Positions 1 to 64,000 of a stretch of 64,000 nt of DNA are shown here, one piece after another. Under the pieces are notes generated by a model. That model worked only from the letters and a program-made list of their open reading frames with translations, had not been told where the DNA came from and searched no databases. Made by a program: the position numbers and the translations under genes. This stretch comes from Paraflavitalea soli (lineage in GTDB: Bacteria > Bacteroidota > Bacteroidia > Chitinophagales > Chitinophagaceae): NCBI RefSeq assembly GCF_003555545.1, contig NZ_CP032157.1, forward strand, positions 810,546-874,545. The letters are read 5' to 3'. Positions within the stretch are counted from its first letter, which is position 1. Each line of letters starts with the position of its first letter.

Positions 1-372
1 CTTCAGATCGCTGATGATCTCATTCTGCTTTTCCACATCCTCATTGATCCTCGTTACCATATAAATATCCAGGTAAGGATAGGTAAATGCCTGCTCCGTA
101 AAGATGTCAATGAAATGCTCGATCTTCTTTTTAAAAGAGGTCTCGTTGCTCATGGCCATGTCCAGGCGCTGGTCCATCGTGTCCCTGGCTTCTTTCAGGA
201 TCTGGTCAAACAACAGGTCCCTCGACCGGAAATAATAATTTACCAGGGTCCGGTTTACACCGGCTGCATCGGCTATCTCCTGGGTAGTGGCATTGAACCT
301 CCCTTCAGCGAAGAAAAGCCTGCGGGCCGCATCCTTGATCTGTTGTTCGGTTTGACTGTCTTTTACTGCCAT
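1..372 (-). CDS. TetR/AcrR family transcriptional regulator (3' part missing)
   Basis: Reading the minus strand from the ATG at 372 gives 124 codons open to the window edge, so only the N-terminal part of a usual ~200-residue TetR protein is present. Residues ~8-55 form the helix-turn-helix domain: an ATTQEIADAAGV segment followed by RTLVNYYFRSRDLLF, the classical TetR recognition helix and YYF pattern. The rest would be the ligand-binding domain. An 18-bp inverted repeat with a promoter lies directly upstream (384-432), so negative autoregulation is likely. The target genes and ligand are not visible here; its partners probably lie beyond the left edge. Confidence 0.9.
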   Translation of the reverse strand, partial: MAVKDSQTEQQIKDAARRLFFAEGRFNATTQEIADAAGVNRTLVNYYFRSRDLLFDQILKEARDTMDQRLDMAMSNETSFKKKIEHFIDIFTEQAFTYPYLDIYMVTRINEDVEKQNEIISDLK

Positions 373-383
373 TGACAATATAG

Positions 384-432
384 TTTGACAAAATTGTCAA
401 ACAAAGGTATTCACGGCGGTGGGATTTCCAAA
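384..432 (-). promoter_or_regulatory. TetR promoter with overlapping palindromic operator
   Basis: A palindrome TTTGACAA-AA-TTGTCAAA (384-401) lies 12 bp in front of the TetR start codon, with an extra TTGACAAT half-site-like copy at 372-379. On the minus strand a Bacteroidota-type -7 box TACCTTTG (409-402) directly abuts the palindrome and a -33 TTTGG (432-428) sits 18 bp further up. A dimeric repressor bound at the palindrome would cover the transcription start, so autorepression is inferred. Confidence 0.7.
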
Positions 433-624
433 TTCGGGGATTGTTAAAATCTCGTGAAGGCGCGTGATTGGTCTTGTAACAGGTTCTTTTGCAAGGGATT
501 GGGTAGCCGTAAAATCTTTTCCACAAGAGCGTGGAGGAAACTCCCTGAGGAAGAAGAGTTTCTGGTGTATTGCATAGGATAGACGTTTCGGGCAAGAGCA
601 GGATGGTCAGTTGTATCAATGTTA

Positions 625-2034
625 TCATTGGGTAATGAATTTGGGATGAATGAGGTTTTCAATTGAATAGATCTCATCCCATTTGGCCTGTGTGATCAGC
701 TTCTTTTCTTTCACAGCAATATCGTGTACCGACTTGCCTGTTTTCAAAGCTTCTTTGGCAATGGCCGCCGATTCCTCATAACCGATGATGGGGTTTAGTT
801 GTGTTACAATACCGATGCTTTGCATCACCTGTTGTTTGGTATACGCTGCATTGGCGGTGATGCCGGCCACACATTTTTCCCGGAGGGTGTTACAGGCCTT
901 GGTGATGTATTCGAGGGAGGTAAACAAGGCAAAGCCGATCACGGGCTCCATCACGTTCAATTGCAATTGTCCGGCTTCGGCCGCCATGGTTACGGTGAGA
1001 TCGGCGCCGATCACATAGAAGCAGGTTTGGTTCACGACTTCCGGAATAACGGGGTTTACTTTGCCCGGCATGATGGAAGAGCCTGGCTGCATGGGGGGCA
1101 GGTTGATCTCGCCGAGGCCGCAACGCGGGCCGCTGCTCAGCAGCCGGAGGTCATTACAGATCTTACTCAGTTTGATAGCACTCCTTTTGAGGGTACCGCT
1201 CAATTGTACAAAAGCGCCAGTATCGTACGTGGCTTCGATGAGGTCGGCGGCCAGCACTACCGGTATCTTGCTGATCTTTGCCAGGTGTTTTACACAAAGC
1301 TCCGCATATCCCGCAGGGGCATTCACGCCGGTGCCGATGGCGGTAGCGCCCATATTCACTTCGGTGATCAGCTTTTCGGCTTCGCGTATTCGAAGTACAT
1401 CTTCTCCCAGGGTGGTAGCAAAGGCATTGAATTCCTGCCCGAGGGTCATGGGTACGGCATCCTGTAGCTGGGTGCGTCCCATCTTGAGCACGTTGGAAAA
1501 TTCTTTTCCTTTTTTATAAAAGGCCTTTTGCAGTTGCTCCAGGGCATCGGCAAATTCGTCGATCTTCAGGTAGAGGGCAATGCGGAAAGCGGTGGGATAG
1601 GCATCGTTGGTACTTTGGGAAAGGTTGACATGGTTGTTGGGATGGAGGTGATCATAATCTCCTTTTTTATAACCCAGGTGTTCGAGGCCTACGTTGGCAA
1701 TTACCTCATTGGCATTCATGTTGGTGGAAGTGCCGGCGCCTCCCTGGATCATATCGCTGATGAACTGGTCAACAAATTCTCCCTTGATCAGTTTGTCGCA
1801 GGCAAATACAATTGCATCCGCTTTTTTAGCATCCAGCACGCCCAGCTCTTTATTGGCCAGGGCCGCTGCTTTTTTCACATAGCCAAAGGCTTTGATGAAT
1901 AATGGCTCATTGCTGATGGGAATGCCTGTAATGTCGAAATTCTCTTTGGCCCGCAAGGTTTGTACGCCATAATAACAATCATTGGGTAATTGCTTTTCTC
2001 CGAGGAAATCATGTTCTGTGCGGAATGTAGACAT
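625..2034 (-). CDS. aspA: Aspartate ammonia-lyase (aspartase)
   Basis: 469 residues, full length for the fumarase/aspartase superfamily. It would convert L-aspartate to fumarate and ammonia in the cytoplasm. The N-terminus (LPNDCYYGVQTLRAKENF) has the aspartase-type spacing, SQSTNDAYPT matches the substrate-binding SxSTND region, and GSSIMPGKVNP near residue 320 is the family signature loop with the catalytic serine. Class II fumarase is the main alternative, but the N-terminal YYGVQTLRA-ENF pattern favours aspartase. It appears to be monocistronic. A TATATTTG -7 box at 2219-2212 would give a leader of about 170 nt. Confidence 0.9.
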   Translation of the reverse strand: MSTFRTEHDFLGEKQLPNDCYYGVQTLRAKENFDITGIPISNEPLFIKAFGYVKKAAALANKELGVLDAKKADAIVFACDKLIKGEFVDQFISDMIQGGAGTSTNMNANEVIANVGLEHLGYKKGDYDHLHPNNHVNLSQSTNDAYPTAFRIALYLKIDEFADALEQLQKAFYKKGKEFSNVLKMGRTQLQDAVPMTLGQEFNAFATTLGEDVLRIREAEKLITEVNMGATAIGTGVNAPAGYAELCVKHLAKISKIPVVLAADLIEATYDTGAFVQLSGTLKRSAIKLSKICNDLRLLSSGPRCGLGEINLPPMQPGSSIMPGKVNPVIPEVVNQTCFYVIGADLTVTMAAEAGQLQLNVMEPVIGFALFTSLEYITKACNTLREKCVAGITANAAYTKQQVMQSIGIVTQLNPIIGYEESAAIAKEALKTGKSVHDIAVKEKKLITQAKWDEIYSIENLIHPKFITQ

Positions 2035-2523
2035 AGCCTTAAGTATTTGTATGGTTTAATAAATACGTATGCATTGCTGTGGTGACACAAACAGTAAAAT
2101 GCTATCAATCAAAACCGGTGGGCTATAAGAGCCGTCAATGGGGCAGATCAGGCAGTAAGGCAGGTGTCCGGGCAGCCGGCAGGTCGGCTACCTTATATAT
2201 GGTTTGTAAATCAAATATAATTAAAGGGATTGGTTTGCAGTAATGTAGATCAGAATAAGTCGCTCAATAATCCAAAAGTGAAAAGTGGACAGGCATTTCT
2301 TATCAGCGTTTTACTGGCAGCTATTTTAGCTACCTATACCTTCAGCAGGCAATAAAACTGCGGAAAAGGTTCTACAAACTTAGGTAGCAGACTATTCATT
2401 TACGTATTATCTCCCCGAAACGCTTTTGTTGACTGGAAAAAACAATCGAATATACGGCCTTGGCATGGAAGTCGTATAGGCTGAATAGCTGACGATCGCT
2501 GTCGGCTATATTAATAATAATGA
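2035..2523. other. Intergenic region between divergent aspA and chemotaxis-hybrid kinase
   Basis: 489 bp without a supported gene. It holds the candidate aspA promoter, a GC-rich stretch with five GGCAG words at irregular spacing (2142-2182) and an AT-rich part near 2205-2235. No convincing plus-strand TAnnTTTG box was found for the downstream kinase. Confidence 0.6.
2212..2219 (-). promoter_or_regulatory. Candidate -7 box for aspA
   Basis: The minus strand reads TATATTTG, matching the Bacteroidota TAnnTTTG element. No clear -33 TTTG is seen at the expected spacing, so this is tentative. Confidence 0.35.
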
Positions 2524-5500
2524 ATGAAAAGTCAATCCCCTACATATCAAAAAACCCTTGGTAAAGGCATCATAGAAGAACCTGATTATATTATAGCAAT
2601 CGGCGCTTCGGCAGGAGGGCTGGAAGCGATCCATGAGTTTTTTGATAATATGACAGAGGTTGGAAACTATGCCTTTGTGGTGATCCAGCACCTGTCGCCC
2701 GATTATAAAAGTCTGCTGGTAGAGTTGGTCTCCAAACATACCCGGATGAAAGTACTGGAAGCGGAGCACAATGTGGTATTGCAGAAAAGATGCGTATACA
2801 TTATTCCCAACAATAAGGTAATGACGATCCGGCAAGGTAAAGTGCAATTGGTACAGAAGGCGCTGAATAAAGCGCCCAATACAGCTGTTGACACTTTCCT
2901 GTATTCCCTCGCGCAAGATAAAGGGCCACATGCCATTGCGGTCATCCTTTCCGGTACCGGATCGGACGGAACGCGCGGCGTGGAAGCTATTAAGAAAGCC
3001 GGGGGAATTGTATTGGTACAATCGCCCGAAAGCGCCCGGTTCGACGGGATGCCCAACAGCGCCATCAATGGCGGTAGTGTTGATCATGTATTGTCTCCTG
3101 CAGATATGCCGGCAGCGATCGTTAAACATATCATGGCACATCGGGCAGCTGCCAATGGCAACGGAAATGAAAATGAAAATGGAAACGGAAACGGTCATAC
3201 TTCTCCTCCTACACAAGAGGAATTGCTGCAGGAGATCACCCACCTCATTAAATTAAATACGGGCAATGATTTTCATGCCTACAAACCGGCTACTATTCTG
3301 CGGCGTATTGAAAAACGGATGATGAAACTGGAATTGCATACGCTGGAAGAGTATGTAGCGTATTTACACCAGTATCCCGATGAATCGAATACGCTGTATA
3401 AAAGTTTCCTGATCGGTGTTACCCGTTTTTTCCGGGATAAACAGGCTTATGAGGTGATACGCACACAGGTGTTGCCCGCGCTGGTAAAAACAAAGCAGCC
3501 AGGTGAACTGCTGAAGGTATGGGTGAATGCCTGCAGTACAGGAGAGGAGGCCTATTCGCTCGCTATTATTTTTGAAAGTTACCTTAGAAAGCATGACCTG
3601 CAGCTCGATGTAAAAATATTTGCTACTGACCTTGATGAATCTGCCATTGAATATGCTGCCCGCGGGGTTTATCCCTTGTCTATTGAAAAGGATATCGACA
3701 AAGACATACTGGAAGCGTATTTTATACGGGAAGGGAAAAAATACATGATTACTCCCAGCATCCGCAAAGCAGTGGTATTTGCCCGTCACAATGTATTGAA
3801 AGACCCTCCTTTCATTCACAATGACCTGGTGAGCTGCCGCAATATGCTGATCTATATGGATAATTCACTGCAGCAAAAAGTATTGGATACCCTCGATTTC
3901 TCGCTGCGGGTGGGGGGATTCCTGTTCCTGGGTTCCAGTGAGCACTTATCGGGACTCAAGGAAAACTATGTGGAAACAGAAGGTAAGTGGAAAATATTCA
4001 GGAAGGTGAACCTGAAGCGGCGTCATTACATTGAGCCGGTATACAATACAGGCAGGTCCTACCGCCAGGTGCAGACGACCCGCACGGAGCCTTTATTACT
4101 CAGCAATAAAAAACAGGAAGAGCATTCGCTGGTGGAAGCCTTTAAAGACCTGATGGCGGATGAGGCGAAATATGCGGCTTTGTACATCGATAGCCGGTAT
4201 GAGGTAAAAGATGCCATTGGGGAATTTACCCGGTACCTGGCGCTTCCTGAACGTAAACTCAATTTTCACCTGTTGAAAATGTTACTGCCCGAATTGTCGG
4301 TGCCCATCAATATCTCTATCCGTAAAGCCTGGAAGGACAAAAAGAAAGTGACCGTGCGTGCTATCCGGGTGAAGCGTGCCGACCAGACGGTGCTGGTGAA
4401 TGCGATCATACATCCTTATCCGCCGGATAAGAATCCCTGCACCCTGGTGGTGATGTGGGAAACACCTGATACAAGCGGAGATGAGCTGGAAGTGAAACGG
4501 CACCACCTCTCCCCCGATAGCCAGGCGTTGATACTGGAACTGGAAGATGAGTTGCAGGAGAGCAGGTCCAACCTGCAAATAGCGGTAGAAGGCCTGGAAA
4601 CAGCCAATGAGGAGTTGCAAAGTTCCAATGAAGAACTGTTAAGCGCCAATGAAGAATTACAAAGCTCCAATGAAGAGCTGCAATCGCTGAACGAAGAGCT
4701 GCATACGCTCAATACAGAACACCAGTTAAAGATACGGGAGCTGATAGAGCTGAATGATGACCTTAATAATTATTTTGGCAGTACAGATATCGGGCAGGTG
4801 TTTATTGACGGTGAAATGCGCATTCGCAAGTTTAATCCTGCAGCTATCAAACTGATCAATCTCATTGATTCGGATATTGGCCGGCCCATCGATCATATTT
4901 CCAACAATATAGAACACAGTACGCTGTTGGAAGATATCAAGCATGTATTGAGATCGAAGAAGCTGGTGGAGCGGGAAGTAAAGCTTATAAACCGTACGAG
5001 TGCGCTGATGCGGATATTTCCCTATATCCGTTCTGATAAGAAGACGGATGGCGCGGTGATAACTTTTATTGATATATCCATGATCAAGAACCTGGATAAT
5101 ATCATTACGGGTATATTCAATTCTACATTGAATGCGATCATTGCCTTTAAAGCGCAGCGTAGCGCCTCCAATGAGATCGCCGATTTTCATGTGCTTACTG
5201 CCAACAAGGCGGCGGATGCCTTGTTGGCTGCCAATAGCGAAAAGGCTGCTGGATTTTCTATGAAGTATGACTTTCAGCACCTTTGCAGTAATGGCATCTT
5301 CCAGAAACTGGTAAAGGTGGTGGAGGATAATAAGGCATTTCATGATGAGTGTACGGTGACCATCGGCGAAACTTCGGTGACCTATGAAATGATTGCGGTA
5401 AAGATGATGGATGGCATCATCATTACCTATTCAGATATTACAGAGAAGAAGGAAGCGGAACGGCAACTACATAAGAGCTACAGCGAACTGTTGATTGCCA

Positions 5501-6309
5501 AGGATGCTTTGAAGCAACTCAACCTCGAACTGGAAGAAAAAGTGGCGGAGGGTATCCGCGCCAATAAGGAACTGGAGAAAAGCAATACTGAATTGCAGCA
5601 ATATGCTTTTGTGGCCAGTCATGACCTGAAAGAACCTACACGGAAGATCTTCATCTTCAGTAATATGATCAAGGACAATTACCTGAAGGACACAGAGTCA
5701 AAGGCCACCGACCTGGTGAACCGCATTATCAAATCATCGCAACGCATGATGCGGCTTATTGAAGACCTGTTGAATTATTCCCGGCTTTCGCAGAACGGGG
5801 TTTTTGAACCGGTAGACCTTACTATCACCATTCGTGAAATTTTGTCGGACCTGGAGGTTGTCATTGACGATAAAAAGGCGGTAGTGAAACTGGAAAACCT
5901 GTGCAAGATCGATGGGATGCCGGGGCAGCTACGGCAGGTGTTTCAAAACCTGATCAGCAATGCGCTGAAGTTCAGTCGCAAAGACATTGCTCCGGAAGTG
6001 CATATTCGAGCTCAGCGTGTGGCTGCCCGTACATTTGATGCACCGGAAGATGCCGAAGGTGCTTATTGTCGCATCGAAGTGAGCGACAATGGTATTGGTT
6101 TTCATGAGCGCTTCCTCGACAAAATATTCACGCTCTTTCAGCGTCTGCATACACAGGAGCAATTTGAAGGTACGGGCATCGGATTGGCCATTACCCGCAA
6201 AATAATAGAAAAGCACGGGGGTATCATCACTGCCCGCAGTACGGAAGGTGTGGGTACCACGTTTATCATCGTGCTGCCGATGCACCAGACCACTGTCAGG
6301 CCCGTGTAG
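2524..6309 (+). CDS. CheB-CheR-PAS hybrid histidine kinase
   Basis: 1261 residues fusing several signalling modules. Residues ~20-200 are a CheB methylesterase domain with the triad Ser29 (GASAGG), His56 (QHLSPD) and Asp148 (GTGSDGTRG). Residues ~235-490 are a CheR methyltransferase with its SAM-binding segment NACSTGEEAYSLA near 335. A glutamate-rich coiled coil with repeated SSNEEL words spans ~660-745, followed by one or two PAS-like domains. The C-terminus is a histidine kinase: H box SHDLKEPTRKI near 1032, N box QNLISNALKFS, then DNGIGF and GTGIGLAITRKI. No receiver domain and no membrane segments are seen, so it is likely a cytoplasmic sensor. No CheA, CheW, receptor or cognate regulator is nearby, so a non-chemotaxis role is likely. 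The N-linker contains a short Asn/Gly-rich stretch (GNGNENENGNGNG). Confidence 0.92.
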   Translation: MKSQSPTYQKTLGKGIIEEPDYIIAIGASAGGLEAIHEFFDNMTEVGNYAFVVIQHLSPDYKSLLVELVSKHTRMKVLEAEHNVVLQKRCVYIIPNNKVMTIRQGKVQLVQKALNKAPNTAVDTFLYSLAQDKGPHAIAVILSGTGSDGTRGVEAIKKAGGIVLVQSPESARFDGMPNSAINGGSVDHVLSPADMPAAIVKHIMAHRAAANGNGNENENGNGNGHTSPPTQEELLQEITHLIKLNTGNDFHAYKPATILRRIEKRMMKLELHTLEEYVAYLHQYPDESNTLYKSFLIGVTRFFRDKQAYEVIRTQVLPALVKTKQPGELLKVWVNACSTGEEAYSLAIIFESYLRKHDLQLDVKIFATDLDESAIEYAARGVYPLSIEKDIDKDILEAYFIREGKKYMITPSIRKAVVFARHNVLKDPPFIHNDLVSCRNMLIYMDNSLQQKVLDTLDFSLRVGGFLFLGSSEHLSGLKENYVETEGKWKIFRKVNLKRRHYIEPVYNTGRSYRQVQTTRTEPLLLSNKKQEEHSLVEAFKDLMADEAKYAALYIDSRYEVKDAIGEFTRYLALPERKLNFHLLKMLLPELSVPINISIRKAWKDKKKVTVRAIRVKRADQTVLVNAIIHPYPPDKNPCTLVVMWETPDTSGDELEVKRHHLSPDSQALILELEDELQESRSNLQIAVEGLETANEELQSSNEELLSANEELQSSNEELQSLNEELHTLNTEHQLKIRELIELNDDLNNYFGSTDIGQVFIDGEMRIRKFNPAAIKLINLIDSDIGRPIDHISNNIEHSTLLEDIKHVLRSKKLVEREVKLINRTSALMRIFPYIRSDKKTDGAVITFIDISMIKNLDNIITGIFNSTLNAIIAFKAQRSASNEIADFHVLTANKAADALLAANSEKAAGFSMKYDFQHLCSNGIFQKLVKVVEDNKAFHDECTVTIGETSVTYEMIAVKMMDGIIITYSDITEKKEAERQLHKSYSELLIAKDALKQLNLELEEKVAEGIRANKELEKSNTELQQYAFVASHDLKEPTRKIFIFSNMIKDNYLKDTESKATDLVNRIIKSSQRMMRLIEDLLNYSRLSQNGVFEPVDLTITIREILSDLEVVIDDKKAVVKLENLCKIDGMPGQLRQVFQNLISNALKFSRKDIAPEVHIRAQRVAARTFDAPEDAEGAYCRIEVSDNGIGFHERFLDKIFTLFQRLHTQEQFEGTGIGLAITRKIIEKHGGIITARSTEGVGTTFIIVLPMHQTTVRPV

Positions 6310-6358
6310 GTGCTTCATTCCAGGGGTTGGGCGCAGGGCAAGCAATGCACGTGTAGTA

Positions 6359-6718
6359 CTAGATGGTCTTCAATTCTTTCCTGGTGAATTCATTGTCCAC
6401 ATTGCCGGTATTGAGGGTGCCTGCAGGTTCAAACAACAACACTTCCACTTCTTCGGGTGCATTGGGACGATGCTCTACGCCACGGGGCACAATAATGAAT
6501 TCCCCTTCATTGAGTGTTACATTTTTATCGCGGAACTCCATGATAAAGCTGCCTTTTACTACCAGGAACATTTCATCTTCCTGCTCATGGTGGTGCCAGG
6601 TAAAAGGCCCCTGAAATTTGACCAGTTTTACATGCTGCCCATTCAGTTCTCCGGCTATTTTAGGGCTCCAGTGTTCTTTGAAAGTGGAGAATTTCTCAGC
6701 GAGGTTTACTTTATTCAT
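6359..6718 (-). CDS. Cupin domain protein
   Basis: 119 residues, a single small beta-barrel. Cupin motif 1 is visible as WHHHEQEDEMFLVVKG near residues 41-56 and motif 2 as GEFIIVPRGVEHRP near 71-84, supplying the three His and one Glu expected to hold a metal. Its substrate cannot be told from sequence; many such proteins are metal-dependent isomerases, dioxygenases or storage proteins. It follows the maleylpyruvate-isomerase-like gene by 20 bp on the same strand and is probably the last gene of that transcription unit. Confidence 0.85.
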   Translation of the reverse strand: MNKVNLAEKFSTFKEHWSPKIAGELNGQHVKLVKFQGPFTWHHHEQEDEMFLVVKGSFIMEFRDKNVTLNEGEFIIVPRGVEHRPNAPEEVEVLLFEPAGTLNTGNVDNEFTRKELKTI

Positions 6719-6738
6719 AAATTTTGTTTTTTTGGGGG

Positions 6739-7566
<828 letters not shown>

Positions 7567-7572
7567 ATACGT

Positions 7573-9324
7573 TTATTTCGTCTTGCTGAGAATCCCACCC
7601 TTGCGGCTATCCACAGTGATCGTATACTTACCGCTTCCCTGTACAATCCACCGAACGGTGACGGTGCCTTGTCCGGGGATATTGGCCACTTCAATAGTAC
7701 CGGGATTGGTTTTCTGTTCAGTGGTGATATTCAGGTCGCGGTTTTCCACTACCATGCCGGCCAGTACTTTAGGGCCTGTGATGCTAATATAGTCCGGACG
7801 TTCGATCTTGAATTTCAGGTCCTGGCTGGCATGGGTGGGGATAATGCGTTCATTGGAAATGACTGCTGTGATCTCCTTCAACCCATCGCCCAGGTCTTTT
7901 TCTGCAATGGAATCAATAGAAAGTTTGGGCGTTTGATAGCAATGGAATATGCTGAACGACATATTGCGGTGGGCATCACTTTCCATCAGGAAACCCGGGT
8001 GCATACGGCCAAAGTTCTTTTTGAAACCGCCTATTTCAATCTTACCGTATTGCGGGTGGTTATATTCATGCCATTCTACAAAAGCATCTTTGAACAGGAG
8101 GTAGCGGTCAAACTGATAGGAAGGGTCAACACCTGAATTGTCGTCATCATCACTGCCTTTGTTGAACATCAGGTAAGAGGTCCACAGTTCATTGGAGAAA
8201 GTATATACACCGCGGCCTCCATAAAACCAATCCAGCTCACCGCCATAGGCAGAGTAAAGGTCTTTGTACACCACCAGGTAGCGGTACCCGGGTAATAATT
8301 CTTCCCCTTTCTTACCCAGCACATCATAAATACGTACATCGGTAGCATTATAGGTGCCTACATCTTCCTGTCCGCCGGGGCCGCGTAAGATCATACCGCC
8401 GGAGTTGTGGTAAGATTGCGCGGCTGCAATATTGGGATGCTTCATTACAAATTCCATCACCGCCCTGTTCTCCGGTAAGGAGAAAGGATATTTATAGGCG
8501 CCACCCTGGATATAATTGGGCTGCCATCCCCATCCCCAGTCGCGGTTAGGGTCATATTCAAAAGTATACCCGTCTTCATTCACCAGTCCGTCGCCATCGT
8601 TGTCGATACCTTCCAGTCCCAGCAATTCATAGTCGCCTTTCTCTTCAGGGCCTACCTGCACCATTTTGCGGGGATCTTTGGTATCCTGTTTCCAGCGGCC
8701 ATTGGGATTCTTGCGGCGCATCATCACAATATTGCCGTCTTTATCGAGGTCATCATAGCCATCTTCATCCACGGCGCCATCGCGGTCATTGTCTACTGGT
8801 ATCAGGCCCGAGCGGGGAGAGCTGGCATTGTTGGCTTCATGAAAGAAGTTGTCACGTGCATCGGGATTGATGGTAGGTACAATATAGAAGGTCTTATCCG
8901 CCAGTAATTCCTGAATGTATTTGGTGTCGCCGAAAGATTCCGTCAGGTACCAGGCTGTGTATAAGGCAAACTCACTGCCCTGTACTTCATTGGAGTGAAT
9001 ATTACCATCAATGTACATGGCGGGTTTGCGGCTTACGTCGCCTCCGTTCTTGAAATCGCTGATCGTAAGGCACCAGAGATCACGACCCTGGTATGATTTG
9101 CCAATAGATTCCAGTTTGCAGAGGTCCGGATGTGCAGCAGCGATCTTTTTGCAGATATCGGTAATGCCTGCATGGTCATTGTAGCGGTTCCAGCTCATGG
9201 CTACTTTCGGGTTCACCGGACTGCCGGCCCCTTTGAATACCTGGTTGGGTTGTTGTGCCTGCACGGTAACGGCGGTAACTGTCAGGGCGCAGGTAAAGAG
9301 AATAAATGATATATTGAGTTTCAT
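7573..9324 (-). CDS. Secreted M14 zinc carboxypeptidase
   Basis: 583 residues with a signal peptide (residues 1-24, cleaved near VQAQQ). The M14 fold is intact: zinc ligands His110 and Glu113 (GNIHSNE), substrate-binding Arg157 (NPDAR), third ligand His306 (SYHNSGG) and catalytic Glu379 (FSNELW). Inserted between the first ligands and His306 are Asp-rich stretches, DNDRDGAVDEDGYDDLDKDG and GIDNDGDGLVNEDG, which look like calcium-binding loops. A C-terminal beta-sandwich domain of about 110 residues follows. It would remove C-terminal residues from peptides in the periplasm or outside the cell. A degenerate paralogue lies 23 bp upstream, so the two were probably duplicated and are co-transcribed. 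Confidence 0.9.
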   Translation of the reverse strand: MKLNISFILFTCALTVTAVTVQAQQPNQVFKGAGSPVNPKVAMSWNRYNDHAGITDICKKIAAAHPDLCKLESIGKSYQGRDLWCLTISDFKNGGDVSRKPAMYIDGNIHSNEVQGSEFALYTAWYLTESFGDTKYIQELLADKTFYIVPTINPDARDNFFHEANNASSPRSGLIPVDNDRDGAVDEDGYDDLDKDGNIVMMRRKNPNGRWKQDTKDPRKMVQVGPEEKGDYELLGLEGIDNDGDGLVNEDGYTFEYDPNRDWGWGWQPNYIQGGAYKYPFSLPENRAVMEFVMKHPNIAAAQSYHNSGGMILRGPGGQEDVGTYNATDVRIYDVLGKKGEELLPGYRYLVVYKDLYSAYGGELDWFYGGRGVYTFSNELWTSYLMFNKGSDDDDNSGVDPSYQFDRYLLFKDAFVEWHEYNHPQYGKIEIGGFKKNFGRMHPGFLMESDAHRNMSFSIFHCYQTPKLSIDSIAEKDLGDGLKEITAVISNERIIPTHASQDLKFKIERPDYISITGPKVLAGMVVENRDLNITTEQKTNPGTIEVANIPGQGTVTVRWIVQGSGKYTITVDSRKGGILSKTK

Positions 9325-9347
9325 AATGATCAGTTTTGATAAGCGTA

Positions 9348-10985
9348 CTAAAGGTTGATATCAGTTTTAACAATGCCAGTGGTGGGGCTGCCGGCCTCAA
9401 TGGTTATTTTGCCAGTGCCTTTTACGAGCCAGGTCAGTTGCTGCGAACTGAGCCCTTCCAGTGAATTCAGCAATTGGTTCTTGCGGCCGCTGATCACTGA
9501 CTGGTTGCCACCTGTATTCACTTTCACCTGTATGCGCTTGATCCAGTAACTTCTTTCGCCCAGTTTGGTATGGGAAGCCAGGATGCCTTTATTGGCTACA
9601 TCAAGTGTAATGCGGGTGAGGCCATTGCCTACTTTTTCTGTTTTTACATTGAGTATATCCAGTTCGGGCTGATAAGCTGCCAGCTTGAGTACAAAATCTG
9701 TGTGTTTTTTAACGATATCCGGTACCAGTTTGAAAGGTGGGTTGATCAATACAAAGGGATCGAGGCCGCCTGCTTCCACCGTTCTGCCGGCGAAATCCGG
9801 ATGTTGTACCGGTTTCCATTCAGTAAATGTATTGGTGATGCCTTGCTGGGCAGCCCAACGCAGGTAGTTGGCAGTGGGATCTTCTACAGACAATGCTTTT
9901 TCTTTTTTTGCCGTATCAGGTTTGACCTTGGGTACAAACCAGCCTGGGGTGCTGTAGCTGTAGCGGGCATAATGGTAATAGCCCCAGGAAAGGAAGTCGC
10001 CGCCTGCTGCGGTTGTTTTGGGCGCTTCTTTCATCCCGGTGATCTTATTGTATAGGTCTGATACCAGGGTATTGGCTTTGGCATCAGCTTCCTGGTAGCC
10101 GGCAACGATACGTTGACTGGCTGCGGGGGCGCTATAAGCAATAGGCGTAGAGAGGTTGTTGTTGCTGCTGAAACTGATCAGGGCATATACATTGAACAGG
10201 TCAAACAGCTGATCGGCCAATGCCCTTGTTTCTTTTTCGGATACGGCAAATTCTCCGGCGCCCTGGGTAAAGGAGGGATGTTTGTAGGTGAAGTTCTTGT
10301 TGAACCATACGCCGCCTTCTCCGTCTTCATTGAATTGATTGTCCTTGTCGTTGTCGATGCCTTCGGCCAGCAGCAGGTATTTACCTTTTTCTCCTTTGGA
10401 GGCATCCGTTTTGATCAGTACGCGTGGATCATCGGGATGCAATTTGTAATCGCCCAGGGGAGATTCTACGCGTATCCAGGTGATCTTGCCATTGCCATCG
10501 AGGTCATCGTAACCGTCTTCATCATTTTTGCCATCCCGGTCATCATCTGTACTGGTGGCATTACCCTGGCGCTCGTATTTCAGTTTGGCGAAATACTGCT
10601 CCGTGGCATCGGGGCTCATATTGGGGAATACATAAAAAGTGGTTTTGCTGAGCAGGGCTTTGATGCTATCGGTATTGCTGCCTTTGAGCAGGTCTTCGGC
10701 AAAACCAATGGCCAGCTCGGTACCCAGCAGGTGGTTGCCTTCTACACCGCCTACAATGGCGATGGCTGGTTTGGAGGTGGTATTGCCGGCGCCAATGGTG
10801 ATCATCCAGGCGTCTTTATTGCCTGCGGTGCGGGCAATGGACTTTACCGACGCCAATTGCGGGTATTGTTTGGATAAAGCCTGTATACGATTGGTTTGTT
10901 GCTGGTAATTGCTGTAGTCATTCTGCGCCTCTGCAGCCAACAGGGGTAGCAGGCCGCACAGGAGTGCAATCAGTTTTTTTCTCAT
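9348..10985 (-). CDS. Secreted M14-like protein with degenerate active site
   Basis: 545 residues from the Met at 10985, chosen because MRKKLIALLCGLLPLLAAEA then forms a normal signal peptide; the longer frame to 11126 would put unusual sequence in front of it. It aligns without gaps to the neighbouring M14 enzyme around the first zinc motif, but HSNE there is EGNH here (Glu82, His85): the ligands are swapped. The Arg of NPDAR is Thr (SPDAT), the third histidine in SYHNSGG is replaced (SFSSNNN), and the catalytic Glu region reads STPGW. The Asp-rich inserts (DDDRDGKNDEDGYDDLDGNG and GIDNDKDNQFNEDG) are kept. I infer loss of carboxypeptidase chemistry but conservation of fold, perhaps as a binding partner. 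It is probably co-transcribed with the active paralogue. Confidence 0.8.
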   Translation of the reverse strand: MRKKLIALLCGLLPLLAAEAQNDYSNYQQQTNRIQALSKQYPQLASVKSIARTAGNKDAWMITIGAGNTTSKPAIAIVGGVEGNHLLGTELAIGFAEDLLKGSNTDSIKALLSKTTFYVFPNMSPDATEQYFAKLKYERQGNATSTDDDRDGKNDEDGYDDLDGNGKITWIRVESPLGDYKLHPDDPRVLIKTDASKGEKGKYLLLAEGIDNDKDNQFNEDGEGGVWFNKNFTYKHPSFTQGAGEFAVSEKETRALADQLFDLFNVYALISFSSNNNLSTPIAYSAPAASQRIVAGYQEADAKANTLVSDLYNKITGMKEAPKTTAAGGDFLSWGYYHYARYSYSTPGWFVPKVKPDTAKKEKALSVEDPTANYLRWAAQQGITNTFTEWKPVQHPDFAGRTVEAGGLDPFVLINPPFKLVPDIVKKHTDFVLKLAAYQPELDILNVKTEKVGNGLTRITLDVANKGILASHTKLGERSYWIKRIQVKVNTGGNQSVISGRKNQLLNSLEGLSSQQLTWLVKGTGKITIEAGSPTTGIVKTDINL

Positions 10986-11082
10986 GCAGGGGAATTTTTT
11001 AGGGAATAAATATAGGGAAAACGAGGGTTGGCGGGCTGGAAAGTTGATAAAGGGAATTGGGTGTGGTTGACAGGTCAGTAGG

Positions 11083-11688
11083 CTAAGCGCTAACAGCTTG
11101 CTGACTAAGCGCCAGCAGTTGCTCATGGAGTTTCAATACCTGGGGTATTACCGGCTGTTGTTCATCATTATAGACCACAAAATCACAGAGTCTCATTTTT
11201 ATGACCTGTTTTACCTGCTTACTCATGCGGGCTATTACATCTTCCCTGGTAATATGGTCCCTTTGCATGGTGCGGTGGATGCGCAGTGCATCAGGAGCGG
11301 ATACACCGATCACGTAATCGAGCTGTGATTGCGAGCCGCTTTCAAATATCAGGGCAGCTTCTTTTACGGCATAGGGAGTGGTTTGAGCCTGCATCCATTT
11401 TTCTCCATCGCGGATGGTGGCGGGATGTACTAATGAATTCAATAGTTCCAGTTTGGCGGGATCATTGAATACAATACCAGCCAGGTATTTCCGGTTGAGG
11501 ATGTTATTGTCGTAGGCGTCGTCGCCAAAATGTTGTATGATCTGTTCCCGCAGCAAGGGATCGGCATTCATGATGTGCCTGGCTGCTTCATCGGCATAGT
11601 ATACAGGGATACCCAGCACTTCAAATACTTTGGCTACGGTGCTTTTGCCGGAACCAATACCGCCTGTAAGACCAACGCGTAAAGCCAT
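11083..11688 (-). CDS. coaE: Dephospho-CoA kinase
   Basis: 201 residues, normal length. It phosphorylates the 3'-hydroxyl of dephospho-CoA, the last step of coenzyme A synthesis. The P-loop GLTGGIGSGKST is at residues 6-17, followed by YYADEAARHIM, and ALIFESGSQSQLDYVIGV and a lid-like RMSKQVKQ further on. It lies in the conserved order nusB-DUF1573-yajC-coaE, but two hairpins with T tracts separate it from yajC, so it may have its own promoter in the ~105-bp gap. panC and panD for the same cofactor pathway are elsewhere in the window (39-40 kb). Confidence 0.93.
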   Translation of the reverse strand: MALRVGLTGGIGSGKSTVAKVFEVLGIPVYYADEAARHIMNADPLLREQIIQHFGDDAYDNNILNRKYLAGIVFNDPAKLELLNSLVHPATIRDGEKWMQAQTTPYAVKEAALIFESGSQSQLDYVIGVSAPDALRIHRTMQRDHITREDVIARMSKQVKQVIKMRLCDFVVYNDEQQPVIPQVLKLHEQLLALSQQAVSA

Positions 11689-11704
11689 AAGGAAGCAAAT
11701 TAAT

Positions 11705-11737
11705 AAAAAAGGGAGATATCATCCTGGTGATGCTCCC
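11705..11737 (-). terminator. Second hairpin terminator between yajC and coaE
   Basis: On the minus strand GGGAG...CTCCC (11737-11711) with an inner ATCA/TGAT pairing is followed by a run of T (11710-11705). It lies just in front of coaE and downstream of another strong terminator. Confidence 0.55.
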
Positions 11738-11741
11738 TTTA

Positions 11742-11769
11742 TAAAAAAAACCGGATGCAGGCATCCGGT
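11742..11769 (-). terminator. Rho-independent terminator after yajC
   Basis: A perfect 9-bp stem ACCGGATGC/GCATCCGGT with a 2-nt loop (11750-11769) is followed on the minus strand by eight or more T residues. It ends the nusB-DUF1573-yajC transcript. Confidence 0.85.
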
Positions 11770-11795
11770 TCACTATTTTCACTTTACGGGATCAC

Positions 11796-12137
11796 TTATT
11801 TAGTAGTGGTCGCAGCAGCAGCGGCTTTATTGATGTTGTTGGTCCATTCAATAGAGATAGCGCTTTTTTCGATCTTGATATAGCTGCCGGGGCTGGTTTC
11901 CAGGTCGATGGTACCATCCTCGTTCACTTTATTGATCTTACCGTGAATACCGGCAATCGTTACCACTTTTTCACCCTTCTGCAAGTTTGCCTGGAATTCC
12001 TTAGCGGCCTTCGCTTTTTTAGCTTGGGGACGGATCATGAACAACCAGAAAATAAGGATCATACCTCCCAGCAAAACCAGTTGCATAGTTCCTCCGCCTG
12101 ATGCCGGTGCTTGTAAGAGAACAACTAAAGATGTCAT
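11796..12137 (-). CDS. yajC: Preprotein translocase subunit YajC
   Basis: 113 residues from the Met at 12137 (MTSLVVLLQAP), preferred over the frame's earlier start at 12203 because it places the single membrane helix (QLVLLGGMILIFWLFMIRP) near the N-terminus as in other YajC proteins. The helix is followed by the family's basic stretch (QAKKAKAAKEFQ) and the KGEKVVTIAGIHGKI segment. YajC associates with SecDF-SecYEG in the inner membrane. The C-terminal tail is Ala/Thr-rich. It lies in the nusB-DUF1573-yajC cluster and is followed by a strong terminator. Confidence 0.92.
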   Translation of the reverse strand: MTSLVVLLQAPASGGGTMQLVLLGGMILIFWLFMIRPQAKKAKAAKEFQANLQKGEKVVTIAGIHGKINKVNEDGTIDLETSPGSYIKIEKSAISIEWTNNINKAAAAATTTK

Positions 12138-12252
12138 TGATATACCTGTTTTAAAAATGTTGAATAATGTAGGGTCTGCGGCCGCAAGATACGCCAATCC
12201 CAATAATTATGACTTCTGTATCTGTAAATGGTATGAGCAGCAGGCCATTGCT

Positions 12253-12678
12253 TTACTGTTTTTTAGGAGTAACCTCTACCGAAAATTCCAGTTTGTGTTC
12301 CTCTGATCCTCCGGTATTGGCATACACAAAGATGCTTTTATTATTGCGGCCCGGTTTACCACTGCTGTTAAAGGAGGCCTTAATAAGTCCTTCCTGGCCG
12401 GGGGCAATGGGTTCTTCGGGTTTTTCAGCCACCGTACAGCCACAGCTTACATTCACTTTCTTGATGACCAGTGGTTTGGTGCCGGTATTCTTAAAGCGGT
12501 AGGAGATATCCACTACCTGCCCTTCGTTGACAGTGCCCATATCCCTGATCGAGTCGATCCATTGAATAGTGGTTGGCTCAATAGCTGCGGCCGGATTGGC
12601 GGTTTTTTCTGTGGCGTTGCTTTGGCAGGCTACAGCCAGCACACCAACAGCGATCGCTACATACAATAATGCTTTCAT
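12253..12678 (-). CDS. DUF1573 lipoprotein
   Basis: 141 residues from the Met at 12678 (MKALLYVAIAVGVLAVACQS), which gives a lipoprotein signal with LAVAC as lipobox. The rest is a single DUF1573 Ig-like domain with the typical IQWIDSIRDMGTVNEGQ, YRFKNTGTKPLVI and SCGCTVAE segments. The family's function is unknown; members are common in Bacteroidota and often sit beside nusB and yajC as here. It is on the same strand as nusB, 41 bp downstream of it, and is probably co-transcribed. Confidence 0.88.
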   Translation of the reverse strand: MKALLYVAIAVGVLAVACQSNATEKTANPAAAIEPTTIQWIDSIRDMGTVNEGQVVDISYRFKNTGTKPLVIKKVNVSCGCTVAEKPEEPIAPGQEGLIKASFNSSGKPGRNNKSIFVYANTGGSEEHKLEFSVEVTPKKQ

Positions 12679-12719
12679 TCTAAGAGGGTTTAACAAGTGA
12701 TGTTTGTTATGAACTAAGA

Positions 12720-13646
12720 TCAGGAAGGCTTAAATGCCACCTTATGCATTTTGTCGTCACGTACCAGGTCTTTATGGATATTATCGAGGATACCATTCAC
12801 AAACTGGCCGCTCTGAGGAGTACTATATTCCTTGGCCAGGTCGATGTATTCATTGATGGTTACCTTGGGGGGAATGGTCTCGAAGTAGAGGAACTCACAA
12901 ACACCCATGCGCATCAGGATCATGTCCAGTACCGCGATCCGTTCGGGGTCCCAGTTCTTGAGCCTGGGCTTGATGTACTCCATCGTCACCTCTTTTTTCT
13001 CCAGCACGGTTTCGAGCAGGCTCTTGCCAAACTGCCATTTTTCCCGGCTGATCAGCTCCTGGAAGTTAAAGCTGGCAGGCTTGTTCAGGAAATTCTGCAG
13101 CAGGAGGCGCAGCATGTCCGCATCATCATCCCAGTTGGTGAAGTTTTCTTCCACGTAGCTGGTAAAATCTTCATTGGGCAGCATAAGCTCATTGAAGATA
13201 AATTCCAGCATGGATTTTTCTTCTTTCTTATCCCTGCCTTCCACGGCAATATATTGTTGGTACCTGTCGGTCTCCACCAGTTGCAGGTACATTTTCTTTA
13301 ATAATTCGGGGTTTTCCAGCAATTCGGGCCTGGCTTCCTTTACCGCTTTCTGGTAGGAGGGGTATTCGAGTATTTTCCACAGTAACTCATTGCCTGCCAG
13401 TTTGATGTTCACATTCAGATCGGCCTTGGATGGCAGGTGTTTTCCGGCGCGGTTGCGGGAATCAACTTCTGCGTAGCGGGCTAATTCGGTTAAAAAATGG
13501 ATCAGGTAAACAAAAAGATGGTGGGTGTGGTCAAAGTGCTTCTGGAGTAATCTGAAAGGGTCATTGGGTTTGGTGGTGGTTTCCTGGGTTTCCACGGAAT
13601 AGAGGGCCTGCATTACCTTCACACGGATGTTTCTTCTACTGATCAT
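12720..13646 (-). CDS. nusB: Transcription antitermination protein NusB (long form)
   Basis: 308 residues, about twice the proteobacterial NusB (~140), as is usual in Bacteroidota. The N-terminus MISRRNIRVKVMQALYSVE is the RNA-binding arginine-rich start. The C-terminal half holds the canonical core (DPERIAVLDMILMRMGVCEFL, then PPKVTINEYIDLAKEYSTPQ and VNGILDNI). The central ~150 residues are a lineage-specific insertion. NusB with NusE binds boxA RNA in rRNA antitermination. A TAGTTTTG -7 box lies 24 bp upstream of the start, making nusB the first gene of the cluster. Confidence 0.9.
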   Translation of the reverse strand: MISRRNIRVKVMQALYSVETQETTTKPNDPFRLLQKHFDHTHHLFVYLIHFLTELARYAEVDSRNRAGKHLPSKADLNVNIKLAGNELLWKILEYPSYQKAVKEARPELLENPELLKKMYLQLVETDRYQQYIAVEGRDKKEEKSMLEFIFNELMLPNEDFTSYVEENFTNWDDDADMLRLLLQNFLNKPASFNFQELISREKWQFGKSLLETVLEKKEVTMEYIKPRLKNWDPERIAVLDMILMRMGVCEFLYFETIPPKVTINEYIDLAKEYSTPQSGQFVNGILDNIHKDLVRDDKMHKVAFKPS

Positions 13647-13669
13647 GCTAAGAACTTATTTTGAACCGG

Positions 13670-13677
13670 CAAAACTA
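13670..13677 (-). promoter_or_regulatory. -7 box of nusB promoter
   Basis: The minus strand reads TAGTTTTG, a match to TAnnTTTG, 24 bp in front of the nusB start codon. The upstream side enters a repeat-rich intergenic palindrome, so the -33 element is unclear. Confidence 0.5.
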
Positions 13678-13685
13678 AGGATAAA

Positions 13686-13831
13686 AGTCGGAAAGTCGGG
13701 TTTGGTTAGTCCGAAAGTCGGAAAATCCGTAAGTCGGTAAGTAATACTGGAGTCGTAGGGCTGTTTTCTTCGGTCTTTCCGTCTTCCGGTCTTCCGGACT
13801 TGCCTCCCCGGACTTCTGGTCTTCCGGACTT
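13686..13831. repeat. Intergenic palindromic repeat, family A copy 1
   Basis: AAGTCGG and GTCCGAAAGTC words fill the left arm and their complements (CTTTCCGTCTTCCGG, TCTTCCGGACTT twice) the right arm, making a long imperfect hairpin between divergent nusB and groES. Segments AGTCCGAAAGTC (13708-13719) and AGTCGGTAAGTAATA (13732-13746) recur almost exactly at 26791-26813, so this is a dispersed element. Confidence 0.75.
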
Positions 13832-13951
13832 AACTGCAATAATGGCATTGAGCTTGAATACAATATGCCAGTTCTAGGTAAAGGTTCTGTCACCATTTCC
13901 TTCCAAAGCTGAAAAAATGGCTTGTATAAACGGTTTGGTATGGAATATGTT

Positions 13952-13959
13952 TACCTTTG
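13952..13959 (+). promoter_or_regulatory. -7 box of groESL promoter
   Basis: TACCTTTG matches TAnnTTTG, about 75 bp upstream of groES. A TTTG lies at 13934-13937 but only 14 bp away, shorter than the usual ~19. No CIRCE heat-shock operator is present. Confidence 0.5.
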
Positions 13960-14033
13960 CCGCCCCCCGGCAGGCACAAAAACACAATTGCCGGGTACTA
14001 AACATTTCACCAAAATCAAAAAACTGATAAACT

Positions 14034-14315
14034 ATGGCTAAGAAAGTCAATGTTACCCCCTTGCACGACCGGGTAATTGTGAAACCCGCAAAAGCGGAAG
14101 AGAAAACTGCCGGTGGTATCATCATCCCCGACACTGCCAAAGAAAAGCCTCAGCGTGGTACCGTAGTTGCTGCAGGTCCTGGTAAGAAGGATGAGCCGGT
14201 AACAGTAAAAGTAGGTGATACCGTATTATACGGTAAGTATTCCGGAACGGAGATCCAGATCGAGGGTGATGACCTCCTGATCATGAGAGAAAGCGACATC
14301 CTGGCAATTGTTTAA
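14034..14315 (+). CDS. groES: Co-chaperonin GroES
   Basis: 93 residues, full length. The seven-fold lid of the GroEL folding chamber. Characteristic segments are [20 protein letters not shown] with the mobile loop ([16 protein letters not shown]), [15 protein letters not shown] and the end [10 protein letters not shown]. It is followed 70 bp downstream by groEL, with a short intergenic repeat between them, as a bicistronic operon. Confidence 0.97.
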
Positions 14316-14352
14316 TAAATGTGGTAATGATATTATGCTCTCCATTATCAAA

Positions 14353-14379
14353 TTTTCAAATTAACTAATTCTCAAATTA
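14353..14379 (+). repeat. TTTTCAAATTA intergenic repeat, family B copy 1
   Basis: TTTTCAAATTA followed by ACTAATT and CTCAAATTA lies in the groES-groEL gap. The same words recur in both orientations at 16705-16809. Confidence 0.65.
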
Positions 14380-14385
14380 AATAAT

Positions 14386-16026
14386 ATGGCAAAACAACTG
14401 TTCTTCGATATCGAAGCCCGTAATAAAATGAAGAAAGGGGTTGATATTCTGGCGAATGCGGTGAAAGTGACATTAGGTCCCAAAGGCCGTAATGTGGTAC
14501 TGGAAAAGAAATTCGGTGCACCAGCGATCACCAAAGATGGTGTTACTGTAGCAAAAGAAATTGAACTGGAAGATCCCATCGAGAACATGGGCGCCCAGAT
14601 GGTAAAAGAAGTAGCTTCCAAAACTGCTGATATTGCAGGTGATGGTACTACTACTGCCACTGTACTCGCACAAGCTATCATCAGCGAAGGTTTGAAAAAC
14701 GTAGCTGCAGGTGCCAACCCAATGGACCTGAAACGTGGTATCGACAAGGCTGTTGCCCAGGTGGTAGAAAACCTGAAGAGCCAGTCTCAGCCTGTAGGTA
14801 TCGATAGCAAAAAGATCCAACAAGTAGCTTCTATCTCTGCCAACAACGACGAAACCATCGGCAAGCTGATTGCTGAAGCTTTCGGTAAAGTAGGTAAAGA
14901 AGGTGTGATCACTGTAGAAGAAGCAAAAGGTACTGATACTACTGTAGAAGTAGTAGAAGGTATGCAATTCGACCGTGGTTACCTCTCCGCTTATTTCGTT
15001 ACCAACAGCGAAAAGATGGAAGTAGAACTGCAAAACCCTTATATCCTGATCTACGATAAGAAGATCAGCGCTATGAAGGATATCCTCCACATCCTGGAGA
15101 AAGTTGCTCAAAGCGGCCGTCCTTTACTGATCATCTCTGAAGACCTGGAAGGTGAAGCACTCGCTACCCTGGTGGTAAACAAATTGCGTGGAACCCTGAA
15201 AGTAGCAGCTGTAAAAGCTCCTGGTTTCGGCGACCGTCGTAAAGAAATGCTGCAGGATATCGCGGTTCTTACCAAAGGTATCGTGATCAGCGAAGAGCAA
15301 GGTTATACACTGGAAAAAGCCGACCTCAGCTACCTGGGACAAGCTTCTTCTGTTACCATCGACAAAGACAACACTACTGTTGTTGGCGGCAAGGGTAAAA
15401 AAGATGATATCATCGCCCGTGTAAACCAGATCAAATCCCAGATCGAGTCTACTACTTCTGACTACGATAAAGAAAAATTACAGGAACGCCTGGCTAAATT
15501 AAGCGGTGGTGTAGCTGTTCTCTATGTAGGTGCTGCTACTGAAGTAGAAATGAAAGAGAAGAAAGACCGTGTAGATGATGCCCTGCATGCAACACGTGCT
15601 GCAGTAGAAGAAGGTATTGTGCCTGGTGGTGGTATCGCGTACATCCGCGCTATTGCCAGCCTGGACAAACTGAAAGGTGCTGTAAATGAAGACGAGCAGA
15701 CTGGTATCGCTATCGTTAAACGCGCTATCGAAGAGCCGCTGCGCCAGATCGTGTTCAACAGCGGTATTGAAGGTAGCATCGTTGTTCAGAAAGTAAAAGA
15801 AGGTCAGGCTGATTTTGGTTTCAATGCACGCACTGAAAAGTATGAAAACCTTTTCCGCGCTGGTGTAATTGATCCTACCAAGGTTACCCGTATTGCATTG
15901 GAAAATGCTGCTTCTATTGCCGGTATGCTGCTCACTACTGAGTGTGTAATTGCCGACAAGCCTAAGAAGGAAGAAGCCCACAGCCATGCTGGTGGCGCTC
16001 CTGATATGGGCGGCATGGGTTACTAA
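14386..16026 (+). CDS. groEL: Chaperonin GroEL
   Basis: 546 residues, full length, 60-kDa chaperonin subunit. The ATP-binding segments are visible ([11 protein letters not shown] near residue 31, [14 protein letters not shown] near 86, [22 protein letters not shown] near 375-400, and [10 protein letters not shown] near 410). The C-terminus ends in a histidine-containing linker and a short GGM-type tail ([11 protein letters not shown]). It forms the groESL operon with groES and is followed by a hairpin terminator. Codon choice is visibly more biased than in neighbours, as expected for a highly expressed gene. Confidence 0.98.
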
Positions 16027-16100
16027 GAAGAGCATACAGCATACAGCATATAGCATATCGTATTCAAAAGAATACAATGTTCTATCTGTATCAACAATAC

Positions 16101-16141
16101 AAATCCCGCTGATTTCCGTTTTTACGGAAGCAGCGGGATTT
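16101..16141 (+). terminator. Terminator after groEL
   Basis: AAATCCCGCT pairs with AGCGGGATTT and an inner TTTCCG pairs with CGGAA around a T-rich loop. The T tract is weak (TCTCTTTG). A short tandem of GCATACA/GCATATA words at 16033-16062 precedes it. Confidence 0.7.
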
Positions 16142-16243
16142 CTCTTTGTACAAATCGGACAGCTCCGGCTGCCGTTTGTATAAAAAAGGCGGGGCGCTGG
16201 CTAAAGGCTGTTATATTTAAAGAACTATTTTAATACAGTCAAC

Positions 16244-16702
16244 ATGAAAAAAGCATTGCTATTATTGCTGGTGGCTATCAGTACCCATGGCCTGCTGCAG
16301 GCCCAAACTACCGAAGACTCTGTTAAGGCAGCCGTGAACCAATTGTTTGAAGGCATGAAAACGGCCAATGCGGGCCTCGTAAAAACTGCTTTTGCCGATA
16401 GCGCCATCCTGCAAACCATAATAACCCGCAACAAAGAAGGGAAAACAGTGATCCGCAATGAAGCGGTGAGTGCCTTTGCCGATTTTGTAGGCAAGCAAAC
16501 TGCCGGCGCCGCCGATGAGCGTATCCAGTTTGAGACGATCAGGATCGATGGGCCGCTGGCCAGTGTGTGGACACCGTATAAGTTTTATTTCAACGGCCAG
16601 TTCAGCCACTGCGGCGTCAACTCTTTCCAGTTGGTACGCCTCAACGGGCAGTGGAAGATCCAGTATTTGATTGATACACGCAGGAAAGACAAATGCGAAT
16701 AA
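16244..16702 (+). CDS. Secreted NTF2-like (SnoaL/DUF4440-type) protein
   Basis: 152 residues with a signal peptide (MKKALLLLLVAISTHGLLQAQ). The mature part looks like one alpha/beta cone domain: an N-terminal helix pair (VKAAVNQLFEGMKTANAGLVKTAFADSA by pattern) and strands including SVWTPYKFYFNGQFSHCG and LVRLNGQWKIQYLIDTRR, with the closing G-W-K-I pattern usual in this fold. Substrate or partner is unknown. It is transcribed after the groESL terminator, probably alone. Confidence 0.75.
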   Translation: MKKALLLLLVAISTHGLLQAQTTEDSVKAAVNQLFEGMKTANAGLVKTAFADSAILQTIITRNKEGKTVIRNEAVSAFADFVGKQTAGAADERIQFETIRIDGPLASVWTPYKFYFNGQFSHCGVNSFQLVRLNGQWKIQYLIDTRRKDKCE

Positions 16703-16704
16703 TA

Positions 16705-16809
16705 ATGTGTTAATTTGAGAATGTGTTAATTTGAAAATGAGGACTTATGCTGCGCCCTGGTTCCGCAAAGGCATTTTCAAATTACCACATTACCACATTT
16801 TCAAATTAC
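16705..16809. repeat. Inverted pair of TTTTCAAATTA repeats, family B copies 2 and 3
   Basis: Copy 2 (16705-16739, GTGTTAATTTGAGAATG then GTGTTAATTTGAAAATG) faces copy 3 (16772-16809, CATTTTCAAATTACCACATT then CCACATTTTCAAATTAC), so they can pair into a long stem with a ~32-nt loop. It lies between convergent genes and could stop transcription both ways. Copy 3 supplies the TAA stop (16808-16806) of the minus-strand gene. Confidence 0.75.
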
Positions 16810-18122
16810 TTCTTCAACCTGTACTTCTTATTCACTTTGGGACTATTGAAGTATTCATTCAGGTCCTTTTCGCTCATGTCGCGTGTCATTTCCAGGGGAA
16901 TGTCGATCAGCTGGATCTGTATTTGTTTCAGCTCATCCTTTAATTTGGCCGTCTTTTTCGAAATATCCGGATCGCGTTCGCCTACCACCGCATTGTCCTG
17001 CAGCATATAATCCAGGCGCTTGATGGAAGAACGGATGGAAGAGGCCTGGTTCTGATCGAATACTTTTTGTGGAGCTACGGCCTCCTTGATAGGAACCAGG
17101 GATACGCCTACACTGGGCAATATTTTGCCGGTTTGCTGGGCGCCGGTGCTGGTGGAGGATGTTAATATGGTACCGGTGAGGGCGGTGGTTGAACTAGTGA
17201 TATCAAAACCGGTCCGGGCGCCCTTGGTCTTCTTCACTCCCTTATCCAGCTGTACAAACGTATATTTTAATTGCAATACATAGGTGTTGATATTCCGGGC
17301 TGCCAGGTTGTATTCCTGCAAAGCAAAAGGATAGTTCAGCGCGTCTTTTACAATTACTCTTACCACCGCTGTGTCCCTTACCATAAACCGGTTGGTGCCA
17401 ATAAAGCTCAACAATACTATTTTTTCCTTGCCGGGGTCCGAATCCTTCACAAAATCAAAGGGCGGCGACCAGGTAAAATCGTCATCACACTTCCTCACCG
17501 TCGTATAATTCTTGATGGGCATATTGGAGAGGAAAGTGATATTGTCTATCGGGAAGCTGCCGAAATCACATTGTACTTTAAAGGAAAGGGTATCTCCCTC
17601 ATCGATGGTGACGGTAGAATTGACTGAAGGCTTTATTTTGGCCGGTACGATCTCGGTATTATAAAATACAATGGCAAAAGAGGTATCTACACGCTCCGTG
17701 GGATTGTCCAGGCTCTGCACTCCGATATTTACGCGGTATTCATTGTCATACCTGAGTTTACCACTCAGGAAATAGGACTTCTCCGCCTTAAAGGTGAGTG
17801 TGCCATTGTCTTTATTGATCCGCAGGCCCACGGGTGAATTCCGCAGGTACCAGTAAAACTTGGATTCGTCTTTATTGATCTCCAGCCGGTAGGTGAGGGT
17901 CGAATCGACATGGAGGGTAAAATAGGGATTGAGGTTTTTGATGCGCAAGGCCGTTTCCACTGAATCTATATGTACAGGGAAAGGGTGCGTCACCGTATCG
18001 ACCGACGACCGGGTGGGTACCGTATCAGTCCGTTGATCTTGTGCTGCTAACCAGGCCGTTGGTGCAAACAGGCATACCATTAGCACCAGAACTCTATTTT
18101 TAAAGGGCTGTGGACTTGTCAT
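16806..18122 (-). CDS. Secreted protein of unknown function with Ig/cadherin-like domains
   Basis: 438 residues. A signal peptide is likely (NRVLVLMVCLFAPTAWLAAQ). Residues ~60-300 look like two or three beta-sandwich domains: LEINKDESKFYWYLRNSP and GLRINKDNGTLTFKAEKSYF resemble cadherin-like repeats, and TVTIDEGDTLSFKVQCDF resembles an Ig-like repeat. The region ~310-360 is Thr/Ser/Gly-rich and low in complexity, and the C-terminal ~80 residues are charged and helical. I do not recognise a named family. It ends in a Lys-rich tail. No operon partner is evident; Hsp20 upstream is separated by a terminator. Confidence 0.75.
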   Translation of the reverse strand: MTSPQPFKNRVLVLMVCLFAPTAWLAAQDQRTDTVPTRSSVDTVTHPFPVHIDSVETALRIKNLNPYFTLHVDSTLTYRLEINKDESKFYWYLRNSPVGLRINKDNGTLTFKAEKSYFLSGKLRYDNEYRVNIGVQSLDNPTERVDTSFAIVFYNTEIVPAKIKPSVNSTVTIDEGDTLSFKVQCDFGSFPIDNITFLSNMPIKNYTTVRKCDDDFTWSPPFDFVKDSDPGKEKIVLLSFIGTNRFMVRDTAVVRVIVKDALNYPFALQEYNLAARNINTYVLQLKYTFVQLDKGVKKTKGARTGFDITSSTTALTGTILTSSTSTGAQQTGKILPSVGVSLVPIKEAVAPQKVFDQNQASSIRSSIKRLDYMLQDNAVVGERDPDISKKTAKLKDELKQIQIQLIDIPLEMTRDMSEKDLNEYFNSPKVNKKYRLKK

Positions 18123-18157
18123 GTTTTAGAATCGTGGCCGAAGTTAATAACAAAACA

Positions 18158-18191
18158 ATAAAAAACCCATCCCGATAGAGATCGGGATGGG
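18158..18191 (-). terminator. Terminator after hsp20
   Basis: A perfect 11-bp stem CCCATCCCGAT/ATCGGGATGGG with a 4-nt loop is followed on the minus strand by TTTTTTATTG. It ends the Hsp20 transcript. Confidence 0.88.
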
Positions 18192-18249
18192 GCTAAAACC
18201 AAAACCAACTGCTTATGAAAAAAGAATTAAGAAATATTTAATACTTTTC

Positions 18250-18681
18250 TTACTGGATACTAATCTGTTTTACGCTTGCTTTTGCCTGCTCTTTCTTAGG
18301 CAGGTGCAGTTTCAGTACACCTTGGTCGTACTTAGCCTGGATATTATCCACATCTACCTGGTCGTCTACAGAAAAGCTGCGTTTAAAGCTGCGTTGTGTA
18401 AATTCCCTGCGAACCGTTTTGTAATCATCAGTTTTTGCTTCTTCTTTCTTTTCGAAACTGATGGTCAGTAAACCTTCTTCTACCTTCACCTGAAAATCTT
18501 CTTTACTTAAACCGGCGGCGCTTAATTCTACATGGTAAGCGTCTTTTGTTTCATGAATATTTACCGGAGGATACTGTAAAGTGCTATCCTTCCAGGTAGC
18601 CGGAAACTGATTAAGCAGGTCATCAAATACTGAGTTAAATACCCTGTTTACCGGACGGTTGTTGAATTTTACGTGTGTCAT
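18250..18681 (-). CDS. Hsp20/alpha-crystallin small heat-shock protein
   Basis: 143 residues, single-domain small chaperone. The alpha-crystallin domain runs from ~35 to 140: PPVNIHETKDAYHVELSAAG, LTISFEKKEE, the FTQRSFKRSFSVDDQVD segment and YDQGVLKLHLPKKEQA, which carries the conserved GVL motif. It holds unfolding proteins for refolding by GroEL and DnaK, both also in this window. It is monocistronic, with its own terminator. Confidence 0.94.
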   Translation of the reverse strand: MTHVKFNNRPVNRVFNSVFDDLLNQFPATWKDSTLQYPPVNIHETKDAYHVELSAAGLSKEDFQVKVEEGLLTISFEKKEEAKTDDYKTVRREFTQRSFKRSFSVDDQVDVDNIQAKYDQGVLKLHLPKKEQAKASVKQISIQ

Positions 18682-18855
18682 AGCCTATAATTTTTTTTGT
18701 TTTAAATGATTTGTACAGCAGTAATTCCAAATGGCATACCAACGCAAAAAATACCTGTTTTTACCGCCATAATGTACGGAAATGCAAACTTGTGATGACT
18801 AAATGGCATCGCTTTGGCAAATAGGCTGACATAAAGGCGCTTTTACTTCCCTCAT

Positions 18856-18887
18856 TGCCCTGATGCCTTGTTGCCTTGATGCCTTCC
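18856..18887. repeat. 8-bp tandem repeat (TGCCTTGA), four units
   Basis: TGCCCTGA, TGCCTTGT, TGCCTTGA and TGCCTTCC follow one another without gaps in the gap between divergent hsp20 and the bacilliredoxin gene. The function is unknown. Confidence 0.6.
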
Positions 18888-18911
18888 AGCCCACCGCGTC
18901 AACTTTTTGCG

Positions 18912-18919
18912 TAGATTTG
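18912..18919 (+). promoter_or_regulatory. -7 box of bacilliredoxin promoter
   Basis: TAGATTTG matches TAnnTTTG, 34 bp before the start codon. No good -33 element is seen. Confidence 0.45.
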
Positions 18920-18953
18920 CGTTCTAACAATGAACTAAAAAACATCATTTAAT

Positions 18954-19367
18954 ATGTATCCAGCAGAAATAGTGCAGCCCATGAAAGAGGAGCTGACGGA
19001 CTATGGTTTCAGGGAGTTATTGACCCCCACAGAAGTTGACAACCAATTGAGTAAAGAAGGCACGACCCTCGTAATGATCAATTCCGTGTGTGGTTGTTCG
19101 GCAGGATCGGCCCGTCCGGGTGTGTTGATGGCCGTGGCCAATGCCAGCAAAAAGCCTGATCACCTGAGCACCAGCTTCGCTGGTTTTGATGTGGATGCCA
19201 TTAAAAAATTGCGTGAGCATTTATTGCCTTATCCCCCCTCTTCACCCGCCATCGCTCTATTTAAGAATGGCCAGTTGGTGCATTTTATCGAGCGTCACCA
19301 GATTGAAGGACGCCCTGCGCAGATGATCGCCCACAACCTGATCGCTGCTTTTGATGAGTACTGTTAA
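18954..19367 (+). CDS. BrxA/BrxB family bacilliredoxin
   Basis: 137 residues, full length for the YphP/YqiW family. The thioredoxin-like fold carries the family's Cys-Gly-Cys active site (NSVCGCSAGSARPGV near residue 44-58), and PSSPAIALFKNGQLVHFIERH is the conserved C-terminal strand. The Bacillus members remove bacillithiol from proteins; in Bacteroidota the low-molecular thiol partner is less certain. It is a single gene between its own promoter and terminator. Confidence 0.9.
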   Translation: MYPAEIVQPMKEELTDYGFRELLTPTEVDNQLSKEGTTLVMINSVCGCSAGSARPGVLMAVANASKKPDHLSTSFAGFDVDAIKKLREHLLPYPPSSPAIALFKNGQLVHFIERHQIEGRPAQMIAHNLIAAFDEYC

Positions 19368-19405
19368 GGAATTACGCTGATTAAATCAGCTTTGTTCATA
19401 GTGAT

Positions 19406-19434
19406 AAACCTTCCCATTCCTGGGAGGGTTTTTT
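19406..19434 (+). terminator. Terminator after bacilliredoxin gene
   Basis: ACCTTCCCA pairs with TGGGAGGGT (one G-U pair) around TTCC, followed by TTTTTT. Confidence 0.85.
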
Positions 19435-19511
19435 ATTGCTGGAAGCTTTTACTTATCATTGCACATTCAAAATCTCAAACAGGACTTCTAATATTCAACT
19501 ATCTGTAATAC

Positions 19512-20801
19512 ATGTATCCCAACCTATACTACGCTTTTCGTGATCTGTTCGGCATTGAAGCAAAAGGGCTGCGCTTCGTGAACTCTTTTGGATTTTTCGT
19601 TGCCCTTTCTTTTCTGGCGGCTGCCTGGGTGCTTACGCATGAGCTAAAGCGCAAAGAGCGGGCAGGTTTACTTACTGGCCAGGATGTAAAGATCACGGTA
19701 GGTAAGAAGGCTGGGTTTGGCGATATATTACTCAATTTTGTGCTGGGCTTTATCCTGGGCTATAAGATAATAGGTCTGTTTCTCTCCAATGACCCTGCCA
19801 CAGAAGATCCGCAGTCTTTTATCTTCTCGGCTGCCGGCAACTGGCCGGTGGGTATCGGCCTGGGTTTGTTGTTTGCCGGTATTAAGTGGTGGGAGAAGAA
19901 TAAGCAAAAGCTGGAAAAGCCCGAAGAGCGCGTGGTGCGTATATGGCCCCACGACAGGGTAGGGGACCTGGTGATCTATGCCGCCCTCTTTGGTTTTCTC
20001 GGCGCCAAAATATTCCATAACCTGGAAAACTGGAACGAATTCTGGGCCAGCCCTATCGAGGCGCTGCTATCTTTCAGTGGACTTACTTTCTACGGTGGAC
20101 TGATCTGTGCGGCTGTAGCTATCTTTTTCTATGCCCGTAAGCATAAGATAGGTTTCAAACACCTGTGTGATGCCGTGGCGCCCGGATTAATGATCGCCTA
20201 TGCCATTGGCCGTATCGGATGCCAGGTGGCCGGTGATGGTGATTGGGGCATTCTGAACAGCGCTTATGTCACTACTCCCGATTCGAAAGTAGTGCTGGCC
20301 GATACTACCCAGTTCAACACGGCCCTGCAAGCCAATAGCCGGTTTTATTTGAAGACCTTCCAGGTAGAGTCGCTTGCCCAGGTGCACCACAAGTCGGTAA
20401 AAGCCCCTTCCTGGCTACCCGATTGGATGGTGGCCTACCAATACCCCCACAATGTAATTAACGAAGGTTCGCCTATTGCAGGCTGCACCGATCCCCAATA
20501 TTGCAACCAGTTGCCTATACCAGTATTTCCGACACCTTTTTATGAATCCGTAGCAGGTTTCCTGCTCTTTGCCTTGCTGTGGGCGCTCCGCAATCGCTTG
20601 AAAGTGCCCGGTACTATGTTTGCTATCTATCTCATTGTAAATGGCTTGGAGCGTTTCTTTGTAGAAAAAATACGGGTAAATACCACCTATAGTATTGGCG
20701 GTTTCCACCCCACCCAGGCAGAGTTGATCTCTTCCGGCCTGGTGATAGGAGGTATCGCCTTATATATATACCTCACAAAGCGAAAACAACCAGCAGCTTA
20801 A
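19512..20801 (+). CDS. lgt: Prolipoprotein diacylglyceryl transferase (long form)
   Basis: 429 residues against ~290 in E. coli. It transfers diacylglycerol to the lipobox cysteine of pre-lipoproteins in the inner membrane. Core segments: SFSGLTFYGGLICA (the essential YGG/HG region), AYAIGRIGCQVAGDGDWG (Lgt signature with the conserved Arg), and FPTPFYESVAGFLLFALLWALR near the end. The extra length is an N-terminal soluble insert (~40-130, between the first membrane segments) and an extended periplasmic loop at ~250-320, both with no obvious domain. It is followed by a strong terminator, so it stands alone. Confidence 0.93.
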   Translation: MYPNLYYAFRDLFGIEAKGLRFVNSFGFFVALSFLAAAWVLTHELKRKERAGLLTGQDVKITVGKKAGFGDILLNFVLGFILGYKIIGLFLSNDPATEDPQSFIFSAAGNWPVGIGLGLLFAGIKWWEKNKQKLEKPEERVVRIWPHDRVGDLVIYAALFGFLGAKIFHNLENWNEFWASPIEALLSFSGLTFYGGLICAAVAIFFYARKHKIGFKHLCDAVAPGLMIAYAIGRIGCQVAGDGDWGILNSAYVTTPDSKVVLADTTQFNTALQANSRFYLKTFQVESLAQVHHKSVKAPSWLPDWMVAYQYPHNVINEGSPIAGCTDPQYCNQLPIPVFPTPFYESVAGFLLFALLWALRNRLKVPGTMFAIYLIVNGLERFFVEKIRVNTTYSIGGFHPTQAELISSGLVIGGIALYIYLTKRKQPAA

Positions 20802-20851
20802 TGCCCTATGCCCTTCTGTCGGCAAGAGAGTGCAGCTAAAAAATAATAGAG

Positions 20852-20880
20852 GCCCGGGAAGTAATTTCCGGGCTTTTTTT
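20852..20880 (+). terminator. Terminator after lgt
   Basis: GCCCGGGAA pairs with TTTCCGGGC (one G-U) around GTAA, followed by TTTTTTT. Confidence 0.9.
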
Positions 20881-20968
20881 GTAAATTTAAAGACTGGACT
20901 AATTGTTAAAATTAACTGATCCTTCATGCTTTGTAACGATTATCCGATATTTAATTATACTTCTTGCA

Positions 20969-21131
20969 GCGATATTGTCGCGACCTTTAAGCGTCTCTTC
21001 AGCGACCTTCCAACGATCTTTTAGCGGCCTTTCAGCGACCTTTTAGCGACGTTATAGCGACCTTATAGCGATATGCCTCCGTATGTCATTCGTAGTTAAG
21101 CCGTTGTACAGCCGTGTGTCAGCCGTATCGG
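20969..21131. repeat. Degenerate 11-bp tandem repeat array 1
   Basis: Ten gap-free 11-bp units occupy 20969-21078: GCGATATTGTC, GCGACCTTTAA, GCGTCTCTTCA, GCGACCTTCCA, ACGATCTTTTA, GCGGCCTTTCA, GCGACCTTTTA, GCGACGTTATA, GCGACCTTATA and GCGATATGCCT. Three further 11-bp units of another type follow at 21099-21131 (AGCCGTTGTAC, AGCCGTGTGTC, AGCCGTATCGG). The period is one DNA turn and is not a multiple of 3. It lies between the lgt terminator and the TonB-receptor promoter. A similar array precedes dnaK. Confidence 0.85.
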
Positions 21132-21317
21132 CCCTGGCTAACCTCCTCCGGCCAGTTTTCGCACGCCCGATCCTCTTTCTTACCGTTTACGCCCACTTTC
21201 CCGCCTTTTATCCCAATCGGAGGCTCCCCTGTAACCTAATTGGCCGGTGATCGTCATACTACCGTCACCCAATAATTACCGGATATCAATATAATCAGCC
21301 TTTCAACACTTGACAAT

Positions 21318-21347
21318 GTACTATGCGTAACATAGTACCTATTTTTG
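21318..21347 (+). promoter_or_regulatory. Palindromic operator with -7 box for the TonB receptor
   Basis: A perfect palindrome GTACTATG-CGTAA-CATAGTAC (21318-21338) is followed one base later by TATTTTTG (21340-21347), a TAnnTTTG -7 box. The palindrome fills the -33 to -10 interval, so a bound dimer would compete with RNA polymerase. The regulator is not in the window as far as I can tell. Confidence 0.65.
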
Positions 21348-21395
21348 GACTGTAATAGATAAGATAAAGTATTCAACAAAGTAAAGAGTATAGCC

Positions 21396-23867
21396 ATGAG
21401 AACAAAACTAATCGTCGCCTCCATTATCCTGACTGCTTTCAATCTCGCTGCTGTAGCCCAGCAAAAGGCCGCTAAAGTAGCCGGAACAGTAGGAGGTGCC
21501 GACAAGGCGGCCATTCAGGCAGCCACTGTGACCCTTTTAAAAGCCAAAGATTCTGCAGTTGTGAAAATGTCCGTTTCCGATAAAGCCGGAAAATTTGAGT
21601 TTGAGAACATTCCTGAGGGTAAATACCTGCTGCTGGTTTCCGCAGTAGGTCATGCTAAAAAATATACCCCTGCATTTGAAGTGGCCGGTACGGCGGTAGA
21701 AGTAGCGCCGGTAGCGCTGGTGGGAGAATCAAAGGAAATGAAAGCAGTAACCATCACGGCCAGCAGGCCCATGATCGAGCAAAAGATCGACAGGACAGTA
21801 GTGAATGTAGAAGCCTCGGTGACCAATGTGGGCGCCAATGCCCTGGAAGTGCTGGAAAAAGCCCCCGGCGTGCAGGTAGACAAGGATGGTAATATCAGCC
21901 TGAAAGGCAAACAAGGGGTAGTGATCATGATGGATGGCCGTCCTTCCTACCTTACAGGGCCTGAACTGGCCAACCTGCTGAAAGGTATGCAGGCTTCCCA
22001 GCTCGACCAGATCGAGATCATGACCAACCCACCTGCCAAATACGATGCCGCCGGCAATTCCGGTATCATCAATATCAAAACCAAAAAGAACAAGATCAAA
22101 GGTTTCAACGGTAATGCTACCGTGGGAGTGGGGCAGGGTGTTTATTTCAAGACCAATGAGAGCATCAGCCTTAATTACCGCGATGGTAAGATGAACCTGT
22201 TCAGCAGCTACAGCTTTGGATACAATGAAAACTTCCAGCAGTTGGACATTTACCGCCGGTATAAGAATAATGATAAGACCACCAATGCCATCTTTGAGCA
22301 GGTTGCTTTTATGAAAAAGCTGAACCGCAACAATAACCTGAAACTGGGTATGGATTATTACCTTACCAATAAGACCACTATTGGCTTTGTATTGAGCGGA
22401 GCTTATAATCCTGAGACCAATGATGGTAAAAATACCAGCTATCTTAAAAACCCCCAGAGTCAGGTCGATTCCATTATCACGGCCGATTCCTATATTAAAG
22501 AAGTGTGGAAGAATGCCAGTGTAAACCTCAATATGCGTCATCAGTTCGATTCTACTGGTCGTGAGCTGACTGCGGACCTGGATTATATCCGGTATGATGC
22601 TTCCAATGACCAGCACTTTATCAATACCACCTACAACCCAGGATGGGTAAAGCGTTATGATGAGCTGCTGGATGGTAATCTTCCCCTGTCCATTAATATC
22701 TATTCCGCAAAAGTTGATTATACCCACCCCCTGAAGAACAATATGAAACTGGAAATGGGTGTTAAATCCAGCTATGTAAACACGGAGAACAAAGCCAACT
22801 ATTTTGAGTTTGTAAGTGGTCAGTGGCAGACGGATTATGCCAAAACCAATTTCTTTGATTATAAAGAAAACATCAATGCCGCCTATGTAAGCCTGAATAA
22901 ACAATTGAATAAAAAATGGGGCGTACAGGCTGGTCTGAGGTTTGAGAATACCAACCTGGAAGGCATTCAGTATGGCAACCCTACACAGAAGGATTCAGCA
23001 TTTGACCGTTCTTACAACAGCTTGTTCCCTACCGTCTATATTAGCTACAATGCTAATAAGGACAACCAGTTTGGCCTCAATTATGGCCGTCGGATTGACC
23101 GCCCTTCCTATGAGAACCTCAATCCCTTTATGTTCTTTATCGACAAGTTTACTTATGGTTCGGGTAATCCCTTCATGAAACCACAGTATAGCGACAACAT
23201 CGAACTGACGCATATTTTCAAAGGTTTCCTGACTACCACCCTGAATTATAATGTAACCAAGGACCTGTTCAACGAAACCTTTACCCAGGATAAATTGCCC
23301 AATGGAGAAAATGGTTATGCTACCATCGTGCGCCAGGGTAATATCGGCAGGCGCGAAAACGTAGGTATTGCGGTAAGTGTTCAGATACCTGTCACAAAAT
23401 GGTTCACTACCATGCTGTACAGCAATTACAATTACATCAAATACAGTGGTGTGCTCAATGGTGAAGAATTGAACGTAGAAGCTGGCAACCTGATGGTAAA
23501 TATGAACAACCAGTTTAAGTTCAACAAGGGCTGGAGTGCTGAGTTGAGTGGCTGGTTCCGTGGTAAAGGTCCTGAAGGGCAGATCGTACTTGATCCCTTC
23601 GGCCAATTGTCTGCCGGTATTGCCAAACAAGTGTTGAAAGGAAAAGGTACGGTGAAATTGAATGTGCGCGATATCTTCTACACACAACAACCCAAGGGTG
23701 AGATCAACTTCCAGTCAACGGAAGCGAAGTTCAAGAACTACCGTGACTCACGGGTAGTCAACTTAACCTTTACTTATCGTTTTGGAAAACCTTTGAAGAA
23801 TACCAACGGTCGTAAGAAAGGTGGCGCCGGCGATGAACAAAATCGTGTTAAAGGCGGTGGTGAATAA
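21396..23867 (+). CDS. TonB-dependent outer-membrane receptor (carboxypeptidase-regulatory N-domain)
   Basis: 823 residues. A signal peptide (residues 1-22, ending VAQQ) is followed by a carboxypeptidase-regulatory-like beta-sandwich (~25-105, with DKAGKFEFENIPEGKYLLLVSAVG), a plug domain (~115-215, with the LEVLEKAPGVQVDKDGNISL and YLTGPELANLLKGM segments) and a 22-strand-type barrel ending in an aromatic-rich last strand (RDSRVVNLTFTYRFGKP). The end is a short basic Gly-rich tail. It looks like the outer-membrane beta-barrel family without a SusD partner, so it is not a polysaccharide-utilisation pair; substrate unknown. A palindromic operator overlaps its promoter. Confidence 0.88.
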   Translation: MRTKLIVASIILTAFNLAAVAQQKAAKVAGTVGGADKAAIQAATVTLLKAKDSAVVKMSVSDKAGKFEFENIPEGKYLLLVSAVGHAKKYTPAFEVAGTAVEVAPVALVGESKEMKAVTITASRPMIEQKIDRTVVNVEASVTNVGANALEVLEKAPGVQVDKDGNISLKGKQGVVIMMDGRPSYLTGPELANLLKGMQASQLDQIEIMTNPPAKYDAAGNSGIINIKTKKNKIKGFNGNATVGVGQGVYFKTNESISLNYRDGKMNLFSSYSFGYNENFQQLDIYRRYKNNDKTTNAIFEQVAFMKKLNRNNNLKLGMDYYLTNKTTIGFVLSGAYNPETNDGKNTSYLKNPQSQVDSIITADSYIKEVWKNASVNLNMRHQFDSTGRELTADLDYIRYDASNDQHFINTTYNPGWVKRYDELLDGNLPLSINIYSAKVDYTHPLKNNMKLEMGVKSSYVNTENKANYFEFVSGQWQTDYAKTNFFDYKENINAAYVSLNKQLNKKWGVQAGLRFENTNLEGIQYGNPTQKDSAFDRSYNSLFPTVYISYNANKDNQFGLNYGRRIDRPSYENLNPFMFFIDKFTYGSGNPFMKPQYSDNIELTHIFKGFLTTTLNYNVTKDLFNETFTQDKLPNGENGYATIVRQGNIGRRENVGIAVSVQIPVTKWFTTMLYSNYNYIKYSGVLNGEELNVEAGNLMVNMNNQFKFNKGWSAELSGWFRGKGPEGQIVLDPFGQLSAGIAKQVLKGKGTVKLNVRDIFYTQQPKGEINFQSTEAKFKNYRDSRVVNLTFTYRFGKPLKNTNGRKKGGAGDEQNRVKGGGE

Positions 23868-24152
23868 CCAGCCGATAACATCTTACAGGAAGTCTGGTGC
23901 GTAAGTAAATAAAGATTTGACAAATGTGCAATACCCACTTGTGGTAATAGGGCTGGTACGAGGATTGCAATAGAAGAATCGTGTTTCCCAAAATGATAAA
24001 GTTTTCGTCTAATGGGAAAAGAGGCAGTGAGAATAAAAGACGAAAGAGCTGTTTAACCTGGTTTTAATGAGGCAACAAGGCTTTTGGAAATCTTTAACAG
24101 GGTATGGCACAACCTTTTCTTTTTAAAATGGTCTTATATATAGTAACCAACG
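23868..24152. other. Intergenic region after TonB receptor
   Basis: No gene, repeat or clear terminator is seen between the receptor stop and the small lipoprotein gene, so read-through from the receptor promoter to the terminator at 24361 is possible. Confidence 0.5.
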
Positions 24153-24348
24153 ATGAAAAAGATAATACTCATAGCAATAGTACTGATGTACCTCGTAGGA
24201 TGCGGAATTTCGTACATGTAAAATAAAAAGACCTGAACAGGCGTTTATAGAATGTACGAAGCAAACAGACAGGAATTCAAAAACAGACGAGTATTATATT
24301 GATGGTTTAATAAAAAACGATTATACATTTTTTCTCATAAGCAGTTAG
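24153..24348 (+). pseudogene. Small lipoprotein gene interrupted by a +1 frameshift
   Basis: The ATG at 24153 opens a 22-codon frame, MKKIILIAIVLMYLVGCGIS..., which is a complete lipoprotein signal with lipobox LVGC and then stops at TAA (24219-24221). The +1 frame is open across the join (from 24199) and runs on as KIKRPEQAFIECTKQTDR, then NSKTDEYYIDGLIKNDY, to TAG at 24346-24348. A strong terminator begins 12 bp later. One base shift near 24199-24221 would restore a lipoprotein of about 65 residues. It may be a decayed gene, a sequencing error at the A-rich TAAAATAAAAAG run, or a genuine short lipopeptide. I do not recognise the family. Confidence 0.5.
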
Positions 24349-24360
24349 TTTTGGTTAACG

Positions 24361-24386
24361 GGCCCCATGTCTATGGGGCCTTTTTT
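24361..24386 (+). terminator. Rho-independent terminator
   Basis: A perfect 8-bp stem GGCCCCAT/ATGGGGCC with a GTCT loop is followed by TTTTTT. It closes the transcript that includes the frameshifted lipoprotein gene. Confidence 0.92.
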
Positions 24387-24431
24387 ATTGTCGTAGTGTA
24401 GACATTTAAAATGTCTCCCTCACTCCAAAGA

Positions 24432-25199
24432 TCACCGGTAAGAAATTTCGTATAAGCTGTTTACCGGATCCGATTGCCAGCATTCTTTTGTTTCCACATT
24501 CATAATTGTCAACCTGCCGCCTCCGCCTCCGCCGGTATCAATATTATTGACATTGGCTGCTTTCATGGGCTGGTCGGTTCCCCACATGATGGTACGGGTA
24601 TGCCCGATAAAGACCTCGTGGAACCGGGTAGCCATCTTAAAGCGGGCGGGTCTTTTCTTGCCCCGGTTGGTAGCCTCCCAGGAAAGGGCTTCCAGCCAAA
24701 GTTCGCGATCCCAATAATACAGATGGGGTAATTGCTCCCTGAATGGCAGCCGGCGGTCGAAGCCGGCATGTACAAAACAGTTCATGTGATCATCCAGGTA
24801 GTAGAGCCGTTGGTGATTGAAGAAATGGCGGTGCGTGGCGGGTATATCGGGGGGGTTCAATGCCTGGGGATGGATATTGCCATAGGCGGGGATCAGATCC
24901 TGCTTACCGGCGGCTATGAGGTAGGAGCGGAGGGTGCCTTCACCGCCCTGGTTCCAGTACTGGGGGTGAAAACCAGTCCGGATAAAGGTCTGGAACCAAT
25001 CGTCGTGATTACCCTTGATGGCTACCAGGTGCCGGACGGTGAGCAGGGTCTCTACACAGGCAAATACTTCATCATAGCCATCGGCGATATCGCCCAGCTG
25101 GATCAGGGTATCCCGCTCATAGTCGAACCCCGAACGCTGGAGGCATTGGAGCAGGGCCTTGTGGCCGCCGTGAATATCGCCCATTACATAGGTCGTCAT
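24432..25199 (-). CDS. Metallophosphoesterase (serine/threonine phosphatase-like)
   Basis: 255 residues from the Met at 25199 (MTTYVMGDIHGG), preferred because family members start just before GDIHG; a start at 25223 would add eight residues. Calcineurin-like motifs are all present: GDIHGG, GDIADGYDE, KGNHDDWF, a VHAGFD histidine and GHTRT near the C-terminus, supplying the two-metal site. It resembles the PrpA/bis(5'-nucleosyl)-tetraphosphatase branch; the substrate is not certain. A short GGGGGG-type loop near residue 230 (NIDTGGGGGGRL) precedes the last strands. It is transcribed divergently from yajQ. Confidence 0.88.
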   Translation of the reverse strand: MTTYVMGDIHGGHKALLQCLQRSGFDYERDTLIQLGDIADGYDEVFACVETLLTVRHLVAIKGNHDDWFQTFIRTGFHPQYWNQGGEGTLRSYLIAAGKQDLIPAYGNIHPQALNPPDIPATHRHFFNHQRLYYLDDHMNCFVHAGFDRRLPFREQLPHLYYWDRELWLEALSWEATNRGKKRPARFKMATRFHEVFIGHTRTIMWGTDQPMKAANVNNIDTGGGGGGRLTIMNVETKECWQSDPVNSLYEISYR

Positions 25200-25253
25200 T
25201 ACCGGTAAGATTTCAGGCAGCAAATTAGGATATTATGATTTCTATACATTCCC

Positions 25254-25261
25254 TAGCTTTG
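25254..25261 (+). promoter_or_regulatory. -7 box of yajQ promoter
   Basis: TAGCTTTG matches TAnnTTTG, 14 bp before the yajQ ATG, giving a very short leader. Confidence 0.5.
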
Positions 25262-25275
25262 CGCAAAATGTTGCC

Positions 25276-25767
25276 ATGCCCTCATTCGATATCGTTAGTA
25301 AAGTAGACGCCCAGGCATTGGACAATGCCGTCAATGTTACCACCAAGGAGATTACCAACCGTTTTGACTTCAAAGGCTCCCATGTGGTGATCAAGCTGGA
25401 CAAAAAGGAGTTTAAGATCAGTCTTGAGACAGAAGACGACATGAAGATGCGTCAGCTGATCGATGTATTGATCAACCGTGCCCACAAGCAGGGGATTGCT
25501 CCGGAAGCGTTTGATACTTCCAAGGAGTCCTATCCCAGCGGAAAGCTCACCAAACAGGAGGTGACTGTACGGAATGGGCTTAAGCAGGAAGATGCCAAAA
25601 AGATCGTGAAGCTCATCAAAGATTCCGGCATGAAAGTTCAGGCCGCCATTATGGATGATATGGTACGGGTAACCGGCAAAAAGATCGACGACCTGCAGGA
25701 AGTCATTCAGTTGTGCCGTGGCGCGGAACTGGGTATTCCCTTGCAGTTCGAGAATATGAGAAGCTAG
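25276..25767 (+). CDS. YajQ family nucleotide-binding protein (DUF520)
   Basis: 163 residues, full length. The family start MPSFDIVSKVDAQALDNAVN, the RFDFKGSH segment and the end GAELGIPLQFENMRS are all conserved. The fold is two ferredoxin-like domains. Some family members bind cyclic di-GMP and others RNA or nucleotides; which applies here is unknown. It is a single gene with a short leader, followed by an intergenic palindromic repeat. Confidence 0.93.
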   Translation: MPSFDIVSKVDAQALDNAVNVTTKEITNRFDFKGSHVVIKLDKKEFKISLETEDDMKMRQLIDVLINRAHKQGIAPEAFDTSKESYPSGKLTKQEVTVRNGLKQEDAKKIVKLIKDSGMKVQAAIMDDMVRVTGKKIDDLQEVIQLCRGAELGIPLQFENMRS

Positions 25768-25769
25768 GA

Positions 25770-25848
25770 ATACTAGCCACGAGCTGCGAGCCCTTTGCCT
25801 CGAAGCTCCGGGGTTTTAGCTCGCTGCTCGCAGCTCGAAGCTTTCCGA
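25770..25848. repeat. Intergenic palindromic repeat, family C copy 1
   Basis: CACGAGCTGCGAGC on the left pairs with GCTCGCAGCTCG on the right, with extra GAAGCT and GCTCG words between. The same GAGCTGCGAGC and GAAAGCT words occur at 49139-49173. Confidence 0.65.
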
Positions 25849-26357
25849 TGTGTATAACCTGGTGCACAACTGGTGCATATCAGAAGGGCTGAAAATTTGG
25901 AACAGCTATCTATAGTAAAGTACCTTAGAGGTAGAAAGTTGCTGGAAATAAATTAAACAGTATTGAAAGCGATTTTTTGGGAAAGCATTGGATTAATAAA
26001 ATGTACACACTTCGGTGAGTATGACTATTAACCCGGTGCTTTTTCCTTTTACAAGGATCGTCAATCGACAGAATTGTCCGAAAATAGGGGAGCGGCTAAC
26101 TTGAATTAGGGTATTTCTTTATTTGATCCGCCATTTTGCCTGTCAGGGATTTAATTTACGATGGCCGATTCACGATTTACGGTTTTCATTTTCTTTAACT
26201 TATAGTCCTGCAACCCCTGCAACCTGGTTTACATCTTTATATCAGTAGATCAATGCAAACGATTGAGTTTAGACGTTTCGTTGATTTTAGTCAATAAACA
26301 GTGTTGCAACTATAATTTTGTTCAACTTAAATTGGCTATCAATTGAAATAAATTTAA
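25849..26357. other. Long intergenic region before rpmE2
   Basis: About 510 bp with no supported gene. I see a near-duplicate of CTGGTGCA words (25859-25879) and short CACGATTTACG repeats near 26155-26180, but no RNA gene or open frame with coding character. Confidence 0.5.
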
Positions 26358-26389
26358 TTTGGCGGTAAGACAGTCGGGAAGTAATTTTG
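26358..26389 (+). promoter_or_regulatory. Promoter of rpmE2
   Basis: TTTG at 26358-26361 and TAATTTTG at 26382-26389 are separated by 20 bp, close to the Bacteroidota TTTG-N19-TAnnTTTG consensus. Transcription would start near 26396, giving a leader of about 55 nt that contains a hairpin. Confidence 0.6.
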
Positions 26390-26412
26390 CGGCTTTGTTA
26401 ATAATTAAAATA

Positions 26413-26434
26413 TTGTACGGCAAAATCCGTACAA
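26413..26434 (+). promoter_or_regulatory. Leader hairpin upstream of L31, candidate autoregulatory site
   Basis: A perfect 8-bp stem TTGTACGG/CCGTACAA encloses CAAAAT in the predicted rpmE2 leader, 19 bp before the start codon. Free ribosomal proteins often repress their own leaders; this is inferred here. Confidence 0.45.
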
Positions 26435-26452
26435 CCTTTAAATCAGAGAGTT

Positions 26453-26704
26453 ATGAAAAAAGGCATCCATCCCGCAGGTTTTCGGTTTGTAGTTTTTAAA
26501 GACATGAGTAATGGTACCAGCTTTTTGAGCCGTTCTACTGCAGATACCAAAGAGACGATCAAGTACGAAGATGGCAATGAGTATCCATTGGTAAAGCTGG
26601 AAATTTCAAGTACTTCTCACCCGTTCTACACTGGTCAGAATGTACTGGTTGATACAGCAGGTAGAATTGATAAGTTCAAAAAGCGTTACGAAAAGAAGAA
26701 ATAA
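26453..26704 (+). CDS. rpmE2: Type B 50S ribosomal protein L31
   Basis: 83 residues. [39 protein letters not shown] and [18 protein letters not shown] match type B L31. The four zinc-binding cysteines of type A L31 are absent, so this is the zinc-free form. It is a single gene with a strong-looking promoter, a hairpin in the leader and a terminator. Confidence 0.96.
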
Positions 26705-26749
26705 GCTTAACTTCAGCATAACATTTTTTGTTTTTCATGGCTATACTTT

Positions 26750-26784
26750 CCCTTTCCTATTCTTAGGAGAGGGATTCTTTTTTT
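26750..26784 (+). terminator. Terminator after rpmE2
   Basis: CCCTTTCCT pairs with AGGAGAGGG (one T-G pair) around a 6-nt loop, followed by a T-rich tract. Confidence 0.8.
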
Positions 26785-26789
26785 AAGGC

Positions 26790-26872
26790 AAGTCCGAAAG
26801 TCAGTAAGTAATATAGGTCGTTGCGTTGTCGTTTTTCTTCCGGACTTTCCGTCTTTCCGACTCCTCGACTTT
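26790..26872. repeat. Intergenic palindromic repeat, family A copy 2
   Basis: AGTCCGAAAGTC and AGTCAGTAAGTAATA (26791-26813) match copy 1 at 13708-13746; CCGGACTTTCCGTCTTTCCGAC on the right is the opposite arm (split here only for naming). It lies between the L31 terminator and the next promoter. Confidence 0.75.
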
Positions 26873-26906
26873 TTCCCTGGAATCAGGATTGCATACAAGG
26901 ATGTAT

Positions 26907-26914
26907 TACATTTG
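26907..26914 (+). promoter_or_regulatory. -7 box of the GlmU-like gene
   Basis: TACATTTG matches TAnnTTTG, 33 bp before the start codon. A TTG at 26889-26891 is a weak -33 candidate at short spacing. Confidence 0.4.
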
Positions 26915-26947
26915 AAAACCAGTCATTAACCAGTGTAATACGCTACT

Positions 26948-28003
26948 ATGATATTCCTGAACGATAAAGAAGTACGCGATCATTTATTCCCTTTTACGCT
27001 GATGCGCTCTGCAGCAGATATCCGGATCGGCATATTGACCATCCGCGAGAAATGGGAAGCCCTGCTGGGGCAGGAGGTAAAAGTGGTAGAAGATGCGAAT
27101 ATGGTCTCTTCTCCCGACGCAAGGCTCTTTGCCACCAATATCATCCCTTCCGAACAGTTTATTGCTTCCTTCCAAACGGAAGACAACTTACTGAAGAAAG
27201 ATCCCGATTGGGAATCCATCAAAATACTGCAATACCCCTGGCATATATTCGAATGCAATGACTGGGCCCTGCGGGAAGATTTCAAACTGGTTACCCGTAA
27301 TAAGACAACGCAGGTCATTCCCGAAAGTGTGCAGGTGATCAATGCCAAAGACATTTTTATTGAAGAGGGCGCCCGCCTGGCCCATTGTATGCTCAATGCC
27401 TCCCAGGGGCCGATCTATATTGGCAAGGATGCAGAGATCATGGAAGGCAGCTTTATCAGGGGGCCTTTTGCCCTTTGTGAAGGGGCAGTGGTAAAAATGG
27501 GCAGCAAAATTTATGGCGCCACCACCATCGGACCTTATAGTACCGTAGGCGGTGAGATCAAGAACAGTGTATTCCTGGGTTATTCCAACAAAGCCCACGA
27601 TGGCTACCTGGGTGACGCAGTAATAGGCGAGTGGTGCAATCTCGGCGCCGGTACTTCCAATTCCAACCTCAAGAACACTGCCTCGGATGTAAAGGTATGG
27701 CACAACCCTTCCAAAGATTATATCCGTGCCGGCATGAAATGTGGATTGCTCATGGGCGATTATTCCCGCGCCGCCATCAATACTGCTTTTAATACAGGTA
27801 CTGTAACGGGTATTTGCGCCAATATATTTGGCGAAGGGCTGACGCCTAAATTCATTCCCAGCTTTACCTGGGGCAGCAAGGCATTATCAAGATATGAATT
27901 TGAAAAAGCCTTATCAGATATCAGTAACTGGAAAAAATTAAAAAATCAGCAACTGACAGACGCGGAAGCAAAGCAATTGAAACATATTTTTGAGCAATCA
28001 TAA
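26948..28003 (+). CDS. GlmU-family putative sugar nucleotidyltransferase
   Basis: 351 residues. The N-terminal ~150 residues correspond to a divergent GlmU-type nucleotidyltransferase domain that lacks the usual GxGTRM signature (it starts MIFLNDKEVRDHLFPFTLMR). From ~150 to 310 it has left-handed beta-helix hexapeptide repeats (for example GPIYIGKDAEIMEGSFIRGP and CEGAVVKMGSKIYGATTIGP) with the acyltransferase-like NSNLKNTASDVKVW and DYSRAAINTAFNTGTVTG segments. It may supply an activated sugar for envelope polymers, but the activity is not proven. tpiA follows 14 bp downstream, so the pair is an operon. Confidence 0.82.
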   Translation: MIFLNDKEVRDHLFPFTLMRSAADIRIGILTIREKWEALLGQEVKVVEDANMVSSPDARLFATNIIPSEQFIASFQTEDNLLKKDPDWESIKILQYPWHIFECNDWALREDFKLVTRNKTTQVIPESVQVINAKDIFIEEGARLAHCMLNASQGPIYIGKDAEIMEGSFIRGPFALCEGAVVKMGSKIYGATTIGPYSTVGGEIKNSVFLGYSNKAHDGYLGDAVIGEWCNLGAGTSNSNLKNTASDVKVWHNPSKDYIRAGMKCGLLMGDYSRAAINTAFNTGTVTGICANIFGEGLTPKFIPSFTWGSKALSRYEFEKALSDISNWKKLKNQQLTDAEAKQLKHIFEQS

Positions 28004-28017
28004 TCAAATCAACCAAC

Positions 28018-28779
28018 ATGCGTAAACAAATTGCTGCTGCTAACTGGAAAATGAACTGTACGTACCAGCAGGGAGAGGACTTATTGGACAATATCCTGGG
28101 AGCAAATATCGCCCTGGCCGATCACCGGCAGGTTGTCTTTGCGGTACCCTTCCCTTACCTCATTATGGCCAATAGTGAAGTAGCCGATGAACCCAATTAT
28201 TTTATAGCAGCACAGAATTGTTACAACAAGAAATCTGGCGCTTATACAGGTGAAGTATCTGCCGAAATGTTGCATTCTATCGGCATTAAGTATTGTGTGC
28301 TGGGGCATAGTGAGCGCCGTGAGTATTTCCAGGAAAGCAATAAGATGCTGGCCGAAAAAATAGATATCTGTCTTGAGTACGGCATCACGCCCATTTTCTG
28401 TTGTGGTGAACCCCTCAGCATCCGCGAGGCCGGTACCCAGAATGGGTATGTGGAAACGCAGCTGAAAGAGTCTCTTTTTCACCTCGCCGATAGCGTGATC
28501 TCGAAGATCGTCATTGCATATGAACCCATCTGGGCCATTGGCACCGGTAAAACCGCCAGCTCAGACCAGGCGCAGGAAATGCATGCACACCTGCGCAGCG
28601 TACTGGCCAAACAATATGGTCCCTTACTGGCCAACAATATTTCAATTTTATACGGCGGCAGTGTGAAAGCCAACAATGCTGTGGAATTATTTGCCCGCCC
28701 GGATGTAGATGGCGGCCTGGTAGGCGGCGCCTCCCTCAATGCAGAAGAATTTATCGCGATCATTAAGGCGTTGAAATAG
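28018..28779 (+). CDS. tpiA: Triosephosphate isomerase
   Basis: 253 residues, full length. It interconverts dihydroxyacetone phosphate and glyceraldehyde 3-phosphate. The active-site lysine is in AANWKMN (residue ~11), the histidine in CVLGHSERR, the catalytic glutamate in IAYEPIWAIGTGKTAS, and the phosphate-gripping end in ILYGGSVKANNA. It follows the GlmU-like gene by 14 bp and is followed by a long hairpin without a T tract. Confidence 0.97.
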   Translation: MRKQIAAANWKMNCTYQQGEDLLDNILGANIALADHRQVVFAVPFPYLIMANSEVADEPNYFIAAQNCYNKKSGAYTGEVSAEMLHSIGIKYCVLGHSERREYFQESNKMLAEKIDICLEYGITPIFCCGEPLSIREAGTQNGYVETQLKESLFHLADSVISKIVIAYEPIWAIGTGKTASSDQAQEMHAHLRSVLAKQYGPLLANNISILYGGSVKANNAVELFARPDVDGGLVGGASLNAEEFIAIIKALK

Positions 28780-28786
28780 CCCTGGC

Positions 28787-28836
28787 AATCGGCAGTCGAC
28801 AATCGGCAATAAGCCGCCGATCCACGACTGCCGATT
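28787..28836. terminator. Long hairpin after tpiA
   Basis: AATCGGCAGTCG (28787-28798) and CGACTGCCGATT (28825-28836) are perfect complements, with inner ATCGGC/GCCGAT pairing. No T tract follows, so it may act as an intergenic palindrome rather than a classical terminator. Confidence 0.6.
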
Positions 28837-28906
28837 TGTTAAAGTTTTCCACACCGACAGCTTATGGAGTAATTCTTGTCGTATCTATGGGAAAGGAGGG
28901 ACTTAT

Positions 28907-29314
28907 ATGGAACAGAATGCCGTACTACAACCGTTTTTGAACCACCTGGCCAGTGACCGGCAAATATGCACCCAGCTCCTGGGAAATATTATGGCGGGCA
29001 AAAGCAGCAAGACAACCAAGCAGGCCGTGGTAAACTTCTGGATCAACAACCTGCAAAAGCACATGGAAGCTGAAGAAAAGACCCTGATCCCTTTTCTGGT
29101 CCAACATCATTTTGGCTTACAATACACCAATTTATTGCACCGTGAACATAATACCATCCGGGTATTGGCCGAACGCTTACCAGCGGCCCAGGAAGGTGAT
29201 TATATCTATGAAGCTTTTGTAAAGCTGGTACACGAACACCTCTTGTTTGAGGACAAAGTGATCTTTACCCGCATTGAGGAAACCATACCCGCCCGGGAGC
29301 TTGCGCAGTTATAA
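28907..29314 (+). CDS. Hemerythrin HHE domain protein
   Basis: 135 residues forming a four-helix bundle. Likely iron ligands are in QKHMEAEEKTLIPFLVQHHF (His, Glu), LHREHNTIRVL (His, His) and VHEHLLFEDKVIF (His, His, Glu). Such proteins bind a di-iron centre and can sense or carry oxygen or nitric oxide or store iron. No partner gene is evident. It sits alone between tpiA and the terpene synthases. Confidence 0.85.
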   Translation: MEQNAVLQPFLNHLASDRQICTQLLGNIMAGKSSKTTKQAVVNFWINNLQKHMEAEEKTLIPFLVQHHFGLQYTNLLHREHNTIRVLAERLPAAQEGDYIYEAFVKLVHEHLLFEDKVIFTRIEETIPARELAQL

Positions 29315-29631
29315 ATCGCAGCGCAGGATTTTTTTCGCTTACCCAAACGAATTAGTATGTTCTCTTATCTTAGTATAAGTTAATTACTGTTATCAACATT
29401 AAAGCTTCTTACGATTCCCTTGCTACGGTTAATTCTCTTCGTTAGTGTAGTATGAGCATGCCTGTACTTACGCGGCCTGATCAATTATGCCGATCGGTAA
29501 GCTAAGCTGCTTATGCAGTTGTCTTTTTATAGCCTGCAGATAAGGCTTTTGTTTTCCCGTGAAGCGGGTTTTATCCGCTTTGCCAGATCCGTATGCCCCG
29601 GCTATTCCGGATTTTAGTAACCTACAACAAT
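29315..29631. other. Intergenic region before the terpene synthases
   Basis: About 300 bp with no gene. It contains the small hairpin CCCG-TGAA-GCGGG near 29556 and A/T-rich stretches. I found no TAnnTTTG box close to the start codon, so the promoter is unresolved. Confidence 0.5.
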
Positions 29632-30645
29632 ATGCTTATGAACCCTTCATCCATTACAAGCCGCCAGGTACTATCCATGTTCCGTTATCCCTTTCCTGTT
29701 TTTAAAAACCCATTTGCAGAAGCAATACAGGAAATTACAGACAATGAATGGATTGATGGTGAATACCTTTTTATTTATAAAGATGATCCCGGTGTAAGAG
29801 AAAAATATAAGAAAACAAAAACTGCCCATATTGCCTCCCAATGGTTCCCTACGGCCAGCTTTGAAAGGCTGAAGCCTATTTGCCGGTTTATGTTATGGAC
29901 ACTCATTAACGACGATATGTATGAGGAAGTGACGCCCGAAGAACTGCTGGTGGTCCATGAACGCTCCCTCGCTATACTCCGGGGCAATATGAATGCAGCA
30001 GCTTCACAACTTCCATTGGGTTCCTTGCTGGCTACCTTAAGAAATGAATTGCTGCAATTTATCCCGGAGGGATCTTTACTCCATTTCATCGAAGCACTCA
30101 ATAGGTATTTTAAAGGCCTTCAACAGGAAATTAGCTATAAAAGTAAAAAAGCTTTTCCCGGTATAGAGGAGTGCTTTATTATCCGCGAAGACTCTCTCTG
30201 TCTGTACCCTTTCCTCGAATTGGCAGATATAGAAACAAATCTGTTCCTGCCACCTGAAATACACGGACATCCCGTAATACAACGGATCAAGGCACTGGCC
30301 AGCCGTATGATGGTTTGTTACAATGAGGTCCAATCTGTCATTAAAGACGAAGCTACGGACAGTATATATTACAATGTAGTAAAGGCGATACAGCACAACC
30401 TGAACATTTCCCTCGAAGATGCCTGTCTGGAAGGCCTGCGTATACACAATGAGTACCTCGAAGAATTTATAACCCTTCAGCGGTCCCTGCCTGATTTCGG
30501 AAGTTGGCATGATGCTGTAGTTAACAGGATACATTATATCAGCATTACGCTCACTGGCTGGAAATCAGTGTCTGCCAAATTGGACCGTTACAACACATTG
30601 AGCGGATTTCCTGCCGCGCAGGCAGTGAAGCAGGCCGTTCACTGA
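29632..30645 (+). CDS. Class I terpene synthase 1
   Basis: About 337 residues if started at MLMNPSS; the frame is open from an ATG at 29593 and that start cannot be excluded. Residue numbers here count from 29593. The metal-binding motif is DDMYE (107-111). The downstream triad motif reads NEVQSVIKD (244-252), an NSE type with Asp instead of Glu in the last place. An upstream arginine in IIREDS (~199) and ADIETN (211-216) fit the pyrophosphate sensor and effector, and a C-terminal RY pair (332-333) is present. These are hallmarks of bacterial class I terpene cyclases, which ionise an isoprenyl diphosphate and cyclise it. No prenyl transferase or P450 is nearby, so substrate and product are unknown. 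It is followed 61 bp later by a second synthase. Confidence 0.85.
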   Translation: MLMNPSSITSRQVLSMFRYPFPVFKNPFAEAIQEITDNEWIDGEYLFIYKDDPGVREKYKKTKTAHIASQWFPTASFERLKPICRFMLWTLINDDMYEEVTPEELLVVHERSLAILRGNMNAAASQLPLGSLLATLRNELLQFIPEGSLLHFIEALNRYFKGLQQEISYKSKKAFPGIEECFIIREDSLCLYPFLELADIETNLFLPPEIHGHPVIQRIKALASRMMVCYNEVQSVIKDEATDSIYYNVVKAIQHNLNISLEDACLEGLRIHNEYLEEFITLQRSLPDFGSWHDAVVNRIHYISITLTGWKSVSAKLDRYNTLSGFPAAQAVKQAVH

Positions 30646-30706
30646 TTACAATTCTTCAATCCCGGTATATGATCACAGAAACCACCATGCCCAAAATACC
30701 ATAGTA

Positions 30707-31690
30707 ATGACAGCAGCAGAATACAACTCACGGGACTATCTTCCGCTGAACTATTATCCATGGCCCAATCTTGTGAATCCCCATATAGAACAAATGGGCA
30801 GGGATATGGATGCGTGGATTGACAACGACTATACATTTTTGACAGAAAAGCAAAGAATAAGATATAAGAAGATGCGGCTGCATGCCTGTACAGCTTGTAT
30901 GTGGCCCCACTTAACATACGAGCAGACCATTCCCTGTAACAGGTTTATGCTCCAGTATGTTGTGCTTGATGACCAGGTGGAAGATTCATCTTCCGAGGAA
31001 ATCGGGCACCTGCGAACCCGTTGTACGGCGATACTTAGGGGAGATCAGCCAAGGCCGGAAGAAAATGCATTGTACCGGCATCTGGCATTGATCAGGGATG
31101 AGTTCCGCGCTTTCATGCCTGAAATGTGGGTGCAACGCTTTGCCAACTATTTTTATATTTCCACCAGATACGGGATCGAACCAGAACGTCCTTATAAAGT
31201 GGCTAACCGGCCGCCCTCCCTTATGCTTTACAAGGTCCTTCGTGAGTATTCCGTACTGATGCACCCCTACATGATCTTTGGAGATATAGAATCAGGGCTT
31301 ATTTTACCAGATCATGTTATAGAGCATCCTGTGGTACAACGAATGATCACTTTATTTGTCAGGGTTGTTGCCTGGCAAAACGATATTCATTCCCTGCCAA
31401 AGGAATTGGCGAAAGGCACAGAGGTTTTTAATCTGATCCTTGTCTTGCAGCAGGAATACAAACTTTCGCTGGAAGATGCCAGTGCTGAAGCCCTTCGTAT
31501 TCATAATGAAGATCTGGCTGAATTGCTTGCTTTACATAAAGAGTATCGGGAGTTTGGTGAATACCAGGAGCACGTAGACCAATTTTTATACTATTCCGGA
31601 ATCGGACTTCAGGGGGTAAATACTTTTTATCTGCAGGAAACAGAGCGGTACCGGCATGGTGGCGTTGGATTTGCCTGGCCGGAGATATAG
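30707..31690 (+). CDS. Class I terpene synthase 2
   Basis: 327 residues. Motifs are canonical: DDQVED (88-93) for the first metal site, NDIHSLPKE (225-233) for the NSE triad, a sensor-like arginine in LREYS (~179), GDIESG (192-197), and an RY pair (314-315) near the C-terminus. The WIDNDYTFLTEKQRIRYKKM segment near 37-56 fits the N-terminal helix region of bacterial cyclases. It is clearly related to the preceding synthase (same motif order, similar length) but diverged, so the two likely make different products. They form a two-gene operon. Confidence 0.93.
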   Translation: MTAAEYNSRDYLPLNYYPWPNLVNPHIEQMGRDMDAWIDNDYTFLTEKQRIRYKKMRLHACTACMWPHLTYEQTIPCNRFMLQYVVLDDQVEDSSSEEIGHLRTRCTAILRGDQPRPEENALYRHLALIRDEFRAFMPEMWVQRFANYFYISTRYGIEPERPYKVANRPPSLMLYKVLREYSVLMHPYMIFGDIESGLILPDHVIEHPVVQRMITLFVRVVAWQNDIHSLPKELAKGTEVFNLILVLQQEYKLSLEDASAEALRIHNEDLAELLALHKEYREFGEYQEHVDQFLYYSGIGLQGVNTFYLQETERYRHGGVGFAWPEI

Positions 31691-31700
31691 TAGAAGTGGC

Positions 31701-32291
31701 TTACTTTACCGGGTGAGGTGTTACTTGGTTCAACTGCTTCCTGCACCAGGCATTGAATTCATCTTCATCTGCCTCATTCTCTTCATCGTCTTCAACTTCC
31801 CGTTGGATGATGCGATTATTGGTAAAATCGAGGGTCAGCAGACCATCTTTGAGCAGGATGTTGTCGAACTGTGCCCATTGGTATCTTCTTTTGAAAAGGG
31901 AGTTGATCACGATCTCCTTATCTGAAAAGCCGATCTCGAGGGAGTATTTTGCCTGGTATTCCAGTAAGGCAAGGATAATGAACACAAAAGTGAGCCATTG
32001 GAAGTAGGGCATCTTCATCCATACCAGGGCGGCCACCAGCAGGGCGCGGCTATAATATACTTTTTTGCCTTTGGAAGATTGTACCAGGTTCCACACCAGT
32101 ATAGCGAGAATGGCAATGATGCCGAGCAGATAGGCCAGACCTGGCTGATGGGAGGTCACCAATTCAAGCGCAAAGAATATCACCGACATAATGCCCAGCA
32201 ACAGGCCGATCATATCAATGAACCTGGTGTTTTTGTTCTTAAGGATAACAACGTATTGGTAGATCATGCGCCACAGGCTTATTGATTGCAA
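31701..32291 (-). CDS. Membrane protein of unknown function
   Basis: 196 residues. Four hydrophobic stretches are visible, among them MIGLLLGIMSVIFFALEL, LAYLLGIIAILAILVWNL and FQWLTFVFIILALLEY, so three to four membrane helices are likely. A soluble C-terminal part holds a PH-like stretch (EIGFSDKEIVINSLFKRRY and WAQFDNILLKDGLLTLDF) and a very acidic run (EVEDDEENEADEDEF). I do not recognise a named family. The start codon lies 13 bp inside the end of the arginase-family gene, so the two are translationally coupled. Confidence 0.7.
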   Translation of the reverse strand: MQSISLWRMIYQYVVILKNKNTRFIDMIGLLLGIMSVIFFALELVTSHQPGLAYLLGIIAILAILVWNLVQSSKGKKVYYSRALLVAALVWMKMPYFQWLTFVFIILALLEYQAKYSLEIGFSDKEIVINSLFKRRYQWAQFDNILLKDGLLTLDFTNNRIIQREVEDDEENEADEDEFNAWCRKQLNQVTPHPVK

Positions 32292-33322
32292 GCTACCAGT
32301 AAATTACTTAACTTCCATAAAACGCGGGCGCCAACATTGGCATCCCATTCATTTTCACCAACACCCACCTCATTCAGGTCGAACCCAATGAAGCGGCGGC
32401 CGCTTTTGATGATGCGTTTCAGGAGATAGTAAACCTGCTGGGCTTCAAAGCCACCCGGTACAGGGGTACCTGTATTAGGACATAATTTGGGGTCCAGTCC
32501 ATCTATATCAAAACTTAAGAATACATCCTGTGGTAAGTGCTCAACGATCTCATCAGCTATCTCTTTCCAGGATTCTCCTTCGTAGATGCGCTCTTTGATG
32601 CTTTTATCGAAGTAGGTAACTACCCGTTCCTTGTTGTTGCAGATATAGTTCCATTCTTCTTCGCAGTAATCACGTACGCCGGCCTGTACCAGTTTGGTGA
32701 GCTGGGGTATCTCTTTCAGTGCATTGTACATAACGCTGGCATGGCTGTAGCGGAAGCTTTCATAAGACTGCCGTAGGTCGCAATGCGCATCGATCTGCAA
32801 AATGCCGAAAGAAGGGAATTTTTCTGCAATGGATTTATAGAAACCGAGGGCTGTGCTATGGTCGCCGCCAAGTACAGCTACCAGTTTGCCCTGATCCAGT
32901 AATCCTTTGGTTTGATCATATACCCAGTTGTTGAGGTATACAGCCCCTTCATTGATCTCCTTCAGGGATTTGCACATGAAGGAGTTCTTCTCCACATCAT
33001 CCCCTTTGGAAATATAATCAATATACAGTTCAGCTTCTTTGCGTAGATAATCGCTTTTCAGCAGGATCTTCCTGTCTGGCACCCGCATAAAAAATCCCTG
33101 CTTCCAGGCATCTTTTACATCGGCATCAAAGAGGTCCACATGCATGCTGGCTTTAAAAATATGGTCGGCGGCCCGGGCTGTACCTGCATTGCAGCTTACA
33201 GTAACTTCCCAGGGCACAGGAAGAATTACAAGGCGGGCATCTTCTTCTGTGAAGGGTAATCCGAATATATTATTATTGGGGTTACTTACACCGTTGGGAT
33301 CAAAATGCGATAAGTCTGTCAT
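32279..33322 (-). CDS. Arginase/agmatinase/formimidoylglutamase family hydrolase
   Basis: 347 residues. The binuclear manganese site is complete: GGDHSTALG near residue 154, DAHCDLR near 177 and SFDIDGLDP near 270, with the closing RFIGFDLNEVGV segment. Members release urea, ammonia or formamide from guanidino or formimino substrates. The substrate is not determined by the motifs; formimidoylglutamase or arginase-like activity are both possible, and no histidine-degradation genes are nearby. A TACCTTG element lies ~35 bp upstream on the minus strand. Its end overlaps the next gene by 13 bp. Confidence 0.88.
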   Translation of the reverse strand: MTDLSHFDPNGVSNPNNNIFGLPFTEEDARLVILPVPWEVTVSCNAGTARAADHIFKASMHVDLFDADVKDAWKQGFFMRVPDRKILLKSDYLRKEAELYIDYISKGDDVEKNSFMCKSLKEINEGAVYLNNWVYDQTKGLLDQGKLVAVLGGDHSTALGFYKSIAEKFPSFGILQIDAHCDLRQSYESFRYSHASVMYNALKEIPQLTKLVQAGVRDYCEEEWNYICNNKERVVTYFDKSIKERIYEGESWKEIADEIVEHLPQDVFLSFDIDGLDPKLCPNTGTPVPGGFEAQQVYYLLKRIIKSGRRFIGFDLNEVGVGENEWDANVGARVLWKLSNLLVACNQ

Positions 33323-33536
33323 TGTTGAAGAGGTCTCTTCTTTAAAACGCCGTGCAAGGTAGCACAGTATTAGATAGAAGCAAAATAATGTCGATAAGTT
33401 GCATAAACGATCGTTCGTTTATTGTGCTGTGGATTTATTACCAATTATTTAGGAAATACTGAACAAAATAGAAACAGGGTGGTTATACAGCCCGTAGACA
33501 CATAAAAATCACATAAACCCGTTCCGCATTTTGGCC

Positions 33537-33544
33537 TAACTTTG
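33537..33544 (+). promoter_or_regulatory. -7 box of ccmE promoter
   Basis: TAACTTTG matches TAnnTTTG, 18 bp before the ATG at 33563. This excludes the upstream in-frame TTG at 33542 as a start, since it lies inside the promoter. Confidence 0.5.
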
Positions 33545-33562
33545 CGGAGAACAGAATCTGGT

Positions 33563-33976
33563 ATGAAGAAGATCCACATTGTTATCCTCGTTTGCATTGC
33601 TGCCGGCATCATGGTGCTGCTAAGTTTTATGGGTGATCTTTCTACCTATGAGACCCTCGCTTCTGCCCGTCAGAAAAAAGGAAAAACGGTGACGGTTATT
33701 ACACAACTGGACCGGACCGCTCCCATTGAATACAATCCAGCGCTCAATCCCAACCTGACCACCTTCCATGTTGTAGATTCCCTGGGCAATAAAGCCCGCG
33801 TGGTATATTACTTCGAGAAGCCATTCGATATGGAGAAAAGTGACCGTATTGTATTGAAAGGCAAGATGAACGGAGATATATTTGAAATTAACCGAAAGGA
33901 TGGTATCCTGATCAAGTGTCCTTCCAAATATAAAGACGACCCCAAGGCAGCCTATAATAACCTCTCTTCAAAATAA
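33563..33976 (+). CDS. ccmE: Cytochrome c maturation protein CcmE (Cys variant)
   Basis: 137 residues: a single N-terminal membrane anchor (HIVILVCIAAGIMVLLSF), then a small beta-barrel (TTFHVVDSLGNKARVVYYFEKP, IVLKGKMNGDIFEI). CcmE carries heme on the periplasmic side for the CcmF lyase. In most bacteria the heme attaches to a histidine in HxxxY; here the position reads LIKCPSKY, that is CxxxY, the variant known from archaeal and some other CcmE proteins. ccmF follows 9 bp downstream, so the pair is an operon. Confidence 0.87.
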   Translation: MKKIHIVILVCIAAGIMVLLSFMGDLSTYETLASARQKKGKTVTVITQLDRTAPIEYNPALNPNLTTFHVVDSLGNKARVVYYFEKPFDMEKSDRIVLKGKMNGDIFEINRKDGILIKCPSKYKDDPKAAYNNLSSK

Positions 33977-33985
33977 AGCACCCTG

Positions 33986-36460
33986 ATGGATTATATTGGT
34001 GAACACCTGTTACCCGGACAGCTTGGCCATTTTCTGGTTATACTTTCTTTAGTAGCCTCCATAGTGGCCTGTATTGCTTACTTTAAATCGGCCAATGCCA
34101 AACTTCCCGACGAGGCAGTGAGCTGGAGGAAAATAGGCCGGATCGCTTTTATAACCGATGCGCTTTCTGTTATCACCATCTTTGGTATCATCCTCTTCAT
34201 CATAGTACAGCATTACTATGAATATTATTACGCTTATAATCACTCCGACAGATCCCTGTCGCCCAAATTCCTCCTGGCCAGTATCTGGGAAGGGCAGGAG
34301 GGCAGTTTCCTGTTGTGGACCCTTTGGCATGGTGTATTGGGCCTGGTCCTGATCCGCACCGCCAAAAAGTGGGAAGCGCCGGTGATGGCTGTCATCAGCT
34401 TTGCACAAATATGCCTCGCCACCATGGTACTGGGCGTATATGTCTTTGATGTAAAAATAGGTAGCACCCCGTTCCTGCTTACCCGTCATCAGTTTTCCAG
34501 CGCCCCCATCTTCAGCAATGCCGACTACCTTGCTTCTCTGAAAGATGGCGTAGGATTGAATCAATTGCTCCAGAACTACTGGATGGTGATCCACCCGCCG
34601 GTATTGTTCCTGGGTTTTGCCTCTACTATAGTGCCTTTTGCTTTTGCCGTTGCCGGTCTCTGGAAAAAAGAATATGGCAGCTGGACCAAACAAGCCCTGC
34701 CCTGGTCTTTGTTCTCGGGCGGTGTATTGGGGCTCGGTATCATGATGGGCGCTTACTGGGCTTATGAGTCCCTCAGCTTTGGCGGCTACTGGGCATGGGA
34801 CCCCGTGGAAAACGCCTCACTGGTGCCCTGGCTGATCCTGGTGGCCGGCATCCATACCCAGGTGGTGTACAATTCAACCGGGCATTCACTCCGGGCTACC
34901 CATTTCTTCTTTATTGCCAGCTTTTTGCTCATCTTATATTCTACCTACCTTACGCGCAGCGGCGATCTGCAGGATACTTCCGTACATGCTTTTACAGGAA
35001 GTGGTATGAACTGGCAGCTACGGGCATTGGTATTTGTGTTCCTGGTGCCGTCGCTATGGCTGTTCATTGCGCGGTATAAAAAGATACCGCATATAGCCAA
35101 AGAGGAAAATTCATATAGCCGCGAATTCTGGATGTTTATCGGCGCCCTGGTATTGTTCCTCTCTTCCATATTCATCCTGGTGGCTACATCCCTGCCGGTG
35201 ATCAACAAAATATTTGGTTCCAACTTCACGATTGGCGAAGACCCCCAATTCCCGTACAACCGGATACAGGTATTTGTAGCTGTTGTATTGGGTGTGCTCA
35301 CAGCGGTTACCCAATACCTGAAATATAAGAATACGGCCAAGACGGCTTTCTTTAAGAAGATAGCCCTGCCTACGGGTATTGCACTGGCCATTTCCCTGAG
35401 CGTTAGCCTTTGGGGTAATATCAATTATGACAAGTTTGGTGTCGGTTTCCTGGCCGCCATTCACCTGGCGCTCTTTGCCAGCATTTATGCTGTAGTGGCC
35501 AATGCTACCTATATCTGGAGCGGCCTGAAGGGTAAGCTGAAAGCTGCCGGTGCTTCTATAGCCCACGTAGGTTTTGGTATCATGCTGGTGGGGGTACTGA
35601 TCTCCTCTTCTAAAAAAGAGGTATTGTCGATGAACTTTATGAACCCGCTCAACTTTGGTCCTGACCAGAAAGAGAAGGGCGTGGAGAACCTCACCTTGTA
35701 CCAGGGGGTGCGTACCGACATGGGTAAATACTGGGCTACTTACATCAGTGACTCGGTAACAGAGAAGGGTAAGATGACCTATTTCCGTATTGATATGGAA
35801 AGCAAGGATGGGAAGGAACGCTTCCCCTTATATCCCGATCTCATCAAAAATACCAAGGGGCAGGAAGGATACTCCAATAACCCCGATGCCCGGCATTATT
35901 GGAATAAAGACATTTTTGTATACATCAATTACTCCACCAGGATGCAGGAGGAGAAGGATACAGCCCAATTCCGTTCTAAATTGGTGAAACTGGGTGATAC
36001 GCTCTATTATTCCAATGGTTTTATGACGCTGGACAGTGTGACGGTTAATCAGCCAACAGCTGGCCGGCAGGTGGATGCGGGCGATACCAGCATTATGGCA
36101 CACCTGAGCATCGTGACCCGCGAACAGAAGAAGCTAACGGCCCGTCCAATACTGGCCGTGAAGAATAATGAACCAACCTATATTCCGGATTCTGTTTTCT
36201 CGCAGGGTCTATCCGTTGGGCTGGCCCGCGTGGCAGAGAACCAGCAATTTGAGATCCGGGTGAAGGAGTCGTCTAAAATGGTGCCCTTCATAGCGCTCAA
36301 AGTACTCCAGTTTCCCTTTATCAAGCTTGTCTGGCTGGGAACGGTACTCATGGTCATTGGATTTATCATGAGTATGGTGTACAGGCTCAGGCTGTTGAGG
36401 CCGGTGGGTAGTGAAACGGCCTCCAGGAAGAAACCGGTGGCTCAGGAGCCGGTGTCGTAA
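33986..36460 (+). CDS. ccmF: Cytochrome c heme lyase CcmF-like protein
   Basis: 824 residues, about 14 membrane helices plus a large periplasmic part near the C-terminus (~560-780). The tryptophan-rich WWD-type heme-handling motif is visible as FGGYWAWDPVENASLVPWL near residue 262-280, with histidines in WHGVLGL and MVIHPPVLFLG before it and HSLRATHFF after it. It would ligate heme delivered by CcmE to apocytochrome c. It follows ccmE by 9 bp. The rest of the maturation genes are not in this window. Confidence 0.93.
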   Translation: MDYIGEHLLPGQLGHFLVILSLVASIVACIAYFKSANAKLPDEAVSWRKIGRIAFITDALSVITIFGIILFIIVQHYYEYYYAYNHSDRSLSPKFLLASIWEGQEGSFLLWTLWHGVLGLVLIRTAKKWEAPVMAVISFAQICLATMVLGVYVFDVKIGSTPFLLTRHQFSSAPIFSNADYLASLKDGVGLNQLLQNYWMVIHPPVLFLGFASTIVPFAFAVAGLWKKEYGSWTKQALPWSLFSGGVLGLGIMMGAYWAYESLSFGGYWAWDPVENASLVPWLILVAGIHTQVVYNSTGHSLRATHFFFIASFLLILYSTYLTRSGDLQDTSVHAFTGSGMNWQLRALVFVFLVPSLWLFIARYKKIPHIAKEENSYSREFWMFIGALVLFLSSIFILVATSLPVINKIFGSNFTIGEDPQFPYNRIQVFVAVVLGVLTAVTQYLKYKNTAKTAFFKKIALPTGIALAISLSVSLWGNINYDKFGVGFLAAIHLALFASIYAVVANATYIWSGLKGKLKAAGASIAHVGFGIMLVGVLISSSKKEVLSMNFMNPLNFGPDQKEKGVENLTLYQGVRTDMGKYWATYISDSVTEKGKMTYFRIDMESKDGKERFPLYPDLIKNTKGQEGYSNNPDARHYWNKDIFVYINYSTRMQEEKDTAQFRSKLVKLGDTLYYSNGFMTLDSVTVNQPTAGRQVDAGDTSIMAHLSIVTREQKKLTARPILAVKNNEPTYIPDSVFSQGLSVGLARVAENQQFEIRVKESSKMVPFIALKVLQFPFIKLVWLGTVLMVIGFIMSMVYRLRLLRPVGSETASRKKPVAQEPVS

Positions 36461-36574
36461 TGACATCCTGGGTTCTCTAATTTTAACTAAATACTTGCAG
36501 CTATCCAGGTTACTTAACTTGTCTTACCGGTATTATTCCTTATTGGGGAATAATTACTATTTTGTGTAAGAACA

Positions 36575-37231
36575 ATGTTTCCACAACGCATTATATACAA
36601 TTGTATTATCATGGTTTCGACTTTCCTGTATTGCAGCGGGACTGCTGCAGGCCAGGTAAAAGATACGATCCCGCTGCCCCCGGGCGTGGAACATCCTGAA
36701 TTGGGGCCTAATGACACCATCCCGGTGCCGGCTATCATAGCAGGCAATCAACTCATTCCTTCCGGTAATATGGAGTGGTTGTGGGTGACGGCTCCCTATC
36801 CCAAACATTTATTGAAGAAGCGGCAGGAGTGGACGCGCCTGCGCAATGCCATATATGTGACCTATCCCTATGCCCGTAAAGCGGGGGGCATTATCAATGA
36901 GATCAATAATAAACTGGCGGGTGTTACTGATAAGGAACAGCGCAAGAAATACCTCAAAACAAGGGAAAAGGAACTCAAGAAAGAGTTTGCCGATCCATTG
37001 AGCAACCTGTCTATCTACCAGGGCAAGGTGCTCATGAAACTCATTAACCGGCAAACGGGTAATAACTGCTACGACATTATCAAGGAATACAAGGGAGGCT
37101 TTACAGCCCGTATGTACCAGACAGTGGCTTTCTTCTTCAACAGCAACCTCAAACAACCTTACGATGCCCAGGGTGGTGAAAAGGAAATGGAAAGCATCGT
37201 GCTGGAAGTGGAGCGCATGTACCGGATGTAA
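36575..37231 (+). CDS. DUF4294 protein, probably exported
   Basis: 218 residues with a hydrophobic N-terminus that could be a signal peptide (IIYNCIIMVSTFLYCSGTAA). The rest is a single DUF4294 domain, highly charged and helical, with repeated basic words (RKKYLKTREKELKKEFADP) and conserved SIYQGKVLMKLINRQTGN, and ending in RMYRM. Function unknown. A hairpin ATTATTCC/GGAATAAT at 36532-36554 lies just upstream and may end the ccmF transcript or regulate this gene. Confidence 0.8.
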   Translation: MFPQRIIYNCIIMVSTFLYCSGTAAGQVKDTIPLPPGVEHPELGPNDTIPVPAIIAGNQLIPSGNMEWLWVTAPYPKHLLKKRQEWTRLRNAIYVTYPYARKAGGIINEINNKLAGVTDKEQRKKYLKTREKELKKEFADPLSNLSIYQGKVLMKLINRQTGNNCYDIIKEYKGGFTARMYQTVAFFFNSNLKQPYDAQGGEKEMESIVLEVERMYRM

Positions 37232-37352
37232 TTTCGAATGTAGGATGTAGAATTCCGGATTCTTTAGGCTTAGCTTCATAACAAACAGCAGGCTCTGGTT
37301 ATTTCGCGTGTTCAATGCGCGGCAGCAATCCTAAATCCTAAATTCGAAATTC
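37231..37352. repeat. Intergenic imperfect palindrome between convergent genes
   Basis: Left arm AATTTCGAATGTAGGATG-TAGAATT (from 37231) is complementary, with mismatches, to the right arm AATCCTAAATCC-TAAATTCGAAATT (37328-37352). GTAGGATGTAG-like words repeat inside it. A related GATGTAGGATG word is at 39283-39293. It may stop both convergent transcripts. Confidence 0.6.
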
Positions 37353-37843
37353 TATAATCGTGTGATCTTGCCAATCAACCCCGTCGTTGAGAACCCTTCT
37401 ACAATTGGATTGATCACTACTTTTCCGCCATTGGCCTTTACTTCTTTCGCGCCTACGATCTGCTCTTCTGTATAATCACCGCCTTTCACCAATACATCGG
37501 GCAGTACGGCTTTGATCAGTTCCAGCGGGGTATCTTCTTCAAATAGGACTACCGCATCCACCATCAGTAAGGAGGCCATCACAATACTGCGCGCCTGTTC
37601 ATCATTTACAGGGCGGCTATCACCTTTTAATCGTTTGGTAGACGCATCTGAATTGAGGCCTACAATGAGGTAATCGGCTTCTCCGGCAGCTTGCGACAGG
37701 GAAGCAATATGGCCACGGTGCATGATGTCAAAAACACCATTGGTGAAGGAAACTGTTTTACCAATAGTACGCCATTGTGCTATTCTTCTGAGGAGCTCAG
37801 GAAGGGTGAAGATCTTTTTCTCTATGATGTCCGCTTTGCGCAT
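37352..37843 (-). CDS. D-glycero-beta-D-manno-heptose 1-phosphate adenylyltransferase
   Basis: 163 residues, a stand-alone version of the C-terminal domain of HldE/RfaE. The nucleotidyltransferase signature FTNGVFDIMHRGHIASL (residues ~33-49) has the HxGH active site, and VDAVVLFEEDTPLELI and VKGGDYTEEQIVGAKEV are typical. It makes ADP-activated heptose for lipopolysaccharide core. Its first 47 nt overlap the end of the flippase-like gene, so it is translated from the same mRNA. The kinase half is not in this window. Confidence 0.92.
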   Translation of the reverse strand: MRKADIIEKKIFTLPELLRRIAQWRTIGKTVSFTNGVFDIMHRGHIASLSQAAGEADYLIVGLNSDASTKRLKGDSRPVNDEQARSIVMASLLMVDAVVLFEEDTPLELIKAVLPDVLVKGGDYTEEQIVGAKEVKANGGKVVINPIVEGFSTTGLIGKITRL

Positions 37844-38852
37844 GCGATTCTTTTTGCTTCTTATTGAAATATGGCAGCAAAGCTAAGGCAACAAATCCAC
37901 TGATCAGCATCTGGAAGAATTGTACTGTCCACATCAACAATCCAAAAGCCAGGCCAATGCCCTCATTGAGCCCGTAGAGTGCAAGTGTTTGCTGTACAAA
38001 AATATGGTATACGCCCAATCCGCCGGGAGTAGGTACGATCATGGCGAGACTGCCGGTTGATAATACAGAGAGGGCTTCTTTGAGTCCGTAAATGGAGGTT
38101 TCCTCCAGGGCATAAAACCCGATCCACACGCTCGTCAGGTACATACACCAGATGAAAATACTGTGGAAGATGAACCAGCCTTTTTGTTTTACGTAGCGTA
38201 CGCTGGTGATACCACCCCATATTCCGGCGAGTATCTTTTTGATCTTTTGAATAAGGCCAATATGGGCGAACTTCCTGAAGACAAATATAGTCCCTGCAAC
38301 AAGGGCCACCAGGATCAGCACCAGCAGCACGATATTGCCCATGGTCAGTTTACTGGCCTTATCAGCAATAATGGCATCGACCTGTTTGCCTACAAAGTCG
38401 CCGATCACATCGATCTGGGTGAGGGTAGCAATGGTGATCACCAGCACCAGGCAAATAACATCAAAAGCTCTTTCAGCCACAATGGTGCCTACGAGCTTGT
38501 CGGCAGGTACTTTTTCATACCGGGCCAGTACAGTGCATTTAAGCACTTCGCCCAGGCGCGGGAAGGCCAGGTTGGCCATATAACCAATCAGCACAGCCAG
38601 GTAGGTATTGGAGGTACGGGGCTTATAACCGAGGGGTTCCATCAATATCTTCCAGCGCAAAGCACGGCTATAATGACTCAGCAGGAGGGAGGCCATTACA
38701 GGAACGATGAGCCAGTACCTTGCTTTGGAAATGGCTGTCTTGATATTGATCCATTCGCTGTCAGGGATCTTTTTGATCGACCACCAGACCAGGAAAATTG
38801 CCAGTCCTAAAAACAATGCGTATTGAAGATAGCTGACAATCTTTTTATTCAT
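37797..38852 (-). CDS. Flippase-like / lysylphosphatidylglycerol synthase TM-domain protein (UPF0104)
   Basis: 351 residues with about eight membrane helices (for example YALFLGLAIFLVWWSI, IVLLVLILVALVAGTIFVF, AMIVPTPGGLGVYHIFV). The PTPGGLGVYH segment is the family signature. It belongs to a family that includes the flippase part of MprF and AglD, so lipid or glycolipid transfer across the membrane is possible but unproven. The C-terminus is basic (FNKKQKESHAQSGHHREK). The stop lies 47 bp inside the heptose adenylyltransferase gene, pointing to a link with envelope synthesis. panD is 71 bp upstream on the same strand. Confidence 0.85.
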   Translation of the reverse strand: MNKKIVSYLQYALFLGLAIFLVWWSIKKIPDSEWINIKTAISKARYWLIVPVMASLLLSHYSRALRWKILMEPLGYKPRTSNTYLAVLIGYMANLAFPRLGEVLKCTVLARYEKVPADKLVGTIVAERAFDVICLVLVITIATLTQIDVIGDFVGKQVDAIIADKASKLTMGNIVLLVLILVALVAGTIFVFRKFAHIGLIQKIKKILAGIWGGITSVRYVKQKGWFIFHSIFIWCMYLTSVWIGFYALEETSIYGLKEALSVLSTGSLAMIVPTPGGLGVYHIFVQQTLALYGLNEGIGLAFGLLMWTVQFFQMLISGFVALALLPYFNKKQKESHAQSGHHREKDLHPS

Positions 38853-38923
38853 GAGTTAAAGCCGGTTGGTATCAAACAAAAATAAAGACAATATATCACG
38901 CGAATGTTATTATAACGGTATTG

Positions 38924-39268
38924 TTATAATTTATTGCCTTCTTTTGGGAATACTAACCAGGGTTTAAAACTTTTGGCTTTCTCAAAATCCATGCGGGCAT
39001 AAGAGATAATGATCACGATGTCGCCGGTTGCGCCCTGGCGGGCCGCCGGTCCGTTGAGGCAGCAAACACCTGATCCTCTTTTACCTTTAATAAGATAGGT
39101 CTCTATGCGGGAGCCATTATTGACATTTACTACCTGTATCTTCTCATGTTCGATCATATTGGATGCGTCCATCAGATCTTCGTCCAGGGTAAGGCTACCT
39201 ACATAATTAAGGTTAGCTTCTGTGATCACTGCGCGGTGCACCTTAGACTTGAGCACTTCGATGTCCAT
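38924..39268 (-). CDS. panD: Aspartate 1-decarboxylase (pyruvoyl enzyme)
   Basis: 114 residues, full length. It makes beta-alanine from aspartate. The self-cleavage site Gly-Ser is in [14 protein letters not shown] (residues ~20-33), with [10 protein letters not shown] before it and [17 protein letters not shown] and [20 protein letters not shown] after it. panC is upstream on the same strand (178 bp), so beta-alanine and pantothenate genes are next to each other. Pro-enzyme cleavage should leave a pyruvoyl group on Ser25. A weak IR (ATTATAAC/GTTATAAT, 38909-38930) overlaps the stop codon. Confidence 0.95.
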
Positions 39269-39445
39269 GATAATTTGTGTTTAGATGTAGGATGAAGGTT
39301 TAAGTCGCAATTGCTCTGCAACCATTCCCGTAGGAATACTGCGATCAATTTGCGCGTGTATAAAACGGCTGCAAAGCTATAAAAGTTTACTGATTTTCGA
39401 ACGATTGTTAGTCCTTCACAGATTATTGGAAATGTTAATACGCAC

Positions 39446-40294
39446 CTATTTCGTAACCTGCATATTATCAATCAGTCTTACTTCTCCCAAAAAGGCTGCG
39501 ACAAGGGCTATTACAGGCTCTTTTCCATCCCAATTGTCAATGGGAGCGAGTGAATCGGCCGCTGCCATAGATATATAATCTACTTTAAAACCTTCTTTTT
39601 CGAGCAGGCTGCGGCCTTCCTGTTGTAAAGAGGAGAGGGGGCCTGCCGTTATATGCCGGCGGATATGCTCCAGTACCTGATAGATGGCAGGTGCTTTTTT
39701 CCGGTCGGCTTCCGGCAACCGCATATTGCGGCTACTCATGGCCAGGCCATCGGCCTCGCGCCTGGTGGCAACGGTTTCAAAGCGGGTAGGCATAGACAGG
39801 TGTTTCAGCAGCCACTGCACTACCATACATTGCTGATAATCTTTCTGCCCCATAAACAGATCATCGGGATTAACCATCTGTAACAAGCGGCTCATTACCT
39901 GGCATACGCCCTGGAAATGACCGGGCCGGTAGGCGCCTTCGAGGATGGTTTCGAGGTATCCCAGGTCGTACTGTTCCAGGTGGTGGATACCTTGTGGATA
40001 CATTTCGTGGACCGATGGCAGGAAGAGGATATGGGCGCCTGTCTGCTCCAACTGATGGATGTCCTTATCCAGGGTATTGGGATACTTCTTAAAATCGTTG
40101 GGGTCATTGAACTGGGTAGGGTTCACAAATATGCTGCATACAGTGATGTCTGTGTGCTTTTGGGCTTCTTTCACCAGCGCGAGATGGCCCTGGTGAAGGG
40201 CTCCCATTGTGGGAATAAACCCTATTTTCTGTTGCATCGATCGCTGCTTTTCCAGGTACCTGCCGAGTGCGGCAGCTTGCTTAAAAATGATCAT
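39446..40294 (-). CDS. panC: Pantoate-beta-alanine ligase (pantothenate synthetase)
   Basis: 282 residues, full length. It joins pantoate and beta-alanine with ATP. The HIGH-like motif is GFIPTMGALHQGHLALV (residues ~26-42), followed by SIFVNPTQFNDPNDF, the VNPDDLFMGQKDYQQ segment and the KMSKS-like MSSRN in GLAMSSRNMRL. It sits with panD and is divergent from the glycogen synthase domain gene. panB is not in this window. Confidence 0.96.
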   Translation of the reverse strand: MIIFKQAAALGRYLEKQRSMQQKIGFIPTMGALHQGHLALVKEAQKHTDITVCSIFVNPTQFNDPNDFKKYPNTLDKDIHQLEQTGAHILFLPSVHEMYPQGIHHLEQYDLGYLETILEGAYRPGHFQGVCQVMSRLLQMVNPDDLFMGQKDYQQCMVVQWLLKHLSMPTRFETVATRREADGLAMSSRNMRLPEADRKKAPAIYQVLEHIRRHITAGPLSSLQQEGRSLLEKEGFKVDYISMAAADSLAPIDNWDGKEPVIALVAAFLGEVRLIDNMQVTK

Positions 40295-40353
40295 TTTGAG
40301 ACGTTTAAAAGCATGGGACAGGCTATGCCGCCCATTTTTTTAATAAAATACCT

Positions 40354-40361
40354 TAACTTTG
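40354..40361 (+). promoter_or_regulatory. -7 box of glycogen synthase domain gene
   Basis: TAACTTTG matches TAnnTTTG, 46 bp before the ATG at 40407. It rules out the in-frame ATG at 40359, which lies inside the box. Confidence 0.5.
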
Positions 40362-40406
40362 CACCCTGTTTTTAAAAATGGTTATCCGCAACCAATTATA
40401 ATCATA

Positions 40407-41219
40407 ATGCTGACAAAGAAAAGAATTTTATTTATTGCCAACGAAATGTCTCCTTACCTGGAGCTGACAGAATTCTCGGAAACTGTTAACCGTCTGGCGA
40501 TAAAAGCAAATGAAGGAGGTTTCGAAGTTCGTTGCATTATGCCCCGGTTCGGGGTGATCAATGAGAGGAGGCACAGGCTCCATGAAGTTGTTCGGTTGTC
40601 GGGGATCAACGTTTCTGTTGACAATGATGATTTCCCCCTCCAGATCAAAGTAGCTTCTTTGCCCAACGCCCGTTTGCAGGTATATTTCCTCGACAATGAA
40701 GACCTGTTCAAACGCAAGCAAATATTCCATGATGATGATGAAAAGTGGTTTGACGACAATGGCCTGAGAACAGTATTTTTCTGCAAAGGTGCCCTGGAAA
40801 CAGTGAAGAAATTCGGATGGCCGCCTGACATTATTCATTGCAGCGGCTGGATGACCGGTCTTATTCCCCTGTATCAAAAGACAGCTTATAAAAAAGAACC
40901 TGTATTTGCCCACAGTAAGGTGATCTACACCCTCGGCAACAACAGTTTTAAGGAAAAGCTGAGCCCCAACTTCCTGAAACTGGCTAATATCAGCCCCAAT
41001 ATCAAGGACAAAGACCTGGAGCCCTTCAAGGAGCTTAACAATACCGCATTAATGCGTGGGGGAGCTACTTATGCCGATGCGGTTACTTTTGGTGCTGAAA
41101 AGGTAGATAAGAAGCTGGTAGAGGAGTTTGGAAAGGTGAAAGGTAAAAAAGTACTTACCTACAATGCTGAGTCCGATTTAACAGACTATTTGCAATTGTA
41201 TTCCGACCTTGCCAAATAG
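40407..41219 (+). CDS. Glycogen/starch synthase N-terminal domain protein
   Basis: 270 residues from the Met at 40407 (MLTKKRILFIANEMSPYLEL). It corresponds only to the N-terminal GT5 domain of GlgA: NEMSPYLELTEFSETVN (where GlgA has its ADP-glucose motif with Lys-x-Gly-Gly; here no KTGGL is seen), PPDIIHCSGWMTGLIPLY and YTLGNNSF. The C-terminal Rossmann domain, needed for normal catalysis, is missing. Single-domain versions of this kind are frequent in Bacteroidota, and I infer they are not glycogen synthases. DUF4270 follows 31 bp downstream and is probably in the same operon. Confidence 0.85.
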   Translation: MLTKKRILFIANEMSPYLELTEFSETVNRLAIKANEGGFEVRCIMPRFGVINERRHRLHEVVRLSGINVSVDNDDFPLQIKVASLPNARLQVYFLDNEDLFKRKQIFHDDDEKWFDDNGLRTVFFCKGALETVKKFGWPPDIIHCSGWMTGLIPLYQKTAYKKEPVFAHSKVIYTLGNNSFKEKLSPNFLKLANISPNIKDKDLEPFKELNNTALMRGGATYADAVTFGAEKVDKKLVEEFGKVKGKKVLTYNAESDLTDYLQLYSDLAK

Positions 41220-41250
41220 GCTTAATTCCGTAAACTGTTAACAATCACAA

Positions 41251-42684
41251 GTGAATAGGAAAATTTCTCTATCTGTCTTTGCTGTATTGACCGGATTACT
41301 TATCTATAGCTCCTGCACCAAGGTAGATACTACCGATCTCGGTAAGGAACTCATTCCTGTCGTTGACAATGTAAGTACATTCGAAACGATCCTCGACGTT
41401 GAGACCGACAATTTCCTGTTCCCTGATACTACCCGTATCACCGGGTCTTCCCTGCATGCACTGGGTATCATTGGTGATGATCCTGAATTTGGCCGCACAG
41501 AAGCCAGGATCTATTCGGCTTTCGGTCCTTCTTCTTACGGCACCAATCCTTTTGTAGTACAGGATTCTGTTGTGATCGATTCCATCGTATTGTCGCTGGC
41601 TTATGGCGGCTTGTATGGTGACTCCAACTCCATTCAGCGCTATGAGGTATACCAGATAGCCCCCACGCCGGGTAATTTCGTCGATTCTGTTTACCGCATC
41701 AGTACCAGTGACTTTGCGGTATTGCCTACGGTATTGGGCAGTAAGGATGTTGACTTCAAAACATTGAATGATTCCCTTTGGTACAGAGACCGGAAGGATA
41801 CGGTGAAAACGGTGAATGAATTAAGGATCAGGCTGGATACGTCTTTTGGCCGCCAGTTTGTGAATTATGATACGGCCATCCAATACAAATCAGACTCTGC
41901 CTTTAAGACCTATTTCAAAGGACTGGCCATCAAGACCAATAATACAATCTCCCCGGCTAAGAACGGGTTGGCTTATTTCAACCTGACCAGCACTACCAAT
42001 ACGAAACTTACTTTTTATACACGGGTAACCAACAATGGGGTGATCGATACCACTACCACGGTGTTTGCCTATAACAGCGGTAACCAGGCCAACCTGATCA
42101 CCCGTACACCAGCGCATGGCTACCAGACTTACCTCAACAATGGTACGCCCAATGATGACAAAGTGTATATTCAATCCTCACCAGGGTCTTATGCTACAGT
42201 GAAAATACCTGGCCTGGATACTTTCAAGAATGTGAACCGTGTTATCCACCGGGCAGAACTGATCATAGAACAGATCCCGTCTGCACAGGATAATATCTAT
42301 ACCACTCCTTCGCTGATGTTCGTTGATGCCATCAATGCAGCAGGAGACTCCAGCTTTGCTATCCGGAATGACTTTATTTACACCGGTCAGGGTAATGGCT
42401 ATGACGTGGCTAACCTGGGGGGCGACTATAAGAACAACAAGTACGTATTTAATTTATCACGATATCTTCAAAGTGTGGTCACCAAGAAATTGCCTTATTA
42501 TACCTTGCGTATTTATGCGCCTTTCTTTGCAGACCCATATCTCCAGGGCCCTACTGGAACCTCGGTTGTCATGCCTACTTATTTGTTTGTCAACAGTCCA
42601 ATTTCAAATGGAAGGCTGGTAGCCGGCGGCGGCAGCCATCCTACGCAAAAAATGAAGGTTCGAATTATTTATTCTAAAATCTAA
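41251..42684 (+). CDS. DUF4270 family lipoprotein
   Basis: 477 residues, starting with GTG at 41251. The N-terminus is a lipoprotein signal (ISLSVFAVLTGLLIYSSCTK, lipobox SSC). The rest is a beta-rich DUF4270 protein: KVDTTDLGKELIPVVDNV, then strand-rich segments up to LVAGGGSHPTQKMKVRIIYSKI. Function unknown; probably cell-surface. It is common in Bacteroidota and here follows the glycogen synthase domain gene by 31 bp. Confidence 0.85.
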   Translation: MNRKISLSVFAVLTGLLIYSSCTKVDTTDLGKELIPVVDNVSTFETILDVETDNFLFPDTTRITGSSLHALGIIGDDPEFGRTEARIYSAFGPSSYGTNPFVVQDSVVIDSIVLSLAYGGLYGDSNSIQRYEVYQIAPTPGNFVDSVYRISTSDFAVLPTVLGSKDVDFKTLNDSLWYRDRKDTVKTVNELRIRLDTSFGRQFVNYDTAIQYKSDSAFKTYFKGLAIKTNNTISPAKNGLAYFNLTSTTNTKLTFYTRVTNNGVIDTTTTVFAYNSGNQANLITRTPAHGYQTYLNNGTPNDDKVYIQSSPGSYATVKIPGLDTFKNVNRVIHRAELIIEQIPSAQDNIYTTPSLMFVDAINAAGDSSFAIRNDFIYTGQGNGYDVANLGGDYKNNKYVFNLSRYLQSVVTKKLPYYTLRIYAPFFADPYLQGPTGTSVVMPTYLFVNSPISNGRLVAGGGSHPTQKMKVRIIYSKI

Positions 42685-42694
42685 GTCGGACTCT

Positions 42695-42702
42695 TATCTT
42701 TG
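42695..42702 (+). promoter_or_regulatory. -7 box of metK promoter
   Basis: TATCTTTG matches TAnnTTTG, 57 bp before metK. No good -33 element is seen. No SAM riboswitch structure was recognised in the short leader. Confidence 0.4.
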
Positions 42703-42759
42703 CGCCTGTTTGAATAATCCATTAAAATTCTGTTTTAACCTTTATCAAATCAAATAGTC

Positions 42760-44013
42760 ATGCCGTATTTATTTACTTCGGAGAGTGTGTCTGAAGGCCA
42801 TCCTGATAAGGTAGCCGACCAGATTTCTGATGCGCTTATTGATAACTTTCTCGCCTTTGACCCCCAGTCAAAAGTAGCCTGTGAAACACTGGTTACTACT
42901 GGTCAGGTGGTACTGGCAGGTGAAGTTAAATCTGCTGCCTACCTGGATGTACAGGAAATTGCCCGTAACGTGATCCGCAAAATTGGTTATACCAAGAGCG
43001 AATACATGTTTGAGGCGAGCTCTTGTGGTGTGTTATCCGCCATTCACGAACAATCTGCCGATATTAACCAGGGTGTTGACCGCAAGAAGAAAGAGGAGCA
43101 AGGCGCTGGTGACCAGGGTATGATGTTTGGTTATGCCACCAACGAAACAGATGATTATATGCCCCTGGCATTGGACCTGGCGCATAAGCTGTTGCTGGAA
43201 CTGGCTGTTTTGAGAAGGGAAGGCAAGCAGATCAAGTACCTGCGTCCTGATGCCAAAAGCCAGGTTACACTGGAATATGATGACAACAACAAGCCAGTGC
43301 GCATCGATGCGATCGTGATCTCTACACAGCACGATGATTTCGCTTCTGAGACCAAAATGCAGGAGCAGATCAAGAAGGATGTTATCAATATCCTGATCCC
43401 CCGCATCATTGCCAAGAACAAGAAAATTGCACACCTGTTCAATAACAAGATCAAGTATCACATCAACCCAACCGGTAAATTCGTGATCGGTGGACCACAC
43501 GGTGATACAGGTCTTACAGGCCGTAAGATCATTGTAGATACCTATGGTGGTAAAGGTGCCCACGGTGGTGGTGCGTTCAGCGGTAAAGATCCTTCCAAGG
43601 TTGACCGTTCAGCAGCGTATGCTACCCGTCACATTGCCAAGAACCTGGTAGCTGCCGGTATCTGTGATGAAGTACTGGTACAGGTTTCTTACGCTATCGG
43701 CGTAGCCCAGCCAATGGGTATTTATGTGAATACTTATGGCACTGCCAAAGTGAAATTGTCTGATGGACAGATCGCTAAAAAAGTATCTGAAGTGTTTGAC
43801 ATGCGTCCTTACTTCATCGAGCAGCGCTTGAAGTTGCGTAACCCGATCTACAGCGAAACGGCTGCATATGGTCACATGGGCCGCAAACCTGAAGTAGTGG
43901 AAAAATCATTCACTTCACCTGATGGTAAAACTGTTAAAAAGAAAGTGGAGTTGTTTACCTGGGAGAAGCTGGATTATGTAGGCAAGATCAAAAAGGCATT
44001 TAGCTCCAAATAG
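42760..44013 (+). CDS. metK: S-adenosylmethionine synthetase
   Basis: 417 residues, slightly longer than E. coli MetK (384), partly from an insert near residues 160-190. It joins methionine and ATP to give SAM. Motifs: [20 protein letters not shown] at the N-terminus, [20 protein letters not shown] near 118-137, [20 protein letters not shown] near 245-264 and [19 protein letters not shown] near 270-288. It is single, with its own promoter and strong terminator. Confidence 0.97.
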
Positions 44014-44033
44014 TTGCTGAAAAAAACGGAAAG

Positions 44034-44059
44034 AGCCCCGCCACTGCGGGGCTTTTTTT
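44034..44059 (+). terminator. Terminator after metK
   Basis: A perfect 8-bp stem AGCCCCGC/GCGGGGCT with a CACT loop is followed by TTTTTTT. Confidence 0.93.
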
Positions 44060-44075
44060 ATTCTATTTTTGCCGT

Positions 44076-44635
44076 ATGAATGAGCTCCACAATCCCTGGC
44101 AGATCAAAGGCCAAAAGCAGGTGTATGATAACCCCTGGATCGGTGTTACTGAGTTTGATGTCATTAACCCCTCGGGGGAAAGGGGATCTATGGCAAGGTG
44201 CATTTTAAGGGATGGGCCATTGGTGTGCTGGCCCTGGATGAGCAATTCAATACCTGGCTGGTAGGGCAGTACCGTTTCCCTCTCAACCAGTATAGCTGGG
44301 AAATACCGGAGGGCGGCGGACCACTCGATATAGACCCGTTATTATCGGCCCAGCGGGAGTTGTTGGAAGAGACAGGCCTGGTGGCCCAGGATTGGACGAG
44401 GATCATGGAAATGCATCTTTCCAACTCGGTATCTGATGAACATGCGATCATCTATCTTGCACGTGATCTAAGGCAGGAAACGGCCTGTCCGGAAGAGACA
44501 GAACAATTGCAGGTGCGTAAGCTGCCTTTTGAAGAAGCTTACCAGTTGGTAGAACAGGGAAAGATCACCGATTCTGTGTCGGTAGCCGCTATTTTAAAAG
44601 TAAAACTGATGTTAGCCGATGGACGCATATCATAA
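44076..44635 (+). pseudogene. NUDIX hydrolase interrupted by a one-base frameshift
   Basis: The frame opened by ATG at 44076 reads MNELHNPWQIKGQKQVYDNP then WIGVTEFDVINPSGE and drifts into nonsense after 44180. The +2 frame then continues as GIYGKVHFKGWAIGVLALDE, YLVGQYRFPL-like and SWEIPEGGG, and runs to 44635. A missing base in the GGGGGAAAGGGG run (44174-44185) explains the break. The joined protein (~187 residues) would be an ADP-ribose-pyrophosphatase-like NUDIX enzyme; the box reads GGPLDIDPLLSAQRELLEET, with Asp at the first conserved Glu. It may be a sequencing or assembly error at the homopolymers, or a true mutation. The downstream frame overlaps rlmB by 17 bp. Confidence 0.8.
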
Positions 44636-45380
44636 GAAACCAGGCATCAAGAAATCCTCTTTAATTATTGGGAGGCAGCCCATCATTGAAGCTATTCAAT
44701 CGGGCCGCCCTATCGACAAGATACTCTTCCAGCAAAGTGTGTCGGGTGATTCGATTGGCACCATCCGGCAGCTTGCCCGGGAGAACAATATTCCCATTCA
44801 GCAGGTGCCGGCGGAGAAACTCCACGCACTGAGCAAGTCCAACCACCAGGGCTGTATTGCCATTGCGGGATTGATACAATACCTGGAGCTGCAGCAGGTG
44901 ATAGACCATGTGGTAGGGGCTGGTGAAACGCCTCTTTTTGTGATATTGGATGGGGTGACTGATGTGCGTAATATCGGCGCCATCGCCCGTACGGCTGTTT
45001 GCTGCGGGGCACAGGCCATCATCATTCCGGATAAAGGGGTAGGGGCTTTGAATGAAGACGCTATAAAGGCTTCGGCCGGGGCGCTGGAAAAGATCCAGGT
45101 GTGCCGGGTCAACAGCCTGATGAAGGCGGTGGATACACTGCACCTCAATGGGATCAAAGTGTTTGCCTCAGAAATGAAAGCTGAAAAGAAGGTGTATGAG
45201 CTTACTTATACGGAGCCTTGCTGTATCATCATGGGCAGCGAAGACAAGGGCGTTTTCTCAGGCTTGCTGAAGATATGTGATGAGGTATTCAACATACCCA
45301 TGGCAGGCGAGTTTGAATCGCTAAACGTATCGGTGGCTACGGGTATTATTTTGTATGAAGCGATGAAACAAAGATTGTAG
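44619..45380 (+). CDS. rlmB: 23S rRNA guanosine-2'-O-methyltransferase (RlmB/TrmH family)
   Basis: 253 residues. The SPOUT knot motifs are visible: VILDGVTDVRNIGAIARTAVC (motif 1), GAQAIIIPDKGVGALNEDAI, IIMGSEDKGVFSGLLKICDE (motif 2) and PMAGEFESLNVSVATGIILYE (motif 3), preceded by a ribosome-protein-like RNA-binding domain (IIGRQPIIEAIQSGRPIDKI). The product is likely the Gm2251 methyltransferase of 23S rRNA, though close paralogues modify other positions. It overlaps the end of the NUDIX gene, so the pair is normally co-transcribed. Confidence 0.88.
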   Translation: MDAYHKKPGIKKSSLIIGRQPIIEAIQSGRPIDKILFQQSVSGDSIGTIRQLARENNIPIQQVPAEKLHALSKSNHQGCIAIAGLIQYLELQQVIDHVVGAGETPLFVILDGVTDVRNIGAIARTAVCCGAQAIIIPDKGVGALNEDAIKASAGALEKIQVCRVNSLMKAVDTLHLNGIKVFASEMKAEKKVYELTYTEPCCIIMGSEDKGVFSGLLKICDEVFNIPMAGEFESLNVSVATGIILYEAMKQRL

Positions 45381-45384
45381 CTAT

Positions 45385-45438
45385 AAGGTGGGCCGCCCTG
45401 CTGCGCAGCTAAGGCAGCCCTGCAGGGCGACTCACCTT
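45385..45438. terminator. Bidirectional hairpin between rlmB and the M20 gene
   Basis: AAGGTG (45385-45390) pairs with CACCTT (45433-45438) and CGCCCTGC (45394-45401) with GCAGGGCG (45422-45429). It sits between convergent genes. Confidence 0.7.
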
Positions 45439-45445
45439 TAGATAA

Positions 45446-47065
45446 TTAAAAAGCTTTCTTCTCCAGTTGCGGGTATTGAATACCCAGTTGCTCCAGGTAG
45501 GTCTTGTATTTTGAAGGATCGTAATAATATTTCTTCAGCAAGGGCCTGAATTCTTCCATCGTCTTTTTATTCAGGTGCGTAGCGGGCGGCGTGGTGGCAT
45601 CTAAAAAAGGAATATACTTCACCTCTTTGGTCTGTACATTTTTATAGTAATCCCAGGCATCGGTGATTGCCCTGGCATTGGTAAGCATATCCAATAAGGA
45701 AGCGGCGACCACCTTACTGCCTGCTACTACTCCTTTGTGTGCAATGGGAGTGGCCATTGAAATAGCGTCTACCCAGCTATGGCCGGGTGTGCCGGGAATA
45801 TTAGAGGGATAGCGAACCACCACGGTAGGCACATTCCAGGCAATATCGGCTATATCATCACTGCCGCCGCCTGATGAAAACTGAACAGGCCCGTTTAAAG
45901 AATCCAGTTTAAGGGCCAGGCCATCGATGGGTTCACCACGCGGTGTTTTCTTAGGAGCGTTGGACATTTTCTGCACGGCCCGGGCCAGGCGCTGATCGGC
46001 ACTATCCCAGGTGGGCAGGCCTACGGTCTGGATATTCTTGTAGACCAACTCTGCTATGGGCTTATTAAAGTGCCCTGGCCAGGCGGTACCTAATAGTTTA
46101 TGGGTAACGGTGGTTCCTGTCATGGCTGCCACTGATTTGGCATACAATACGGCATCATCATACATGCCTTTGATGTCTTCATAGGTCCTTTCGCGCAGGT
46201 AGTACCATACAGAGGCTTTGGAGGGAACTACATTGGGCTGATCGCCGCCATCGGTTATTACATAATGGGAACGTTGTGTAGGTTTCAGGTGTTCTCTCTT
46301 GAAGTTCCAGGCAATGTCCATCAGTTCTACTGCATCCAGTGCGCTCTTTCCCCGCCAGGGCTGACCGGCCGCGTGGGCGGCACTGCCTTCAAATTTAAAC
46401 TCTACGGATACCAGGCCATTATTGCCGGCATCGCCCCAGGATACGCCCATATTGTTGCCTACATGGGTAAAGATGCAGGCGTCTACATTTTTGAAATAAC
46501 CATCCCGGATATACCATGCTTTGGAGCCTACCACTTCTTCGGCTACGCCGGGCCAGATGATGAGGGTGCCTGGTATCTTTTCGCGCTCCATTATTTTCTT
46601 TACTTCAATAGCTGATAAGATCACCAGGGGCAATCCTGAATTATGGCCTTCACCATGACCGGGCGCATCGACCACAATGGGTTCTTTATAGGCTACGCCG
46701 GGCTTTTGAGATGCTTTGGGGATACAATCAATATCACTGCCCAGGGCGATCACGGGCTTGCCATTGCCCCATTTGGCCATCCAGGCGGTAGGGATGCCGG
46801 CAATGCCTTTTTCGATGGTGAAACCATTTTTTTGCAGGATGTTGGTGAGGTAGGCAGCGGATTCGGTTTCCTGGAAGCCCAGTTCTGAAAAGCTGAAAAC
46901 CATATCCACCATTTCCTGGGCTGTCTTTTGCTTTCCATCTAAAGACTTTATGACTTCGGTCTTTAGTTTAGCAACTTTTAAGCTATCGTTTTTTTGAGCT
47001 TGTGCGGTTAGGGTTAAGAGTAATGCAAAGAATAAAGAGAAGGATGCCATTCTTGAATAAAACAT
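45446..47065 (-). CDS. Secreted M20 family amidohydrolase
   Basis: 539 residues from the Met at 47065 (MFYSRMASFSLFFALLLTLTAQAQ), which gives a clear signal peptide; the frame's earlier start at 47119 would precede it by 18 unlikely residues. The peptidase M20 domain is present: ALGSDIDCIPKASQ, HGEGHNSGLPLVILSA with a metal histidine, and WPGVAEEVVGSKAW with the catalytic Glu pair. A dimerisation-type domain follows at ~230-350. It resembles the p-aminobenzoyl-glutamate hydrolase/peptide amidohydrolase branch. Export points to peptide or aminoacyl hydrolysis outside the cytoplasm; the substrate is unknown. Confidence 0.85.
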   Translation of the reverse strand: MFYSRMASFSLFFALLLTLTAQAQKNDSLKVAKLKTEVIKSLDGKQKTAQEMVDMVFSFSELGFQETESAAYLTNILQKNGFTIEKGIAGIPTAWMAKWGNGKPVIALGSDIDCIPKASQKPGVAYKEPIVVDAPGHGEGHNSGLPLVILSAIEVKKIMEREKIPGTLIIWPGVAEEVVGSKAWYIRDGYFKNVDACIFTHVGNNMGVSWGDAGNNGLVSVEFKFEGSAAHAAGQPWRGKSALDAVELMDIAWNFKREHLKPTQRSHYVITDGGDQPNVVPSKASVWYYLRERTYEDIKGMYDDAVLYAKSVAAMTGTTVTHKLLGTAWPGHFNKPIAELVYKNIQTVGLPTWDSADQRLARAVQKMSNAPKKTPRGEPIDGLALKLDSLNGPVQFSSGGGSDDIADIAWNVPTVVVRYPSNIPGTPGHSWVDAISMATPIAHKGVVAGSKVVAASLLDMLTNARAITDAWDYYKNVQTKEVKYIPFLDATTPPATHLNKKTMEEFRPLLKKYYYDPSKYKTYLEQLGIQYPQLEKKAF

Positions 47066-47235
47066 AGTGCAGATTTTTGGTTGTTGAGTGCGGGATTGGT
47101 AGCTGTGTGGCAAGAGCACAGAAAAATCCTACAGTTAATGTTGCACCGAAATTAAGGAAAAAGCAGTGCAATGCCTATTGGTTTCCGGCCGGAGTCGCCA
47201 CCTTACAGGAAGGGATTCTATTCCCCCAGGAATGC

Positions 47236-47243
47236 TACCTTTG
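47236..47243 (+). promoter_or_regulatory. -7 box of HMG-CoA lyase promoter
   Basis: TACCTTTG matches TAnnTTTG, 17 bp before the ATG at 47261. It lies inside the longer reading frame that starts at 47171, so 47261 is the true start. Confidence 0.55.
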
Positions 47244-47260
47244 CTCCCCAATACAGCACT

Positions 47261-48124
47261 ATGGACCAGGCAGTAAAACTCATCGAATGTCCCCGGGACG
47301 CTATGCAGGGCTGGAAGGAAATCATACCTACGGCCAGGAAGGTCGAATACCTCAATGCCTTGCTGAAAGTGGGCTTTGATACGCTCGACTGTGGCAGTTT
47401 TGTATCGCCGAAGGCTATTCCGCAAATGGCCGATACAAAAGCGGTGATCCCCCTGCTTGACCTTTCCGGTTCCCGCACCAAACTGCTCACGATTATTGCC
47501 AATGAGCGGGGCGCGGCAGATGCCCTGGCCTTTGACCAGATCACTTACCTTGGTTTCCCATTTTCGGTATCAGAAACTTTTCAACAGCGCAATACGAACA
47601 GCAGCATAGCGGAGTCGTTGGGCAGGGTAGGGGAGATACAAAACCTGTGCATCAAATCGGGTAAGCAACTGGTGGTCTATATCTCCATGGGTTTTGGTAA
47701 TCCATATGGTGATCCGTATGATCCGGAGATCGTATTTGAGTGGGTAGACAAACTGGTGGCCATGGATATTGGTATCATTTCCCTGGCGGATACGGTTGGA
47801 CTGGCTACGCCGGAGCAAGTGGCTTCTATGACAAAATACCTGGTGGATAAATTGCCGGCTACAGAGATCGGTGTGCACTTGCATTCAACGCCTTTCAACC
47901 AGCAGGCCAAACTGGAAGCGGCTGTGCAGGCTGGCTGTCGTCGGTTTGATGGCGCCTTAAAAGGAATAGGCGGCTGTCCCATGGCCAATGACGAGTTGGT
48001 AGGCAATATGAACACGGAATGGATGATCCCTTACTTTGAGCAACTGGGCCGGCTGCCGGCATTGAATAAGGCAGCGCTGCACCATTGCAGTATGCTGGCC
48101 GATGAAATATTTACCGGGCATTAG
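47261..48124 (+). CDS. Hydroxymethylglutaryl-CoA lyase-like protein
   Basis: 287 residues from the Met at 47261 (MDQAVKLIECPRDAMQGWKE). A TIM barrel of the HMGL family: LLKVGFDTLDCGSFVSPKAI near residue 30-50, the EIVFEWVDKLVAMDIGIISL-ADTVG segment, GVHLHSTPFNQQ with the metal-binding HxH, and GIGGCPMANDELVGNMNTEW with the catalytic cysteine. It would cleave HMG-CoA to acetyl-CoA and acetoacetate in leucine breakdown; a related aldolase role is possible. It is followed 40 bp later by the GSCFA gene, possibly one operon. Confidence 0.9.
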   Translation: MDQAVKLIECPRDAMQGWKEIIPTARKVEYLNALLKVGFDTLDCGSFVSPKAIPQMADTKAVIPLLDLSGSRTKLLTIIANERGAADALAFDQITYLGFPFSVSETFQQRNTNSSIAESLGRVGEIQNLCIKSGKQLVVYISMGFGNPYGDPYDPEIVFEWVDKLVAMDIGIISLADTVGLATPEQVASMTKYLVDKLPATEIGVHLHSTPFNQQAKLEAAVQAGCRRFDGALKGIGGCPMANDELVGNMNTEWMIPYFEQLGRLPALNKAALHHCSMLADEIFTGH

Positions 48125-48164
48125 AATAGTCTCGTACGCCCTTCACTATTCACTATATACTACT

Positions 48165-49139
48165 ATGGATTTCATGTTAGACATCAATATTCCCACTCCT
48201 AAAGAGACGATCAATTACCGGGAGCCGATCCTGCTTACGGGGTCCTGCTTTACGGAACATATCGGCAACAGCCTGCAGGAGTTGAAATTCGATGTATTGC
48301 AAAATCCTCATGGGATACTTTTTGACCCAGCCAGTGTAGCGTCGAGCCTGGTATCGTATGTGCAGAACAAACAGTACACAGCAGATGATCTTTTTTACCT
48401 CAACGAGGTATGGCAAAGCTGGCAGCACCATGGCCGCTTCTCGCATGTCGACCAGCAAACAAGTTTACAGCTTATCAATGCTTCGCAACAAAGGGCGCAT
48501 GAGTTCCTGAAAACGGCCAAATGGCTGGTGATCACACTGGGCAGTTCCTTTTCTTACCGGCTGGTGGAAAATAGCCTGCCGGTGGCCAATTGCCACCGCG
48601 CACCGGGCCAATGGTTTCGCAAACACCTGATGAGCATTGAGGAGATCAATACGGTATTGGACAATAGCCTGTACCAGGTATTGAAATTCAATCCTTCTCT
48701 GCGGGTTATTTTTACGGTAAGTCCGGTGCGGCATATCCGGGATGGGGTGATCGATAACAACCGCAGCAAGGCCCGGCTGATCGAAGTGGTGCATCACCTG
48801 GTCAACAAATTCGACAGGCTCTACTATTTCCCGGCTTATGAACTGGTGATCGATGTGTTGCGTGATTACCGGTTTTATGATATTGACATGGTGCATCCCA
48901 ACTATCCGGCAACGAGTTTTGTGTTGGAGCATTTCATGAAGCATTTTACGGATGCAGAATCCCAGCAGGTAGCTGCTGAAGTGCAGAAGATCGTTATTGC
49001 CCGTAAGCACAAAGCATTCCATCCGGCCACGGAGGCGCACAGGAAATTCTTACAGTCTCACCATGATAAAGCAAAAGAATTGCAGGCTAAGTATTCCTTT
49101 TTAAAGTTGCAGGAAGAGATTGATTACTTTGGACGGTAA
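48165..49139 (+). CDS. GSCFA domain protein
   Basis: 324 residues from the Met at 48165 (MDFMLDINIPTPKETINYRE); the frame is open from 48102 but that start lies inside the upstream gene's end. Named for the GSCFA segment, here LLTGSCFTEHIGN. The likely SGNH-type hydrolase fold includes LVITLGSSFSYRL, VIFTVSPVRHIRDG with a candidate catalytic histidine and DIDMVHPNYPAT. The function is not established. The C-terminal ~50 residues are basic and helical. It follows the HMG-CoA lyase gene by 40 bp. Confidence 0.87.
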   Translation: MDFMLDINIPTPKETINYREPILLTGSCFTEHIGNSLQELKFDVLQNPHGILFDPASVASSLVSYVQNKQYTADDLFYLNEVWQSWQHHGRFSHVDQQTSLQLINASQQRAHEFLKTAKWLVITLGSSFSYRLVENSLPVANCHRAPGQWFRKHLMSIEEINTVLDNSLYQVLKFNPSLRVIFTVSPVRHIRDGVIDNNRSKARLIEVVHHLVNKFDRLYYFPAYELVIDVLRDYRFYDIDMVHPNYPATSFVLEHFMKHFTDAESQQVAAEVQKIVIARKHKAFHPATEAHRKFLQSHHDKAKELQAKYSFLKLQEEIDYFGR

Positions 49140-49173
49140 GAAAGCTGCGAGCTTCGAGCGACGAGCTGCGAGC
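49139..49173. repeat. Intergenic repeat, family C copy 2
   Basis: GAAAGCTGCGAGCTTCGAGC followed by GACGAGCTGCGAGC repeats the words seen at 25770-25848, right behind the GSCFA stop codon. Confidence 0.6.
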
Positions 49174-49204
49174 AAAATACAAAATACAGCTGACTGCTTG
49201 CCAC

Positions 49205-50257
49205 TCACAATTCAGCAACAAACTCTTCCAGTTTCTCCAATAGGATCAATTGATTCAATGCCCTGTTGAGGTTTTGCTCCGGGTAATCTATTTTATAATA
49301 CACATCGTTGTTGAGGAAGTCGGTTACAAAGCGAAGGGATTGCATATATACCATCATGAGGCCCGCCTGGTGAATATGTTTCTTTTCGGCCGGGGTAAAA
49401 TTATCACCGATGCCTTCCAGGTAGCCGGCAATGATGGCCTTGTAAAAATCAGCATTGATGGCAATGTCTTCCCATTGGGTGCTGTTCTCATCCTGCGTGG
49501 CGCTCATGCTGCGGATCATATCACCTACATCGGAGAAGAAGAGTCCCGGCATTATGGTATCAAGGTCTACGGGGCACAAGGCCTGGTGGGTGGTGGTGTC
49601 GAGCAGGATATTGCTCAGCTTGCAATCGTGGTGCATTACGCGGGTATGGTAATCTGCCGGATGCTGTTGTATGAATTCATAAAAGTCTACCAGTTTCCGG
49701 CGCTGCCGTAACTCGGCGATCACATGGGTGGACTTCAACAGTCGACTGATGGCAGCTTCACTCACGGCCTGTTCAAACTGGGCATAGCGCAGCGCCAGGT
49801 CGTGGAAATGTGGTATAATGACTTTGAGTTTAGTAGTATCGATGCTGTTGAGTGACCGGGTAAAATGCCCAAAGCATTGGGCTGTTTTATATACTTCAGC
49901 GGCTGTATTGGGAATGGTTTGCGTGTACGAGTCTGCTATAAAACCGGTGGCCCGCCAAAAAAGCTGCTGTTCATCTACCCAATACCATTTCCCGTCATGA
50001 GTAGGTATTAAAGGAGCTATGTGCAAGCCATTGCCTGTGCCAATAACATCGTACACCAACCGGTAATTGTAAATAATGTTCTCGGGGTGTTTGAACATAT
50101 GCCGGTTAATGTTCTGCAATACGATCGGACTGCTATTGCCTTCCCCGGTAAAAGCAACCTTGTATGTATGGTGTATGAGCCCGTTGCCCAGGCTGGAAAC
50201 GAGTGGTTTCCCATGCCCGAATTGCAGGGCTGCAGCTTCTATAATATCTACGTTCAT
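49205..50257 (-). CDS. Aminoglycoside-phosphotransferase-fold kinase, likely N-acetylhexosamine 1-kinase
   Basis: 350 residues from the Met at 50257 (MNVDIIEAAALQFGHGKPLV). Kinase motifs: HDCKLSNILLD (catalytic loop, HxDxxxxN), CPVDLDTIMPGL (metal-binding DLD) and DVGDMIRS, the pattern found in NahK-type N-acetylhexosamine 1-kinases and related sugar kinases. The ATP-binding N-lobe is visible at residues ~20-90. It lies 97 bp downstream of a likely GH109 alpha-N-acetylgalactosaminidase gene on the same strand, so it may phosphorylate released GalNAc. Choline kinase-like or homoserine kinase-like activity cannot be excluded. Confidence 0.75.
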   Translation of the reverse strand: MNVDIIEAAALQFGHGKPLVSSLGNGLIHHTYKVAFTGEGNSSPIVLQNINRHMFKHPENIIYNYRLVYDVIGTGNGLHIAPLIPTHDGKWYWVDEQQLFWRATGFIADSYTQTIPNTAAEVYKTAQCFGHFTRSLNSIDTTKLKVIIPHFHDLALRYAQFEQAVSEAAISRLLKSTHVIAELRQRRKLVDFYEFIQQHPADYHTRVMHHDCKLSNILLDTTTHQALCPVDLDTIMPGLFFSDVGDMIRSMSATQDENSTQWEDIAINADFYKAIIAGYLEGIGDNFTPAEKKHIHQAGLMMVYMQSLRFVTDFLNNDVYYKIDYPEQNLNRALNQLILLEKLEEFVAEL

Positions 50258-50270
50258 ACTTGTGATCTTC

Positions 50271-50355
50271 AAACCTGACAGGTTTTGGCAGGTCCTTGCA
50301 TTTACTTTTACAGGCTGTATACATCCCGCAGAGCGGGACAAGCTCTGTCAGGTTT
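50271..50355. repeat. Inverted repeat between GH109 and kinase genes
   Basis: AAACCTGACAG (50271-50281) is complementary to CTGTCAGGTTT (50345-50355), with an inner CCCGC/GCGGG pairing (50324-50336). It overlaps the end of the GH109 gene and could shape the mRNA between the two genes. Confidence 0.65.
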
Positions 50356-51704
50356 TAATATTGATCGTTCAAGGCAAAATCATTCTTCCGGTACATCCAT
50401 TGTCCGCCGGTAAAATCCGGGAATTCCACCGTTTCATTACCCAGTTCGATGCTCATTTCACTGAGGGGTGTAATGGCGCTCCAGGCGGCTGCGTCATATA
50501 CATCCATCGGCGTAGGTGTTTTGCGTTTGATGGATTCAATGAAAGCATGGAGTACGAAGAAATCCATGCCGCCATGGCCGGCGCCTTCTGTTTCCTTGCT
50601 CCAGCGTTTCCACAAGGGGTGATCGTATTTGTCCAGGTAGCTTTTGGCTTCTTCCCATTGGTGTGCCTTGGGGCTTACGCCTTCAATGTATATCGACTTG
50701 TTCACATCCATCCATAGCCCTTGGGTGCCCTGCACCCGGAAACCCAATGAATAGGGGCGGGGAAGGTTGGTATCGTGCTGCAGCATGATGGTTTCTCCAT
50801 TTACACAGCGGATCATGGTGGTCACCACATCGCCCAGTTTGAATTCCACTTTGGCGTTGGGGTGCTGTTCGCCTCCTTTCTTTACAATATAATCATGCAA
50901 GCCTCTTGATTTGGTAGAGAAGCTGGACAAAGATACAAAGCGGTTGCCGCGGTTGATATCGATCATAGTGGCTACGGGGCCAATGCCGTGGGTAGGGTAG
51001 AGGTCACCGTTGCGGTGTACGGAATGGTTGGTACGCCACCTGGCTTCAGAGAAGGCCTTTTCGCCAAATTCCACGCCACCGCCATAGGGCTCTTTGCCAT
51101 CGTTGAACTTCACTTCCCGCAGGTCGTGCTGGTAGCCGCCCTGCAAGTGAACGATCTCTCCGAAAAGGCCCTGCCTTACCATATTGAGTACGGCCATCAC
51201 ATCGCGGCGATAGCAAACATTCTCCAGCATCATTACCTGCGCCTGATGCTTCTCTGCTGATTTGACAACATCCCAGTGGTCTTGCAGGGTAATGCCCAGG
51301 CATACTTCTGTACCTACATATTTGATGCCTGCTTCCAGTGAGCCCAGGATCATGGGGGCATGCCATTCCCAGGGCGTGGCGATCAATACGCCATCGAGGT
51401 CTTTCAGTTCTACCAGCTTTTTCCAGGCATGGGGATCGCCTTTAAATATTTTAGGGGCGGCTTTGCCCGATTTCTTAATGAGGTCATTGGCCATTTGCAG
51501 CATTCTTTCGTCGATATCGCAGATGGCTGTTACTTCCACATCACTGCGGCGGAGTGCATTGTCGAGGTGGTTCTGTCCACGCAGGCCTACACCAATGATA
51601 CCAATGCGTATCTTTTGTTGCTGTGCAAAAAGCTGGCTGGCAGGAAGGATAGCAAAACCGGCTGTGGTGATGCCGGCATTTCTGACAAAGGTTCTGCGAT
51701 TCAT
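50355..51704 (-). CDS. GH109-type Gfo/Idh/MocA glycosidase (alpha-N-acetylgalactosaminidase-like), Tat-exported
   Basis: 449 residues. The N-terminus MNRRTFVRNAGITTAGFAIL is a twin-arginine signal. The Rossmann domain follows (KIRIGIIGVGLRGQNHLDNA, NAD-binding GxGxRG), then the catalytic half with the segments YRRDVMAVLNMVRQGLFGEI, WRTNHSVHRNGDLYPTHGIG, PVATMIDINRGNRF and GHGGMDFFVLHAFIE, which match the GH109 family of NAD-dependent retaining glycosidases. These remove terminal GalNAc. A kinase gene follows 97 bp downstream. Other Gfo/Idh/MocA oxidoreductases would be the fallback, but the DLYPTHGIGPV block favours GH109. Confidence 0.82.
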   Translation of the reverse strand: MNRRTFVRNAGITTAGFAILPASQLFAQQQKIRIGIIGVGLRGQNHLDNALRRSDVEVTAICDIDERMLQMANDLIKKSGKAAPKIFKGDPHAWKKLVELKDLDGVLIATPWEWHAPMILGSLEAGIKYVGTEVCLGITLQDHWDVVKSAEKHQAQVMMLENVCYRRDVMAVLNMVRQGLFGEIVHLQGGYQHDLREVKFNDGKEPYGGGVEFGEKAFSEARWRTNHSVHRNGDLYPTHGIGPVATMIDINRGNRFVSLSSFSTKSRGLHDYIVKKGGEQHPNAKVEFKLGDVVTTMIRCVNGETIMLQHDTNLPRPYSLGFRVQGTQGLWMDVNKSIYIEGVSPKAHQWEEAKSYLDKYDHPLWKRWSKETEGAGHGGMDFFVLHAFIESIKRKTPTPMDVYDAAAWSAITPLSEMSIELGNETVEFPDFTGGQWMYRKNDFALNDQY

Positions 51705-51925
51705 ACGGGAAGTTTTTGTTGTGCAATAGTCCAGGGCCTCCTTTCCCGGAAAAACCGTTGGATGGAGGCAGGCGGCAAAGTAGAGAAAATTGCTGAAAAG
51801 CAGGCGGGTAGGGCGAAATCTTGCGCAAACGTATGCGAAGCAATCCCGGGTCTCGAGTTGCGGGTTTCGGATTGCTCCGCGCTTTGTGCCGGCCGTCTGT
51901 TGGCAGGCTGTATAAGAGGGTAGTA

Positions 51926-53821
51926 TTACATTCTTTCGGGTACCCTGATGCCTAACAGGTACATACCGGAAGCAATGATATTAACTGTGATCTGTACTAT
52001 TTGTAAGCGTAACTGTTTCTTTTCATTCGTTTCAGCATTTACGATAGAATGCTCTGAATAGAAAGAATTGAAGGTTTGGGCCAACTTGAAGATATAGCTG
52101 GCTATTACAGAAGGATTGTGTTCTGCGCCTGCCTGTTCCAGAATGGCAGTATATTGCTCGGCCAGGGTAACCACTGCTTTTTCCAATGGCAGAAGGTCCT
52201 TGCTTACTGCTGTTTTGTCGCCACCGGCGGCGGCTTCCTTCCGCAGGATGGATTTTATACGGGCATGTGTATACTGAATGAATGGCCCGGTAAATCCATG
52301 GAAATCGATAGATTCTTCGGGATTGAAAACCATCCGCTTTTTGGGGTCTACGCGGAGGAGGAAGAACTTCAAAGCGCCCAACCCAATGGTATCATACAGG
52401 GCAGCCAATTCATCGCTGGTAAAGTCTTTTACCTTGCCCAGTTCTTCTGTCTTTTGTTGGGCTATCTGTATCATACCATCTACCAGGTCATCCGCATCTA
52501 CCACGGTACCTTCACGGCTTTTCATTTTACCGGTAGGCAATTCCACCATGCCGTAGCTGAGGTGAAAGATACCATCGGCAGCAGGCAGCTCTAGTTTCTG
52601 TGCTATCAGCTTCAACACTTTGAAGTGGTAATTCTGCTCATCGCCCACTACATAGATGCTCTGATCGCAATGGTATTCTTTGTATTTGAAAACGGCCAGG
52701 CCAATATCCTGGGTAATATACACGGATGTGCCATCCCTCCGGCGTACGATCTTCTGGTCGAGGCCATCGACGGTGAGGTCGATCCATACGCTGCCATCTT
52801 CCTTCTGGAAGAAGACACCTTTCTTCAACCCTTCTTCTACCAGGTCCTTGCCTAGCAGGTAGGTATCGCTTTCATAATAGATCTTATCGAAATCGCTGCC
52901 AATGCGTTTATAGGTTGCATCAAAGCCGGCATATACCCAGCTGTTCATTTCTTTCCAGAGGGCCATGGTGGCGGGATCGCCCTGTTCCCATTTCAGCAGC
53001 ATCTCCCGCACTTCCTTCATGATGGGGGTATTGTTGCGTACGATCTCTTTGATCTCCTCCTGGAGCTCATTGGTCTTTTCTGTATTGCCAGCCAGTTGCG
53101 ACAACTTGCCTAAGAACAATTGCAGTTTATCCTGGTCTTCTTTGGTAAAGTCACTCACATCTCCTGTCATCACTTTGGCCTGTAGGGGTGCTGCCTGTGC
53201 CTTGAGTTCGTTTTCAAATTTTACATAATAATCACCCACCAGGTGGTCGCCCTTGAGGCCGGTGGATTGGGGTGTGGCGTCCTGGCCAAACTTTTGCCAG
53301 GCCAGCATGGATTTGCAGATGTGCACACCGCGGTCGTTTACAATACAGGTTTTGATCACCTCATATCCATTGGCCTTGTAGATCTCTGCAATGCTCCATC
53401 CCAGGAAATTGTTGCGGAGGTGACCCAGGTGCAGGGGTTTATTGGTATTGGGAGAGGAGTATTCTACCATTACCCGTTCACCGTGTTTGGCTTTGTATCC
53501 ATATTGAGGGTCCTGGTGGTTCTCTTGCAGGAACTGCAGCCAGTAGGTTTCTGACAGGGTAAGGTTCAGGAATCCCTTGATCACATTAAACTTTGAAAAA
53601 AGGCCATTGCCGGAGGCTATCAATTGTTCACCCAGTTCCTTGCCCAGGGCCTCGGGGTTCTTTTTCAGGCTTTTGACCAGGGCAAAGAGCACCACGGTAT
53701 AATCGCCTTCAAATTCGGGCTTGGTTTCATTGATCTGGATAGCCGATGGCTCTAAATGTAATTGGTATAATGCCTCTATTTCCTTGCTGACTGCCGATTG
53801 AATTACCTGAACAACTGCCAT
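51926..53821 (-). CDS. argS: Arginyl-tRNA synthetase
   Basis: 631 residues, full length, class I aminoacyl-tRNA synthetase. The N-terminal tRNA-binding domain is followed by VEYSSPNTNKPLHLGHLRNN, containing the HIGH-like HLGH and the family's SPNxxKPLHxGH pattern, and later by GKMKSREGTVV at the KMSKS position. The C-terminal anticodon-binding domain ends in IIASGMYLLGIRVPERM. It appears monocistronic; the -7 box TACCTTTG lies 19 bp upstream. Confidence 0.97.
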   Translation of the reverse strand: MAVVQVIQSAVSKEIEALYQLHLEPSAIQINETKPEFEGDYTVVLFALVKSLKKNPEALGKELGEQLIASGNGLFSKFNVIKGFLNLTLSETYWLQFLQENHQDPQYGYKAKHGERVMVEYSSPNTNKPLHLGHLRNNFLGWSIAEIYKANGYEVIKTCIVNDRGVHICKSMLAWQKFGQDATPQSTGLKGDHLVGDYYVKFENELKAQAAPLQAKVMTGDVSDFTKEDQDKLQLFLGKLSQLAGNTEKTNELQEEIKEIVRNNTPIMKEVREMLLKWEQGDPATMALWKEMNSWVYAGFDATYKRIGSDFDKIYYESDTYLLGKDLVEEGLKKGVFFQKEDGSVWIDLTVDGLDQKIVRRRDGTSVYITQDIGLAVFKYKEYHCDQSIYVVGDEQNYHFKVLKLIAQKLELPAADGIFHLSYGMVELPTGKMKSREGTVVDADDLVDGMIQIAQQKTEELGKVKDFTSDELAALYDTIGLGALKFFLLRVDPKKRMVFNPEESIDFHGFTGPFIQYTHARIKSILRKEAAAGGDKTAVSKDLLPLEKAVVTLAEQYTAILEQAGAEHNPSVIASYIFKLAQTFNSFYSEHSIVNAETNEKKQLRLQIVQITVNIIASGMYLLGIRVPERM

Positions 53822-53839
53822 GTTTCATTTTTGAGGCTG

Positions 53840-53847
53840 CAAAGGTA
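53840..53847 (-). promoter_or_regulatory. -7 box of argS promoter
   Basis: The minus strand reads TACCTTTG, 19 bp in front of argS. No -33 element was recognised. Confidence 0.55.
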
Positions 53848-54291
53848 GAATACTGAAGACAGAATACAGAATCCAGTATATAGAATCCAGAATATCAGGA
53901 GCGAGGGGCCAAAAGGGGAACTAAAATCAGTATTTTCTTGCTAGTTCGGGGTAATCAGCAAGCTATCCCAAGAAATAAATCAACGCCCAGTGGGTGAAAT
54001 CAGTGAATCTGCATAATCCGTGATCAAAAATCAAAAAGCTGCTCTTTTTCAGAACAGCCTTTTGCAGATTTAGGGGTTAAACAACAAGTTCAGTATCAAA
54101 TATGTGCTTTTTTAACTGATTAAATGTCAACGCTACAATATATTGATCGTCGTCAAAGTAGAACTACGTAAATCGATTTAGTACTATGCTTTAGCGGAAT
54201 TTGTAATGTGAAAGGGATATGCGATAACTTAATGATAACAGATAATCCCAATAGCAGCATAAAAGGCTATGGACAGTTCTGGCAATTGAAT
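53848..54291. other. Intergenic region between argS and GtrA gene
   Basis: About 440 bp. AGAATAC/AGAATCC words repeat at 53848-53894 (irregular, 9-12 bp apart). I see no gene or RNA in the rest. Confidence 0.5.
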
Positions 54292-54299
54292 TACTTTTG
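54292..54299 (+). promoter_or_regulatory. -7 box of GtrA gene promoter
   Basis: TACTTTTG matches TAnnTTTG, 19 bp before the ATG at 54318. The earlier in-frame TTG at 54297 lies in the box and is not a start. Confidence 0.5.
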
Positions 54300-54317
54300 C
54301 CCCGCAAGAAAATACTG

Positions 54318-54833
54318 ATGCTCAAGGACTATATCATTGCTATTATAGATTTTTTTTACCCTCCCTTCCGTAAGTTCATGACCCCGCAAACCTTTCGTTA
54401 TGCGGCCTGCGGCGGTGGGAATACGCTGCTCGACATATTTTTATATTGGGTAGCATTCCATTTTGTGCTGAAAGGGCAGGACCTGCATTTACCGCTGGTA
54501 ACCATCAGTGCCAAAATTGCGGCCTTTCTGATCTCCTTTGCCATCAGTTTTCCCACAGGTTATTACCTCAACAGGAATATTGTATTTCCCGGGTCTACCT
54601 TGCTGGGCAGGGTGCAATTGTTCCGGTACTTCTTACTGGTATTGATCTGCATAGCCCTTAACTATATTTTTATTACCCTGTTTGTGGACCAGTTTGGCAT
54701 TTATCCCACCATTGCGAAAGCGTTAACGACGGTGGTCGTGGTGTCATTTAGTTACCTGACGCAGAAGAAATTTACCTTCAAAATAGAAAATGCCGGAGAC
54801 GATCCTTCGGCAACTGCTACGGATAGCAAATAA
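54318..54833 (+). CDS. GtrA family membrane protein
   Basis: 171 residues from the Met at 54318. Four membrane helices are visible (around FRYAACGGGNTLLDIFLYWV, LVTISAKIAAFLISFAIS, LFRYFLLVLICIALNYIFI and IAKALTTVVVVSFSYLTQ), the usual GtrA topology, with the FPTGYYLNRNIVFPG loop between helices 2 and 3 and QKKFTFKI after the last. Members help move polyprenyl-linked sugars across the membrane for surface polysaccharides. No glycosyltransferase is adjacent, so the pathway is unknown. An AraC-type gene follows 44 bp downstream with its own promoter-like elements. Confidence 0.9.
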   Translation: MLKDYIIAIIDFFYPPFRKFMTPQTFRYAACGGGNTLLDIFLYWVAFHFVLKGQDLHLPLVTISAKIAAFLISFAISFPTGYYLNRNIVFPGSTLLGRVQLFRYFLLVLICIALNYIFITLFVDQFGIYPTIAKALTTVVVVSFSYLTQKKFTFKIENAGDDPSATATDSK

Positions 54834-54860
54834 ATATGACTATTTATTATGGTATATTTG
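54829..54860 (+). promoter_or_regulatory. Promoter and AT-rich palindrome of the AraC gene
   Basis: AATAAATA-TGAC-TATTTATT (54829-54848) is a perfect palindrome, followed by TATATTTG (54853-54860), a TAnnTTTG -7 box, 17 bp before the ATG at 54878. The palindrome fills the -33 region and may be an operator; it also overlaps the GtrA stop codon. Confidence 0.5.
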
Positions 54861-54877
54861 GATAAGAAGCAGTCTTT

Positions 54878-55291
54878 ATGGAACTCACGAACGATATATA
54901 CCAACGGATTGTAGCTGCCAAAGTGTTCATGGACGAAAACTACCATGAGCCGATCAACCTGGATGGCATATCGGGTCAGGCCTGTTTTTCCCGCTTTCAT
55001 TTTCACCGGCTGTTCAGCCGCATTTACCGCAAAACACCTCACCAGTACCTTACCCGTAAAAGGTTGGACAAAGCACAAGAATTGCTAGCACAGGATAGCC
55101 CTGTTACTGATGTGTGCAATAAAGTAGGTTTTGGAAGTATTGGGTCCTTCAGTGTTTTATTCAAAAAAGAAGTAGGTATTGCGCCCCAGCATTACCGCAA
55201 TAAACAGTTAATGAAAAAGCAGCAGGCCAAAATGCAGCCGAAGGCATTCATCCCGCATTGCTTTATCCAGAGCTATAATCTCGACAAGTAA
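54878..55291 (+). CDS. AraC family transcriptional regulator (DNA-binding domain only)
   Basis: 137 residues, consisting of little more than the double helix-turn-helix domain (residues ~8-108): INLDGISGQACFSRFHFHRL and RKTPHQYLTRKRLDKAQELL, then SPVTDVCNKVGFGSIGSFSV and FKKEVGIAPQHYRN. There is no ligand-binding domain, only a basic C-terminal tail. Small AraC proteins of this kind act as stand-alone regulators; the target is unknown. The stop codon is 1 bp from that of the convergent YdeI gene. Confidence 0.92.
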   Translation: MELTNDIYQRIVAAKVFMDENYHEPINLDGISGQACFSRFHFHRLFSRIYRKTPHQYLTRKRLDKAQELLAQDSPVTDVCNKVGFGSIGSFSVLFKKEVGIAPQHYRNKQLMKKQQAKMQPKAFIPHCFIQSYNLDK

Positions 55292-55292
55292 A

Positions 55293-55949
55293 TTATATAT
55301 TGGCCGGGTTCTTCCAGCCTTTTACCAATCGCTCCAGAGTGCCCTGTATCCTGTTGGCCCGGGTCTCTTCTTTTTTTGCGGTAACGATCCATTCTACATA
55401 TTCGCGCCGGTGACTGAATGCCAGTGCGTCAAATATTTTGGCAGCCTGCTTGTTCTTTGCAAAAGCTTTGGCGAGATCATCGGGCAGGCGGATGATCTTG
55501 GTGTTGGAATCCGCGTATTGGAAAATGAGGCGTTCCTCTTTGGGTTTTGCGGCTTTCTTTTCATCGGCTTCGGTTTTCAGCCGGAAAGCAAAGGATGACC
55601 AGGTATCATTGAAGGAGATGAGGGTAAGCCATTGCACGTCGAGTGCGAGGAGTTTTTCCCAACCCTTGTCGCGTGTCAGATCTGTTTGAATGCCTGAGCT
55701 GCCTTTGGGGTAATAGGTCCAGCAGATCACGCCTTCTTTCAGCAGTTTCAGTACTTTGGGCAAGTCCTTTTCCATCTGGGCCTGGTTGAGCACGAACCAA
55801 TGGATCTGCTGATAATTCTTCCCGTTTTCTATAACGGCCACATCGGCCGGTAAGGGTGACAATGTTGCTTCAAAATCCTTGGGTGGGTGGATGGTAAGGA
55901 GGGTATAGCCAGCTTTGATCTTGAGTTTATCGGCAATGGTGGCAGGCAT
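55293..55949 (-). CDS. YdeI/OmpD-associated family protein
   Basis: 218 residues. An N-terminal domain of about 110 residues (MPATIADKLKIKAGYTLLTI, then VICWTYYPKGSSGIQTDLTR) resembles the DUF3052-like part, and the C-terminal region holds the YdeI-type helical block (IIRLPDDLAKAFAKNKQAAK, then IFDALAFSHRREYVEWIVTA and TRANRIQGTLERLVKGWKNP). The family is linked by name to OmpD and to bacteriocin protection, but the biochemical role is not clear. It is convergent with the AraC gene with a 1-bp gap and divergent from dnaK. Confidence 0.8.
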   Translation of the reverse strand: MPATIADKLKIKAGYTLLTIHPPKDFEATLSPLPADVAVIENGKNYQQIHWFVLNQAQMEKDLPKVLKLLKEGVICWTYYPKGSSGIQTDLTRDKGWEKLLALDVQWLTLISFNDTWSSFAFRLKTEADEKKAAKPKEERLIFQYADSNTKIIRLPDDLAKAFAKNKQAAKIFDALAFSHRREYVEWIVTAKKEETRANRIQGTLERLVKGWKNPANI

Positions 55950-56246
55950 TTGTCTAATTTTAAGGGAAGTTACGGAAAGGCTGTCAGGTTGATTTTATTG
56001 GATCTTGCTAAATGCTAAAAATTAATGGGTTCGATGGGAACCAGCTTTTTAGATCGTATCTTAGATAAGTGAGTTTTCCAGGCCGGCGCCAGTTTTACTG
56101 AATATTGTCCGTTTGCCGGCAGGAAGCACCCGGGAAATGAACTTATTATCATTTAATCTATTGAAATACTGCGCATTATACATGTTCTCCAATCTGCCTA
56201 AATGGCTAAACCCGCTATGGGCCTGCATTTGAGCCTTGTTGTCTTA

Positions 56247-56356
56247 CTATTACCTTGCTACTGGCTTGCCACTACCTTGCAACTGTGTTGAGACCAGGCA
56301 CCTTGATCGGCGGCTGATCCATGGCGAATCTACGGCTGATCCACGGCTGATCCGGT
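56247..56356. repeat. Degenerate 11-bp tandem repeat array 2
   Basis: Ten gap-free 11-bp units: CTATTACCTTG, CTACTGGCTTG, CCACTACCTTG, CAACTGTGTTG, AGACCAGGCAC, CTTGATCGGCG, GCTGATCCATG, GCGAATCTACG, GCTGATCCACG and GCTGATCCGGT. The first four share an ACCTTG-like end and the last four a GCTGATCC start. The total (110 bp) and the period match the array at 20969-21078, and both have ACCTT units. It ends 138 bp before dnaK, and the rest of the intergenic region (55950-56494) shows nothing else. Confidence 0.85.
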
Positions 56357-56494
56357 GAGATGGGCCGGCAAAAGGCGGGCGTTGGGACTTCTGATGCTCC
56401 GGGGCAGGGTTTTTCCTGACTGACATTTTTTCATCCTCACATGCCGCGGCATAATCATTGATAACCATAAGGGAACATTAAATTCAACACAACT

Positions 56495-58414
56495 ATGGGA
56501 AAGATAATAGGAATTGACCTGGGTACCACCAATAGCTGCGTGGCAGTGATGGAAGGTAATGAACCCGTGGTAATAGCCAATGATGAAGGGCGCCGCACAA
56601 CCCCGTCTGTAGTGGCTTTCCTGAAAAACGGAGAGCGTAAAGTGGGTGATCCGGCCAAACGCCAGGCCATTACCAATCCCCAGAATACAATTACGAGCGT
56701 AAAGCGTTTTATGGGTCGCCGGTACGACGAAGTGACCGAAGAGATCAGCCACTGGAGCTACAAAGTGGTAAAAGGTGACAATAATACCGTACGTATTGAC
56801 ATAGACGGTCGCTTGTATACACCGCAGGAAATTTCGGCGATGGTACTGCAGAAAATGAAGAAAACTGCCGAAGATTACCTGGGTCAGGATGTAACAGACG
56901 CGGTGATCACCGTGCCTGCTTATTTTAATGACGCTCAGCGTCAGGCTACCAAAGAAGCCGGTGAAATTGCCGGTCTCAATGTACGCCGTATTGTGAATGA
57001 GCCTACGGCTGCTGCCCTGGCTTATGGCCTGGACAAAGGCAGACACGATCAGAAGATCGCGGTATTTGACCTTGGTGGCGGTACATTCGATATCTCGGTA
57101 TTGGAACTGGGTGATGGTGTATTTGAAGTAAAATCTACCAATGGTGATACGCACCTGGGTGGTGATGACTTCGATAAAGTAGTGATGGACTGGCTGGCTG
57201 AAGAATTCAAAAAAGATGAGAGCATCGACCTGCGCAAGGACCCGATGGCTTTACAACGTTTGAAAGAAGCTGCTGAAAAAGCAAAAGTAGAACTGTCTTC
57301 TTCCAGCGAAACAGAGATCAACCTGCCTTATATCACAGCTGTTGACGGAGTGCCCAAGCACCTCGTGAAAAAGCTGTCACGTGCGAAGTTTGAACAACTG
57401 AGCGATAAATTATTCGAGCGTTGCCTGAAGCCTTGCGAGCAAGCGCTGAAGGATGCCGGACTGAGCACTTCTCAGATCGACGAAGTGATCCTGGTAGGTG
57501 GTTCTACCCGTATCCCCAAGGTACAGGAGATCGTTGAGAAGTTCTTTGGTAAGAAACCCAACAAGGGGGTGAATCCTGATGAAGTGGTGGCTGTAGGTGC
57601 TGCTATCCAGGGTGCGGTATTGACTGGTGAAGTGAAGGATGTGCTGTTGCTCGACGTAACGCCGTTGTCACTGGGTATCGAAACAATGGGTGGTGTAATG
57701 ACCCGCCTGATCGATTCCAATACCACGATCCCGACGAAGAAATCTGAAACCTTCTCTACGGCCAGCGATAACCAGCCCGGTGTGGAGATCCATGTATTGC
57801 AGGGTGAGCGCCCGATGGCCAATCAGAACAAGAGCCTGGGACGTTTTAACCTGACTGATATTCCGCCAGCTCCCCGTGGTGTACCGCAGATCGAAGTGAT
57901 CTTCGATATCGATGCCAATGGTATCCTGCACGTTACTGCGAAGGACAAAGGCACTGGTAAAGAACAAAAGATCCGTATCGAAGCAGGTAGCGGTCTGAGC
58001 AAGGAAGAAGTAGAAAAGATGAAAGCTGAAGCGCGTGCAAATGAAGCGACCGATAAGGAAGCCCGGGAAAAAGTAGAAAAGGTGAACCAGGCAGACAGCC
58101 TCATCTTCCAGACAGAAAAGCAACTGAAAGAGTTTGGTGAAAAGATCCCTGCTGATAAGAAAGCGCCTATCGAATCGGCTTTGAATAAGCTGAAAGAGGC
58201 ACACAAATCACAGGATGTAGCAGCCATTGATACGGCAGTAGCAGAAATGAACAATGCCTGGACGGCTGCTTCTGAAGAGATCTATAAAGCACAGGCAGCA
58301 GCAGGTGGACAACCTGGTGCTGATGGTGGTCAGCCAGGTGCTAACGGCGGCGGACAAGCCAATGCCGGCGGTGGTGAGAATGTGACTGATGCGGAGTATG
58401 AAGAAGTGAAGTAA
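56495..58414 (+). CDS. dnaK: Chaperone DnaK (Hsp70)
   Basis: 639 residues, full length. The ATPase domain shows [18 protein letters not shown] at the N-terminus, [40 protein letters not shown] and [20 protein letters not shown]. The substrate-binding and lid domains follow ([40 protein letters not shown]). The tail is a Gly/Gln/Asn-rich linker ([20 protein letters not shown]) ending in TDAEYEEVK, close to the usual EEVK end. dnaJ and grpE are not adjacent. A 110-bp array of 11-bp repeats lies upstream and a strong terminator downstream. Confidence 0.98.
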
Positions 58415-58458
58415 ATCTGAAGCCCGATCTATCGGATTGATAAGATTAATAGGATAGG

Positions 58459-58487
58459 AGCCCTCGCGTAAGCGGGGGCTTTTTTTA
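58459..58487 (+). terminator. Terminator after dnaK
   Basis: AGCCCTCGC pairs with GCGGGGGCT (one T-G pair) around GTAA, followed by a run of T. Confidence 0.9.
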
Positions 58488-58827
58488 TTGGGGGAGGATT
58501 GGGACTGATGCTGCTACATGCTTAGAGCCGGGATGGCGAGGGCTGTTTACCAAATGCCTTTTACGCTTTAACCAAATTAATTCCGGCGGCGAAGGTGCAT
58601 TGTAATCACGCTAACAGTTTGTAAATATGGGAAAACAGTTTACGAGAAGCGGAAAATGGTTTGCCTGGTTGATGGTATGTGAATGTTTGTGGGAAAGGTA
58701 TTTAGCAAGTTTCGGGTTGGTGTATAGAATAATTATCTGTAGTTAATGGTGTGTGGAGAATAAAATTCTGATAGACATGGTTATTTCAGATTTAAAGTCG
58801 GTACCTTAGGACTGTAAAAGCCATTAT
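58488..58827. other. Intergenic region before the DUF1624 gene
   Basis: About 340 bp. A 39-codon frame (58627-58746) is open but has no coding character I can support. No TAnnTTTG box near the downstream start was recognised. Confidence 0.5.
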
Positions 58828-60051
58828 ATGCAAAGTATAGCCATGACTGCTGCGGCTCCTCAAAGAGCTGCTACTTCCATTCGTGTTGAATCTATTGACC
58901 TGCTGCGGGGCCTGATCATGGTGATCATGGCCCTGGATCATGTACGTGATTATTTTCATGCCGACGCTTTCCTGTACGATCCCACGGATCTTACAAAGAC
59001 CAATGCGGCGCTGTTTTTTACGCGCTGGATCACGCACTACTGTGCGCCGCTGTTCATGTTCCTCTCGGGCATCTCGGCCTATATTTCAGGGGAACGGAAA
59101 TCAAAAAAAGCATTGTCTGTTTTCCTGTTGAAAAGAGGGGCCTGGCTCATCCTGCTGGAACTGACGGTAGTGCATTGGGCCTGGTATTTTAATTTCGTGG
59201 GCAAGGGGGCCGATCTTACGGTGATATGGGCGCTGGGCATTAGCATGATGGTGCTGGCAGCGCTGATCTACTTACCGCTATGGGCTATAGGTTCCATCGG
59301 TGTATTGATGGTGGCGGGGCATAACCTGCTGGATGGGATCCATGTACCCGGTAATACCCTGGCAGGTTTTGGCTGGGCGCTGCTGCACGAGCAGCAACCG
59401 TTTACTTACAAAGGATTTCTCCTGCTGGTGGGGTATCCTATTATTCCCTGGGCAGGGGTGATGGCATTGGGTTATTGCCTCGGCCAGGTGTATGCGCGCA
59501 ATTATCCCGCTGCGCAGCGGAAGAAGTTATTGCTGATGCTCGGCTTCACACTCATTGGTTTGTTTATCCTTATCCGCGCCATCAATGTATATGGTGATGC
59601 CCGCCGTTGGAGTGAGCAGCCTACTCTGTTGTTCTCGCTTCTTTCTTTCCTGAATACGACGAAGTATCCGCCTTCCCTGCTTTACCTGCTGATGACGACC
59701 GGTCCGGCGCTGGTGTTCCTGGCCTGGACAGAAAAGAAGCCCGGATGGTTCGGGCAAAAGCTCACTGTCTTTGGCAGGGTGCCTTTGTTTTATTATATCC
59801 TGCACCTTTACCTGCTGCACCTGCTGGCCATGTTTGCCACGAGTTTCAGCGGCCACCAATGGAGTGATATGGTATTGGATTATGCCTTGTGGACAGGCCG
59901 CTCTTCCGCCCAATTGGAAGGGTATGGATTTTCACTGGGCATCACTTACCTGGTATGGATACTGGTAGTGGTGTTATTGTATCCGCTGTGCGCATGGTAT
60001 GATCAATACAAGCGGGCGCACAAAGATCAATGGTGGTTGAGCTATCTCTGA
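58828..60051 (+). CDS. DUF1624 heparan-alpha-glucosaminide N-acetyltransferase-like membrane protein
   Basis: 407 residues with about ten membrane helices. The family start is clear: VESIDLLRGLIMVIMALDHV followed by RDYF, FTRWITHYCAPLFMFLSGIS and AYISGERKSKKALSVFLLKR, and the end GYGFSLGITYLVWILVVVLL. It is related to the human HGSNAT acyltransferase and other acyltransferase-3-like proteins; in bacteria the substrate is usually unknown. An alternative start is the Met at 58843. No partner gene is evident. A pair of ABC permeases follows. Confidence 0.85.
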   Translation: MQSIAMTAAAPQRAATSIRVESIDLLRGLIMVIMALDHVRDYFHADAFLYDPTDLTKTNAALFFTRWITHYCAPLFMFLSGISAYISGERKSKKALSVFLLKRGAWLILLELTVVHWAWYFNFVGKGADLTVIWALGISMMVLAALIYLPLWAIGSIGVLMVAGHNLLDGIHVPGNTLAGFGWALLHEQQPFTYKGFLLLVGYPIIPWAGVMALGYCLGQVYARNYPAAQRKKLLLMLGFTLIGLFILIRAINVYGDARRWSEQPTLLFSLLSFLNTTKYPPSLLYLLMTTGPALVFLAWTEKKPGWFGQKLTVFGRVPLFYYILHLYLLHLLAMFATSFSGHQWSDMVLDYALWTGRSSAQLEGYGFSLGITYLVWILVVVLLYPLCAWYDQYKRAHKDQWWLSYL

Positions 60052-60196
60052 AACTGTACACCTGCTGTATCGAAAACGAACAGTTTGTGGCTGAAATGAT
60101 TTTGTAAGCTATTGATTGTGAATATTGTATTGATAGGCATTTACTTTGGTACACTTCGCTCCAGAGAATAGTCCTTTCATTGTCAAAACTTCCTCC

Positions 60197-62578
60197 ATGC
60201 TTAAAAATCATTTCCTGCTTGTTTGGCGTAACCTGGTCAAGGATCGCCAGTTTGCCTTGCTCAATCTTCTAGGGTTGGCTTCGGGCCTTGCCTGTGCGTT
60301 GATGATCTGGTTGTGGGTGCAGGACGAAATGCAGATAGATAAGGTGCATGAAAAGGATAGCCAGCTGTACCAGGTCATGCAGAATGTACCGCACGATCAG
60401 GGGATAGAAACGGCTGAATATACGCAAGGACCTCTTGCCAATGCACTGGCCAGTGAAATACCGGAAATTCAATATGCCGCTACTGTTATTCCGGCTTCCT
60501 GGTTTTCGAGCAGGGGTATTGTTACAGCGGGAGAAGTGCGGTTAAAAGCCAGGGAGCAATTTGTAAGTAAGGATTATTTCAATATGTTTTCGTGCCGCTT
60601 TATAGAAGGCGACAAAAACAAATTAGCTGCTGATAAGCACTTCATCGCTATTTCTGATGAGCTGGCCATGAAGCTTTTCCATTCTACCACTCACATTGCA
60701 GGCAAAACCATTGAATGGGACCAAGGTGATTTTAATGGTTCCTATACAATTGCCGGTGTGTTTGAGAAAAATAGCGCACTTGTTTCGGATAAGTTTGACA
60801 TCCTGTTCAATTTTGACCTGTTTGTAGAGAAAAGAACTGGCATGCTAAGCTGGGATAACAACGATCCAAGAACTTACCTGCTGTTAAAAGAGGGTACCAA
60901 TATTGCCCGGTTCAATGACAAGATCAAAGACTTCATCAAAACAAAAGATGCAAAGTCCGGTCATTCCTTATTTGTAAGAAGGTACTCGGACAGATACCTC
61001 TATGGACAATACACCAATGGTATTCAGTCGGGCGGACGGATAGCCTACGTAAAACTATTCGGAGCTATTGCCATTTTTATCCTCCTCATCGCCTGCATCA
61101 ATTTCATGAATCTTTCAACCGCCCGGGCTTCCCGGAGAATAAAGGAAGTAGGCATTAAAAAAGTAGTAGGGGCCAGCAGAACAAATCTCATACTCCAATA
61201 CCTCGGCGAATCGGTTATGATGAGCTTTTTATCATTGTTGCTGGGCCTTGGGCTGATCCGTCTTTTACTGCCGGCTTTCAATGAACTTACGGGCAAAGAA
61301 CTGGTGCTGGCATTCCATGTTAATATTGTATTGACCTTTATTGGCATTGCTTTGCTTACGGGACTGATCGCAGGCTGTTACCCTGCCCTGTATATCTCGG
61401 GATTCAGGCCGGTAGCGGTACTAAAAGGAAAATTGAAAACCTCGGTGGGTGAATTGTGGGTGCGCAAGGGGATGGTCACTTTCCAGTTTGCACTTTCGGT
61501 GATGGCCATTGCCGGGGTGCTGGTGATTACCCGGCAGATCGGTTTGATCCAATCAAAAGACCTTGGTTACAGCAGGGATAATATCATTGATTTCAGCATT
61601 CCGATGGGTGATCCGGATTCTGCCAGTATGAGTAGGGTCAGTTCCTTTATCAATGAACTGAAAAACATTCCGGGAGTAGTCAATGTTGCCAGTTATTACC
61701 ACAACCTTACGGGCGATCATGGCAGCATAGGCGGTTTTCAATGGCCGGGAAAGGATCCGGGCAATAAGATAGACTTTGCCAACCTGGAAGTTGGTTATGG
61801 ATTCCTGGAAACGATGGGCATTCAAATTGTTGCCGGGCACAATTTTTCTACCAATGGGAATGCTGCCAACGAGATCATCTTCAATGAAAATGCGATCCGG
61901 AAAATGGGATTGAAGGATCCAATAGGAAAAACGGTCAGATTCTGGAACAGGGATCGTGTGATCGTTGGCATTGCAAAGGACTTCAATTTTGAGTCATTGT
62001 ATGAATCAGTGAAACCTTGTTTTTTTCAAATGTATCCGGCGATGCCCAATGTGATCGTAAAGATCAAAGCGGGTAGCGAAAAACAGACGATTGCACGGGT
62101 GCAGGACATCTATACGAGGTTCAATAAAGGATTGTCATTCGATTACCGGTTTTTGGATGAGGCCTACCAGGCTTTGTATGTGGCTGAGAACAGGGTAGCT
62201 ACACTATCAAAATATTTTGCAGGTCTCGCCATCCTGATCTCCTGTCTGGGTCTTTTTGGCCTGGCGGCCTTTACTGCCCAAAGAAGGCAAAAAGAGATCG
62301 GCATACGCAAGGTGGTGGGGGCCTCGGCCAGCGGTATTGTACTGATGTTGTCTAAGGATTATGTGAAACTCATAGGGGTGGCGGCGTTGATCGGCCTTCC
62401 ACTGATCGGGTGGGCGATGGAACAATGGCTGCAGGATTTTGCCTTCAGGATCCGCATCAGTGCGGATATTTTTCTGATAGCTGCCTTGTCGGTGTTGGTG
62501 ATCACCTTGTTGACGATTGGCTTTCAATCGGTCAAAGCGGCACTCGTCAACCCCGTGAAAAGTCTGCGGGCAGAATAA
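60197..62578 (+). CDS. FtsX/MacB-type ABC transporter permease 1
   Basis: 793 residues from the Met at 60197 (MLKNHFLLVWRNLVKDRQFA), preferred over the in-frame start at 60146. Two MacB-like modules: an N-terminal anchor helix (LNLLGLASGLACALMIWLWV) and periplasmic core, then three helices (around VKLFGAIAIFILLIACINFM, LILQYLGESVMMSFLSLLLG and VNIVLTFIGIALLTGLIAGC), a second anchor and core after ~430, and a final trio ending at VKAALVNPVKSLRAE. The RRIKEVGIKKVVGASRTNLI and RRQKEIGIRKVVGASASGIV segments are the cytoplasmic coupling loops. No ATPase gene is in this window; the partner must be elsewhere. A closely related permease gene follows 52 bp downstream. Confidence 0.93.
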   Translation: MLKNHFLLVWRNLVKDRQFALLNLLGLASGLACALMIWLWVQDEMQIDKVHEKDSQLYQVMQNVPHDQGIETAEYTQGPLANALASEIPEIQYAATVIPASWFSSRGIVTAGEVRLKAREQFVSKDYFNMFSCRFIEGDKNKLAADKHFIAISDELAMKLFHSTTHIAGKTIEWDQGDFNGSYTIAGVFEKNSALVSDKFDILFNFDLFVEKRTGMLSWDNNDPRTYLLLKEGTNIARFNDKIKDFIKTKDAKSGHSLFVRRYSDRYLYGQYTNGIQSGGRIAYVKLFGAIAIFILLIACINFMNLSTARASRRIKEVGIKKVVGASRTNLILQYLGESVMMSFLSLLLGLGLIRLLLPAFNELTGKELVLAFHVNIVLTFIGIALLTGLIAGCYPALYISGFRPVAVLKGKLKTSVGELWVRKGMVTFQFALSVMAIAGVLVITRQIGLIQSKDLGYSRDNIIDFSIPMGDPDSASMSRVSSFINELKNIPGVVNVASYYHNLTGDHGSIGGFQWPGKDPGNKIDFANLEVGYGFLETMGIQIVAGHNFSTNGNAANEIIFNENAIRKMGLKDPIGKTVRFWNRDRVIVGIAKDFNFESLYESVKPCFFQMYPAMPNVIVKIKAGSEKQTIARVQDIYTRFNKGLSFDYRFLDEAYQALYVAENRVATLSKYFAGLAILISCLGLFGLAAFTAQRRQKEIGIRKVVGASASGIVLMLSKDYVKLIGVAALIGLPLIGWAMEQWLQDFAFRIRISADIFLIAALSVLVITLLTIGFQSVKAALVNPVKSLRAE

Positions 62579-62630
62579 AGTGAAACATTATTTAAACTCA
62601 TTTGTCTTTTCAAACTAGTAATTCAAAATT

Positions 62631-64000
62631 ATGCTGGCACATTATCTCCGTATTGCCTTCAGGAACATGTCCAGGCAAAAGATGTATGCGGCTATCAAGA
62701 TTGGTGGCTTTGCCATCGGTATTGCTGCTTGTTTGTTGATCGGCTTACTGATCAGGAATGAATTAAGTTATGATACGCAATTTGAAAATGCGGCCAATAT
62801 CTATCGTGCAATAGGATTGTATACAGATCAGGGCAGACTGGAAAAAGCAGTGAGCTTTCCTGCGCCCTTTGCACAAGCTATGAAAAATGACTTTCCGGAA
62901 GTCGAAAAGGCTGCCAGGTTAATGCCTGCCAGCCTGTTTTATGGTGCGGGCAGTAACCAGTTGCGCAGGGATGATGAGCCCAACAATACTTACGAAGAAG
63001 GCTTTACTTATGCAGACCAGGAGCTGCTCGATATTTTTCAATTACCCATGGTCTACGGCGACAGGGCAAAGGCCCTGGCCGAACCCAATACGATGGTGAT
63101 CACCAAACGTAAGGCCGATAAATATTTCCCCGGACAAGATCCTGTAGGCAGGGTCATGTTCCTGAACAATAAGAAAAACCAGCCTTATAAGATCAGTGGC
63201 GTAATAGCAGATTGGCCGGCTACTTCTCACCTCCAATATGACTTTCTGCTTACACTGAAAGGAAAATCGCTGTGGGGCGGCGAACAAACGGACTGGAGGT
63301 CCAGTAATTATAGTACTTACCTGCAATTGAAACCCGGAACTGATATAAAGCAGTTTGAAAAAAAGGTGCTTACAACTGTTATTGAAAAATACTACCTGCC
63401 TTCACTCAGGGCATCCGGTCAGGCAGGGCCGGAGCAGGAAGTCAAGAAGTTTGGGTTACAGGTGCAACCCATCAGAGATATTCACTTAAAGTCATACGAT
63501 ATATTTGATTGGGAGCCTCGCGGGGATATCCGTTTTGTGTGGATGTATGCAGCGATTGCCTGTTTTATCCTCATCATAGCCTGCATCAACTTCTTAAATC
63601 TCTCTACGGCCAGAAGCGCCAACAGGGCCAAAGAAGTGGGTTTGCGTAAAGTGATCGGTTCGCAACGCAATAGCCTGATCCTGCAATTTCTTACAGAGTC
63701 GATCCTGTATAGTTGTTTTGCCTTTGTACTCGGCTTCGTATTGGCCTGGGTCAGCCTTCCTTTCTTTAATACAATGGCTGGTAAAACGTTGAATGTGCCC
63801 ATCGGCGAGTGGTGGATGATACCGCTGTTTATGGTTGCAGCGTTGTTCATTGGTCTGCTGGCCGGATTGTATCCTTCCTTTTATTTGTCGGCCTTTAAAC
63901 CCATCCAGGTATTAAAAGGGCAATTAAGCCGGGGAAGTAAAAATGCCGGTCTGCGCAGTACGCTGGTTGTATTTCAGTTTACGACTTCCATCATCCTGCT
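62631..64000 (+). CDS. FtsX/MacB-type ABC transporter permease 2 (C-terminus outside window)
   Basis: The ATG at 62631 opens a frame of at least 456 codons that runs off the right edge. It begins MLAHYLRIAFRNMSRQKMYA, then the anchor helix IKIGGFAIGIAACLLIGLLI, a MacB-type periplasmic domain (~45-280), and three helices (IACFILIIACINFLNLSTAR, then FLTESILYSCFAFVLGFVLA and MIPLFMVAALFIGLLAGLYP by pattern). The coupling loop SANRAKEVGLRKVIGSQRNS is present. It is a paralogue of permease 1 from the same operon, and probably has a second module beyond the edge, as in the neighbour. Confidence 0.9.
   Translation, partial: MLAHYLRIAFRNMSRQKMYAAIKIGGFAIGIAACLLIGLLIRNELSYDTQFENAANIYRAIGLYTDQGRLEKAVSFPAPFAQAMKNDFPEVEKAARLMPASLFYGAGSNQLRRDDEPNNTYEEGFTYADQELLDIFQLPMVYGDRAKALAEPNTMVITKRKADKYFPGQDPVGRVMFLNNKKNQPYKISGVIADWPATSHLQYDFLLTLKGKSLWGGEQTDWRSSNYSTYLQLKPGTDIKQFEKKVLTTVIEKYYLPSLRASGQAGPEQEVKKFGLQVQPIRDIHLKSYDIFDWEPRGDIRFVWMYAAIACFILIIACINFLNLSTARSANRAKEVGLRKVIGSQRNSLILQFLTESILYSCFAFVLGFVLAWVSLPFFNTMAGKTLNVPIGEWWMIPLFMVAALFIGLLAGLYPSFYLSAFKPIQVLKGQLSRGSKNAGLRSTLVVFQFTTSIIL

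Follow-up and report, generated by a model that had tools for sequence, protein, structure and literature searches.

A dispersed 11-bp repeat element upstream of dnaK in Paraflavitalea soli and an association of 11-bp arrays with an unannotated protein family

The parC centromere of plasmid R1 consists of ten 11-bp direct repeats, arranged in two groups of five near a promoter, which are bound cooperatively by the autoregulating protein ParR. The element described here, one copy of which lies upstream of dnaK in P. soli, likewise has some ten direct repeats of 11 bp, which by eye fall into two sets of five. In contrast to parC, the element occurs in tens of copies per genus with unit sequences that vary by subfamily. 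The ParR and ParM genes of plasmid partition adjoin parC; an OmdA-domain gene and dnaK adjoin the array in our window. BOX and BIME elements are dispersed intergenic mosaics of modules with an internal repeated module, an organisation shared by our element, which differs in its nearly fixed unit number and register and in being tied to one protein family.

Two further systems from or including Bacteroidota are comparable. The FopS/RbpB paralogous sRNAs of Bacteroides thetaiotaomicron number 14 copies, of which nine are intergenic; they have sigma-ABfr promoters, a shared seed and a predicted consensus structure (PMC11697453). Our element resembles FopS in having a promoter-like motif upstream of its conserved part (49 of 67 copies, doubtful in the dnaK copy), but differs in its 11-nt repeat tail, in that no structure was found and in its linked protein family. 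Direct repeats of the heptamer TAACTGA are abundant and intergenic in Beggiatoaceae, Cyanobacteria and some Bacteroidetes (PMC4679880). Like these our repeats are abundant, intergenic, direct and of a fixed short period, but instead of one fixed 7-bp unit they have an 11-bp period and units of many kinds, together with a leader and a gene family linked to them. A search of the PMC literature, judged mostly from titles, gave nothing that we recognised as this class of 11-bp arrays or as its association with a protein family.

The array upstream of dnaK is a copy of a dispersed element

The window is the whole 64,000-nt stretch analysed, corresponding to positions 810546-874545 of the 8.44-Mb single-contig genome. 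The initial annotation had reported a gapless 11-bp periodicity upstream of dnaK, and this was borne out by Tandem Repeats Finder, which returned two period-11 arrays (56251-56284 and 56311-56353), as well as by lag-11 scores of 23.0 and 26.8 for the two parts; at period 11 a score of 20 was not attained in any of ten Markov-shuffled 64-kb windows. The array had been described as ten gapless units filling 110 bp. There are indeed ten units, gapless and in phase, but their register is 56242-56351, five bases before the one first given, and they form two five-unit blocks of different consensus (YCTTRCTAYTR-like in block 1, CCACGGCTGAT-like in block 2). The features of the locus, together with the second 11-bp array of the window, are as follows.

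56056..56062, + strand: GTATCTT, promoter-like motif, doubtful in the dnaK copy
56211..56232, + strand: conserved leader end ...CCTGCATTTGA (leader positions -22 to -1, 78% identity across distant genomes)
56233..56241, + strand: 9-nt spacer between leader and first unit
56242..56296, + strand: block 1, five 11-bp units TCTTACTATTA CCTTGCTACTG GCTTGCCACTA CCTTGCAACTG TGTTGAGACCA
56297..56351, + strand: block 2, five 11-bp units, with CCACGGCTGAT at the end
56419..56494, + strand: dnaK's own 5' region, matched in the other four genus genomes
56495..58414, + strand: dnaK (HSP70)
20962..21128, strand not given: second 11-bp array of the window, member of a different dispersed family

A model built from the leader and five units matched 70 times, in all five genomes of the genus (Niastella clade; 11, 19, 9, 20 and 11 matches), whereas among 147 genomes of the bacterial family strong matches were confined to the two genus members drawn, G000 and G003, and the others gave at most 30 bits. 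The copies share a layout in which a leader ending in or near TGCATTTGA is separated by about 9 nt from a first set of about five units, after which come about five units of a second kind; by eye, most copies begin with five units and a few with four. Four matches to the leader motif carried no array (L039, L050, L052 and L054). The initial annotation had named indels that are not multiples of 11 as evidence against a real unit structure, a test that the copies passed. In a MAFFT alignment of 30 copies preselected for an array score of at least 10 (L118, L138, L027 and L005 left out), the leader and five units spanned 99 columns with one internal 1-nt gap, and an invariant or nearly invariant T recurred every 11 nt. 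The register also held in block 2, where nine of 31 copies had a CGGCTGA-like motif at a distance from the leader of +78, +100, +111 or +122, offsets that are equal modulo 11; a tenth copy (L044) had one match off register. A loose global alignment was broken up by numerous short gaps of every length, no less in the leader than in the array, so that the 11-bp rule was not apparent in it; we gave preference to the MAFFT alignment and the modulo-11 offsets because such an alignment was judged unreliable on diverged repeats.

The promoter-like motif GTANNTT, which resembles elements enriched before genes in the window genome, was found upstream in 49 of 67 copies, compared to nine of 67 when the opposite strand of these windows was scanned (counts that exclude the array-less model matches L199 and L200 from other genera). 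Motif and leader are conserved and the stretch between them is not. The GTATCTT at dnaK is doubtful because it lies at -177 from the leader end, while in most copies the motif is near -111, -131 or -141. Genes downstream of the element were preferentially co-oriented with it (41 vs 19, p = 0.006), in part because the protein family described below contributes to this bias, compared to 35 vs 31 for genes upstream. When copies were checked for an insertion sequence or MITE, their pairwise similarity ended at varied points, and there was no empty site close enough in sequence.

Within a copy, units 1-4 were 0.714 identical. Between copies of one genome their identity was 0.703 at the same index and 0.648 at other indices, and between distant genomes it fell to 0.424 and 0.419, with a further drop to 0.18-0.35 when the register was shifted. 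Leader identity between distant genomes was 0.78, a value to be read with caution because it was the leader motif that had served to collect the first copies. Because unit identity between distant genomes is low, leader identity high and shifted-register identity lower still, the unit sequence has turned over within lineages while the register was kept. Copy spread after the species split could contribute to this pattern.

The leader-array element is present at dnaK in two of five genus genomes (G000 and G002). dnaK's own 5' block was matched in all four other genomes, of which only G002 carries the element there; the leader and five-unit model gave no match at dnaK in G001, G003 and G004, and G004 has a different 11-bp array at this gene. 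An Rfam search of the window gave no match above gathering score. The dnaK array is a copy of the dispersed leader-array element that does not adjoin a gene of the protein family described below, that is, an orphan. Two other orphan loci, here meaning copies without a noted family gene, are likewise kept across species, one in G000 and G002 and one in G000, G002 and G004.

The initial annotation had further compared the dnaK array with the other 11-bp array of the window. That neither array of the pair is explained as a recent duplicate of the other was supported, and so was a genome-wide class of such arrays, since 18 intergenic period-11 arrays scored in an 864-kb sample of the window genome and none in shuffled intergenic DNA. 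The proposed equal length and common ACCTT core were not supported: the second array scores over 167 bp (20962-21128), ACCTTG straddles a unit border in the family register, and the unit consensus of other copies is CTTAC/CTTGC-like. The second array's own family had 22 matches, itself included, in four of five genomes, and no A2/A3 family protein was found in 12 fetched loci. Its flanking genes are common to a copy in G002, and three copies of the window genome share the ordered end AGCGACGTTAT AGCGACCTTAT AGCGAYATRCC ... GCCGTTGYACA. The two blocks, the leader, the promoter-like motif, the dispersed copies and the protein-family association went beyond that first description.

11-bp arrays in front of A2/A3 family genes

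Many copies of the element have a downstream gene in common, which belongs to a protein family that we call A2/A3. A profile of this gene gave 91 matches in the five genomes, some of them fragments, and 22 of the 24 closest family genes with fetched loci were preceded by the element in the orientation of the gene. We scored 70 family loci, leaving 21 of the 91 matches unscored, for a period-11 array (score at least 16) within 1500 bp upstream. The first 30 loci, 27 of which had an array, are not independent of it, the A2 protein seeds having come from array-bearing loci; 34 of 40 loci that were found by protein similarity only, hand-picked from 61 such protein-only matches and including one with a truncated upstream region (L301), also had one. 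Together 61 of 70 family loci were thus preceded by an array, compared to 31 of 910 control genes and, in the fairer control of genes with an upstream spacer of at least 300 bp, 21 of 195 (Fisher p = 6e-32). At a score of at least 20 the difference persisted (58/70 vs 21/195), and none of the 70 family upstream regions had an array after shuffling. Distant subfamilies carry different units (GGATAGTGTAT, GATAAGCCGTA and CATCCATATCA). Most of the examined A2/A3 genes are therefore preceded by an 11-bp array, the unit of which differs by subfamily while the period of 11 stays.

For the 59 arrays scoring at least 18, the median distance of the one nearest to the gene was 206 nt; four to six units were counted in 33 of them. 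Period 9 showed a small excess in the family (9/70 vs 8/195, p = 0.02) that was gone at score 20, no clear excess was seen at periods 8, 10, 12 and 13, and 7-bp arrays were fewer at family loci (5/70 vs 36/195). The converse association is weak: most 11-bp arrays do not adjoin a family gene, only two in the 864-kb sample do so, one of them next to a 26-bit homologue, and a 41-bit homologue in the same sample has no scored array beside it.

Outside the genus, the family was found in 16 of 59 genomes of other genera. These provided 27 loci, six without a start found, and in ten of the 21 scorable ones, which include L339 and L354 with hardly any upstream sequence, an 11-bp array lay within 700 bp upstream, a proportion that stands without a control from those genera. 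One genome (G049) has five TACTTTATCCA-like units before its family gene. There was no trustworthy match to the family in Pfam, NCBIfam, PHROGs, PADLOC or PDB sequences and no convincing relative in viral contigs or phages. The one plasmid match, on p1 of Marivirga sp. BKB1-2 (L355, 5436-6182), is missing from the plasmid's gene table; it is preceded by two 11-bp units with a weak score of 16 and followed by a DUF5675 gene and by the gene of a small protein that weakly matches a membrane-protein family of phages. A DUF5675 gene lay behind the family gene in two examined loci.

Short-period arrays in the wider sample

In the 864 kb of the window genome, intergenic arrays peaked at periods 7 (45 arrays), 8 (16) and 11 (18) and their multiples, compared to 0-1 arrays each at periods 9, 10, 12 and 13, and shuffled intergenic DNA had none at 7, 8 or 11. 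The 11-bp class was met seven times in 200 kb of G004, six times in 200 kb of G001 and a single time in each of two 100-kb samples, from G003 and G006; none was found in 100 kb each of G008 and G022, which belong to two other genera. Placement within 15 nt after a stop codon characterises the 7-bp arrays (47% of 57, compared to 9% of random positions) and the 8-bp arrays (54% of 24, compared to 11%), but was rejected for the 11-bp class (11% of 18, compared to 9%).

Several individual arrays of the shorter periods were recorded. The window contains degenerate 7-bp arrays at 53847-53894, 49143-49214 and 16029-16063 and 8-bp arrays at 13708-13831 and 18856-18895, and at genome position 4282411 an 8-bp array is joined directly to a 7-bp array. 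The commonest post-stop 7-bp units were AATACAG (5), AGTCGGC (3) and AATCGGC (2), in one orientation relative to the gene. In the MAG Sphingobacteriales bacterium 46-32 (L114), two intergenic regions (3690-4005 and 4640-4850) show the same order of a 7-bp array, an 8-bp array and 8-9-bp T-rich repeats in the interval from the end of one gene to the start of the following one.

What the arrays may represent

We tentatively favour, at a probability of about 0.42, the explanation that the arrays are helically phased recognition sites for a factor linked to the A2/A3 family and that the orphans are solo copies. The array would then be DNA with repeated sites in helical phase, about one per turn, whose units would be read cooperatively by a sequence-specific factor; this factor, most simply the family protein or its partner, would co-diversify with the family and control the gene behind the array. 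Orphans such as the one at dnaK would be solo copies tying a neighbour to the same factor, or relics. We infer binding and regulation from the fixed spacing, the lineage-wise turnover of units and the different arrays before different subfamilies, and since the family has no recognisable domain, a DNA-binding role for it is a guess. The weak converse association and the smaller excess at period 9 count against this explanation. So does the rarity of inverted unit copies, which are common in operators but were found here (at least 10 of 11 matches) in three of 59 arrays. Such a copy lies within 90 bp beyond the direct array at L308, L319 and L321.

Part of the unit pattern could have arisen, with no reader involved, from a lineage-specific spread of copies, and the arrays might be non-functional mosaic repeats that lengthened 11 bp at a time through slippage and were carried along when segments were duplicated, so that period and number are relics of descent. 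We find this rather doubtful. The occurrence of more than one kind of unit in a genome, the exchange of blocks at unit borders, the duplication of some copies along with downstream sequence, the large share of orphans and the presence of 7- and 8-bp arrays in the window genome speak for such repeats; against them stand unit turnover with the register to the leader kept over distant genomes, three orphan loci kept in two or three species, and a strong link to one gene family that is by far strongest at period 11. The promoter-like motif would also fit a transcribed array, and the element could be a multicopy small RNA, comparable to the paralogous sRNA families of Bacteroides, in which a promoter and a conserved 5' domain would precede an unstructured tail whose 11-nt sites bind an RNA-binding protein. 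The strand bias of GTANNTT (49/67 vs 9/67), the conservation of promoter and leader around a non-conserved stretch, the existence of orphan copies, and the 8-10 RRM matches per genome combined with the absence of CsrA, which was not found in any of the five genomes G000-G004, are consistent with this. The array RNA as a set, however, folded no better than shuffles (z below -2 in two of 31 copies), alifold found no structure, and the 11-bp arrays before the genes of one protein family would be left unexplained, which makes a small RNA unlikely. The RRM matches in G000-G004 sit in short open frames. Least probable, and in our view very unlikely, is that the arrays are the ends or origins of a mobile cassette of array, family gene and in places DUF5675, with orphans as solo ends; the many copies, several per lineage and many of them solo, and the plasmid-borne family gene followed by DUF5675 in Marivirga would suit such a cassette, but neither a recombinase domain nor a target duplication nor a terminal inverted repeat was noticed in an unsystematic look, and viral contigs and phages gave no convincing relative of the family.

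Other candidates were rejected. A small ORF of 24-34 codons upstream of the array, which in many copies ends ...PRPACI*, is favoured by 17 of 18 leaders of one subtype being open over 34 codons. It was rejected because of its codon-position pattern and because ATGs and stops are missing: in codons 12-30 the second positions vary most (0.394 vs 0.285 and 0.279), the synonymous share is 0.278 against 0.240 expected, and several copies have no stop. A second frame had a synonymous share of 0.319 against 0.230 expected, but its stops are scattered, and small ORFs ending at other 11-bp families showed no consistent pattern. An RNA hairpin between the blocks was dismissed on the same folding and alifold results. 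Rho-loading sites have a spacing of 11-13 nt, and G-rich units in G001 speak against this reading.

Taken further, the favoured explanation of phased recognition sites would describe a diversified recognition system of Bacteroidota, with dozens of paralogues of an undescribed family each having its own 11-bp site array, site sequences that change along with the protein, spacing fixed by helix geometry, and solo arrays recruiting genes like dnaK, an extension that we regard as speculative and somewhat unlikely. The 11-bp arrays before family genes hint that these soil bacteria have a recognition system of an unknown kind. If the pairing of array and gene is functional, a large unannotated protein family would gain its first testable role, the naturally diversified protein/array pairs would form a data set on how phased repeat arrays are read, and part of an abundant repeat class ignored by annotation would be explained; it would then also be a question whether dnaK has joined the same control in two species.
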